A DNA stretch of 35,970 nt, taken from assembly GCA_023264615.1 (NCBI GenBank), contig JAHFLU010000003.1, positions 1-35,970 of the forward strand, written 5' to 3'. The first letter of the stretch is position 1. Every line of letters begins with the position of its first letter. Under the pieces are notes generated by a model that was not told where the DNA came from, made no database searches, and saw only the letters and a program-made list of their open reading frames with translations. The position numbers and the translations under genes were made by a program. Shown one piece after another: positions 1 through 35,970 of this stretch. Origin of the DNA: a bacterium. GTDB lineage: Bacteria; Patescibacteriota; Minisyncoccia; Phycocordibacterales; VMGT01.

Positions 1-850
1 TTTCCTTCAAAATATCTCCTTCACTGAGTGAAAATGCACTGTTCGAAAAATACGCTATTACTTTACGGGAAGGATCAAGTCCCATCGCCTTGAAATATTC
101 GTCACGCGGCATCACATACTTTTCCCGCGGCACATATTTGTCAAACTGCAGAAAACCAATGAGCTGTATCTGATCTTCCCGATACGCGTGATAGATGACC
201 GCTTCGCGCTTCATCGGCATATTCTGTACAAGAAGCGTATCCACATGTTGCGGAATATAGTACTTATTCAAATGGTCCCAGTTTGGCGACATCCCGAGCG
301 TTTGAATACCTCTGCGCTTCGCTTCAGCGACAACCTCAACGTCAGGAAAAAAAGCGAGTGCGGAAACAAAAACAAGGTTGGGATTATAACGCTCAAAAAT
401 CTTGCGGAAAGGGCGTTCGCGAAAAACAAGATTATACAACCAAGGAACAAGTTTTGTTTTAACCCATCGCGATTTTCCAAACGTTCTCGCGATAGCCTTT
501 TTGAAAAACGCCATGTGGCGATTCCCGCCAGCGGGAGTTATGTCTGCACGTGCGCCGACCGTCGCCAATACTTCCGTCGTTCCCGTGAAAATCAGGTACG
601 CATAAAAAAAATGAAATATCTTCTGAAGAAAACCTTTTGGAATATACTCATCAATATATTCAACAGAAATAAATTGGTTGGGAGGATTTCTCTCCAAATA
701 TCGATCAAGCCCTTTATTTGTTAAAAGCACAATGCGCAAATTTTCATTCGCCTGTGGCAATAGTTGTGACAACACAGAGTCGCCGATTTCGATGAATTTG
801 CCAATAGCAGCGCCCATGTACAGACACATGAAAAGTGTTTTTTTTTCCAT
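1..850 (-). CDS. GT-B-like glycan biosynthesis protein, partial (3' end outside window)
   Basis: An open frame runs on the minus strand from ATG at 850 to the window edge with no stop (about 283 codons), which is why the ORF track misses it. I translated it by hand: it begins MEKKTLFMCLYMGAAIGKF. The segment GMSPNWDHLNKYYIPQHVD followed by LLVQN aligns with GMVRSWDNLTTKGPLRVVPD followed by LLVSN in the gene at 3371-4738, so the two are local paralogues. The fold looks like the GT-B / CDP-glycerol-transferase-like group seen in capsule clusters, but I cannot name a substrate. An AGGA-type Shine-Dalgarno lies about 13 nt upstream of the ATG. It diverges from the GT4 gene at 946 across a 95-bp gap. 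A small GC-rich palindrome (523-536) is embedded in the coding sequence. The existence of the gene is well supported; its function is a family-level inference. Confidence 0.8.
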   Translation of the reverse strand, partial: MEKKTLFMCLYMGAAIGKFIEIGDSVLSQLLPQANENLRIVLLTNKGLDRYLERNPPNQFISVEYIDEYIPKGFLQKIFHFFYAYLIFTGTTEVLATVGARADITPAGGNRHMAFFKKAIARTFGKSRWVKTKLVPWLYNLVFRERPFRKIFERYNPNLVFVSALAFFPDVEVVAEAKRRGIQTLGMSPNWDHLNKYYIPQHVDTLLVQNMPMKREAVIYHAYREDQIQLIGFLQFDKYVPREKYVMPRDEYFKAMGLDPSRKVIAYFSNSAFSLSEGDILKE

Positions 851-945
851 ATACGAAAAGTCCTGCAATCAACAGGATTACTCTATACTACTACGAAACT
901 TTGCCTTTCGTTACAGGTTCTATAGGTGCTACACTTGGGAAATGT
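851..945. promoter_or_regulatory. Divergent promoter region
   Basis: This 95-bp gap separates two divergently transcribed glycan genes. On the plus strand an extended -10, TGCTACACT (928-936), ends about 10 nt before the ATG at 946, with a weak TTTCGT -35 18 nt upstream. On the minus strand a TATAGA-like -10 lies in 880-892. Neither -35 is close to consensus, so exact boxes are tentative. Confidence 0.45.
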
Positions 946-2181
946 ATGAAAATAGGCATTATTCTCCACCAAAAAAAATTTTTCGGGGGTGGCCCACGCC
1001 TCGTTCTTGAGCTTGCCCATGCACTTAAACATATAGGACATGGTGTAACGCTCTATACGTTCGCCCACGTAGAGGACGATAGGGCCAGTTTTGGCGACCG
1101 CGCACAGGGCCTGCGTGTCGTCACGCTACCTTCTGGGACAGACCTTAAGCGCCGTCCTTTTTGGGGAATGTTCTTCATACCCGGAACAAATGCCATCCGG
1201 CAGTATCTACAAGAAAACAGACTCGCAAAAATGCTTGCTCGAAAGATCGAAAGAGACACCGATGCTCTTCTTCCACAAACGTCTCGAATTGATCTTATCA
1301 CTGCATATTATTTTAAACGTCTCCATAAAAAAGAGACGACGATCATATGGCAGATGAATGATATCATAACGCCTACCTTTAAAGCATGCTATACGGAATC
1401 ATGGACTAAAAATTCTTGCTCCTTTCCGCAAAAACTTTGGTACAGCTTTCTCGACAGGTTCGATCACCACTACCTTTCTGCCGCAGACGAAATCACCGTC
1501 CTTGCAGACATGATTGTCAAACAAGCACGCAAGAGTATCAAGCGACATACAACAATCGTACATCTCGGAGTGAATGCGGAACAATTCGCTTACAAAGAAA
1601 GAGGGCATCCGCAAGGAAAAATACGCCTCTTGACACACGCACAATTTTATCGCCACCGACGATTTGAAGATGCGGTTGAAGCGACAGCCCTTCTTGTCAA
1701 AAAAGGTTACGATGTTGACCTCACACTCTCCGGCGATTCCGAAACATACGAAGCCTATAGAAAGTATCGTGATGAAATACGAGAGAAAGCGCGTTTGCTC
1801 GGAATCGCCGATCGTGTTCACTTTCCTGGCAGACTAAGCGACACAGAATACCTTCAGACCCTCCATGCATCAGATATTTTTATCTTTCCGCACGTGCGCC
1901 AAAGCTGGGGACTTGTCCCCTTTGAGGCAATGGCTACAGGACTTCCCATCCTTGCAAGCGACCAAACGGGCGCAAGCGAGGTTCTCATAGATGGGGAAAC
2001 TGCCCTCATTGTCCCCGCAGAGAAACCCCAAGCAATTGCGAACGCAGTCGAACGCCTCATTCAAAACAAAGAACTCTATAGCAAATTAAGCAAAAATGGG
2101 GCAGTATGGGTAAGAAAGGAACTAACCTGGAATAATTATGCTCGTGCGCTCGTGCGCCTGATAGAGAAACATCGCCAATAA
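946..2181 (+). CDS. GT4 family glycosyltransferase (QX7E variant)
   Basis: A 411-aa glycosyltransferase that should transfer a sugar from a nucleotide donor onto a growing surface glycan at the cytoplasmic face. I start it at ATG 946 (MKIGIILHQKKFFGGGPRLV), not 835, because the glycine-rich N-terminal loop of GT4 enzymes normally lies within the first 15 residues and a GGGA precedes this ATG. The C-terminal Rossmann half has IRLLTHAQFYRHRRFEDAVE, GDSETYEAYRKY and SWGLVPFEAMATGLPILASD. In the usual EX7E motif the first Glu is replaced by Gln (QSWGLVPFE), as in the paralogues at 4735 and 5984. The PhyH gene follows after 2 nt, so they are probably cotranscribed. Donor and acceptor are unknown. 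Confidence 0.88.
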   Translation: MKIGIILHQKKFFGGGPRLVLELAHALKHIGHGVTLYTFAHVEDDRASFGDRAQGLRVVTLPSGTDLKRRPFWGMFFIPGTNAIRQYLQENRLAKMLARKIERDTDALLPQTSRIDLITAYYFKRLHKKETTIIWQMNDIITPTFKACYTESWTKNSCSFPQKLWYSFLDRFDHHYLSAADEITVLADMIVKQARKSIKRHTTIVHLGVNAEQFAYKERGHPQGKIRLLTHAQFYRHRRFEDAVEATALLVKKGYDVDLTLSGDSETYEAYRKYRDEIREKARLLGIADRVHFPGRLSDTEYLQTLHASDIFIFPHVRQSWGLVPFEAMATGLPILASDQTGASEVLIDGETALIVPAEKPQAIANAVERLIQNKELYSKLSKNGAVWVRKELTWNNYARALVRLIEKHRQ

Positions 2182-2183
2182 CT

Positions 2184-3125
2184 ATGCTCAACAGAATCAA
2201 ACAAACCATTCGTTTCAAATACTACCGTGTTCGTATGAGCGAACCCGTTTGGCTTCGTGTTATCAATCGCACAGGCTACAACCTCTTCAAAAAAGACCGG
2301 AACAGAAATCTCGACGAAATGCAAAAAAGAATCCTTGCAGACCTGCGCGACAATGGTATCGCTTTTGCTCGGGTCACAGATATTCTCTCGCAACAGGAGT
2401 GGGAGGAGCTTCGTTCATATGTACTCGGGCGAGTAAACGACCCAGCCATTCAGACGCGTATGCAAGAACAGCGCAGCGCAGAATATAAGCAAGAAGAAAA
2501 ATATTTCAATATTGACCTCGTCAATAGCCGGATACTCGATCTTAAACACCCGATGTACCGTTTTGCACTCAATGAAAAAATTCTTGGGATCGCGAACGAG
2601 TACATGGGCATGTATACTAAATTCCGTGGCATACGCCTATGGGCATCGCTCCCCGTTCCCAAAGGCGTACCGGAAACTGCATCACAGCGCTGGCATCGCG
2701 ATCTCGATGACCGCCAACTCATGAAAACGTTTGTCTATTTCAACGATGTCGATGAAACAGGGGGGCCGTTTAACTATATTCGTCAGTCGCATGGCGGCGG
2801 AGGCAAGTGGAACAATATTTTTCCGACACCATTCCCCGTCGGTTCATATCCTCCCCATGGAGCGGTTGAAAAAGCAATACCGCAGGAATATATCGTAAAA
2901 GCAACTGGCAAAGCAGGGACCCTCATTTTTTGCGATACAAGCGGCTTTCACAAAGGGGGCTACTGCACCGAGAAGAACCGTTATATGCTCTTTTGCCTTT
3001 ACGCCTCTGCAGCAACCATCGACCCGCTTGGATACACCTATCCTTCGAAGCTTGATGTAGCAAACCTCTCTCCCCGTGCACATTTTGCACTTCAAAATGA
3101 AGGTGTGGACAGTGTCACTATATAA
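2184..3125 (+). CDS. Phytanoyl-CoA dioxygenase (PhyH) family Fe(II)/2-oxoglutarate enzyme
   Basis: A 313-aa protein of the PhyH-like non-haem iron, 2-oxoglutarate dioxygenases. The iron-binding HxD is seen in QRWHRDLDD (about residue 170) and the distal His in DTSGFHKGGY (about residue 252), followed by an Arg (EKNRYMLF) suited to binding 2-oxoglutarate. The double-stranded beta-helix core is framed by FVYFNDVDETGGPFNYI. PhyH enzymes hydroxylate small molecules and occur in antibiotic and glycan clusters. Here the gene lies 2 nt after a GT4 gene, so hydroxylation of a sugar or lipid component of the surface glycan is a reasonable inference. The TAA stop coincides with the left edge of a palindromic element at 3125. 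Confidence 0.82.
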   Translation: MLNRIKQTIRFKYYRVRMSEPVWLRVINRTGYNLFKKDRNRNLDEMQKRILADLRDNGIAFARVTDILSQQEWEELRSYVLGRVNDPAIQTRMQEQRSAEYKQEEKYFNIDLVNSRILDLKHPMYRFALNEKILGIANEYMGMYTKFRGIRLWASLPVPKGVPETASQRWHRDLDDRQLMKTFVYFNDVDETGGPFNYIRQSHGGGGKWNNIFPTPFPVGSYPPHGAVEKAIPQEYIVKATGKAGTLIFCDTSGFHKGGYCTEKNRYMLFCLYASAATIDPLGYTYPSKLDVANLSPRAHFALQNEGVDSVTI

Positions 3126-3366
3126 GAACCTGTCTACGATCTCCATTTCGACTACAATTTTCCAAATTTTGGCTAAAAAATGTGCAATTCTCTTCGATGA
3201 ATCTCGATTCACCTCATCAAATTGCCCATTTTTTATAACGTCGAGCGAGGATGACAAATGAGAGGTACTCCTTTCATTTGGGCCGAGCGATGGCGTTATA
3301 TAGGTTCCAGCCTCTATCTCAAAATTTGAAAAATTCGTCTGGAAAGCGAGATCGCAGACAGGCTCT
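3125..3366. mobile_element. MITE-like palindromic element (about 241 bp)
   Basis: This intergenic block is one long imperfect palindrome. The left arm (3125-3172, starting AGAACCTGTCTACGATCTC) matches the reverse complement of the right arm (3318-3366, ending GAGATCGCAGACAGGCTCT), including a shared CAAATTTT further in. Nested inside are TATAACG (3234-3240) with CGTTATA (3294-3300), and CAAATGA (3255-3261) with TCATTTG (3274-3280). TA dinucleotides flank both ends (3123-3124 and 3366-3367), compatible with TA target duplication. No ORF inside looks real. It separates two convergent genes and could also fold as an RNA terminator or hairpin for both. Confidence 0.65.
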
Positions 3367-3370
3367 AACG

Positions 3371-4738
3371 TCACGCGAGCATCTTTCGCACAACCGCAAG
3401 GAGACGCTCGCTCGCGTGACCATCGTACATATACGCCTGTTCCGTACGAACGCGCATTCGCCCCTCATGATCATGTGCCGGATTTTTTATGTATTCAAAA
3501 AGAGCAAAACGGAGCTCGTCCGGCGTTTTCGCTACGAACACACCGCCGCTTTTGAGGAATGCCTCCATGTGGATATATTCGAGTACACGTGACGCGCTTC
3601 CAGCCTTCCATACCTTGTCTTCAAAATCGAAATTGACTGCAATCGTCGGACGATCACAGAGTACTGCGTCCAACAGAAGTGTTGTCGTAACACTGATTAC
3701 AACATCGCTATAATAAATTGTGTCGATCAGATGGTCGTCGTCTTCGGGCCCAAGCTCGTTCTTCGTAAAGACATTTTGTTTTTCCGAAAACTGTACACCT
3801 GCACGCTCGAACAGCACATTCTTCTTTTTGAGATCTAAATCGGTAAGGTCGACACTGTCCGCAGGAGGATAGCGCACCAACAAATGGTGTGTGTCTGGAA
3901 GCATCGAAGAAAGCATTGCGATACAATCACGATCAAACGTACTATTTTTTCTATTGCCCTTGAAAAAGCGGTCTCCCATGGCCGCATACAGAATAATTTT
4001 CTTCTGCGGATCTGCATGGATCAAACGCATAAATTCTTCGCGCGAATGTTTCGCGCCTCCGATATACCGATCGTGGAAAGGAATTCCCACAGCAACAACA
4101 CGATCGGGTGGCAGATGGTGTTCCCGTACGGCTTGCTCTTTCATAATGTTGTTGCTCACGAGAAGACGGTCAGGAACAACCCGAAGCGGCCCTTTCGTCG
4201 TCAGATTGTCCCATGAGCGCACCATTCCTATCGTCGCAATGCCACGCTTTTTCGCTTCATGTAGAAGTCTGTTGTCAACCGGATGAAAAGCGTCAGACGC
4301 AAATACAAGTGCTGGCGCGTAGGCCTCAAAGATGTCGCTATATTTTCTACGCCCGACAAAGAGCGAGTAGAGACAGGGAATACACCGCCGGATCAGAGGC
4401 GCCCAAAAAAGGAGTTTTTGTGAAAACGGACGTTCGAGTCCAATCCTATATTTCCGCATCAGATTTATTGAGTGCGTCCGCATGGAAGCCGAAGCAAGGT
4501 CTTTGAAAAAAGAGTCTATCCGACGCAGACGCCCCGGTACGCCATGAACAATGATATTTCCCCTGCCTTGCCCATCGAGCGCGCACGCGAATGTTTTCTC
4601 ATAAAAAGTCTTTTTCCCTTCCGGCACGACAAGCACGATGCGGACATCTTTTTCACGCGCAAGCATCCGAAAAAAAGGAGCAACGAGAACGTTGCGAGCG
4701 GTAAAATTATGAAAACTCGTAATAATAACCGTTTTCAT
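3371..4738 (-). CDS. GT-B-like glycan biosynthesis protein
   Basis: A 455-aa protein without a sure family name. It begins MKTVIITSFHNFTARNVLVAPF, and its centre carries RGIATIGMVRSWDNLTTKGP, then IPFHDRY. Its C-terminal half has YYSDVVISVTTTLLLDAVLC and RPTIAVNFD, the layout of the nucleotide-binding half of GT-B enzymes such as CDP-glycerol transferases. It is a paralogue of the truncated gene at 1-850. Its ATG overlaps the stop of the upstream GT4 gene by 4 nt (ATGA, 4735-4738), so the two are translationally coupled. It is the last gene of the 7192-to-3371 block and stops 4 nt beyond the palindromic element. A transferase acting on the same surface glycan is likely. Confidence 0.72.
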   Translation of the reverse strand: MKTVIITSFHNFTARNVLVAPFFRMLAREKDVRIVLVVPEGKKTFYEKTFACALDGQGRGNIIVHGVPGRLRRIDSFFKDLASASMRTHSINLMRKYRIGLERPFSQKLLFWAPLIRRCIPCLYSLFVGRRKYSDIFEAYAPALVFASDAFHPVDNRLLHEAKKRGIATIGMVRSWDNLTTKGPLRVVPDRLLVSNNIMKEQAVREHHLPPDRVVAVGIPFHDRYIGGAKHSREEFMRLIHADPQKKIILYAAMGDRFFKGNRKNSTFDRDCIAMLSSMLPDTHHLLVRYPPADSVDLTDLDLKKKNVLFERAGVQFSEKQNVFTKNELGPEDDDHLIDTIYYSDVVISVTTTLLLDAVLCDRPTIAVNFDFEDKVWKAGSASRVLEYIHMEAFLKSGGVFVAKTPDELRFALFEYIKNPAHDHEGRMRVRTEQAYMYDGHASERLLAVVRKMLA

Positions 4739-5976
4739 TTCTTCTTATCATGTATTTCTTTCGCCTCCGCGAAAAAGCGCAGAAAATCATCGGCCCACCG
4801 TTGCCAGGTAATCTTCGTACGCGCAAATTCGCTCCCCCGTTTCGAGATCCTCATGTAGAGATCAGGTTCATTGATCAAACGTTCGATATTTGCCGCTATC
4901 TCTTCGGGATGCAAGGCCTCGAATATAAGAGCATTCTCCCCGTGGGTAAGCACTTCGCTTGCACCAATCGTATTTGAAATGACGATCGGAAGACCTGTCG
5001 AAAGCGCTTCAAACGGCGCGATGCCCCATGTCTGTAAATGGTTTGCGTTCACAAATATTTGAGCCTTGTGATGTTCTTTGAGCAAGTCTTCTGCACTCAC
5101 CTCTCCCCGAAAGGTGACCCGGTCTTCCAAATGAAGTTTGCGTACCAAACCCTGCAGCCGTTCATAATATGCCCGGGCTGTATCTTTAAACGAATGATTG
5201 CCTACAATCGTCAAATCAACGTCATAGCCGCGGTCTCGCAGCATCGCCACTGCCTCTAATGTATCTTCGTAACGGCGATGAATATAGAAAAAATTATGAC
5301 TGAATAGTTTAATCTTTTTCGTCTTATCGATCGGCTGCCGTTCTATGTATGGAAAATCATCTATATCAACGCCCGGCCGGACTACCTTTATCCACCGGTG
5401 CAGAAAAGCGCCCGCAATGTGTGCCGTTCGATCGTTGAGTACCGCAATCACTTCCTGTGCAGCAAGATACTTATTGATGAGATGTTCATCGCGGAACCAA
5501 TTGATGAGCCGCTGCAAAAATGTGCGGTGGGGCGGGCGTAATGCAGGATCATCCGCATACGACCAGTTTGCAAGAAAAAGATCGCTGATGAGACCCGCCG
5601 AAGGAATGTCTCTGATGAGCTTTTTGTAAAAATAGGCGACGCGCATGGACATCTGGTCGTGTGGACTCAATATGTCAAAATCGGGATCCATGCGCAATGC
5701 AAGCTCGCGGCAACGCCTGCTTTCAAACCACTGGTGGACAAAAGTCCCGATAAAGCGCAGACGGAAGAAGCGTGCAAGGAACGGGGAATATTTCTGGTCG
5801 AGTGCAATGATAGAGAGACCCCCTGTCAGCTCGGGAAATGAAATTTTTGGCAAATATATAAAGGTAAAAAGCTTCACCTCATGGCCCCGTTTTACAAGTT
5901 CTCTCGCAAGCATAATGATCTGGCGCTGTGTGCCTCCCGGGATATCTAGTGTATGTATAATCAGTCCTATTTTCAT
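4735..5976 (-). CDS. GT4 family glycosyltransferase (QX7E variant)
   Basis: A 413-aa GT4-like enzyme. The N-terminal half opens MKIGLIIHTLDIPGGTQRQI with the usual glycine-rich acceptor-side loop. The C-terminal half has IKLFSHNFFYIHRRYEDTLE, VGNHSFKDTA and HLQTWGIAPFEALSTGLPIV, then a GASEVLTHGENALIF loop that normally contacts the nucleotide diphosphate. The first Glu of EX7E is Gln here, shared with the neighbours at 946 and 5984, to which it is also similar at the N-terminus. It starts 7 nt after the stop of the upstream GT4 and overlaps the next gene by 4 nt, so it belongs to a three-gene operon. Sugar specificity cannot be read from the sequence. Confidence 0.88.
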   Translation of the reverse strand: MKIGLIIHTLDIPGGTQRQIIMLARELVKRGHEVKLFTFIYLPKISFPELTGGLSIIALDQKYSPFLARFFRLRFIGTFVHQWFESRRCRELALRMDPDFDILSPHDQMSMRVAYFYKKLIRDIPSAGLISDLFLANWSYADDPALRPPHRTFLQRLINWFRDEHLINKYLAAQEVIAVLNDRTAHIAGAFLHRWIKVVRPGVDIDDFPYIERQPIDKTKKIKLFSHNFFYIHRRYEDTLEAVAMLRDRGYDVDLTIVGNHSFKDTARAYYERLQGLVRKLHLEDRVTFRGEVSAEDLLKEHHKAQIFVNANHLQTWGIAPFEALSTGLPIVISNTIGASEVLTHGENALIFEALHPEEIAANIERLINEPDLYMRISKRGSEFARTKITWQRWADDFLRFFAEAKEIHDKKK

Positions 5977-5983
5977 AAAATTT

Positions 5984-7192
5984 TCATGTTTGATGCATTA
6001 CTCTCTCCATGAGAGCAACAACCTCTCCTGCTTGTCGCTTCCAGGAAAAATGTTCTTTCATGTGTTTCGATCCTTCACTGCTTATCAACTGATATAATTC
6101 CGGAGCATCAACCAAACGCACAACCGCTAAAGCGATCGATATCGGATCGCGCGGGAGAGCAAAGAGAACATGTTTGCCGTCTTCAACTGTTTCGTAGGTA
6201 CCCGAAAGCGGCGTCACGATTGTTGGAAGGCCGCTTGCAACGGTTTCGTTTACAGCAATTCCCTGTGACTGCAAGTGCGGATAGATAAAGATATGACTTT
6301 CTGCTAAATATTTCTGCAATTGTTCATCGGAATATCGTCCAAAAAACACCACTCGTTGCTCAACCTTCTTCTCCACGCATAATGCTTTCAGTGCGCGGTG
6401 ATACTTTACATCCGTATTGTAATCTCCAAGTATCGTAAGACAGGGATCAAGCCCTTTTTCGATCAAATGCGGCATCGCCTCAATGATATCCTCGAATCGT
6501 CGGTATGATAGAAAGATTCCGCTTGAAAGTAGGTTGAGACGCGCTCCATGACGCGGTGGTTGTCGTAGCCTGTAGTGAAATGCTTCCACATCAACTCCCG
6601 ACGGGATTACCACACTCTCCACACCTGCATACCTTTTAAGCATGTTCTGATGAAACTTGTCAAAAACAACGATTGCATTTTGTGCCCTGATAAATCCCCG
6701 CTCGTAACGCGTCTTGCTGCGGATCAAAAATTTCTTCAGAAACAATGGCCGCCATGGTATATCATGATACGCTCTATTCTCCATAATAGAGAGCAATTCG
6801 AGCGGCCAGCGCATTGTCGGAAGCTCATTCATATTCCATACAGAGGGGATATTCCGTATGTATTTTTTGTAGTAGTACGCAACGTGATGCGCGGGGCCAT
6901 CATCAGGATATAAGAGTTCTGTATTTCTATCAATCATATACGCCATAGCACGCGCCATGCGATTCTCGGAAAGAATACCGAGCAATCCAAACGTCCTATG
7001 ATGCTGACTCCTCGGCATCGTAACAACCGTAAAATTCTTAAGAAGTTCAGGGAAACACTTTTCAGCATCATAGAAAAATGTATAGAGCGTGATCAAATGA
7101 CCCTGTTTTTGTAATTCGTATGCAACATTAAGCGCAATCCTTTGCGCCCCGCCAGATACATTTAGTTTTCGCATAATCACTGCAATCTTCAT
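5984..7192 (-). CDS. GT4 family glycosyltransferase (QX7E variant)
   Basis: A 402-aa GT4-like enzyme and first gene of the 7192-to-3371 operon. It starts MKIAVIMRKLNVSGGAQRIA and carries LNLLSSGIFLSYRRFEDIIE, LGDYNTDVKYH and SQGIAVNETVASGLPTIVTP. As in the paralogues at 946 and 4735, a Gln (QSQGIAVNE) takes the place of the first Glu of EX7E. A TATACT -10 box ends only 7 nt before the ATG, so the transcript probably starts at or next to the start codon; the GGAG just before the ATG is too close to be a normal Shine-Dalgarno. It diverges from the Nudix-like gene at 7308. Confidence 0.88.
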   Translation of the reverse strand: MKIAVIMRKLNVSGGAQRIALNVAYELQKQGHLITLYTFFYDAEKCFPELLKNFTVVTMPRSQHHRTFGLLGILSENRMARAMAYMIDRNTELLYPDDGPAHHVAYYYKKYIRNIPSVWNMNELPTMRWPLELLSIMENRAYHDIPWRPLFLKKFLIRSKTRYERGFIRAQNAIVVFDKFHQNMLKRYAGVESVVIPSGVDVEAFHYRLRQPPRHGARLNLLSSGIFLSYRRFEDIIEAMPHLIEKGLDPCLTILGDYNTDVKYHRALKALCVEKKVEQRVVFFGRYSDEQLQKYLAESHIFIYPHLQSQGIAVNETVASGLPTIVTPLSGTYETVEDGKHVLFALPRDPISIALAVVRLVDAPELYQLISSEGSKHMKEHFSWKRQAGEVVALMERVMHQT

Positions 7193-7199
7193 ACTCCAC

Positions 7200-7205
7200 A
7201 GTATA
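7200..7205 (-). promoter_or_regulatory. -10 box of the GT4 operon, probable leaderless start
   Basis: TATACT on the minus strand, 7 nt upstream of the ATG at 7192, which would put the transcription start at the A of the start codon. No good -35 is visible at normal spacing. Confidence 0.5.
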
Positions 7206-7232
7206 AACTAAACAATAATTCAACAGGTATCA

Positions 7233-7261
7233 TTGACCCTATTAAAAAAACGTGCTATAGC
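7233..7261 (+). promoter_or_regulatory. Sigma70-type promoter of the Nudix-like gene
   Basis: TTGACC (7233-7238), a 17-bp spacer and TATAGC (7256-7261). The TTG that the ORF track uses as a start codon is this -35 box, so translation must begin further downstream. Confidence 0.7.
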
Positions 7262-7307
7262 AGTCCCAGAGGCTCTTTCTCTACACTCACTCTATAGGAG
7301 AAAGTTC

Positions 7308-7934
7308 GTGGATCTAACTACCATTCCGACCCGGGATTTACTCGGGGCTCTCCTCTACAGAACAGACATCATTGATGAACGGGGTATGACAGTGCACCCC
7401 GCAGGATACCAACTCTTAACCAGCATGAACACTCTTCCCTGTACCGATATTGTTGGTGTCCGTTTGAACAAAGGTATTGTCGAAGGGTGTCTCACCATCC
7501 GCGAAGCTGGGTATTATAGCGGACATTTTACGATGATTGGGGGACGCGTCCCCTATGGGATGCACTTTGAAGATAGCCTTCGCAACCATATACGCGAAGA
7601 CCTAGGCGTTGAAATCCAAATTCTCTCTGGAATCAATCGTCCTGACTATGTATGGCCCTACACTCGTATCCACGCACGAAACAGTAAGTACTGGGGTCAC
7701 GATCCCTCAAAGTTTGCGATCGGACTCACGTATCTTGCCACATTTGACTGGACAGTCGTCTCTTTTCGAGAAAAATCGCATAGCGGCCCCGAAGCGCGTG
7801 CACTGCACTGGTTCTCACTCAATACGTTACCGACAGAAGAAAAATTCGGATACGGACACTATACGCCGTTTACCGAATGTCTCAATAAGGCAGCTACGGT
7901 TCCCGAAATTTTACTTCGGTTACCGTGCGTATAA
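7308..7934 (+). CDS. Nudix-like hydrolase (GDP-mannose hydrolase-like, DUF4916-type)
   Basis: A 208-aa protein. I place the start at GTG 7308, which has AGGAG 7 nt upstream and follows a promoter at 7233-7261; the ORF-track start at 7233 lies in the -35 box. The segment GHFTMIGGRVPYGMHFEDSL, continuing RNHIREDLGVEI, resembles the degenerate Nudix box of GDP-mannose mannosyl hydrolases (GGRV, then a Glu and E-x-LG) rather than the canonical GX5EX7REUXEEXGU. Family knowledge would make it a hydrolase or binding protein for a nucleotide sugar such as GDP-mannose, which suits a region that makes GDP-6-deoxyhexoses. It has its own promoter and terminator. The fold is fairly likely; the activity is inferred. 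Confidence 0.72.
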   Translation: MDLTTIPTRDLLGALLYRTDIIDERGMTVHPAGYQLLTSMNTLPCTDIVGVRLNKGIVEGCLTIREAGYYSGHFTMIGGRVPYGMHFEDSLRNHIREDLGVEIQILSGINRPDYVWPYTRIHARNSKYWGHDPSKFAIGLTYLATFDWTVVSFREKSHSGPEARALHWFSLNTLPTEEKFGYGHYTPFTECLNKAATVPEILLRLPCV

Positions 7935-7947
7935 TTCCCCTATCATA

Positions 7948-7971
7948 CAGGCGTTCCTTCCGGAACGCCTG
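7948..7971. terminator. Rho-independent terminator, probably bidirectional
   Basis: Perfect 10-bp stem CAGGCGTTCC with GGAACGCCTG and a TTCC loop, followed on the plus strand by a T-rich tract (TTCCTCTTATTTTT). It lies between the convergent Nudix-like and methyltransferase genes and can end both transcripts. Confidence 0.85.
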
Positions 7972-7977
7972 TTCCTC

Positions 7978-9315
7978 TTATTTTTCAAGAGAAAAAACGA
8001 TGGTGTCGGGATTCGCTGGCATGTTGTCGCGACCGATGATCTGAAATTCCGGCAACGGCACAATAAACTTCCCCCCGTTTTCTATATACTCACCCTCGCG
8101 CTTGAGAAATTCCGGCATAAAGTGCCATGGCAGCACGAGAAAATAATCCGGCTTATCCGCGCGCGCCTGTTCTTCAGAAATCACCGGTATACCGGTGCCA
8201 ATGGTATACTTGCCCCATTTCATAGGGTTCCTTTCCGCAGCAGCTATAACCCTTGTACGATCAAGACCAAAGTACTGCAAGAGCGTGTTGCCTTTTGTGG
8301 AGGCACCATACGCATAGACAACTTCTCCATTTTTTTGCACTTCATCAATAAACCTATTGAGCTCATTTTTGATTCGCTCCACACGGATAGCAAACTGATC
8401 GTAGACGGCGCGGGACTGCAAACCGAGAGCTTCTTCACTTTTCCGCAGTGCGAGAACCCTCTCTTTCGCTCCGCTTCGACTGCTTCCGACCAAGTTTCCC
8501 TTGTGTCGAATATAGGTACGGAAACTGCCACCGTTGACTTCATTCAATTCGAGATCGAACACCTCAAGGTTGTGGCGATCAAGCAATCCTTCGAGTGAGT
8601 ACAAAGAGTAATATTCGATATGCTCGTGGATAATGTTGTCAAAATTGTTTTGCTTCAGCATGAGCGGAAGATACGCCTGTTGAATCACAAAAACTCCGTC
8701 TGGATCGAGTGCTTTTTCTACATCTGCAACAAATGTATTTGGATCATCGAGGTCATAGAACATCGCAATTGCTGTTATAATCTTCGCTTTCGTAGTACCA
8801 AATTCCCTTGCAAACAGTTCATATCCAAAAAAGTCATTGAATATCTTCGTTGTCCCTTTCTCCGCGAGCTCCATCAGATTGTTTGCAGGCTCGAAACCCA
8901 CGAGACAAAGTCCCCGTGTTTTATATGCACGAAGCATCGTCGAGTCATTGCTTCCGATATCGACGACAATATCGCCAGCCGAAAGTTTCGGCATTGATTC
9001 GGTCGTATTCGCAAGCTCCGTCAATGCATCGGTCATTGATGTATTCACACCAGAGCGATACCAATAATTTCGATACATCTTTTTCGGTGAAACTGTGTGC
9101 CGCAGCTGAAGCAGCCCGCAACCCCGTTTCGCTGCATCGCAGAGCACCAATTGAAGAGGGTAGGCCTCTTCGTTTCGAAGCGTCTTTGTATCGGGGCTAT
9201 CGATAAAATTAGAAATATACAAATTACCCAAAGAAAGAATGTCGGAGAGTTCGGAATTGCCGCACACGCGACACCCCGAAGCTCTCCGACAATGTTGTTC
9301 TGAATTGTTACTCAT
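7978..9315 (-). CDS. Sugar-nucleotide C-methyltransferase (SAM dependent)
   Basis: A 445-aa three-part enzyme of the NDP-hexose C-methyltransferase type. The N-terminus has a zinc-type cysteine cluster (CRVCG, later CDAAKRGCG) with LGNLYISNFI. The central SAM-binding domain has VVDIGSNDSTMLRAY and LVGFEPA. The C-terminal domain has VVYAYGASTKGNTLLQYFGL, typical of this family. Such enzymes methylate a carbon of a 4-keto-6-deoxy sugar nucleotide. Its ATG overlaps the stop of the Gmd-like gene by 4 nt (9312-9315), tying it to a GDP-4-keto-6-deoxyhexose source. It is the last gene of the long minus-strand run and ends just before the terminator at 7948-7971. A large antisense ORF (7609-8598) is a shadow. 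Confidence 0.87.
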   Translation of the reverse strand: MSNNSEQHCRRASGCRVCGNSELSDILSLGNLYISNFIDSPDTKTLRNEEAYPLQLVLCDAAKRGCGLLQLRHTVSPKKMYRNYWYRSGVNTSMTDALTELANTTESMPKLSAGDIVVDIGSNDSTMLRAYKTRGLCLVGFEPANNLMELAEKGTTKIFNDFFGYELFAREFGTTKAKIITAIAMFYDLDDPNTFVADVEKALDPDGVFVIQQAYLPLMLKQNNFDNIIHEHIEYYSLYSLEGLLDRHNLEVFDLELNEVNGGSFRTYIRHKGNLVGSSRSGAKERVLALRKSEEALGLQSRAVYDQFAIRVERIKNELNRFIDEVQKNGEVVYAYGASTKGNTLLQYFGLDRTRVIAAAERNPMKWGKYTIGTGIPVISEEQARADKPDYFLVLPWHFMPEFLKREGEYIENGGKFIVPLPEFQIIGRDNMPANPDTIVFSLEK

Positions 9316-10307
9316 GAAAGTGGTTGCAAAACAGTTGTCTGCAAAGACCGCACACTGCGCATATCTGCTTCAACCATAATCTGCACAAGGTTACTAAAGC
9401 TGACGTTCGGCTCCCAGTGAAGTTTTTCTTTTGCTTTCCTCGAATCGCCTAAAATTCGCACTTTATCCGGGTGACGCTTAAAACGGTCATCAATTTTTAC
9501 ATGCTCGCGCCAATCGAGTCCAACGTATGAAAATGCCGTGTCAACGAATTCTTCGACTGAATGAGAAATGCCCGTCGCGATTACATAATCTTCAGGCGTG
9601 TCCTGCTGAAGCATTCGCCACATCGCTTCGACATATTCCGGAGCATACCCCCAGTCACGCTGTGCCCCCATATCCCCAAGAATGAGTTTCTCTTCACTCC
9701 CATTTTTAATCTTCGCTACACCATTTGTAATCTTTCGTGTTACAAAACCGGGCCCGCGGCGAGGACTTTCGTGATTATACAGAATTCCTGAAACGGCATA
9801 CATGTCAAACTGCTTCCGAAAAACATGCACCATGTTATGTGCATACAGCTTTGCAGCCCCGTATGGATTTCTTGGCCTGCATAATGCACTTTCAGACTGC
9901 GGCGAGATATTTGTATCACCAAATATTTCCGCACTCGATGCCTGAAAGAAATGGGCATTCGACTTTGCATCTCGGAGCACTTCGAGAATATGCACTGGTC
10001 CAAGTGCTGTCGCATTGCTTGTCATTGCCGGATGTTCAAGCGAAGTCACCACAGACGACGGAGAGGCAAGATTGTATACCTCGTCCGGAACTACAGAGCG
10101 AACCGCGCGTGCAATCGATGCATACTCGCACACGTCTCCCTCATAGAGCTTTACCTGCTCATACGCATACTGAAAATCAGGATTGACCCGGTCTTCCGGA
10201 CGAACGAGGCCAAACACCTCGTATCCCTTTGAGAGGAGTAGTTCCGTAAGATACGACCCGTCCTGGCCGAAAATTCCTGTGATTAATGCTCGTTTTTTTT
10301 CTATCAT
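9312..10307 (-). CDS. GDP-mannose 4,6-dehydratase-like SDR (second copy)
   Basis: A 331-aa extended short-chain dehydrogenase. The NADP-binding loop is ITGIFGQDGSYLTELLLSKG, the catalytic Glu is in QASSAEIFGD, the Tyr-Lys pair is in NPYGAAKLYAHN, and the GDP/tetramer loop is [16 protein letters not shown]. All are Gmd-type, and it is clearly a paralogue of the Gmd at 11343. One sequence difference is SSAE where the other copy has SSSE. It may be a second dehydratase or a Gmd-derived 4-reductase (Rmd-like), giving a rhamnose- or talose-type product. It overlaps both neighbours by 4 nt (ATGA at 9312-9315 and 10304-10307), so stoichiometric coexpression is expected. Confidence 0.85.
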   Translation of the reverse strand: MIEKKRALITGIFGQDGSYLTELLLSKGYEVFGLVRPEDRVNPDFQYAYEQVKLYEGDVCEYASIARAVRSVVPDEVYNLASPSSVVTSLEHPAMTSNATALGPVHILEVLRDAKSNAHFFQASSAEIFGDTNISPQSESALCRPRNPYGAAKLYAHNMVHVFRKQFDMYAVSGILYNHESPRRGPGFVTRKITNGVAKIKNGSEEKLILGDMGAQRDWGYAPEYVEAMWRMLQQDTPEDYVIATGISHSVEEFVDTAFSYVGLDWREHVKIDDRFKRHPDKVRILGDSRKAKEKLHWEPNVSFSNLVQIMVEADMRSVRSLQTTVLQPLS

Positions 10308-11335
10308 ACAAATACCTTAATTCTCTCGTTTTTCATTTTAGTATCCGGATGCGTAGCATACCAGGCAAATGTACTCTTGAGCCCGTCGCGCAATGACACA
10401 TCTGCGGCCCATCCTACCAATTTCTTTATCTTCTGTACATCTCCGCGGCGACGTGCGACTGAACCTTTTGGCGCTTCGTGTATATCCAGTTTTTTCGGCC
10501 GCCACTCTGCAACGTCAAAAAGTGTCTCGACCAGTACGCGAATCGGCGTTTCCTCTGCAACACCAATATGTACTGTCTCGATTGGTTGCCCATCCGTTTT
10601 TCCAGACTCCATAAGAAGCACCATCGCAGCAACCGCATCATCGATGTAGCAAAACGAGCGTGTATCAGTCGCGCCGTAAATTGGAAATGGGTCGATACGC
10701 GCTGCGATGCGTAATGAGAGTTCCGGGATGACATGATTATAGCCCGCCCGTGGCCCATAGAAATTATGCGGACGCACAATGACACCGCGAAACTTGTAGT
10801 GCTCCGCATAGTGAATAAGAAACAGTTCACCGAGAAGTTTTGTACCGGCATACGTCCATCGCGGGTTATATGTATCCGCAATCACGAGCGGCACATTTTC
10901 TGGCGTTGGGATCGGCAGCTGGCCAAATGAGGAGAGCCCTCCCGCATACGCTTCGTTTGAAGACGTGAAAAGAATCTTGCCGCGAGCATTCTTTTTCCGA
11001 AACCATTCGAGAAAAAGAAGGATTGTCGCCGTATTGATCCGCATAACCTCATGCGGCATGTCATAGAAAATACCCGTCCCGTTCACTGCAGCAAGATGAT
11101 ATACATGATCATATTGAGAACCCAGCCGCAGGTACGCACGCGGATCAGTGAGGTCAAGATTCAAAAATGTCACGCGGGAATTCTTGAGTACTGTTTTAAG
11201 CTCAGCATCCATACGTCCACGAAAAAGGTTGTCAACCAAAACAAGTTTGGCGGTTGACGTACTAAGCAGGTGACGTGCGAGATGATATCCGACAAAGCCC
11301 GCACCGCCCGTTATAAGTATTTTTTTTCTCTCCAT
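10304..11335 (-). CDS. NAD-dependent epimerase/dehydratase (extended SDR)
   Basis: A 343-aa SDR with the nucleotide-binding loop [19 protein letters not shown], a Ser-rich active-site strand ILFTSSNEAYAGG, and Tyr-Lys in RWTYAGTKLLGE. NFYGPRAGYNHVIPELSLRI marks the substrate domain typical of sugar-nucleotide epimerases. It sits between two Gmd-type enzymes, starting 7 nt after the first and overlapping the second, so it probably acts on GDP-4-keto-6-deoxymannose or a close derivative as an epimerase, reductase or further dehydratase. The exact reaction cannot be settled from motifs. The product likely feeds the C-methyltransferase at 7978 and the glycosyltransferases upstream. Confidence 0.85.
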   Translation of the reverse strand: MERKKILITGGAGFVGYHLARHLLSTSTAKLVLVDNLFRGRMDAELKTVLKNSRVTFLNLDLTDPRAYLRLGSQYDHVYHLAAVNGTGIFYDMPHEVMRINTATILLFLEWFRKKNARGKILFTSSNEAYAGGLSSFGQLPIPTPENVPLVIADTYNPRWTYAGTKLLGELFLIHYAEHYKFRGVIVRPHNFYGPRAGYNHVIPELSLRIAARIDPFPIYGATDTRSFCYIDDAVAAMVLLMESGKTDGQPIETVHIGVAEETPIRVLVETLFDVAEWRPKKLDIHEAPKGSVARRRGDVQKIKKLVGWAADVSLRDGLKSTFAWYATHPDTKMKNERIKVFV

Positions 11336-11342
11336 AATAATT

Positions 11343-12407
11343 TTATATCATCTGCACCAAAGATGTTCCTTTGTTCGCTTCTGGAACAATAGGAACTTCC
11401 TTGATACCAAGTTTAACGAGTTCGGCATCCATCATTATCGCCACTAAATCATGAAATTTCACCATCGGCTTCCATCCAAGCTTACGTTGTGCTTTATGCG
11501 CATCTCCTACAAGAAGATTGACCTCTGCAGGACGATAAAGCCGGGGATCAATAACAAGATATTTCTTCCAGTGCGGTAAGCCAACATATGAAAAACAAGC
11601 TTCGAGAAATTCCTTGACTGTATGCGTTTCCCCCGTTGCTATAACGTAATCGTCCGGTTTCTCCTGTTGTAACATGCGCCACATCGCATCCACATATTCG
11701 GGTGCATAACCCCAATCTCTTTTTGCATGCAGATTACCGAGGAATAATTTGTCACGTTTTCCCGCCGCAATCTCAGCAACCCCCTGTGTTATTTTTCTCG
11801 TAACAAAGTTCTCTCCACGGCGAGGACTTTCGTGGTTAAATAAAATACCATTACATGCAAACAGTTTATAGCTATCCCGATACAGCGCCACACTATTATG
11901 GGCAAACACCTTTGCGATTCCATATGGACTTTTGGGATTAAATGGTGTCTTTTCACTCTGGGGTGTATCAAGTACTGCGCCGTACATTTCGGATGAGGAT
12001 GCCTGATAGAGTCTCGTTTGAATTCCCGAGTGACGTATCGCCTCAAGCAACCGTACTGTCCCCAACCCAACAACATCCATAGTATATTCCGGCAAATCAA
12101 AACTTATCCGCACATGACTCTGTGCGCCAAGATTGTATATTTCATCAGGCCGAACAAGTTCAAAAGCACGTAGCAGGCTACTACCATCTGAAAGATCGCC
12201 ATAGTGAAGATGGAAGGCATCCTTGTACTCACCACGAGTATAAAGCGGCAACAACCGCTCACGATTAAGAGAACTCGACCGCCGAACAATGCCGTGCACT
12301 TCGTATCCTTTTGCAAGCAAAAGTTCCGCAAGATATGATCCATCCTGTCCCGTTACGCCAGTAATAAGCGCTTTTTTTCTGACATGTACCATATGATATA
12401 TATTCAA
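11343..12407 (-). CDS. gmd: GDP-mannose 4,6-dehydratase
   Basis: A 354-aa enzyme that converts GDP-D-mannose to GDP-4-keto-6-deoxy-D-mannose, the entry point to GDP-fucose, GDP-rhamnose and related sugars. Seen in order: [20 protein letters not shown] (NADP loop), [44 protein letters not shown] (catalytic Ser/Glu), [12 protein letters not shown] (Tyr/Lys) and [16 protein letters not shown]. Length and motifs match canonical Gmd. The start is uncertain: ATG 12407 or ATG 12392 ([12 protein letters not shown]); neither has a Shine-Dalgarno, and an AT-rich TATATATCAT precedes the second. It leads the coupled cassette of four sugar-nucleotide genes. Confidence 0.92.
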
Positions 12408-12463
12408 GCAACTCGTAGCTTTATGTTACTCTACCTCAAAAACTAACATGCGACGACGGTCAC

Positions 12464-12498
12464 TTTGACAAAGAAACGCGTCAAGCGAGTAAGTCCTA
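12464..12498. repeat. Fragment of a repeat shared with the 28.6-kb element
   Basis: TTTGACAAAGAAACGCGTCA, continuing AGCGAGTAAGTCCTA, matches 28710-28744 at 30 of 35 positions by eye. It is the right end of the palindromic element there. No matching left arm or target duplication is visible near 12.4 kb, so it is a solo end or decayed copy. Its last bases (CTA) are the TAG stop of the GT4-GT9 gene. Confidence 0.6.
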
Positions 12499-14772
12499 CA
12501 TTGAATAATTTTTCAATACATACCCCGCAGCGTATAGTACATCTTCCACACTGCACGCATCAAGGGCCTTCTTATGCTCACTATCTTCCCCGCGCGCTTT
12601 AAACACAAAACTCGATGGATAAAATGGCGCAGGAGGAGTGACACATATGCTTTTCTTATCATGGGGAGGCTGCTCCCATGGATCGACGGGTCCCGTAATA
12701 TCAACAACCGGTACTCCCAAAGCATGTGCAATATAGACTGGACCGGTGTCAACTGCAATATACAGCGTGAGGGATTTGATCAATGCAGACAGCTCTTCGA
12801 GGGTAAAATGGGTGGCAATACTGTGTTGTTCTCCCGAGTTTGGAAGTGTCGCAACAAGTGCTTCAATCCGGCTCCGATCCTTCGCTCCGCCAATCCAAAC
12901 AATTTTTCCACCATGTCTTTCAACAAGCTGTTTCCCAACCTCGCCAAATCGGGCATCTCCCCATTCCTTAATCTTGTTCCCTGCCGTAATGCTTATCCCA
13001 ATGATAACATCAGTGGGACGTACGCCCTGTTCTTCTAGAAACACGCGTATTTGTTCTTTGGTTTCAGGCTTCATGTATACTTCTTTTGCAGGATATATGC
13101 TCTGAATGCCAGCATATTTGAGCATTTCGAGGTAAAACGCGGGAGCAAATGTATGGTGTTCGTACAGAACGGGAACGTTGTTAAGCCAGTCTGTTGTACG
13201 CTCCGCGAGAAAGCGCGGAAAATAGACAAGCTTAATCCGCGTCGGTATAAAACTCCAAAAAAAGAGTGAGCTCGAAAAGGCTGTTCCCGAAAACGAAAGA
13301 CCAACATCAAAAGACTTTTTCTGCAACATTCGCACAAACCGAAAAAGATGAAACTTATAGTCCTCGAGTACAATGAGCTCATCAATATACGGATTCCCCG
13401 CAAGTACCCCACCGGCTTTGCGAGATACAAGAACCGCAATAAAACTGTCGGGGTATGTTTTCTTGATTGTATGAAACACCGGCGTCGTGCATACAATATC
13501 GCCAATACGCGTAAGCTGCGGCATAATAAAAAAACGCTGCGGCCCTTTCCTCTTTCTCCTCCCTGAACGAATTTTTGAAAATACAAACGGTGCAAAGAAA
13601 AATGATATGCAAGTAAGAAACCATGTAAGAAAGCGTATCCGGAAATCCATTGTTATTGACTTTCGTTTACGTATCGGTGTTCGCGCCACCCTTGTAAGAA
13701 TCTCAAGTGTTTCCTTGCCACAGGTATCCCATGAAAAACGTTGGAGCTGGGCGGGACCTTTTGTCACAATTCCCCTCCGAAATATTTCATCGGTTGTAAG
13801 CCTCTCCATCGCACCTGCGATTTCCTCCGCATGATACGGATCAACAAGGACAGCAGCACCGTTCCCCCCAAGTTCAGCAGGACCAAAAATATTGGATGTA
13901 ATAGCGGGGATACCGCACGAGAGCGCTTCAAGAATAGGAAATCCTGTACCTTCTACAATACTCGGAAAGACTAATGCTTCTGCACGCTTATATACATACG
14001 AAAGCTCCGGTTCGTTGAGATGTCCCAAGAAATGAACTCTGTCTTCAATTCTTTCTTTGTCGATATATTTCTTCAATGTTGCATAATATTCGCCTTCACT
14101 CTTCCCGCCAATAACAAGATCGTGTACGAAGTCAGTATTTGCCTTTACGCATAGATTGAACGCCTGCACAATACGCAAGACATTTTTTCGTTCTTTAAGA
14201 GTCCCCGCAAAAAAGAAATACTTTTGCGGAAGAGGGAGTGAGGGTGCACGTTCCAAAACTTCGCATATTTTTTTGTACCCGTGATACACGACAGAAATTT
14301 TTTCTGCGGGAATATCGAAAAACCGCACTGTGTCGTTCTTTGTCGAATTTGACACCGCAATAATTTGATCGGCTCGGTGCATCGAATACCCGTGGTACCA
14401 GCCAATAAGAATACGTTTCAGGCGTTCGGAAAAATTCCGTGGTGCAAGATATTTATACGGATAATCAAGCGCTATGATGACGGACCGGCGTGGCTTAAAA
14501 AAGAGCGGTAGAACAGGCGTATTAAAAAGATATACATCGCAGGGGGTGGCGTACTTGAGGCGTGTCAGCCAGAGTCTTCCTGTTCCAAGTATTTCAGTAT
14601 GCCAATTTTTGCCTGGTAAATCCGGTTCTTGTTCCGGTTTTTCCTTAAGAAAAATCACGTACTCATTCTCCCTATCATTTTGCATCAGTGACTCCGCCCA
14701 ACCAAAAATAATCCTCGGAAGGCCACCGGGCTTTTTCTCACCGTACGGATGCATGATGATCCCTATTTTCAT
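12496..14772 (-). CDS. Two-domain glycosyltransferase: GT4 fused to GT9 (heptosyltransferase family)
   Basis: A 758-aa protein with two complete transferase domains in one frame. I start it at ATG 14772 (MKIGIIMHPYGEKKPGGLPR), whose ATGA overlaps the stop of the upstream GT4 gene. Residues 1 to about 370 are GT4: YFFFAGTLKERKNVLRIVQA and IVEGTGFPILEALSCGIPAI (EX7E intact). A hydrophobic stretch (FLTWFLTCISFFFAPFVF, about 385-405) then leads into GT9: RFFIMPQLTRIGDIVCTTPV, ISITAGNKIKEWGDARFGEV and YIAVDTGPVYIAHALGVPVV. GT9 enzymes add heptose or related sugars to lipopolysaccharide-like cores. The fusion implies two consecutive sugar additions held at the membrane. The stop codon lies on the edge of a repeat fragment. 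Confidence 0.87.
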   Translation of the reverse strand: MKIGIIMHPYGEKKPGGLPRIIFGWAESLMQNDRENEYVIFLKEKPEQEPDLPGKNWHTEILGTGRLWLTRLKYATPCDVYLFNTPVLPLFFKPRRSVIIALDYPYKYLAPRNFSERLKRILIGWYHGYSMHRADQIIAVSNSTKNDTVRFFDIPAEKISVVYHGYKKICEVLERAPSLPLPQKYFFFAGTLKERKNVLRIVQAFNLCVKANTDFVHDLVIGGKSEGEYYATLKKYIDKERIEDRVHFLGHLNEPELSYVYKRAEALVFPSIVEGTGFPILEALSCGIPAITSNIFGPAELGGNGAAVLVDPYHAEEIAGAMERLTTDEIFRRGIVTKGPAQLQRFSWDTCGKETLEILTRVARTPIRKRKSITMDFRIRFLTWFLTCISFFFAPFVFSKIRSGRRKRKGPQRFFIMPQLTRIGDIVCTTPVFHTIKKTYPDSFIAVLVSRKAGGVLAGNPYIDELIVLEDYKFHLFRFVRMLQKKSFDVGLSFSGTAFSSSLFFWSFIPTRIKLVYFPRFLAERTTDWLNNVPVLYEHHTFAPAFYLEMLKYAGIQSIYPAKEVYMKPETKEQIRVFLEEQGVRPTDVIIGISITAGNKIKEWGDARFGEVGKQLVERHGGKIVWIGGAKDRSRIEALVATLPNSGEQHSIATHFTLEELSALIKSLTLYIAVDTGPVYIAHALGVPVVDITGPVDPWEQPPHDKKSICVTPPAPFYPSSFVFKARGEDSEHKKALDACSVEDVLYAAGYVLKNYSM

Positions 14773-15899
14773 GAGCGTGTTGAGATGAATTGAATGATAC
14801 TTTTCGTTCTTTCCTCCCATGTATACTCTTTTGCTTTTTCTTTCCCGTACACAATTCGCTTCCGCACAGCATCTCCCTCCATCGATTCTTTAATTGCAAA
14901 AGCGAGCGCATGCGGATCGTCCGGTTCATAAAAGCACACTTCCCGCTCCGTAACGACCTCACGATTCGCGAGTGTACTACTCACAACCATCGGACGTAGA
15001 GATGCAAGAAATTCAAATATCTTCATCGGCGATGTCTCGGTATATGAATACTGATTCGATTTTGTCCCCAGTACAAGCACGACATCCGCAGCCGAAACCC
15101 ACGACGGAACATCTCGGAAAGGTTTATGTCCGACACAGACAACATTTTCAGGTATTTTTTGTACCCCCGTTGCCATGCGGAATCCTTCCTCTGTCCCGCC
15201 CACCATATAAAACAATATCTCCGGGAGCATCGCTGCCGTTTGAGCGATAATCCCTAAACCTTTCCAGTCATAAAACTGTCCTGTATGTACGGCAACCACG
15301 CGCTCTAGAGAAAGTCCGAGGGCCATGCGGGCTTCCCTTTTCGACAAACGAGAAGGAAACAATTTTGGATCGATACCATTCGGTGCCGTTATACTCTTTT
15401 CTTGCGGAATACGAAAATCTGCACGAAACCGCGCAGCAACAGCGCGGCTGTTCGTTATAATGCCCCGCACACGTCTGACAAAAAAAGAGAGCATGGGACT
15501 TTTCCTCTTGCTCCCATGTACTTCAAAAAATACAGGCACAGAAAGAAGCGGGAGAAGAAAAAAAGAAAATTGATCAAGATCAATCGTATATACTATTGCT
15601 TTTTCTCTACGAACTTTGAAAAAAAGATACAGAAACGATGTGATGCAAAAAGAGAGAGACTTCAGGTTGAACGCAATGCCGCTCTTTCCACAGAGAAGAA
15701 CCGGTACTCGGCGAATGGGTATATTTTCCTCAAGCGCATAGAAATCTTCGATGGAGTCGCAGAGCGGATTATGCTGTCGGGGCAGAATCAATTCAAGATC
15801 AATACCTGCTGCAACAAAAGCCTCGCATTGTTTTGCGAGTTGGATTCCATGTGCTTTTTCGTTCGGCATCCGTGCGTTGGCAACGTAGTACATCTTCAT
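14769..15899 (-). CDS. GT4 family glycosyltransferase
   Basis: A 376-aa GT4 enzyme. I prefer ATG 15899 (MKMYYVANARMPNEKAHGIQ) to 15920, since the family begins this way with its N-terminal beta strand; AAGG precedes it at 3 nt, and at 9 nt before a second ATG (15893). Motifs: EKAHGIQLAKQCEAFVAAGI near the N-terminus, RVVAVHTGQFYDWKGLGIIA at the domain junction, and ETSPMKIFEFLASLRPMVVS containing EX7E. It is coupled by ATGA to the GT4-GT9 fusion. A possible promoter (TATGAT or TATAGT, near 15925) lies between this gene and the long hairpin at 15979-16071, so it may start a transcription unit. Confidence 0.87.
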   Translation of the reverse strand: MKMYYVANARMPNEKAHGIQLAKQCEAFVAAGIDLELILPRQHNPLCDSIEDFYALEENIPIRRVPVLLCGKSGIAFNLKSLSFCITSFLYLFFKVRREKAIVYTIDLDQFSFFLLPLLSVPVFFEVHGSKRKSPMLSFFVRRVRGIITNSRAVAARFRADFRIPQEKSITAPNGIDPKLFPSRLSKREARMALGLSLERVVAVHTGQFYDWKGLGIIAQTAAMLPEILFYMVGGTEEGFRMATGVQKIPENVVCVGHKPFRDVPSWVSAADVVLVLGTKSNQYSYTETSPMKIFEFLASLRPMVVSSTLANREVVTEREVCFYEPDDPHALAFAIKESMEGDAVRKRIVYGKEKAKEYTWEERTKSIIQFISTRS

Positions 15900-15978
15900 A
15901 TGCCTTGTTTCTTGCAACACTATATCATAGCAAAAAGTGACCCCAGAGAGAGCTCCAAGTACCTACGTTATCAATATT

Positions 15979-16071
15979 GCGATCATGGTAGCATAGTGGC
16001 TTTTTAGACAGTAAGGCTTGGCCTAGCCGCCTCGAGCGCTGTCTAAAAAGCCACTATGCTACCATGATCGC
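15979..16071. repeat. Perfect 33-bp inverted repeat with 27-nt loop
   Basis: GCGATCATGGTAGCATAGTG, continuing GCTTTTTAGACAG (15979-16011), is exactly reverse-complementary to 16039-16071. The 27-nt loop holds a smaller GGCT/AGCC palindrome. It lies in the 205-bp gap between two minus-strand GT4 genes and has no U-run, so it is not a standard terminator. Options are a mobile-element relic (the arm interior CTGTCTAAAAAG looks like an insertion-sequence end), a recombination site or an RNase III-type RNA hairpin. Confidence 0.85.
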
Positions 16072-16104
16072 TTCCATTTTGGTGCATGAAGGAAGGAATG
16101 ATAA

Positions 16105-17196
16105 CTAGAAGAGACCCATAAATTCCTCCAAAATAAGGGTCTGGTCATATTTTCTTACATGGGTGCGCACAATTTCAGATACCTCTCTTCGCTTCTCATC
16201 TCTGTCGAGAAGCTCGCGAACACGTTCTGAAAAACCTGCAATGTCCGCGCTTGTAACACAATATTGCTGCAGCACAAACGGCACAATATCACGAACACCA
16301 CCGACAGAAAATGCCACAAACGGCACGCCCGCAGCCATCGCTTCGAGGAGCACATGAGGGAAACCCTCCTCTTCTGAAGGCATGATAAAAACATCAGCAG
16401 CAAAAAAATACGATGCGATATCGCGATGCGAAATTCCGCCGAGCATGAGAATTCTCTCCGTTAATCCATGTTTTTCTATGTCATTCCGAATATTCTGAGA
16501 GAGGGGGCCGTCACCAATGATAACGAAAAGTGCAGTCGGGTCAGATACTGTTTCTGCAATCTCTACTATTTTGTCGACACCTTTCCTCTCCGAAAGATGG
16601 TGTACAAAAAGAACAATTTTTTTATCATACGGAAGGTTGAGTTTTTCCCGCACCTCTCGCTTTGTGCCATCATTCTTCCATGCAGAAATATCAATCCAAT
16701 TTGGCACCACGGTAATCTTCATCGGTGAGATCGAATACTCCTCTGCATACAATTGCCGCATCGTTTCAGTACCCGTCACCAACGTATTCACCATGTGCAA
16801 AACAAAACGCAAGGAAATTTGTTTTCCATACAGCCACGGCATGCCACAGTTCCAGTAATATGCTCTACCTTTCGTAAGACGCGCAACCAAAGACGATGTC
16901 AGTGCTCCTGTATAGGAATAGTGGGTATAGAAAATACGATACCCACGTCTTCGCGCCTCTACCAACACCATCAGTTCGCGAAGAATGCGCAACGGAAGAA
17001 AACGGACGCGCAACCTTTTTATGTACGCTACCCCCGGAAACCGGCTTTGAGAAGGATTTCCCTTTTCAACGACAAGAAAAACTTCGCTTTCTTTAGAAAG
17101 CGCATTAATGAAATCATATAGATACGCAAAATGCGTGTCAGTTCCCTCACGAAATTCCGGCAGGATGTAGCAGATTTTTTTCCTACTTTTTGACAT
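16105..17196 (-). CDS. GT4 family glycosyltransferase
   Basis: A 363-aa GT4 enzyme. The ORF track starts it at 17409, inside the upstream gene; I start at ATG 17196 (MSKSRKKICYILPEFREGTD), where the first beta strand begins, leaving a 14-nt overlap with the dehydrogenase gene. Motifs: YYWNCGMPWLYGKQISLRFV, KIVLFVHHLSERKGVDKIVE, FVIIGDGPLSQNIRN and SEEEGFPHVLLEAMAAGVPF (EX7E intact) followed by SVGGVRDIVPF. Upstream genes make UDP-glucuronate/UDP-xylose-type donors, so one of these may be its donor, but that is a guess from position. The 3' end faces the 33-bp hairpin. Confidence 0.87.
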   Translation of the reverse strand: MSKSRKKICYILPEFREGTDTHFAYLYDFINALSKESEVFLVVEKGNPSQSRFPGVAYIKRLRVRFLPLRILRELMVLVEARRRGYRIFYTHYSYTGALTSSLVARLTKGRAYYWNCGMPWLYGKQISLRFVLHMVNTLVTGTETMRQLYAEEYSISPMKITVVPNWIDISAWKNDGTKREVREKLNLPYDKKIVLFVHHLSERKGVDKIVEIAETVSDPTALFVIIGDGPLSQNIRNDIEKHGLTERILMLGGISHRDIASYFFAADVFIMPSEEEGFPHVLLEAMAAGVPFVAFSVGGVRDIVPFVLQQYCVTSADIAGFSERVRELLDRDEKRREVSEIVRTHVRKYDQTLILEEFMGLF

Positions 17197-18043
17197 GTGC
17201 TTTAATCCGCTCTCCGTATGTCTCGCGAAGCAAATCGAGATCTTTGCTGCTCTCGAGGAGAAGTTCGATATTTTTCTCACGCAGACTCTTGAGAACAGCC
17301 TGTCCAAGCGGATCGGCAACGACACTCTTATATATCTCCTCAAATGCGGCAAAATCTTTAATGAAACAGTGTCCCCCTGCTCCCCGCCCGCTTTTGTGTA
17401 CTGGATCAAGGTGTGTCCTCCCTATACGCGGATCTGCCGCCATTGCATCGCGAACCACTTCAAAGCTGCAGCCAAGTTCCTGCGAAAGATCATACAGCAA
17501 GTTTACAAAAACGACTTTTGTAAAGAACCAACAGTTGCCGGAATATTTGATCACCTCTGCTTCCCGTGCAGAGCAAATTTTTTCAAACGGTGCTTTTGGT
17601 AATACATCAATTACCTCTTGTGCACGCATACGCGCCTCTCCCGTATCGTTTGGAATGCCAACAATATTACGATCCGGATGTGCTGCATCGTGTGCAGCAG
17701 TAACTTCAGTCAGAAACTCGGGAGAATGAAAAACAAAAACACTGGGAAACTCTTTCTGAATTGATTCTGTTGTTCCCGGAAGAATCGTTGATTTGATAAC
17801 CGCAGTACTCTCTTTTCTAATAAGCGGTATCACAGAACGAACAATGGAGTCGTCAAATCCCTTTTGTGTTGTCGGTGTCGGCACCGCAATGAAAACAATA
17901 TCGCACTCGCTTATGCGCTCTTTGTTTCCAGAGTATGCATTCTCTCGAGAATAGCGGACGACAGAAAAACCACGCTTTTCAAAATCATCCGCGTAATTCT
18001 TCCCAATCCATCCTTGTCCGATGAAACCAATTTTTTTTGCCAT
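17183..18043 (-). CDS. UDP-glucose/GDP-mannose dehydrogenase-like protein lacking the C-terminal domain
   Basis: A 286-aa member of the nucleotide-sugar 6-dehydrogenase family. The N-terminal NAD domain has KKIGFIGQGWIGKNYADDFE, CDIVFIAVPTPT and STILPGTT. The central dimer domain has EVIKYSGNCWFFTKVVFVN and the catalytic-Cys loop GRGAGGHCFIKDF (usual form GGxCFPKD). Typical family members exceed 400 residues and end with a UDP-binding domain; that domain is absent, the protein stopping shortly after the Cys loop. It may still oxidise UDP-glucose to UDP-glucuronate, feeding the decarboxylase at 21631, or it may be a divergent oxidoreductase. It lies 14 nt after a GT4 gene and overlaps the next GT4 by 14 nt. 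Confidence 0.83.
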   Translation of the reverse strand: MAKKIGFIGQGWIGKNYADDFEKRGFSVVRYSRENAYSGNKERISECDIVFIAVPTPTTQKGFDDSIVRSVIPLIRKESTAVIKSTILPGTTESIQKEFPSVFVFHSPEFLTEVTAAHDAAHPDRNIVGIPNDTGEARMRAQEVIDVLPKAPFEKICSAREAEVIKYSGNCWFFTKVVFVNLLYDLSQELGCSFEVVRDAMAADPRIGRTHLDPVHKSGRGAGGHCFIKDFAAFEEIYKSVVADPLGQAVLKSLREKNIELLLESSKDLDLLRETYGERIKAHVKK

Positions 18044-18057
18044 ATATTTAAAAAATA

Positions 18058-19251
18058 CTATCCACCAGCAGACTTAGCGGAAGCCTCGCAACACATCTGC
18101 CACGAGTTCTCATATAGAGTAAGGTACTCTTTCTTATTGTGTAAACTTTCTGAAACCTCTTGTCTCGCCTTTACTGTAAGCACCTGCCCCAGACTCTGCT
18201 CGGAAACCAGACGGCCCACCTTTTCTGCAAGGCAGAAAACATCTCCGACCGGACAGACAAAACCTGTAACACCATTCCTGATATACATATCCGTCACACC
18301 AACCGACGTTGCGACGACAGGACATGAGGACAGCATCGCCTCAATCAGAACCATGCTGTACCCTTCGTAATCCGATGTCAAGAGAAACATATTCGCAGCC
18401 TTATAGTAAGGGGCAATGCGTTCTGTCCACGGCTCAAAAACAACCTTATCCTCTAATCCCAGACGATGCACTATTTTTTCAAGTTCTCTTTTTTCCGGCC
18501 CATCCCCGACGATGACCATTCCGACACCAGGGTGTTTTTTACATACCTCGTCAAGCACATGCAGAGCAACCGGGATATTTTTCTCTTTTGTCAACCGTGC
18601 CACAACCAAGATGACAAATTGAAATTGTTTATATTTCTCACGCAGTGTGATTATTTCAGAATCAAATGCATTTGTATCACCATATCTATCTTTATCTACA
18701 AAAACTGGCAGGAGCAGAATATTTTGGGCACTACGCCACTTCGATGCAATGAGAGAATCTTGTATTCTCTTGCTCACGACACGAATGCAGCTTGCTGCCT
18801 TAAGCGTACGCTTAGCCATTACAACCCGCACCCGATTCAAAAGTGACTTTTTCTGAAATTCTTTGCTCAAGAAATCTGTATGTATCTGAATCTGCAGGCA
18901 GCCGCCATATTTTTTCTTGAGTTTGTATCCTACCCACCCTGTCTCGAACGGATCTTGGCATGTCGTCACGTCTGGTACTACCAACTCCTCGTTTCGCAGG
19001 GAACGGGCAATTCTCATCGCATCCCAGATATACCCCCACCTACTCGATGAATTTGTCGGATATACGAACACATTGCTACCAATGTGTATATTTTCCAGTT
19101 TTCGCTTCTTTTCCGCAAAAACAATGATGTGCAGTTCGCGAGCAAATTCCGCATATTCTATGATGCGCCCGCGAATTGACGTACCTTCTTCAAACATGCC
19201 CCTGTCGCTCGAGATCATGAGCACACGATTTACTTTTTGTCCCTCCACCAT
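18058..19251 (-). CDS. GT4 family glycosyltransferase
   Basis: A 397-aa GT4 enzyme. The N-terminal strand is VNRVLMISSDRGMFEEGTSI. DVTTCQDPFETGWVGYKLKK and IHTDFLSKEF form the acceptor-side pocket. The donor half has FVILVVARLTKEKNIPVALH, VIVGDGPEKRELEKIV and DYEGYSMVLIEAMLSSCPVV with intact EX7E. It begins 7 nt after the stop of the neighbouring GT4 (19259) and is followed by the dehydrogenase, so it is part of the long minus-strand run. The start could also be a few codons further in, because GGAGGG lies just inside the annotated start. Specificity is unknown. Confidence 0.88.
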   Translation of the reverse strand: MVEGQKVNRVLMISSDRGMFEEGTSIRGRIIEYAEFARELHIIVFAEKKRKLENIHIGSNVFVYPTNSSSRWGYIWDAMRIARSLRNEELVVPDVTTCQDPFETGWVGYKLKKKYGGCLQIQIHTDFLSKEFQKKSLLNRVRVVMAKRTLKAASCIRVVSKRIQDSLIASKWRSAQNILLLPVFVDKDRYGDTNAFDSEIITLREKYKQFQFVILVVARLTKEKNIPVALHVLDEVCKKHPGVGMVIVGDGPEKRELEKIVHRLGLEDKVVFEPWTERIAPYYKAANMFLLTSDYEGYSMVLIEAMLSSCPVVATSVGVTDMYIRNGVTGFVCPVGDVFCLAEKVGRLVSEQSLGQVLTVKARQEVSESLHNKKEYLTLYENSWQMCCEASAKSAGG

Positions 19252-19258
19252 ATCGGTA

Positions 19259-20377
19259 TTATTCGTACTTTTGTTTCAAAATCTGTGCCAGTTGTTCAAA
19301 CATACGCACCTCATTAAACCGTTCAACACTGTTCTTTGCCGAGAAGGCTACCTGTACCGCCTCATCAGGATGTTCAAAGATATATGAAAGTACGCGCATA
19401 TATCCATCCGTATCGTCAACAAAGACAAGATACCCATTCTCGCCATGTGTAATAACCTCTTTGTTACCACCAGCAGGTGTTGTCACGATAGGTGTCCCGA
19501 GCGCCATCACTTCGAGCAGCTGATGCGAGAGGCCTTCGTAGCTTGTATTAAGAACAAACACGTCAGCGGCAACAATATATTCAAAGAGTTCTTTTTGCTC
19601 CATCTTGCCAGGCAGACTGATGTACGATTCCGCTTTGCGCGCGCGCACCAATTTTGAAAGTTTCTCTGCATCGGGACCTTCCCCAATGATAAAAAGCTGT
19701 ACGTCGCCATAGGTACTGCGCAGTGTCGGCATAAGCGAAATCAGTCCCTCAAAACCTTTCCAAGGAACGAGCCTGCCCACACTCACGAGTATTTTGCCGG
19801 ACAATCCAAGTTTTGTACGCAAACTCGCTTTATCTCCTGCCGCTCGCGGAGGTGTGAATGCATTGTATACAACAGAGACCTTCTCTTCATGTACTCCCCA
19901 GTTTGTAACAATTTCTTTTAAATAGTTACTCGGAACAATCACGTGCTCCGCCCCGCCGCACACAATCTTTTGAACCAATTTAAAGACTAGGATCGAAGGA
20001 ACATATCTATATTTCTTTGAAAAAACATCAAGTGTATCGTGCACTGCATACGACTGTACTGCAATTTCCCATGCGCGGTCGCCAACAACTTTAAGAAAAA
20101 ATTTTTTACGGGTTGCAATCGCTGCAAGAAGTGCAGGAAAACCGGTCCCTAAAGGATCTTGCGCATAAATCGCATCAACTCCTTTACTCTTGCGCATAAC
20201 CATATAGAAATAGGCAAAATGCCGTATGATTTTTGGCAAGTAGCGCACTTCTCCGAACCACGCAATATCTACCTGCACGTCGTACGTGTAGAGCTTATCA
20301 AAAAGAAGCTTCGAGTATGTAGCCGGCCCTCCAATGTCCGGTGGATATAATCCTGTGGCGATAAGAATCCGCATCAA
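19259..20377 (-). CDS. GT4 family glycosyltransferase
   Basis: A 372-aa GT4 enzyme opening MRILIATGLYPPDIGGPATY after an initial Met, the classic N-terminal loop of bacterial mannosyl- and glucosyltransferases of this family. The donor half shows KILVSVGRLVPWKGFEGLIS, LFIIGEGPDAEKLSKLV and SYEGLSHQLLEVMALGTPIV (EX7E intact), then PAGGNKEVITHGENGYLV. Its ATG overlaps the stop of the upstream GT4 by 4 nt (20374-20377). Together with 20374-21555 it forms a coupled pair that may add two successive sugars. Confidence 0.89.
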   Translation of the reverse strand: MMRILIATGLYPPDIGGPATYSKLLFDKLYTYDVQVDIAWFGEVRYLPKIIRHFAYFYMVMRKSKGVDAIYAQDPLGTGFPALLAAIATRKKFFLKVVGDRAWEIAVQSYAVHDTLDVFSKKYRYVPSILVFKLVQKIVCGGAEHVIVPSNYLKEIVTNWGVHEEKVSVVYNAFTPPRAAGDKASLRTKLGLSGKILVSVGRLVPWKGFEGLISLMPTLRSTYGDVQLFIIGEGPDAEKLSKLVRARKAESYISLPGKMEQKELFEYIVAADVFVLNTSYEGLSHQLLEVMALGTPIVTTPAGGNKEVITHGENGYLVFVDDTDGYMRVLSYIFEHPDEAVQVAFSAKNSVERFNEVRMFEQLAQILKQKYE

Positions 20378-21555
20378 ATTTTAAATACGTGTGCTTTCAT
20401 CTGCTTAACGATCGTCGACCAGTCATACCGCAAAATAACATAACTTCGTGCGGTAGCGATAATATGCAGACGAACTGCATCATTCTCAAGAAGCATCTGA
20501 ATTTTCTCTGCCAAATCTTTCGGATCGTTCACCTTACATAATACCCCTGTTTCACCGTCCTTCAAAAAATCAGTGATTCCGCCAACACCCGTCGTAATGA
20601 CCGGCACGCCCGCAGCCATCGCTTCAATAAACGACGAACCCATGCCTTCTGAACGGGACGGTCTGATAAAAATGTCAGAAACAGCAAGATATCGAGGAAC
20701 TTCGGAAATATCTTTGTGTCCGACAAAATGTACGCGCTTTGCTACCTCTTCACTTTCTGTCAAACCGAGAAGCATCTTTTTATCCGGACCATCCCCCACA
20801 ACAATAAGCTCAATATTTTCGGGAACATATTTGAGTGCCATAATGAGAATATCCACTGCGTTTTTGGGTACCAGACGCGATGTCGTCACCAAATAGCGCG
20901 TTTCATGCCGCGCACCAAGAGATTCCGCAAGAGAAATAAGGTCGCCGTCGCTGTACTCTCGAGTAAATTGTTCGAGAGCAACACCATTCGGAATAATCAC
21001 AATAGGACGAGTTGCACCCATACCCCGCGCGAACGATGCCAAAAAACGTGAGATCGTTTGAATAATATCGGCTTTTTTAAAAATAAGCGCGTAAAGCGGA
21101 AAAATGAGCCGGATACGCCATCGCTGCGTAATATGCCCGATCGAATCTCCTTCTTGAAGTGTCAGGATATACGGTATTCCCCGCAGAAAACGCAGAAAGA
21201 GTGCCGGAAACCCGGCATACGACATGATCGCCCACGAAGCCTCATACCTATTTTTCATAGAAAGCCCGAAAGCTTTGAAAAACGCAAGGACCGGATATAT
21301 TACTTTTATAAGGTACACTGGAAACGAAACCAACTCTTCGGGAGTTGGGTCTTTTTTTGAAAGGCCAACACGATAGACGGTCACATTCCCAATACGTTCT
21401 ACTTTCGGCAGATTTCGATCGTGCCGAAGCGTTACCATGTCAAATTCTATCTCACCCCTGCTCACCCGATCCGTTATTTCTTTTACAGCAATTTCGGCCC
21501 CGCCAACGAGCGGGTAGTACATGAGAGAGAATATAAGCACCCGTTTTTTTGCCAT
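20374..21555 (-). CDS. GT4 family glycosyltransferase
   Basis: A 393-aa GT4 enzyme. It starts MAKKRVLIFSLMYYPLVGGA, with EIAVKEITDRVSRG helix 1. The donor half has RYLVTTSRLVPKNAVDILIM, LIVVGDGPDKKML, SRSEGMGSSFIEAMAAGVPV (EX7E intact) and GVGGITDFLKDGETGVLC. A 75-bp gap separates it from the decarboxylase gene upstream. That gap carries an extended -10, TGTTACAAT, ending 6 nt before the ATG, so it may have its own leaderless transcript. It is coupled downstream by ATGA to the next GT4. Confidence 0.89.
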   Translation of the reverse strand: MAKKRVLIFSLMYYPLVGGAEIAVKEITDRVSRGEIEFDMVTLRHDRNLPKVERIGNVTVYRVGLSKKDPTPEELVSFPVYLIKVIYPVLAFFKAFGLSMKNRYEASWAIMSYAGFPALFLRFLRGIPYILTLQEGDSIGHITQRWRIRLIFPLYALIFKKADIIQTISRFLASFARGMGATRPIVIIPNGVALEQFTREYSDGDLISLAESLGARHETRYLVTTSRLVPKNAVDILIMALKYVPENIELIVVGDGPDKKMLLGLTESEEVAKRVHFVGHKDISEVPRYLAVSDIFIRPSRSEGMGSSFIEAMAAGVPVITTGVGGITDFLKDGETGVLCKVNDPKDLAEKIQMLLENDAVRLHIIATARSYVILRYDWSTIVKQMKAHVFKI

Positions 21556-21561
21556 TTCCCT

Positions 21562-21567
21562 ATTGTA
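21562..21567 (-). promoter_or_regulatory. Extended -10 before the GT4 gene at 21555
   Basis: TACAAT preceded by TGT (TGTTACAAT) on the minus strand, ending 6 nt before the ATG. No clear -35 is visible, as is common for extended -10 promoters. It suggests an internal promoter and leaderless translation. Confidence 0.45.
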
Positions 21568-21630
21568 ACACCTGCCGAAAGGCCGCAGTAACCTCTACAA
21601 GAGTGCAGTATTTTTAATCAGACGAGATGC

Positions 21631-22572
21631 CTATATCAGCATTTCCTTGAAATACGTGATTGTTTTACCTAAACCCTCATCAAGCGAAATGACCGGCTTC
21701 CAGCCGAGATTCTTTTTTGCAAGAGAAATATTGGGGCAACGCTTGCGCGGATCGTCTTCGGGAAGTGGTCTAAAAACGATACTGCTCTTCGTACCCGTCA
21801 TCTGCTGGACTTTCTCTGCAAGCTCATTCATCGTATATTCGCCCGGGTTGCCGAGATTTACCGGGCCGACAAAATCTTCTTTTTTCATCATCGCAACGAG
21901 TCCGTTGAGAAGATCGTCTATGTATTGAAAACTTCTCGTCTGCGCCCCGTCTCCGTAAACCACAATATCTTCTCCCTTGAGTGCAGAAACAACGAAGTTC
22001 GAAACAACGCGACCATCGTCAGGCGCCATCCGCGGACCATACGTATTAAAAATCCGCACGATCTTTACATCGGTGCCGTGCTGTCGATGATAGTCCATGC
22101 AGAGCGTCTCCGCGCAGCGTTTGCCCTCGTCGTAGCAAGCGCGCGGCCCAAGCGTATTAACATGCCCTCGATAGTTTTCAGTTTGCGGATGTTCGAGAGG
22201 GTCGCCATACACTTCGGAAGTCGATGCCTGCAAGATTCGCGCGCCTTTATTCCGAGCAAACTCGAGCATATTGATCATGCCGAGCACATTCGTACGAACC
22301 GTTTTCACTGGATCTCTCTGGTATGCCACAGGAGACGCGGGACAAGCAAGATGGTAGATGTGTGCTATTGGCCCATCAAGAGAAAGAGAATACTCCACAT
22401 CCGCTTCGATGCTTTCAAAATCGGGATTGGAAAGTAAATGTGCAATATGTTCCTTTCGCCCTGTATAGAAATTATCAATACTCACCACTCTATATCCATC
22501 ATGAAGCAATCGTTCACAGAGATGAGAACCGACAAATCCAGCTCCACCCGTTACGACGGCTGTTTTTTTCAT
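21631..22572 (-). CDS. uxs: UDP-glucuronate decarboxylase (UDP-xylose synthase)
   Basis: A 313-aa extended SDR that converts UDP-glucuronate to UDP-xylose, or to the 4-keto pentose, using bound NAD. Motifs: [92 protein letters not shown] (Tyr/Lys in YDEGK) and [20 protein letters not shown]. These are diagnostic for the UXS branch and the length is normal. It follows the unknown 180-aa gene by 12 nt. With the dehydrogenase-like protein at 17183 it would form a UDP-glucose to UDP-xylose route. Confidence 0.92.
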
Positions 22573-22584
22573 TTGGAAAAAATT

Positions 22585-23127
22585 TTATGTATCTCTAAAA
22601 TCGCCCCCATCTTTTTCAAATCCCATTTGGAGCTCATAACATCTCGCATAATACGCACGCTGAAGCCCATGCCATAACTCATTCGCATCTGGAATTATTT
22701 CCCTTGTAAAATAAGGGTTATAGTCCAACTCCCACTTTGCGGAAAAGTCACTGACCGCCTTTATCGCACGCGCGACATTTTCTCTGTGTTTGTCTTCATA
22801 TTCTTTCATATCATGGTCTAAAGGTTCTATTATTTCTCTCGGATCTGAAATTGCCAAAGGATGACGAATGGTATTTTTATCGTATCGAGGAAGTGTGTCC
22901 ATCTTTGCTCCTGTCATATCGGAAATTGCTTTTTTAATTTTTTCTAATTCTTGATTTCTCCTAGAAAAAATAGTATGCGCCTCTAAAAGAGAATCTTGGG
23001 ATCGTATCAATTCTAATTGTACTTCTTTTTGGTCATTAAAAAATTCTTCGCTTCGTAGCTTCTTTAATTTTTCAGACGACAAAGATTCTGAATTCGCATT
23101 CGATACTTTTTTTTCTTGTCCTTCCAT
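22585..23127 (-). CDS. Unknown charged, helical protein
   Basis: I do not recognise this 180-aa protein. It is strongly charged and helical, with a coiled-coil-like middle (VQLELIRSQDSLLEAHTIFS, RRNQELEKIKKAISDM), and ends in an aromatic-rich stretch (ELWHGLQRAYYARCYELQMG). There is no signal peptide or membrane segment. Its DNA looks more A+T rich than the flanking glycosyltransferase genes, which could mean a different origin. It has a good promoter (23174-23202) and heads the long glycan operon, with the decarboxylase 12 nt downstream, so a scaffolding or regulatory role in glycan assembly is possible but untested. No Shine-Dalgarno is seen before its ATG. Confidence 0.68.
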   Translation of the reverse strand: MEGQEKKVSNANSESLSSEKLKKLRSEEFFNDQKEVQLELIRSQDSLLEAHTIFSRRNQELEKIKKAISDMTGAKMDTLPRYDKNTIRHPLAISDPREIIEPLDHDMKEYEDKHRENVARAIKAVSDFSAKWELDYNPYFTREIIPDANELWHGLQRAYYARCYELQMGFEKDGGDFRDT

Positions 23128-23173
23128 AATAAATAGATTAAATACGATAAAAACCCATTCCTTCTATGGATTT

Positions 23174-23202
23174 AGAATAGAGTTTTTATATAATTTTGAC
23201 AA
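23174..23202 (-). promoter_or_regulatory. Sigma70-type promoter of the long glycan operon
   Basis: On the minus strand, TTGTCA (23202-23197), a 17-bp spacer and TATTCT (23179-23174). It would give a leader of about 40 nt before the ATG at 23127. A tandem GTGATATATG repeat lies just upstream, near the end of the LTD/PKD gene. Confidence 0.6.
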
Positions 23203-23265
23203 CAGGCCTAACGGCTGTGTGTTGTTTTTTGTTTTCATATATCACCATATATCACTGATAGCAAA

Positions 23266-24747
23266 TTATTCGATAATCGTAATTTTGTCACTTTCCTTCT
23301 TTCTCAAAAATACTGCCGCGGAAGACGCGCCACCGAGCAATACGACAAGCCCCGCAATCCATGCCCAAAGATCGCTTCCTTCTTTCGTGTTTGATTCTGT
23401 AACTGTTGCACTCTGCGTCGTACTGCTCACACTTTCTTCAATTATCGTCAGATCAGTATGTATCGCCTTTTCACTATCTTTTTTCACAAGATGTTTTGCC
23501 TCAGCGGAAATACTTTTCGGTTTCTCTTTTTTTACAACCGAGCTTTCGACAGCAGAGTTCCTTGATACCTCAAGAGCTACCGCTGTTTGTAAACCTATAG
23601 TCGCAGGTCGCCCCTCAATAGAGCGATCTTTTGCCACTCCTTGAGAAACAACTGCTCCATTTGGATACAACAATACAAACGGCACAAGCGTTGAAAGTCC
23701 TGTCGTTTCCTCTGAAAAAAAGACCGTGCTCTCTGGAAGTATAAAAGTTCTCTCGGGAATAATAAACATTTTCTCTCCTTCAACAAGTCGCCAAAGAGAA
23801 ATGTTCAAATGCTCCGATTGGTTATTATAGAGAGCAAATGCTCGCACATTATTTTGCACTACAGAAGAAATGTGAACATCCGCTGTGTGTGCTTCAATAG
23901 TCACTTGGGCAGTTGCTGAAAATTCTCCCGATGCAACAGAGAGAACAACAACATATTTCCCGGGAAAAGAATAGGTGTGCAGAACATGCTCTCCTTCCGC
24001 AGTCGAACCATCGCCAAAATTCCACAGATACCGAACATTTTCAAGCGGCTTATTCTCAAACCCGAACGCCGATCCGCGCAAATCAATCCCTGCACCGACA
24101 ATCGCCACAGCGTGAGTATCTATGACAGCACGAATACTCTTCTCGGGCGGCAGTATGGGAGAGCTCTTGCTTTCGGTGCTTGTCGAAGGTGCTGGAGGAT
24201 GAGAAGTTCCCGATCCTGCATTTGGTGCAGGCGGAGTCGCTTGAGAGGGTGGAACGGAAGCAGTATTTACCGCTCCCGGTGTCGGAAGGCCTGCGCGCCA
24301 CGTACCGGCGACAAGCTGAAGCGACATTCCATCACCTGCACCGCCCATGTCAGTGCTGTACGCCACCGTATCGACATCAGCAAGATCCGTGTTCCGTAGA
24401 GCAAGTGTTTCTCCTGTTTGCTTCAACGAAAACGAGCTGTCAAAAATGCTCCCTGAAAACTGTGGCCAGTCTGCTTTAAATTTTGCAAAGTTTTCGACAA
24501 TGACCGCATATCCGCCCGGAGAAATTACCGCATTCCCCTCTACTGTCTCTACTTTGTGATTCACGCCCTCTTCCACAAAACGCCACAAAGAAAAATCAAC
24601 GCTGTCCGATGATGTATTTTCCACCTCAACCCACTCGCGATCAGTATCAGAACCTTCAAGGTCGTACATGATTTCCGTTATTGCCATTTGTGCATGCGCC
24701 AAAGAAACACTGCCCAAAAATAGTAAAAGTAAAAATATGAATTTCAT
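23266..24747 (-). CDS. Secreted lamin-tail (LTD) and PKD domain surface protein, C-terminally anchored
   Basis: A 493-aa exported protein. I start it at ATG 24747, giving the signal peptide MKFIFLLLLFLGSVSLAHAQ (cleavage after AHA); the ORF-track start at 24813 adds an unlikely leader. Residues about 20-150 form an LTD beta-sandwich (MAITEIMYDLEGSDTDREWV, WRFVEEG, LALRNTDLADVDTVAYS). A Pro/Ser/Thr linker follows. A PKD domain has VRYLWNFGDGSTAEGEHVLH and TYSFPGKYVVVLSV. A second LTD-like region (FALYNNQSEHLNISLWRLVE) comes next, then a Ser/Lys-rich spacer. The end is one membrane helix (LWAWIAGLVVLLGGASSAAV) with a short basic tail. It is probably displayed on the cell surface for adhesion or cell-wall attachment. 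Confidence 0.85.
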   Translation of the reverse strand: MKFIFLLLLFLGSVSLAHAQMAITEIMYDLEGSDTDREWVEVENTSSDSVDFSLWRFVEEGVNHKVETVEGNAVISPGGYAVIVENFAKFKADWPQFSGSIFDSSFSLKQTGETLALRNTDLADVDTVAYSTDMGGAGDGMSLQLVAGTWRAGLPTPGAVNTASVPPSQATPPAPNAGSGTSHPPAPSTSTESKSSPILPPEKSIRAVIDTHAVAIVGAGIDLRGSAFGFENKPLENVRYLWNFGDGSTAEGEHVLHTYSFPGKYVVVLSVASGEFSATAQVTIEAHTADVHISSVVQNNVRAFALYNNQSEHLNISLWRLVEGEKMFIIPERTFILPESTVFFSEETTGLSTLVPFVLLYPNGAVVSQGVAKDRSIEGRPATIGLQTAVALEVSRNSAVESSVVKKEKPKSISAEAKHLVKKDSEKAIHTDLTIIEESVSSTTQSATVTESNTKEGSDLWAWIAGLVVLLGGASSAAVFLRKKESDKITIIE

Positions 24748-24765
24748 GAAAGATAGAATGGTAGG

Positions 24766-24788
24766 ATTGTAGCATAGAGCGCCGCGTG
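24766..24788 (-). promoter_or_regulatory. Extended -10 promoter of the LTD/PKD gene
   Basis: TGCTACAAT on the minus strand (TACAAT at 24771-24766) with a weak TTTTCA -35 about 15 nt upstream. The predicted leader is about 12 nt with no Shine-Dalgarno. Confidence 0.5.
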
Positions 24789-24800
24789 AAAACAAAAAAA

Positions 24801-24827
24801 GGGGTCTGCACACGCTGTGCAGACCCC
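24801..24827 (-). terminator. Rho-independent terminator
   Basis: A perfect 12-bp stem GGGGTCTGCACA with TGTGCAGACCCC and a CGC loop, followed on the minus strand by seven T residues (24800-24794). It ends the transcript carrying the hexosaminidase gene and the 41-aa small ORF, just before the LTD/PKD promoter. Confidence 0.92.
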
Positions 24828-24841
24828 CCGAAGATACAAGA

Positions 24842-24928
24842 ATCGCTTTCGGGCAGCGATCCAGGAGATAAAAGGATCACCCCCTCTCTATACGCTTAGG
24901 TTAGAAAGAGACACCTTTTTCTCCTTTC
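24842..24928 (-). ncRNA. Structured 3' region: serial and mutually exclusive stem-loops
   Basis: Between the small ORF and the terminator lie three further stems. The first pairs 24904-24911 with 24920-24928 (GAAAGAGA with TCTCCTTTC, one bulge). The second pairs 24856-24862 with 24874-24880 (GCGATCC with GGATCAC). The third pairs 24842-24847 with 24855-24860 (ATCGCT with AGCGAT). The last two share the GCGAT segment and cannot form together, as in attenuators. I match no known riboswitch or RNA family. It could be a small RNA or a structured untranslated region. Confidence 0.4.
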
Positions 24929-24949
24929 ATGAGTGGAAGGTTACGAAAA

Positions 24950-25075
24950 TTATTGCTTTACCTGCCTCTCTGGCAGGCAGACCCGCGGAACTGGCGTGAG
25001 GGCCACCCAAAGTTGAAACATTTTGGCATGTGCCTGGCTTGCGCGCTTACGCTCTTCATCTGTACCTTTTCGCAT
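24950..25075 (-). CDS. Small basic protein, 41 aa (not in ORF track)
   Basis: A 41-codon frame beginning MRKGTDEERKRASQAHAKMF, then a hydrophobic LWVALTPVPR segment and a basic tail. It is preceded by GGAGGA at 5 nt, one of the strongest Shine-Dalgarno matches in the window, and by a possible TACACT -10 box further upstream. It lies downstream of the hexosaminidase gene on the same strand (gap 76 nt) and is followed by structured RNA and a terminator. A GC-rich CCTGCC/GGCAGG hairpin is embedded near its 3' end. I do not recognise it. Ribosome-site quality and position support it; lack of homology evidence limits confidence. Confidence 0.55.
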   Translation of the reverse strand: MRKGTDEERKRASQAHAKMFQLWVALTPVPRVCLPERQVKQ

Positions 25076-25151
25076 ACTATTCCTCCCTCACAAGTGTAGC
25101 GTCTCGTGTCAAACGCAGGAAAAACTCTGGCTCTAACATACTATGGTTTAT

Positions 25152-26291
25152 CTACTTTGTCAAATTATGCTTGAGTGAGAGTATCCGCGTCACGCTTTCA
25201 TCAATACGGTCTTCGCTCACGATCCCCCTCTCCACTGCGTCTTCGATCGCAAGGAACATTTTTTGATAGGTTGCTGGAGAGTGTATGATAAGGAGTATAT
25301 CTGTTCCTGCTGCAACCGCTTGCACAGCTATTTCAGAGAAAGCATAGTTTTTGGTAAGTGCTCCCATGCCGAGATCATCACTTACAATCACACCCTTGAA
25401 ACCGAGACCGTTTCGCAAAACATCAGTAAGAATCACGTTTGAAAGACTGGCAGGAAATTTTTTGTCTATGAAAGGCACCTTAAGGTGTGCGGACATGATG
25501 ACCGGAACGCCTGCTTGTATTGCACTCTCAAACGGAGCAAGGTGCATTTTCCAGCTTTCAGCAGTACGCACAGTGACTGGTAATGTGACGTGTGAATCAA
25601 TGGGCGTATCGCCGTGGCCCGGGAAATGTTTTGCAACACTTGCGACACCGCCATCGCGGTATCCTTCGATCATACGCTTTCCATAGAGAGCCACCGTTCC
25701 CGCATCTCCTTCAAATGTACGGTCATGAATAAAATCTTTCGTCGATGAAGATACGTCAAGAACGGGAGAAAAATTCATCGTAACGCCAAGCTCCCGCAAT
25801 TCTTTCCCACGCGAGAGAGCAATATCATACGCCAGAGCAGCATTTGTGACTTCACGCTCCGATCGCATTTCGTAGCCACTAAATTTAAAACGTGAAATTT
25901 CGCCACCTTCTTGGTCTACTGCAATAAACAGGGGAGCTGCAACATGTGAACCAACTTCTTTTTGTAAAGCATTAATTAATTTTTTCGTCTGCTCTTTTGA
26001 AACCACGTTATCACCAAGCAGAACGACACCGCCAATCTTAAGCTCGCGCATCCATAAAACCATTTCTTCTGTAAGTTCTGTACCCGCAAAGCTCACGAGA
26101 AACATCTGTCCAATTTTTTCGCGCAGTGTCATCGATGCAATCTGATACTTCACCGTAAACGGTTCAGGTGCAGGAAGAGAAAATGTCACAGCCGAGGGAA
26201 GAGAGGATTTCTTCCCTCTCAATTCCCCTCCAGCAAAAACAGCCATTACGACCAAGGCCGTAGCGCAGAAAATTTGAATTCGATAGGACAT
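25152..26291 (-). CDS. nagZ: Glycoside hydrolase family 3 beta-N-acetylhexosaminidase (NagZ-like), exported
   Basis: A 379-aa GH3 enzyme with a hydrophobic N-terminal helix (IFCATALVVMAVFAGG) acting as signal or anchor. The barrel shows LREKIGQMFLVSFAGTELTE, FIAVDQEGGEISRF, NFSPVLDV, the His loop KHFPGHGDTPIDSH (acid/base His of NagZ-type enzymes) and the nucleophile motif IVSDDLGMGALTKNYAFSEI. It should remove N-acetylglucosamine-type residues from cell-wall fragments or glycans outside the membrane. The length fits single-domain NagZ plus a leader. The upstream VirD4-like gene ends 27 nt away; a 41-aa ORF follows. Export differs from cytoplasmic Gram-negative NagZ, so turnover of external wall material is likely. 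Confidence 0.9.
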   Translation of the reverse strand: MSYRIQIFCATALVVMAVFAGGELRGKKSSLPSAVTFSLPAPEPFTVKYQIASMTLREKIGQMFLVSFAGTELTEEMVLWMRELKIGGVVLLGDNVVSKEQTKKLINALQKEVGSHVAAPLFIAVDQEGGEISRFKFSGYEMRSEREVTNAALAYDIALSRGKELRELGVTMNFSPVLDVSSSTKDFIHDRTFEGDAGTVALYGKRMIEGYRDGGVASVAKHFPGHGDTPIDSHVTLPVTVRTAESWKMHLAPFESAIQAGVPVIMSAHLKVPFIDKKFPASLSNVILTDVLRNGLGFKGVIVSDDLGMGALTKNYAFSEIAVQAVAAGTDILLIIHSPATYQKMFLAIEDAVERGIVSEDRIDESVTRILSLKHNLTK

Positions 26292-26318
26292 GTATTCTGA
26301 ATGTGGAAATAGATACTG

Positions 26319-28514
26319 TTATTTCGGTGGTTCGCCACGAAGAACGCGCTTGAGTACATCTTCCGGAATTTCCTCTGGTCCTTGCTTTGGCATTTCTTTT
26401 TTAATCGAAGACTGATCGACAGGTGTATCTTTCTTCTCTTCACTCCGCGTCTCCTCTCGCACAGGTGCAGGCGCTTGTTGTTTTGGCGTGGGAGCTATTT
26501 GATCTGCAGAAATATTTTCTTTCTTTTCCTCTCGAATAGATACTGACGTCCTTTCAAAACCCTGTTCCTTTCTCTCTGGAATAGCTTCCTTTTTCGTTTC
26601 TGTCACATGTGAAGCATTTTTAAGAACAGCAGAAAGAGCCGCTTTAAGACCTGTCAGGTTTTTCTCGGATGGTCCTTTGTCTTTCGTCGTGTTACTGTGC
26701 ATCTGCGTCTGTGGAACTTTTCTCTCTTCCTTTTGAGCTTGAGCGGGAGGTTCTATTTCTCTTTTCTCATGCTCTTTTTGCGGAACATTTGAAACAACAT
26801 GGGGCTCTGAAACATTTGAAAGCGCCTGTGCAAACGGCGTATGTACATTCGGGGGACGCACTGGGCTTGGTGCGGCGCGTTCATCACTTTTTTCTCTGTG
26901 CTCGGAAGAATGCGGGGCAGATTCCGCATGCGGGCGATTGGATTCCTCGTGCAGCACGCGCATCGGGGGTCGCTCGTGACGCGGCGAGTGAATATGCTCG
27001 CTTGGCTGATACCGTGAATGTTCACTCGGAGCACGGTAGGAATTTTCTCTCGCTCCGCCACGAAAATCGTCTCCTCTTCGCACAACCGGTCCCTCTGTCG
27101 GACGAGCCGGACGACGAAAATCTTCGCTTGGGGAAGCACTCGACGTTCTCCGCTCCTGCCGTTCTTGCCACTCCTGTTGCCGCTTTTCCACTTTCTCACC
27201 CATTTCAACTTGCCGCTGTGATGTATACTCTTCTTTTACCGCAGCCTCAATCGCATCGCGCGGATTCGAAAACATTTTCCTCGAATATTCAATAACTGCA
27301 TCTTTTGAAGAAATACTAGGCTGCTTGATCGGCGGCAATGTTTCCGCAGAAAACGGTTTCGAACCGATCCCATTAATCATCAGTTTCAGATAAATCTGGG
27401 CAAAACCAAGATTGACAAGATCTTGCGCAGTAAATTGGGGCGCAAACTCTTTTTCGAGCACCTCTGCGTCGTACGCACCCACACGAAATGTAATCATCGT
27501 ACCGACATTTCCAAAAACGGCATTGCGCACCTCCTCTGACATCTGCTCGATGTATTGATGTGCCATCGTCAGATTAAGTTTGTATTTCCGAGCTTCCGAG
27601 AGAATGTCCGCAAACGACTCGTTCGCAAACGACTGAAACTCATCAACATAAAAATAGAAGTTGGGCAGACGTTCAAGCGCTCCCGGAGAAACATCAGCGC
27701 GTGACATCGCGGCAAGATAAATCTTCGTAATAAGCATGCTTCCGAGAAGATTGGCATTCTGTTCGCCCACCTTTCCCTTTGACAGGTTCACAATGAGTAT
27801 TTTGCGATTATCAACAATTTTGCGAAGATCAAATGTCGATTTCGCCTGTCCAACAATATTTCTGATGAGCGGATTTCCCGTGAACTGCCCGATTTTATTC
27901 TGTATAGCAGGAGTCGCCTCTTGTGTGTATCGGTCAGTATAGGTAGCAAACTCATCTACCCAAAATGATTTCACGAGCGGATCTTTAATATTTTCAACTA
28001 CCTTTTTTCGGTAGTTTTTATCTGTATACATTTTATTGACACCAAGCATCGTCGCATCCGGATATTCAAGAAGTGCAAGCAGCGTATTCGTCAGAATATA
28101 TTCCATTCGGGCAGACCATGCATCAAGCCAAATCTTTTTGAATGCGCTCATAAGCCCACTCACCACGAGATGTCGCTTGTCATACCCAACATCTTCCATC
28201 ACATTAAACGAAATGGGGTGGTCGAGATCGAATGGGGCAAAATACAAAACATCCTCTATTCGTTCTTCCGGAATATACTCGAGAAGCAGCTCGGCAGTCT
28301 TGCCGTGGGGATCAACAAAACAAAATCCTTCACCGTTCTTAATATCTTGCACCGCCATATTTTCAAGAAGCGTTGATTTCCCCATTCCTGTTTTTCCGAT
28401 CACATACACATGTCGTGTTCGATCGTTTGCTTTAATACCAAAAGGAACGAGCTTGTTCCGTGCATCGGTCTTTGCAAAGTAGGTAACCCGTTCAGGATCC
28501 GAGATATATTCCAT
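26319..28514 (-). CDS. VirD4/TraG-like type IV secretion ATPase with long disordered tail
   Basis: A 731-aa P-loop ATPase. Walker A is in YVIGKTGMGKSTLLENM (about residues 37-53), followed by FCFVDPHGKTAELL. LPNFYFYVDEFQSFANESFA carries Walker B, and NLTMAHQYIEQMSEEVRNAV is the sensor-like strand typical of VirD4/TraG/HerA-FtsK-type DNA pumps. There is no N-terminal membrane helix, unlike classical VirD4. From about residue 430 to the end it is Arg/Glu/Pro/Ser-rich and probably disordered, ending EEIPEDVLKRVLRGEPPK. Related proteins are common in Patescibacteria and may drive DNA or protein transfer or serve type IV pili; the substrate is unknown. A TATACT -10 lies 8 nt before the ATG. Confidence 0.85.
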   Translation of the reverse strand: MEYISDPERVTYFAKTDARNKLVPFGIKANDRTRHVYVIGKTGMGKSTLLENMAVQDIKNGEGFCFVDPHGKTAELLLEYIPEERIEDVLYFAPFDLDHPISFNVMEDVGYDKRHLVVSGLMSAFKKIWLDAWSARMEYILTNTLLALLEYPDATMLGVNKMYTDKNYRKKVVENIKDPLVKSFWVDEFATYTDRYTQEATPAIQNKIGQFTGNPLIRNIVGQAKSTFDLRKIVDNRKILIVNLSKGKVGEQNANLLGSMLITKIYLAAMSRADVSPGALERLPNFYFYVDEFQSFANESFADILSEARKYKLNLTMAHQYIEQMSEEVRNAVFGNVGTMITFRVGAYDAEVLEKEFAPQFTAQDLVNLGFAQIYLKLMINGIGSKPFSAETLPPIKQPSISSKDAVIEYSRKMFSNPRDAIEAAVKEEYTSQRQVEMGEKVEKRQQEWQERQERRTSSASPSEDFRRPARPTEGPVVRRGDDFRGGARENSYRAPSEHSRYQPSEHIHSPRHERPPMRVLHEESNRPHAESAPHSSEHREKSDERAAPSPVRPPNVHTPFAQALSNVSEPHVVSNVPQKEHEKREIEPPAQAQKEERKVPQTQMHSNTTKDKGPSEKNLTGLKAALSAVLKNASHVTETKKEAIPERKEQGFERTSVSIREEKKENISADQIAPTPKQQAPAPVREETRSEEKKDTPVDQSSIKKEMPKQGPEEIPEDVLKRVLRGEPPK

Positions 28515-28522
28515 ACGCGTTT

Positions 28523-28528
28523 AGTATA
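28523..28528 (-). promoter_or_regulatory. -10 box of the VirD4-like gene, probable leaderless start
   Basis: TATACT on the minus strand, ending 8 nt before the ATG at 28514. A small hairpin (GCACTT with AAGTGC, 28536-28553) lies in the -35 region. Confidence 0.5.
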
Positions 28529-28615
28529 CCATTTGCACTTTTTTACAAGTGCACAAAAATGTGAACAGTACCTGTGGCTTCCAGTGCAAAAGAGCGCACA
28601 GATGTATTTTTTTAA

Positions 28616-28750
28616 AACCTATAGGACGTACGCACTTGGATGCAGTTCGAGGAAAAACGAGAAGCGGAGCAAGCCGTATTCCTTATACGGCGATGCGAGC
28701 ATCGCACGTTTTGACAAAGAAATGCGCCAAGTGTGTACGTCCTAACCTAT
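28616..28750. mobile_element. 121-bp palindromic MITE-like element with 7-bp target duplication
   Basis: The inverted ends AGGACGTACGCACTTGG (28623-28639) and CCAAGTGTGTACGTCCT (28727-28743) match at 16 of 17 positions. They are flanked by identical AACCTAT direct repeats (28616-28622 and 28744-28750), a target-site duplication. The inside holds two further hairpins, GCCGTAT/ATACGGC and GATGC/GCATC, and no gene. Its right end is shared with a fragment at 12464-12498. The right copy of the duplication contains the TAG stop of the DUF4015 gene. It is a non-autonomous element needing a transposase from elsewhere. Confidence 0.8.
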
Positions 28751-29961
28751 TCAGGCAGCAACGCTCCTGCTGTGTACTTGTTCGCTGCATTCCAGAGCAT
28801 CCAAGATGTCAGACCAGCATCATACGCGGCTTGCATCTGCGCCCGCACCATCTCAGCCGTGTAGTCTGCACCAAGGTCGAAATCTTGGAGCCATGGGCGA
28901 ATCTGCCCGAAATGCACCTTCGCTTCCCGCGACTCCGGCGTCGTAGAAGCGCTCCACGCAAGCGCTTTCACTTTTTCATGCGCACGATCCATCGAAAACT
29001 TCACCACATCATAGGGTACTTTCGCAGGAGCCGGATATCCGTTGAAACCTGCCGGGTAATGCGATGGATACACCATCGGACCGATATAATCAAAATATGG
29101 CAGTGCATATTCAAGTTTCTGTCCGATGTTAAGATCATCTGCATTGGTTGTCACCATGCCAAAAAGATCCGCAGAAAGGATCGCGCCGGAACTACCGAGT
29201 TCCTGCCGCAGATATGCATAAAATTCCTTCATCACAAGCGCTTTTGTTTTTCCCTCACTAAACGGATACGCGATGTTGTACATATCACCATCCGACGGAA
29301 AACGAATATAGTCAAAATTGAGTTCGTCGAATCCGTATGCATACGCCTGCTTGCCGATCGCCACATCGTAATCCCAAGCCTCTTTGGCACCGGCATCGAT
29401 CCAGCTGATGCCTTTACGGTCTTTCCACACAGCACCATCACTTGACCGTTTGACCGCAAGATCAGGGCGCAATTTCACCAAGCGCGGATCCTGAAAAACG
29501 GAAATTCTTCCGATAACATAAATACCTTTGCTATGCAGATATTCAATAAATTCCTTAATATCAGGGATGCGTTCTTCAACAGAATCAAACTTCTTTAGAT
29601 ATGGGTCATCAACGGCAAACGCAATCATGCCCGTATAATCTTTTATATCGATTACGAGCGCATTTGCCTCGGTCGTGTTTACCAGGTTTACAACGCGATT
29701 TCGAATATCCCTCGTTCCCGCAACCCAGCTTGTCATATAGAGTGCCTTCACCGAAGGTGGTGTTGTGACGTGCGTCGCTTTCCAAACCGGTGGCAAAGGG
29801 ACAGCAGAAACAGCCGCAACTGTTTCTGCTGTACTAGCCACCGGCAGTACAGAAACTCCTGCATCGTATGAAACAATTGAAAACATCGGCAAAATAAAAT
29901 ACGCGATCGGCAAAAAACCGATCAAAGATGCGACAAACATCAGGCACTGTTTTAATTTCAT
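28747..29961 (-). CDS. DUF4015 putative glycoside hydrolase, membrane anchored
   Basis: A 404-aa protein with an N-terminal signal anchor (CLMFVASLIGFLPIAYFILP) and a TIM-barrel-like domain of the DUF4015 group of putative glycosidases. Visible barrel segments: VKALYMTSWVAGTRDIRNRV, NALVIDIKDYTGMIAF, GIYVIGRISVFQDPRLVKL, GFDELNFDYIRFPSDGDMYN, ILSADLFGMVT and YFDYIGPMVYPSHYPAGFNG. The Asp/Glu pairs in DIKDY and DELNFDYIRFP are candidate catalytic or substrate residues. Family members are thought to act on extracellular polysaccharide, so it may trim the surface glycan or cell wall. GGAG lies 6 nt before the ATG. Its stop codon lies in the target duplication of the adjacent palindromic element. 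Confidence 0.88.
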   Translation of the reverse strand: MKLKQCLMFVASLIGFLPIAYFILPMFSIVSYDAGVSVLPVASTAETVAAVSAVPLPPVWKATHVTTPPSVKALYMTSWVAGTRDIRNRVVNLVNTTEANALVIDIKDYTGMIAFAVDDPYLKKFDSVEERIPDIKEFIEYLHSKGIYVIGRISVFQDPRLVKLRPDLAVKRSSDGAVWKDRKGISWIDAGAKEAWDYDVAIGKQAYAYGFDELNFDYIRFPSDGDMYNIAYPFSEGKTKALVMKEFYAYLRQELGSSGAILSADLFGMVTTNADDLNIGQKLEYALPYFDYIGPMVYPSHYPAGFNGYPAPAKVPYDVVKFSMDRAHEKVKALAWSASTTPESREAKVHFGQIRPWLQDFDLGADYTAEMVRAQMQAAYDAGLTSWMLWNAANKYTAGALLPE

Positions 29962-29973
29962 GGGTACTCCAGT

Positions 29974-30306
29974 TTATTCTGCCATATTTACCGGAGGCGT
30001 CTGTGCACTAGAGTATGGCGGCAAAACAACATCGCTTTGTGGATCTACTTTTGGGACTTTTGGACGCGGCCCTCGTGAACGACGGGGACGTTCCCGAGGG
30101 GTACTCTCAACATACACTGGCTGCTTTTCAACAATAGCTACCTCTGCAGCCCCATTTTTAAATTGTTTGCGCGCAAAAACCGAGACAACGGTAATACAAA
30201 CCCCTATAACCGTATACATGAACGTATCCCATGCCGAAGGGAACCCAAGGTGGGGGAGCAATGCAATCAAGAGGCCGGCAAAGATAAGAAATTTATACTT
30301 CGACAT
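29974..30306 (-). CDS. Small membrane protein with basic Pro/Arg-rich tail
   Basis: A 110-aa protein of unknown function. Two hydrophobic helices, FLIFAGLLIALLPHLGFP and TFMYTVIGVCITVVSVFA, form a hairpin, followed by RKQFKNG and a disordered Arg/Pro-rich tail (RERPRRSRGPRPKVPKV). The charge layout puts the tail in the cytoplasm by the positive-inside rule. An extended -10, TGCTATAAC, ends 6 nt before the ATG, suggesting a leaderless transcript that also covers the DUF4015 gene 12 nt downstream. A short pairing or scaffold role with its neighbour is possible; I do not recognise a family. Confidence 0.7.
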   Translation of the reverse strand: MSKYKFLIFAGLLIALLPHLGFPSAWDTFMYTVIGVCITVVSVFARKQFKNGAAEVAIVEKQPVYVESTPRERPRRSRGPRPKVPKVDPQSDVVLPPYSSAQTPPVNMAE

Positions 30307-30312
30307 GTATAA

Positions 30313-30318
30313 GTTATA
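30313..30318 (-). promoter_or_regulatory. Extended -10 before the 110-aa membrane protein gene
   Basis: TGCTATAAC on the minus strand (TATAAC at 30318-30313), 6 nt before the ATG and just after the rsmI stop codon. The -35 (TTGGGG) is poor and at 19-nt spacing. Confidence 0.45.
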
Positions 30319-30329
30319 GCATAGAAACT

Positions 30330-31031
30330 CTAAAAACCCCCAACAATAACAACAAATTCGCCTTTCACATGATCGGGGTTATTTAAAAAATATGCCGCGA
30401 CTTCGTCGGCAGAACCGGATACAATCTCTTCAAATTTTTTTGTTAATTCACGACCAATCACAATTTTTCGACTCGGACTTTCTTTTAAATATTCTGCAAG
30501 TGTTGTCAATGTTTTTTCTATTCTGTGCGGTGATTCGTACAAAACAACCGTGCGCTCACATGCCGTAATTTCTTTAAAAAGAGTTTCCCTTCCCTTTTTG
30601 TGTGGTAGAAATCCCAAAAAAAGAAAACTTGAGCTTGGAATACCACTGGCAGAAAGTGCTGCAAGTGCGGCACTTGCACCCGGTATAGGCACCACCCGCA
30701 CTTCCCCATTCGGAGGATTGCCGAACCTCGCATAAATTTGTTCGATGAGAAGCGACCCGGGATCAGAAATAGTCGGCGTACCAGCGTCACAGACAAGTGC
30801 CACAGTATTGCCTTCTCCAAGAAAATCGAGAATTTTCTCTGCTTTTCTTGTAGTGCTCTGCGCATGATATGAATCAACGCGGGTATGAATGTCGTATGCA
30901 GAAAGCAACTTGCGCGTCTCTCGTGTATCTTCACAGAGAATAAGATCAACCTCCTTAAGAATACGAATTGCTCGAAGCGTTATATCTTCGAGATTTCCAA
31001 TTGGTGTTGCTACCACATAGATAATTGACAT
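30330..31031 (-). CDS. rsmI: 16S rRNA (cytidine-1402 2'-O)-methyltransferase
   Basis: A 233-aa SAM-dependent enzyme that methylates C1402 in the decoding centre of 16S rRNA. I start it at ATG 31031 (MSIIYVVATPIGNLEDITLR); the ORF-track start (TTG 31067) coincides with a -35-like TTGACT. Motifs: IILCEDTRETRKLL-type strand (LILCEDTRETRKLLSAYDIH), VALVCDAGTPTISDPGSLLI, VVPIPGASAALAALSASGIP, FLFLGFLPHKKGRE and VLYESPHRIEKTL. It ends at KGEFVVIVGGF, so the short C-terminal helical domain of longer RsmI proteins is absent. TATAAA lies 9 nt before the ATG with no Shine-Dalgarno. It diverges from the 61-aa membrane peptide gene. Confidence 0.95.
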   Translation of the reverse strand: MSIIYVVATPIGNLEDITLRAIRILKEVDLILCEDTRETRKLLSAYDIHTRVDSYHAQSTTRKAEKILDFLGEGNTVALVCDAGTPTISDPGSLLIEQIYARFGNPPNGEVRVVPIPGASAALAALSASGIPSSSFLFLGFLPHKKGRETLFKEITACERTVVLYESPHRIEKTLTTLAEYLKESPSRKIVIGRELTKKFEEIVSGSADEVAAYFLNNPDHVKGEFVVIVGGF

Positions 31032-31082
31032 ATCAGAAATTTTATACTGTAATATACAAAAAGTCAACGCTGCCTCGCTCGT

Positions 31083-31112
31083 TTGTAACGCACCCTAATT
31101 TTGTGATATACT
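31083..31112 (+). promoter_or_regulatory. Promoter of the 61-aa membrane peptide gene
   Basis: TTGTAA (31083-31088), an 18-bp spacer and TATACT (31107-31112), giving a leader of about 30 nt that holds the GGGAGG ribosome site. Confidence 0.65.
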
Positions 31113-31148
31113 TTTTTGTTAGTCTCAACACATAGGGAGGTGTCAGCC

Positions 31149-31334
31149 GTGGAAACGCTCTGTGGTCTTGGTTTGTTCACTGTGATAATTGCGAGCGGAC
31201 TGTACTTCATTGGAAAACAAGTGCCAGTTCCAACGGATCAGCCAACATCAGAAACAATTCTCTCCCCTCCTCGTTCTTCAATGCTTTCCTTGCATAAGGC
31301 TATGTTATGCAAACGTGGAATCGATACACTCTAA
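31149..31334 (+). CDS. Small single-pass membrane protein, 61 aa
   Basis: A GTG-start peptide (METLCGLGLFTVIIASGLYF). I choose GTG 31149 because GGGAGG lies 8 nt upstream and a good promoter precedes it; the ORF-track TTG at 31116 lies too close to the -10 box. One hydrophobic helix (LCGLGLFTVIIASGLYFIG) is followed by a Pro/Thr/Ser-rich segment and a basic, Cys-containing end (HKAMLCKRGIDTL). It is monocistronic, with a terminator-like hairpin at 31357-31379 overlapping the 3' end of murC. I do not recognise a family. Expression signals are strong for so small an ORF. Confidence 0.65.
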   Translation: METLCGLGLFTVIIASGLYFIGKQVPVPTDQPTSETILSPPRSSMLSLHKAMLCKRGIDTL

Positions 31335-31342
31335 GAGCCTGT

Positions 31343-32677
31343 CTAAGCCTCCACCGGTCCCATGCCTTTCGCATGGGACTTCTTCCTTTTCAACAGCGCA
31401 TCACCAACTTTGAATATGTCTCCCGCGCCCATCGTGATAACAATATCAGTTTCTCCCGTACCGTTTTCTAAATATGAAATAACCTCTTCAAATCCACCCA
31501 TATACATCGTTTCACCGCAAACATTTGCGATTGCATCTGCTACTATCTCTCCGGAAATTTCCGGATCAGGATCCTCTCGCGCAGCATAAATCGGTGTGAT
31601 GATCACAGTATCCGCATCTTTAAATGCCCCCGTGAATCCCTCGAAGAGTAATTTCGTTCTGCTGTAGAGATGCGGCTGAAACACTACGGTAATACGTTTT
31701 TCAGGAAATATCTCTCGCGCACCCTGGAGAGCAGCTCTTACTTTCTGCGGATTATGAGCGTAGTCGTCGTACACAACCGCACCATTCTCCATCGTTCCTT
31801 TGTATTCAAATCTGCGCCATGTACCTTCAAACTCTGCGAGCGATTTTTTAAGAACGACATCGGCAATATCCAAAATCTTTCCAACAGCGTATGCAGCAGA
31901 AGCATTCATACGATTATGTTCGCCAGCAACCTTGAGCTGCATGCCATCTTGTCGATACTGCGTATAGTCAACAACGCTTGCAGAAAGACCCTGCACAACG
32001 GGAGACACGTGCTTATCCCGAGCATTGCATATCACGTAGCCATCTTTCGGCACACGCTCTGCCAATTCTCGAAACGTAGCTTGTATCTCTCCCAGATCTT
32101 TATAAAAATCCAGATGGTCTTCATCAATATTATTGATCACCAAAATATTCGGGTGCAGATGCAGAAATGATTTTTTGTACTCGTCTGCTTCTACAACAAA
32201 ATAATCACTCTTTCCTCCAATAAAATTACTGTTCTCTGCTTTCAAAAGACTCCCTACAACAACCGTCGGGTCAAGCCCGCCGTCCCGAAGGATTCCCGCA
32301 ATCATTGCTGTTGTTGTCGTTTTTCCATGAGTTCCCGATACCGCAATCGTATACTTTCCTTGCGAAACTATCCCAAGCATTTCGGGATATGAAAGCACAG
32401 GAATATTCCTCGCATACGCTGCACGTAATTCGGGATTATTCTGTGCGAGCGCATTCGTATACACAACACAGTCAGCATTATGCGGTATGTTCTCTCCTGC
32501 ATGGCCAAACCGCACTGCCACACCGAGTTTAATCAATTCATCCGTAACCTTCCCTGCGCTGCGATCAGACCCACTCACCCGTTTTCCTGACAACAGCATC
32601 ATGCGTGCAAGCGCCGAGACACCAATCCCACCAATGCCGATAAAATGCACTGCTTTGAACTTTTGAATATCTATCAT
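31343..32677 (-). CDS. murC: UDP-N-acetylmuramate--L-alanine ligase
   Basis: A 444-aa cytoplasmic ligase that adds L-alanine to UDP-N-acetylmuramate in peptidoglycan precursor synthesis. Domain 1 has KAVHFIGIGGIGVSALARMM and SGSDRS. The ATP-binding domain has YTIAVSGTHGKTTTTAMIAG, ILVINNIDEDHLDFYKDLGE and AGEHNRMNASAAYAV. The C-terminal domain has VVYDDYAHNPQKVRAALQGA and VVFQPHLYSRTK. Length and motifs are standard. Its ATG overlaps the murD stop by 4 nt (32674-32677), so the two are coupled. Its last codons (KKSHAKGMGPVEA) contain a hairpin that serves as terminator for the convergent small gene. Confidence 0.97.
   Translation of the reverse strand: MIDIQKFKAVHFIGIGGIGVSALARMMLLSGKRVSGSDRSAGKVTDELIKLGVAVRFGHAGENIPHNADCVVYTNALAQNNPELRAAYARNIPVLSYPEMLGIVSQGKYTIAVSGTHGKTTTTAMIAGILRDGGLDPTVVVGSLLKAENSNFIGGKSDYFVVEADEYKKSFLHLHPNILVINNIDEDHLDFYKDLGEIQATFRELAERVPKDGYVICNARDKHVSPVVQGLSASVVDYTQYRQDGMQLKVAGEHNRMNASAAYAVGKILDIADVVLKKSLAEFEGTWRRFEYKGTMENGAVVYDDYAHNPQKVRAALQGAREIFPEKRITVVFQPHLYSRTKLLFEGFTGAFKDADTVIITPIYAAREDPDPEISGEIVADAIANVCGETMYMGGFEEVISYLENGTGETDIVITMGAGDIFKVGDALLKRKKSHAKGMGPVEA
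31357..31379 (+). terminator. Terminator-like hairpin for the 61-aa gene, inside murC
   Basis: A perfect 9-bp stem GTCCCATGC with GCATGGGAC and a CTTTC loop, followed on the plus strand by TTCTTCCTTTTC. It is encoded within the last codons of murC on the other strand. Confidence 0.6.
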
Positions 32678-34014
32678 GCTCGTAGTGATTGTATCATGGC
32701 TCTAAATTGGTCTCCGCGGTCATATTCATTTTTGAACATACCAAACGAGGCAAACGCCGGACTAAACAAAATAATATCTCCTTTCGCCGCTTTCCTGAAT
32801 GCAGCATCAACCGCATCTTTAAGCGTTCCCACTTCCACAATATCAAGCTTCTTGTATTTGTGTACCAAAGCGCTAATACGCTCCGTTCCGCTTCCAGGAA
32901 GAAGTACGACAGTTTTGCAAAAAAGTGGTAACTGGCTGATAAGTTTTTTCATATCAAGCTTTTTGTCGTGGCCACCAAGAATTAAAAGAACATTTTTTTT
33001 CTGACCAACAGCCTGTAGCGCAGCAAGCGTTGCATCGGGTGTTGTTGCACAGGTATCGTTATACACTAATTTTCCCCCCACATCTTTAAGCCGTTCCAGA
33101 CGACCAGGAACTCCGGGGAAATTTTCTACCGTTTTTTTCGCAACTGCAAGAGGTATACCCATCTTTTTTGCAACGGCAATCGCAAGTGCGACGTTGGCAC
33201 AAAAATGCGCCCCAGGAACCCGCAGCTTCCATGACCGCGGAACTGCACCTGCTCCAACCACAAGAGAGCGCTTCGCGTGAACACGATACTTCTTTTTAAT
33301 CACAGGAAAAACTTGTTCTCCCGTAATAAGTACATCCTCTTTCTTCTGAAACTTAAAAATGCATGCTTTGTCTTCAAAATACAGCTTTCGGTCATTGTGA
33401 TAATAATCAAGATGATCATCAAGAAAGTTTGTAAACACTGCGATATGCGGGGAAATCTTTGCATCACCAAATCCCTGCAGTTGCCATGAATCAAGCTCCA
33501 GAACAACAATGTCTCCTCTTTTTATTTTCTTGATAAGCGGCAGCGTCGCCATACCACGAATGTTGCCACCGAGATAGACGCGCTTCCCTGCAGCCTTGAG
33601 AATTTCGTAGATGAGATATGTTGTCGTTGTCTTTCCTCGCGTACCCGTAATGCCCACAATAGTCACCTCGTTTGCAAGACGTACAAAAAGAGATGCGTCC
33701 ATTTCAATCGGTATCCCACACTTTCGTGCATGCGCAATATACGGAGAATCGAGCGGCACACGTGCTGCTTTGAGCACCATGTCGCATTTTTCAAAATCTT
33801 CGAGACGGTGCTTTCCGAAAACATATTTGATCTTGCGATAGTGCTTAAGTTCTGCAACAGATGTCACCAAATCTTTCTTTGACTTCATATCTGTAATAAG
33901 GAGAGTAGCACCGCATTCTATCAAAAATTTGGCATCATGTAACCCGCGCCCAAGAAGACCAAGGCCGAGCATAGTGATTTTCTTTCCCCTAAAATGTTTC
34001 GCATAATCCGGCAT
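32674..34014 (-). CDS. murD: UDP-N-acetylmuramoylalanine--D-glutamate ligase
   Basis: A 446-aa cytoplasmic ligase that adds D-glutamate to UDP-MurNAc-L-Ala. It shows GKKITMLGLGLLGRGLHDAK (domain 1), VTIVGITGTRGKTTTTYLIY (P-loop), IVVLELDSWQLQGFGDAKIS, AVFTNFLDDHLDYYHNDRKL, VPGRLERLKDVGGKLVYNDT, CATTPDATLAAL, LILGGHDKKLDM and ILFSPAFASFGMFKNEYDRG. All are typical of MurD. A TTGCAT/TAAAAT promoter with its -10 only 7 nt before the ATG indicates a leaderless murD-murC transcript. It follows the terminator of the 78-aa gene. Confidence 0.96.
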   Translation of the reverse strand: MPDYAKHFRGKKITMLGLGLLGRGLHDAKFLIECGATLLITDMKSKKDLVTSVAELKHYRKIKYVFGKHRLEDFEKCDMVLKAARVPLDSPYIAHARKCGIPIEMDASLFVRLANEVTIVGITGTRGKTTTTYLIYEILKAAGKRVYLGGNIRGMATLPLIKKIKRGDIVVLELDSWQLQGFGDAKISPHIAVFTNFLDDHLDYYHNDRKLYFEDKACIFKFQKKEDVLITGEQVFPVIKKKYRVHAKRSLVVGAGAVPRSWKLRVPGAHFCANVALAIAVAKKMGIPLAVAKKTVENFPGVPGRLERLKDVGGKLVYNDTCATTPDATLAALQAVGQKKNVLLILGGHDKKLDMKKLISQLPLFCKTVVLLPGSGTERISALVHKYKKLDIVEVGTLKDAVDAAFRKAAKGDIILFSPAFASFGMFKNEYDRGDQFRAMIQSLRA

Positions 34015-34021
34015 GGCCGCA

Positions 34022-34049
34022 ATTTTACGCGAACATCACATAAATGCAA
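34022..34049 (-). promoter_or_regulatory. murD-murC promoter, leaderless type
   Basis: On the minus strand, TTGCAT (34049-34044), a 16-bp spacer and TAAAAT (34027-34022), 7 nt before the murD ATG. Confidence 0.6.
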
Positions 34050-34050
34050 A

Positions 34051-34077
34051 TGAGGCAACAGCATCGCTGTCGCCTCA
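34051..34077 (-). terminator. Terminator of the 78-aa gene
   Basis: A 12-bp stem TGAGGCGACAGC with GCTGTTGCCTCA (one G-U pair) and a GAT loop on the minus strand, followed by TTTGCATTTAT. The stop codon of the 78-aa gene is part of the stem. The weak U-tract overlaps the murD -35. Confidence 0.6.
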
Positions 34078-34311
34078 TGTGTTCTCATGATGAAAAGTGG
34101 GACTAGCGACCATGAACACATTCTTATCTTCATCGGAGATGTAAACGATATGTCCTGCGTATAATCCGCCAACAACCCTCCATCGTGCAATACCAGAGGG
34201 TAAGATAATCTCAAACCGCACAACCGTCCATACAATCGCAACTCCCGTCGGAACAAGGTCATACTCCGTCCGAAACATCGACATCGGCTTCCAAAGGATT
34301 TCAAGAGCCAT
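34075..34311 (-). CDS. Unknown small protein, 78 aa
   Basis: Begins MALEILWKPMSMFRTEYDLV. I choose ATG 34311 because AAGGAG sits exactly 6 nt upstream; the ORF-track ATG at 34317 directly abuts the ribosome site. The sequence alternates beta-strand-like stretches (VAIVWTVVRFEIILPSG, ARWRVVGGLYAGHIVYIS, NVFMVASPTFH), suggesting a small beta-barrel or SH3-like domain. A good promoter (34332-34361) and terminator (34051-34077) frame it, so it is an autonomous gene. The overlapping 146-aa ORF at 33921-34361 is a shadow. No family recognised. Confidence 0.68.
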   Translation of the reverse strand: MALEILWKPMSMFRTEYDLVPTGVAIVWTVVRFEIILPSGIARWRVVGGLYAGHIVYISDEDKNVFMVASPTFHHENT

Positions 34312-34331
34312 GGGCATCTCCTTCCAAAGGC

Positions 34332-34361
34332 ACTATAACACTCTTCGAGCAAAGGAGACAA
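34332..34361 (-). promoter_or_regulatory. Promoter of the 78-aa gene
   Basis: TTGTCT (34361-34356), an 18-bp spacer and an extended -10, TGTTATAGT (TATAGT at 34337-34332), on the minus strand. The leader is about 15-20 nt and holds AAGGAG. Confidence 0.65.
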
Positions 34362-34601
34362 TGTACCCCCGAGGAGGCCGTCGGCTTTCCCTATGTGGTG
34401 TATTTTTTGTCGATTATATCTAACGACTGTTCAATCTTTCAGAATTTTCGCTTCAAGTACAGGGAGCAATACCAGCCGGGATAAAATCCGTTCGAAAAAA
34501 TAACCACAAACATATATTGGACATACACAACCACTCATGTTACTTTTTTCGAAGTCGGTACATTTTGAAAAAATGCAGAAACCTCAAATCTCTCGCGTGC
34601 G
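34362..34601. other. Gene-poor gap between divergent small genes
   Basis: The gene-free stretch 34312-34688 holds the minus promoter at 34332-34361 and the plus promoter at 34602-34630. In the middle I see only A+T-rich sequence and short shadow ORFs (34517-34732 plus, 34535-34843 minus), with no RNA gene or clear repeat. Confidence 0.4.
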
Positions 34602-34630
34602 TTGACCAAAAACTGCCCGAAAAATACTCT
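34602..34630 (+). promoter_or_regulatory. Promoter of the 243-aa unknown gene
   Basis: TTGACC (34602-34607), a 17-bp spacer and TACTCT (34625-34630). As at 7233, the TTG start given in the ORF track is really the -35 box. Confidence 0.55.
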
Positions 34631-34688
34631 CACAACAGAGTCTCCATCCACCCACAAGTTGAAAACCTTCTCATTCAGCGAAAGAAAA

Positions 34689-35420
34689 ATGATGACAGAC
34701 AAGACGCTCGAATCAATCTCGCTTTGGTATAAATATAAAACGGCCGTATGGCTGAAAGAGTCTGCAGAAACTACTGTTGTACATAACATCATGCGTGTAC
34801 TACGTGCTATACACGGGTCAAGCGATCTTGCGTATGCAAGCATTCCAGTAACATCAGGAAGGTTTCTCTATGAACTCAAACAACGCAAACCGCTCGTGCT
34901 CGCAAATATCCAGATTGAAGAGGCGATCAAACACAATTATTCTTTCGGATGGAAATTCGTCGAAGATATTCGTGCACGCAGAACATGCCCTGTCATTTTT
35001 CCCGCAGATCTCATACCGGTGCACCAGAAGTGGGAGCAGGTACATTTCCAAAGTTTATGGTTAAGCATTATCGCTGAAAAATGTACCGAGGTTCACATGG
35101 CGCACGGATGGGAATACAGCAATGGAGCATCGGAAGAATTTACACATGTTATGCAACTCAAACTTGGTCTTCCAAAACACGATAATCTCGTCTTTTGGAA
35201 CACGAAAGGGCTCTGGGAAGTGGAGTGCGAAAGAATGCGAAATATCCTTGTATATGACGACACTGGCCGAGTGCTCTCACTCAGTCGCGGTTGCAAGCTC
35301 ATTGAGAAATCCCTTGCATGGATCAAGAAAAATAATTTCTCCGCACCTGTGATCAAGAACTGTCTCGATCTACTTCGACTCACCGAGAATATGCTCACAC
35401 AAAATTTCTATCAACAGTAA
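34689..35420 (+). CDS. Unknown protein, possibly nucleoside 2-deoxyribosyltransferase-like
   Basis: A 243-aa protein with start ATG 34689 or 34692 (MMTDKTLESISLWYKYKTAV); the ORF-track start at 34602 is excluded by the promoter. Visible segments: KPLVLANIQIEEAIKHNYSF, CPVIFPADLIPVHQKWEQ, VHMAHGWEYSNGASEEFTHV and a C-terminal helical region (LIEKSLAWIKKNNF). The W-E-x-S-x-G-A-x-x-E pattern recalls the DUF4406/nucleoside deoxyribosyltransferase-like group, in which an Asp/Trp, a Ser-x-Gly and a Glu frame the ligand site; the match is weak and I would not assign a reaction. It has its own promoter and terminator and no Shine-Dalgarno of note. Confidence 0.65.
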   Translation: MMTDKTLESISLWYKYKTAVWLKESAETTVVHNIMRVLRAIHGSSDLAYASIPVTSGRFLYELKQRKPLVLANIQIEEAIKHNYSFGWKFVEDIRARRTCPVIFPADLIPVHQKWEQVHFQSLWLSIIAEKCTEVHMAHGWEYSNGASEEFTHVMQLKLGLPKHDNLVFWNTKGLWEVECERMRNILVYDDTGRVLSLSRGCKLIEKSLAWIKKNNFSAPVIKNCLDLLRLTENMLTQNFYQQ

Positions 35421-35432
35421 AAACTTAACCGC

Positions 35433-35470
35433 CCCCTTTCGGATTCGGATATCGAGGGGTAATGTTTTTT
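35433..35470 (+). terminator. Terminator after the 243-aa gene
   Basis: A CCCC/GGGG outer stem with an inner TCG/CGA pairing (35433-35459), then TAATG and six T residues (35465-35470). The stem is imperfect but placed 12 nt after the stop codon. Confidence 0.6.
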
Positions 35471-35496
35471 GAAACCACTTCGACTGCTCGACTTTG

Positions 35497-35578
35497 TGGG
35501 CGCGGAGAGATTTGAACTCTCAAGCCTTGCGGCATACGGTTCTGAACCGTACGCGTATACCAATTCCGCCACGCGCCC
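35497..35578 (-). tRNA. tRNA-Leu (anticodon CAG)
   Basis: Read on the minus strand: acceptor GGGCGCG pairs with CGCGCCC. The anticodon arm TACGG-TTCAGAA-CCGTA has anticodon CAG (35544-35542). A long variable arm (TGCC-GCAA-GGC) marks a class II tRNA, and the T-arm is GAGAG-TTCAAAT-CTCTC. The discriminator base is A, and CCA is not encoded (genomic ACA follows). It reads CUG codons. Length is 82 nt. Confidence 0.92.
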
Positions 35579-35583
35579 ATTTC

Positions 35584-35610
35584 ACTGCGCCAAATATTTT
35601 TTGGCGCAGT
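35584..35610. terminator. Stem-loop between tRNA-Leu and the formyltransferase gene
   Basis: A perfect 11-bp stem ACTGCGCCAAA with TTTGGCGCAGT and a 5-nt loop. On the plus strand it is followed by ATCTTTATATTTT. On the minus strand it follows the formyltransferase stop and precedes the tRNA by 5 nt, with no U-run. It may end the formyltransferase transcript or be a processing site; the role is uncertain. Confidence 0.45.
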
Positions 35611-35621
35611 ATCTTTATATT

Positions 35622-35970
35622 TTACATATCCACAGCATACCACGCAGGTACGCAGAGAGATTTTGGATCTTTACCATCCCAGCTGATTTCTCCCGTTACA
35701 ACCAAATTCGATATATACGGTTGCCAAACGTGCTCTACTTCATTCACTCGATGTGCAAGAGTTACAATGGTATCTTCCGGTAGTATTGGCACACTTTTTC
35801 GAAAAAAAATGGGACCCTTGTCATACCGCGCCGTAACGAAATGCATACAAACCGCACTCTTTCTAATCTCTCCCCGTCGATATGCTTCGAGCACTGCCGC
35901 ATGTACACGTGCACCATAAAAGCCCCTTCCGCCAAATTTCGGCAAAGGACCAGGATGGATATTGATCGTT
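35622..35970 (-). CDS. purN: Phosphoribosylglycinamide formyltransferase-like protein, partial (5' end outside window)
   Basis: The C-terminal part (about 115 residues) of a PurN-type formyltransferase, open to the right edge. Upstream of the ORF-track Met the frame reads TINIHPGPLPKFGGRGFYGA, containing the catalytic Asn and His (NxH) of the family. CMHFVTARYDKGPIFFRKSV supplies the catalytic Asp (YDKGPI), and VPILPEDTIVTLAHRVNEVE is the usual C-terminal helix region. PurN transfers a formyl group from 10-formyl-THF to GAR in purine synthesis. A related formyltransferase for nucleotide sugars cannot be excluded without the N-terminal half. Confidence 0.78.
   Translation of the reverse strand, partial: TINIHPGPLPKFGGRGFYGARVHAAVLEAYRRGEIRKSAVCMHFVTARYDKGPIFFRKSVPILPEDTIVTLAHRVNEVEHVWQPYISNLVVTGEISWDGKDPKSLCVPAWYAVDM

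Follow-up and report, generated by a model that had tools for sequence, protein, structure and literature searches.

A probable IS701-type MITE with a hairpin fold and oriented placement at stop codons in Patescibacteria

In the window (the whole stretch of 35,970 nucleotides analysed here), a palindrome without coding capacity lies directly behind the stop codon of a putative glycosyl hydrolase gene, and the same short repeat stands on both of its sides. What kind of element is it, and is the hairpin merely carried by the cell or used by it? The features of the locus are as follows.

28622..28744, plus strand: whole element, 123 bp, with the ends TAGGACGTACGCACTTGG...CCAAGTGTGTACGTCCTA; oriented by covariance model R1
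28617..28621: left copy of the target site duplication, 5 bp, ACCTA
28745..28749: right copy of the target site duplication, 5 bp, ACCTA; the DUF4015 gene has its stop codon inside this copy
28622..28639, plus strand: outer hairpin arm, which is the left terminal inverted repeat; also compared with insertion sequence ends
28727..28744, plus strand: outer hairpin arm, which is the right terminal inverted repeat
28673..28691, plus strand: central 7-bp stem (28673-28679 with 28685-28691) and loop; all seven pairs are changed on both sides across the family
28747..29961, minus strand: gene for a putative glycosyl hydrolase (DUF4015) that reads into the element; Pfam PF13200, 312 bits
28747..28749, minus strand: stop codon (TAG) of the putative hydrolase gene, within the duplication and 2 bp outside the element
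26319..28514, minus strand: gene for a VirD4/TraD-like coupling ATPase, the next gene in the same direction; Pfam PF10412 and PF02534
12464..12498, plus strand: remnant of a further member of the family, of which the right end is left; it closes with CTA, which reads TAG on the minus strand

The palindrome is near-perfect, as had been annotated initially: in the outer arms, 17 of 18 bases face their complement, and, compared with dinucleotide-preserving shuffles, the fold is unusually stable both as RNA (-64.4 kcal/mol, z -9.6) and as DNA (z -7.4). The covariance model R1 scores the element at 103.4 bits on the plus strand vs. 35.6 bits on the minus strand. The element had been described as 121 bp long with a perfect 7-bp target site duplication. 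AACCTAT is indeed present on both sides (28616-28622 and 28744-28750), but comparison with the relatives shows that the duplication is 5 bp long, ACCTA. Of 74 distinct elements with both ends, 34 are directly flanked by an exact 5-bp repeat, compared to 0.69 expected after flank shuffling, while repeats of 4, 6, and 7 bp numbered three, none, and one, respectively; the single 7-bp case does not establish a 7-bp rule. The two bases by which the longer repeat exceeds ACCTA, a T and an A, are, on each side, one base of the element and one chance match. With its own terminal T and A included, the element is 123 bp long. Of the two internal hairpins originally proposed, the central one is a feature of the family, but the GCGATGC/GCATCGC one needs a base private to the window copy, which has GCGATGC where other copies have GCGACGC. 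No plausible coding role was found for 28622-28744, in agreement with the first description.

Copies and insertion sequence partner

The assembly that contains the window comprises 1,026,536 bases in 83 contigs and is 94% complete. A DNA search of the whole assembly, with all contigs read, yielded many copies at 90–98% identity, and the covariance model identified 24 near-complete members on the model strand: 20 scored at least 86 bits and count as close copies, and four were more diverged. The suspected repeat family is thereby confirmed. Among the 19 two-ended copies counted, nine had perfect 5-bp duplications, each of them different (ACCTA, TTCTA, TAGAC, CATCA, and AAATA are examples). The related end fragment noticed elsewhere in the window is also real: it is the remnant at 12464-12498, and the gene at 12496-14820 on the minus strand uses the terminal TAG of this remnant as its stop codon. 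In a sister species of the same genus, the corresponding intergenic gap lacks the window insertion and carries a different, diverged family member at another spot. The copies, the differing duplications, and the gap lacking this insertion all support a recently moved non-autonomous element; a single copy in a fixed place, named beforehand as the refuting outcome, is not what was found.

Several variant forms were seen. Four of the 20 close copies are 204 bp long because of an additional palindromic insert of 81 bp (G000:C12:12366-12569, C12:20607-20810, C28:2954-3157, and C67:7491-7694); the sister species has a similar 202-bp form, and L066 also belongs with these. A diverged member scoring 72.6 bits (L029, G000:C15:194-320) lies near an apparent 23S rRNA 5' end, probably in an rRNA spacer. 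Minimal forms of 55 and 61 bp were also observed (L096:1985-2039 in G025; L069 and L077 in G002).

The element had been thought to resemble no described element in its ends. This does not hold, as the ends match those of IS701-type insertion sequences (IS). The ends of the copies in this genome, TAGGACKTACGCACTTGG, match the ends of an intact 1049-bp IS701-type (ISAba11-like) IS from another species of the same order. Scanning the order for the end TAGGACTTACGCA, we obtained matches in 30 of 397 genomes. In one of them (G379:C4:6071-7119; Parcubacteria group bacterium Greene0416_79 according to the transposase record), two inward-facing ends enclose 1049 bp with a single gene for a 323-aa transposase, and the 18-bp IS end, TAGGACTTACGCACTTTG, is like TAGGACKTACGCACTTGG except for one base. 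The transposase matches NCBIfam NF049921 (IS701_2) at 347 bits, with the curated cutoff at 250, as well as Pfam DDE_Tnp_1 and DDE_5, and is ∼33–34% identical to ISAba11-family transposases. The flanks of this IS, TTTAT and ATATA, form no matching duplication. IS701 relatives with similar ends in Methanosarcina, Meiothermus, and two cyanobacteria have perfect 5-bp duplications (ATGGT, GCGGA, ATGCT, and TAGGA), and ISAba11 itself leaves 5-bp repeats (PMC7885321); an ISMesi2 copy had a 7-bp repeat instead of a 5-bp one.

Thus, a transposase with the same ends exists in another species, but none was found in the own assembly: tblastn for an IS701 transposase gave only chance fragments (E 2.5–9), a DDE_Tnp_1 search of the genome gave no match, and the contig ends, checked for collapsed IS copies, carried no IS701 ends outside copies of the element. 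Across the order, IS701 transposases were detected in 15 of 397 genomes at E≤0.001, two of them above the cutoff. In one genome (G161; L128 and L131-L134), five contigs begin in the same 3' end of an IS701 transposase gene and continue into different flanks, as in a multi-copy IS collapsed in assembly. An exact TAGGACTTACGCACTTGG end was observed near the end of a viral contig (IMGVR_UViG_3300046710_000257, L248:14912-14929).

Since its ends are common to an intact IS and no transposase that would go with them was found in the assembly, we class the window element as a MITE, with an ISAba11-like IS of the IS701 type as its probable partner. It is short, has terminal inverted repeats, and lacks a transposase gene; the family occupies many unrelated sites with duplications constant in length (5 bp) and differing in sequence, and its ends are those of an autonomous IS. 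An autonomous partner was not found in the same genome. MITEs without a resident partner are known, so that its absence lowers mainly the claim of present mobility. As no IS701 transposase was found in the assembly, its having moved the window copy is something that we infer. An IS701 DDE transposase supplied in trans would recognise the TAGGACNTACGCA ends and insert the element with a 5-bp duplication. The initial reading as a mobile non-autonomous repeat family therefore stands, but the length of the duplication and the supposed novelty of the ends do not.

Among the IS701 group, ISAba11 is comparable in its 5-bp duplication (PMC7885321), and the partner IS, whose transposase is the one that matches NF049921, is comparable in its ends, TAGGACTTACGCA; the comparison of ends is with this partner IS. 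Unlike these insertion sequences, the window element lacks a gene for a transposase and has about one ninth of the length. Another comparable element is MITEAba12, described in the available part of its source as a 113-bp MITE having 16-bp imperfect ends in common with an IS and keeping duplications in 40% of the copies (PMC6382973), similar to 34 of 74 in our family. By contrast, the same text gives it a parent, ISAba12, that is co-resident in the genome and 9-bp duplications, and notes neither placement at stop codons nor compensation between the arms. Like the family described here, REP/REPIN sequences, moved by RAYT transposases, are short palindromes with many intergenic copies, but REPINs are not known to make a target duplication, while 5-bp duplications are formed here. 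Our literature search for the end sequence returned only an unrelated human paper, and no paper was found on MITEs in Patescibacteria or on IS701 MITEs.

Structure and pairing across the family

The surprising part is the structure and placement of the family as a whole: it is order-wide, each copy keeps a hairpin of its own, and copies stand in one orientation at stop codons. Of the 397 genomes sampled from the order, the covariance model detected members in 149 with a threshold of E≤1e-4 and in 82 with one of E≤1e-15, and it also found them in some other classes of the Patescibacteria phylum. As a true copy gives 26–42 bits even when read on its reverse strand, matches below ∼45 bits were not relied on. 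In an alignment of 22 distinct members from eight genomes, 96% of the cells pair in the consensus structure, compared to 86% in shuffled and 27–42% in slid alignments, and 18 of the 34 pairs, including those of the central stem, have changes on both sides. A search of Rfam 15 gave no match in the element; a chance mir-263 match lies outside it and below the gathering score.

In four genomes (G029, G071, G143, and G103), the outer arms differ in sequence from copy to copy. Between copies, the arms are only 57–65% identical, yet the two arms of one copy form Watson–Crick pairs at 87–93% of positions vs. 57–62% with the arms of other copies, a value reached in none of the 5000 permutations in each genome. 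Because the covariance model rewards pairing, we repeated the analysis on a sample collected with a pattern blind to the arms; all 12 family members in it had at least 76% paired arms, while two chance matches had 18 and 24%. This suggests that the hairpin is used by the cells rather than merely carried. Different transposases were considered as a cause of the differences in the arms between genomes, and dropped, as copies within one genome also differ. Our search for orthologous copies found no shared flanks among the sampled loci of G029, G107, and G252.

Arms could also be matched by mutation without selection, if template switching between the imperfect inverted repeats during replication copied one arm onto the other. 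This process is known to create and maintain hairpins (PMC8794818) and could have produced a part of the compensation. However, it should erase internal mismatches, and these persist: the 1x1 G–A, 2x3, and 2x2 purine-rich loops are unpaired in 29–34 of 34 copies, with their bases conserved and the neighbouring stems rewritten. On this ground we favour selection on the shape. As template switching also leaves the placement and orientation at stop codons (see below) unexplained, we regard it as an unlikely account of the arms.

Placement at gene 3' ends and possible function

To describe the placement, we defined gene ends by open reading frames instead of using a gene caller. Among 79 copies with context, 31 lie at most 12 bp from the stop codon of the right-hand gene (in the model orientation) that reads into the element, vs. 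four copies adjacent to a stop codon in the opposite sense. For random intergenic points, in a control drawn from the own genome only, the fractions are 8.2 and 6.6% for the two senses. Both the enrichment at stop codons (p 4e-14) and the orientation bias (p 3e-6) are significant. The effect of age is not, as stop codons are adjacent to 6 of 24 copies with intact duplications and to 25 of 55 others (p 0.13). Since the ends of the element are alike, neither the transposase nor a stop codon carried by the element predicts the bias. Of the two strands of the hairpin, the one present in the upstream mRNA folds less stably.

A functionless MITE, moved by an IS701 transposase, surviving where it is harmless, and retaining matched arms from a recent ancestor, would fit the own genome, where most copies are 93–98% identical and many have duplications, and it is common for MITEs to be intergenic. 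Still, independent decay of the two arms cannot yield the own-arm pairing of the four genomes with diverged copies, and symmetric ends give no reason for the bias of 31 vs. four. We therefore consider this account rather improbable.

The explanation that we prefer, and hold to be probable, is that of an IS701-type MITE whose hairpin copies at gene 3' ends are retained for an orientation-specific effect on the upstream transcript. The element would spread by transposition and persist best as an orientation-specific hairpin at the 3' end of a gene. There, the hairpin may act on the upstream transcript by 3'-end processing, protection, or decay, similarly to ERIC; copies so placed would be kept for this action, and mutations in one arm would then be compensated in the other. 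We infer that the function is at gene 3' ends, with RNA as the active molecule and an effect on expression.

By description, the closest known analogue is ERIC (enterobacterial repetitive intergenic consensus), together with YPAL, Correia/NEMIS, and RUP, although we do not claim the window element as a member. These are small imperfect palindromes, MITE-like and intergenic in the accounts available to us, and ERIC, according to the accessible parts of two papers, is a 127-bp imperfect palindrome of this kind, which has an effect on the upstream mRNA when it lies at the 3' end of a gene, with the orientation being crucial (PMC2229807, PMC10969869). Our family resembles ERIC in placement, though not necessarily in effect, as it is found at gene 3' ends and depends on orientation. 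On the other hand, ERIC has a different sequence, different hosts, and a different core. The same accounts give 5'-TA termini for ERIC, Correia, and RUP, while the family studied here has the IS701-type 5-bp duplication; they contain no mention of per-copy arm compensation or conserved purine loops in the ERIC group.

The strand opposite to the upstream mRNA might instead encode a structured small RNA, antisense to the gene 3' end. In 47 of 49 copies it is the model strand that gives the better fold, and conserved purine loops such as it has are typical of structured RNA, but no promoter-like site was found inside or near the window copy and, as noted, there is no Rfam match, which makes such an RNA a rather doubtful candidate. 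An intrinsic transcription terminator spread by transposition would agree with the very stable stem directly behind stop codons, but is very unlikely, as the window element contains no predicted terminator, most copies in the sampled genomes lie between co-directional rather than convergent genes, and flanking T-runs are no family feature in the copies inspected.

A wider claim, which we advance tentatively as a serious possibility, is that hairpins spread by IS701-type ends and recruited as orientation-specific elements at gene 3' ends form a phylum-wide class in Patescibacteria, with selection on the shape and the loop bases and not on the stem sequence. If true, these tiny genomes would share a post-transcriptional control element. 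The genomes of Patescibacteria are very small, and their gene regulation is poorly understood; a hairpin that occurs in between about one fifth and one third of the genomes sampled from the order, is preserved in each copy, and often stands at stop codons in one orientation would be a handle on mRNA processing. Moreover, as the same group contains both young copies, with clean duplications, and old ones, rewritten but still paired, the family offers a natural test of the transition from selfish to functional DNA.

Other cargoes of the same ends

The core of the window element is one of several cargoes, as the same ends carry other cores. In G001, G025, G347, and other genomes, TAGGAC ends enclose a GTCATTCCCG...GGGAATCCAG or GTCATTGCGAG...GAAGCAATCCAG hairpin, and several of these elements have perfect 5-bp duplications. 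Unrelated hairpin cores between TAGGAC ends, GTCATTCCCGC...GGGAATCCAG or GTCATTGCGAG...GAAGCAATCCAG, were seen at L097 (G001:C20:1181-1312), L104, L107, L114, and L085. The 55-bp minimal form resembles the flanks of the elements with the GTCATTCCCG core and may represent the form before the core insertion. A second palindromic element, with ends like AGAGCCTGTCCACGATCTC...GATCGTGGACAGGCTCT, is nested in elements with IS701 ends in G001 (L100:2192-2493 and L102:2179-2452), and sequences similar to it are present at the ends of three contigs of the own assembly (C6, C29, and C62).
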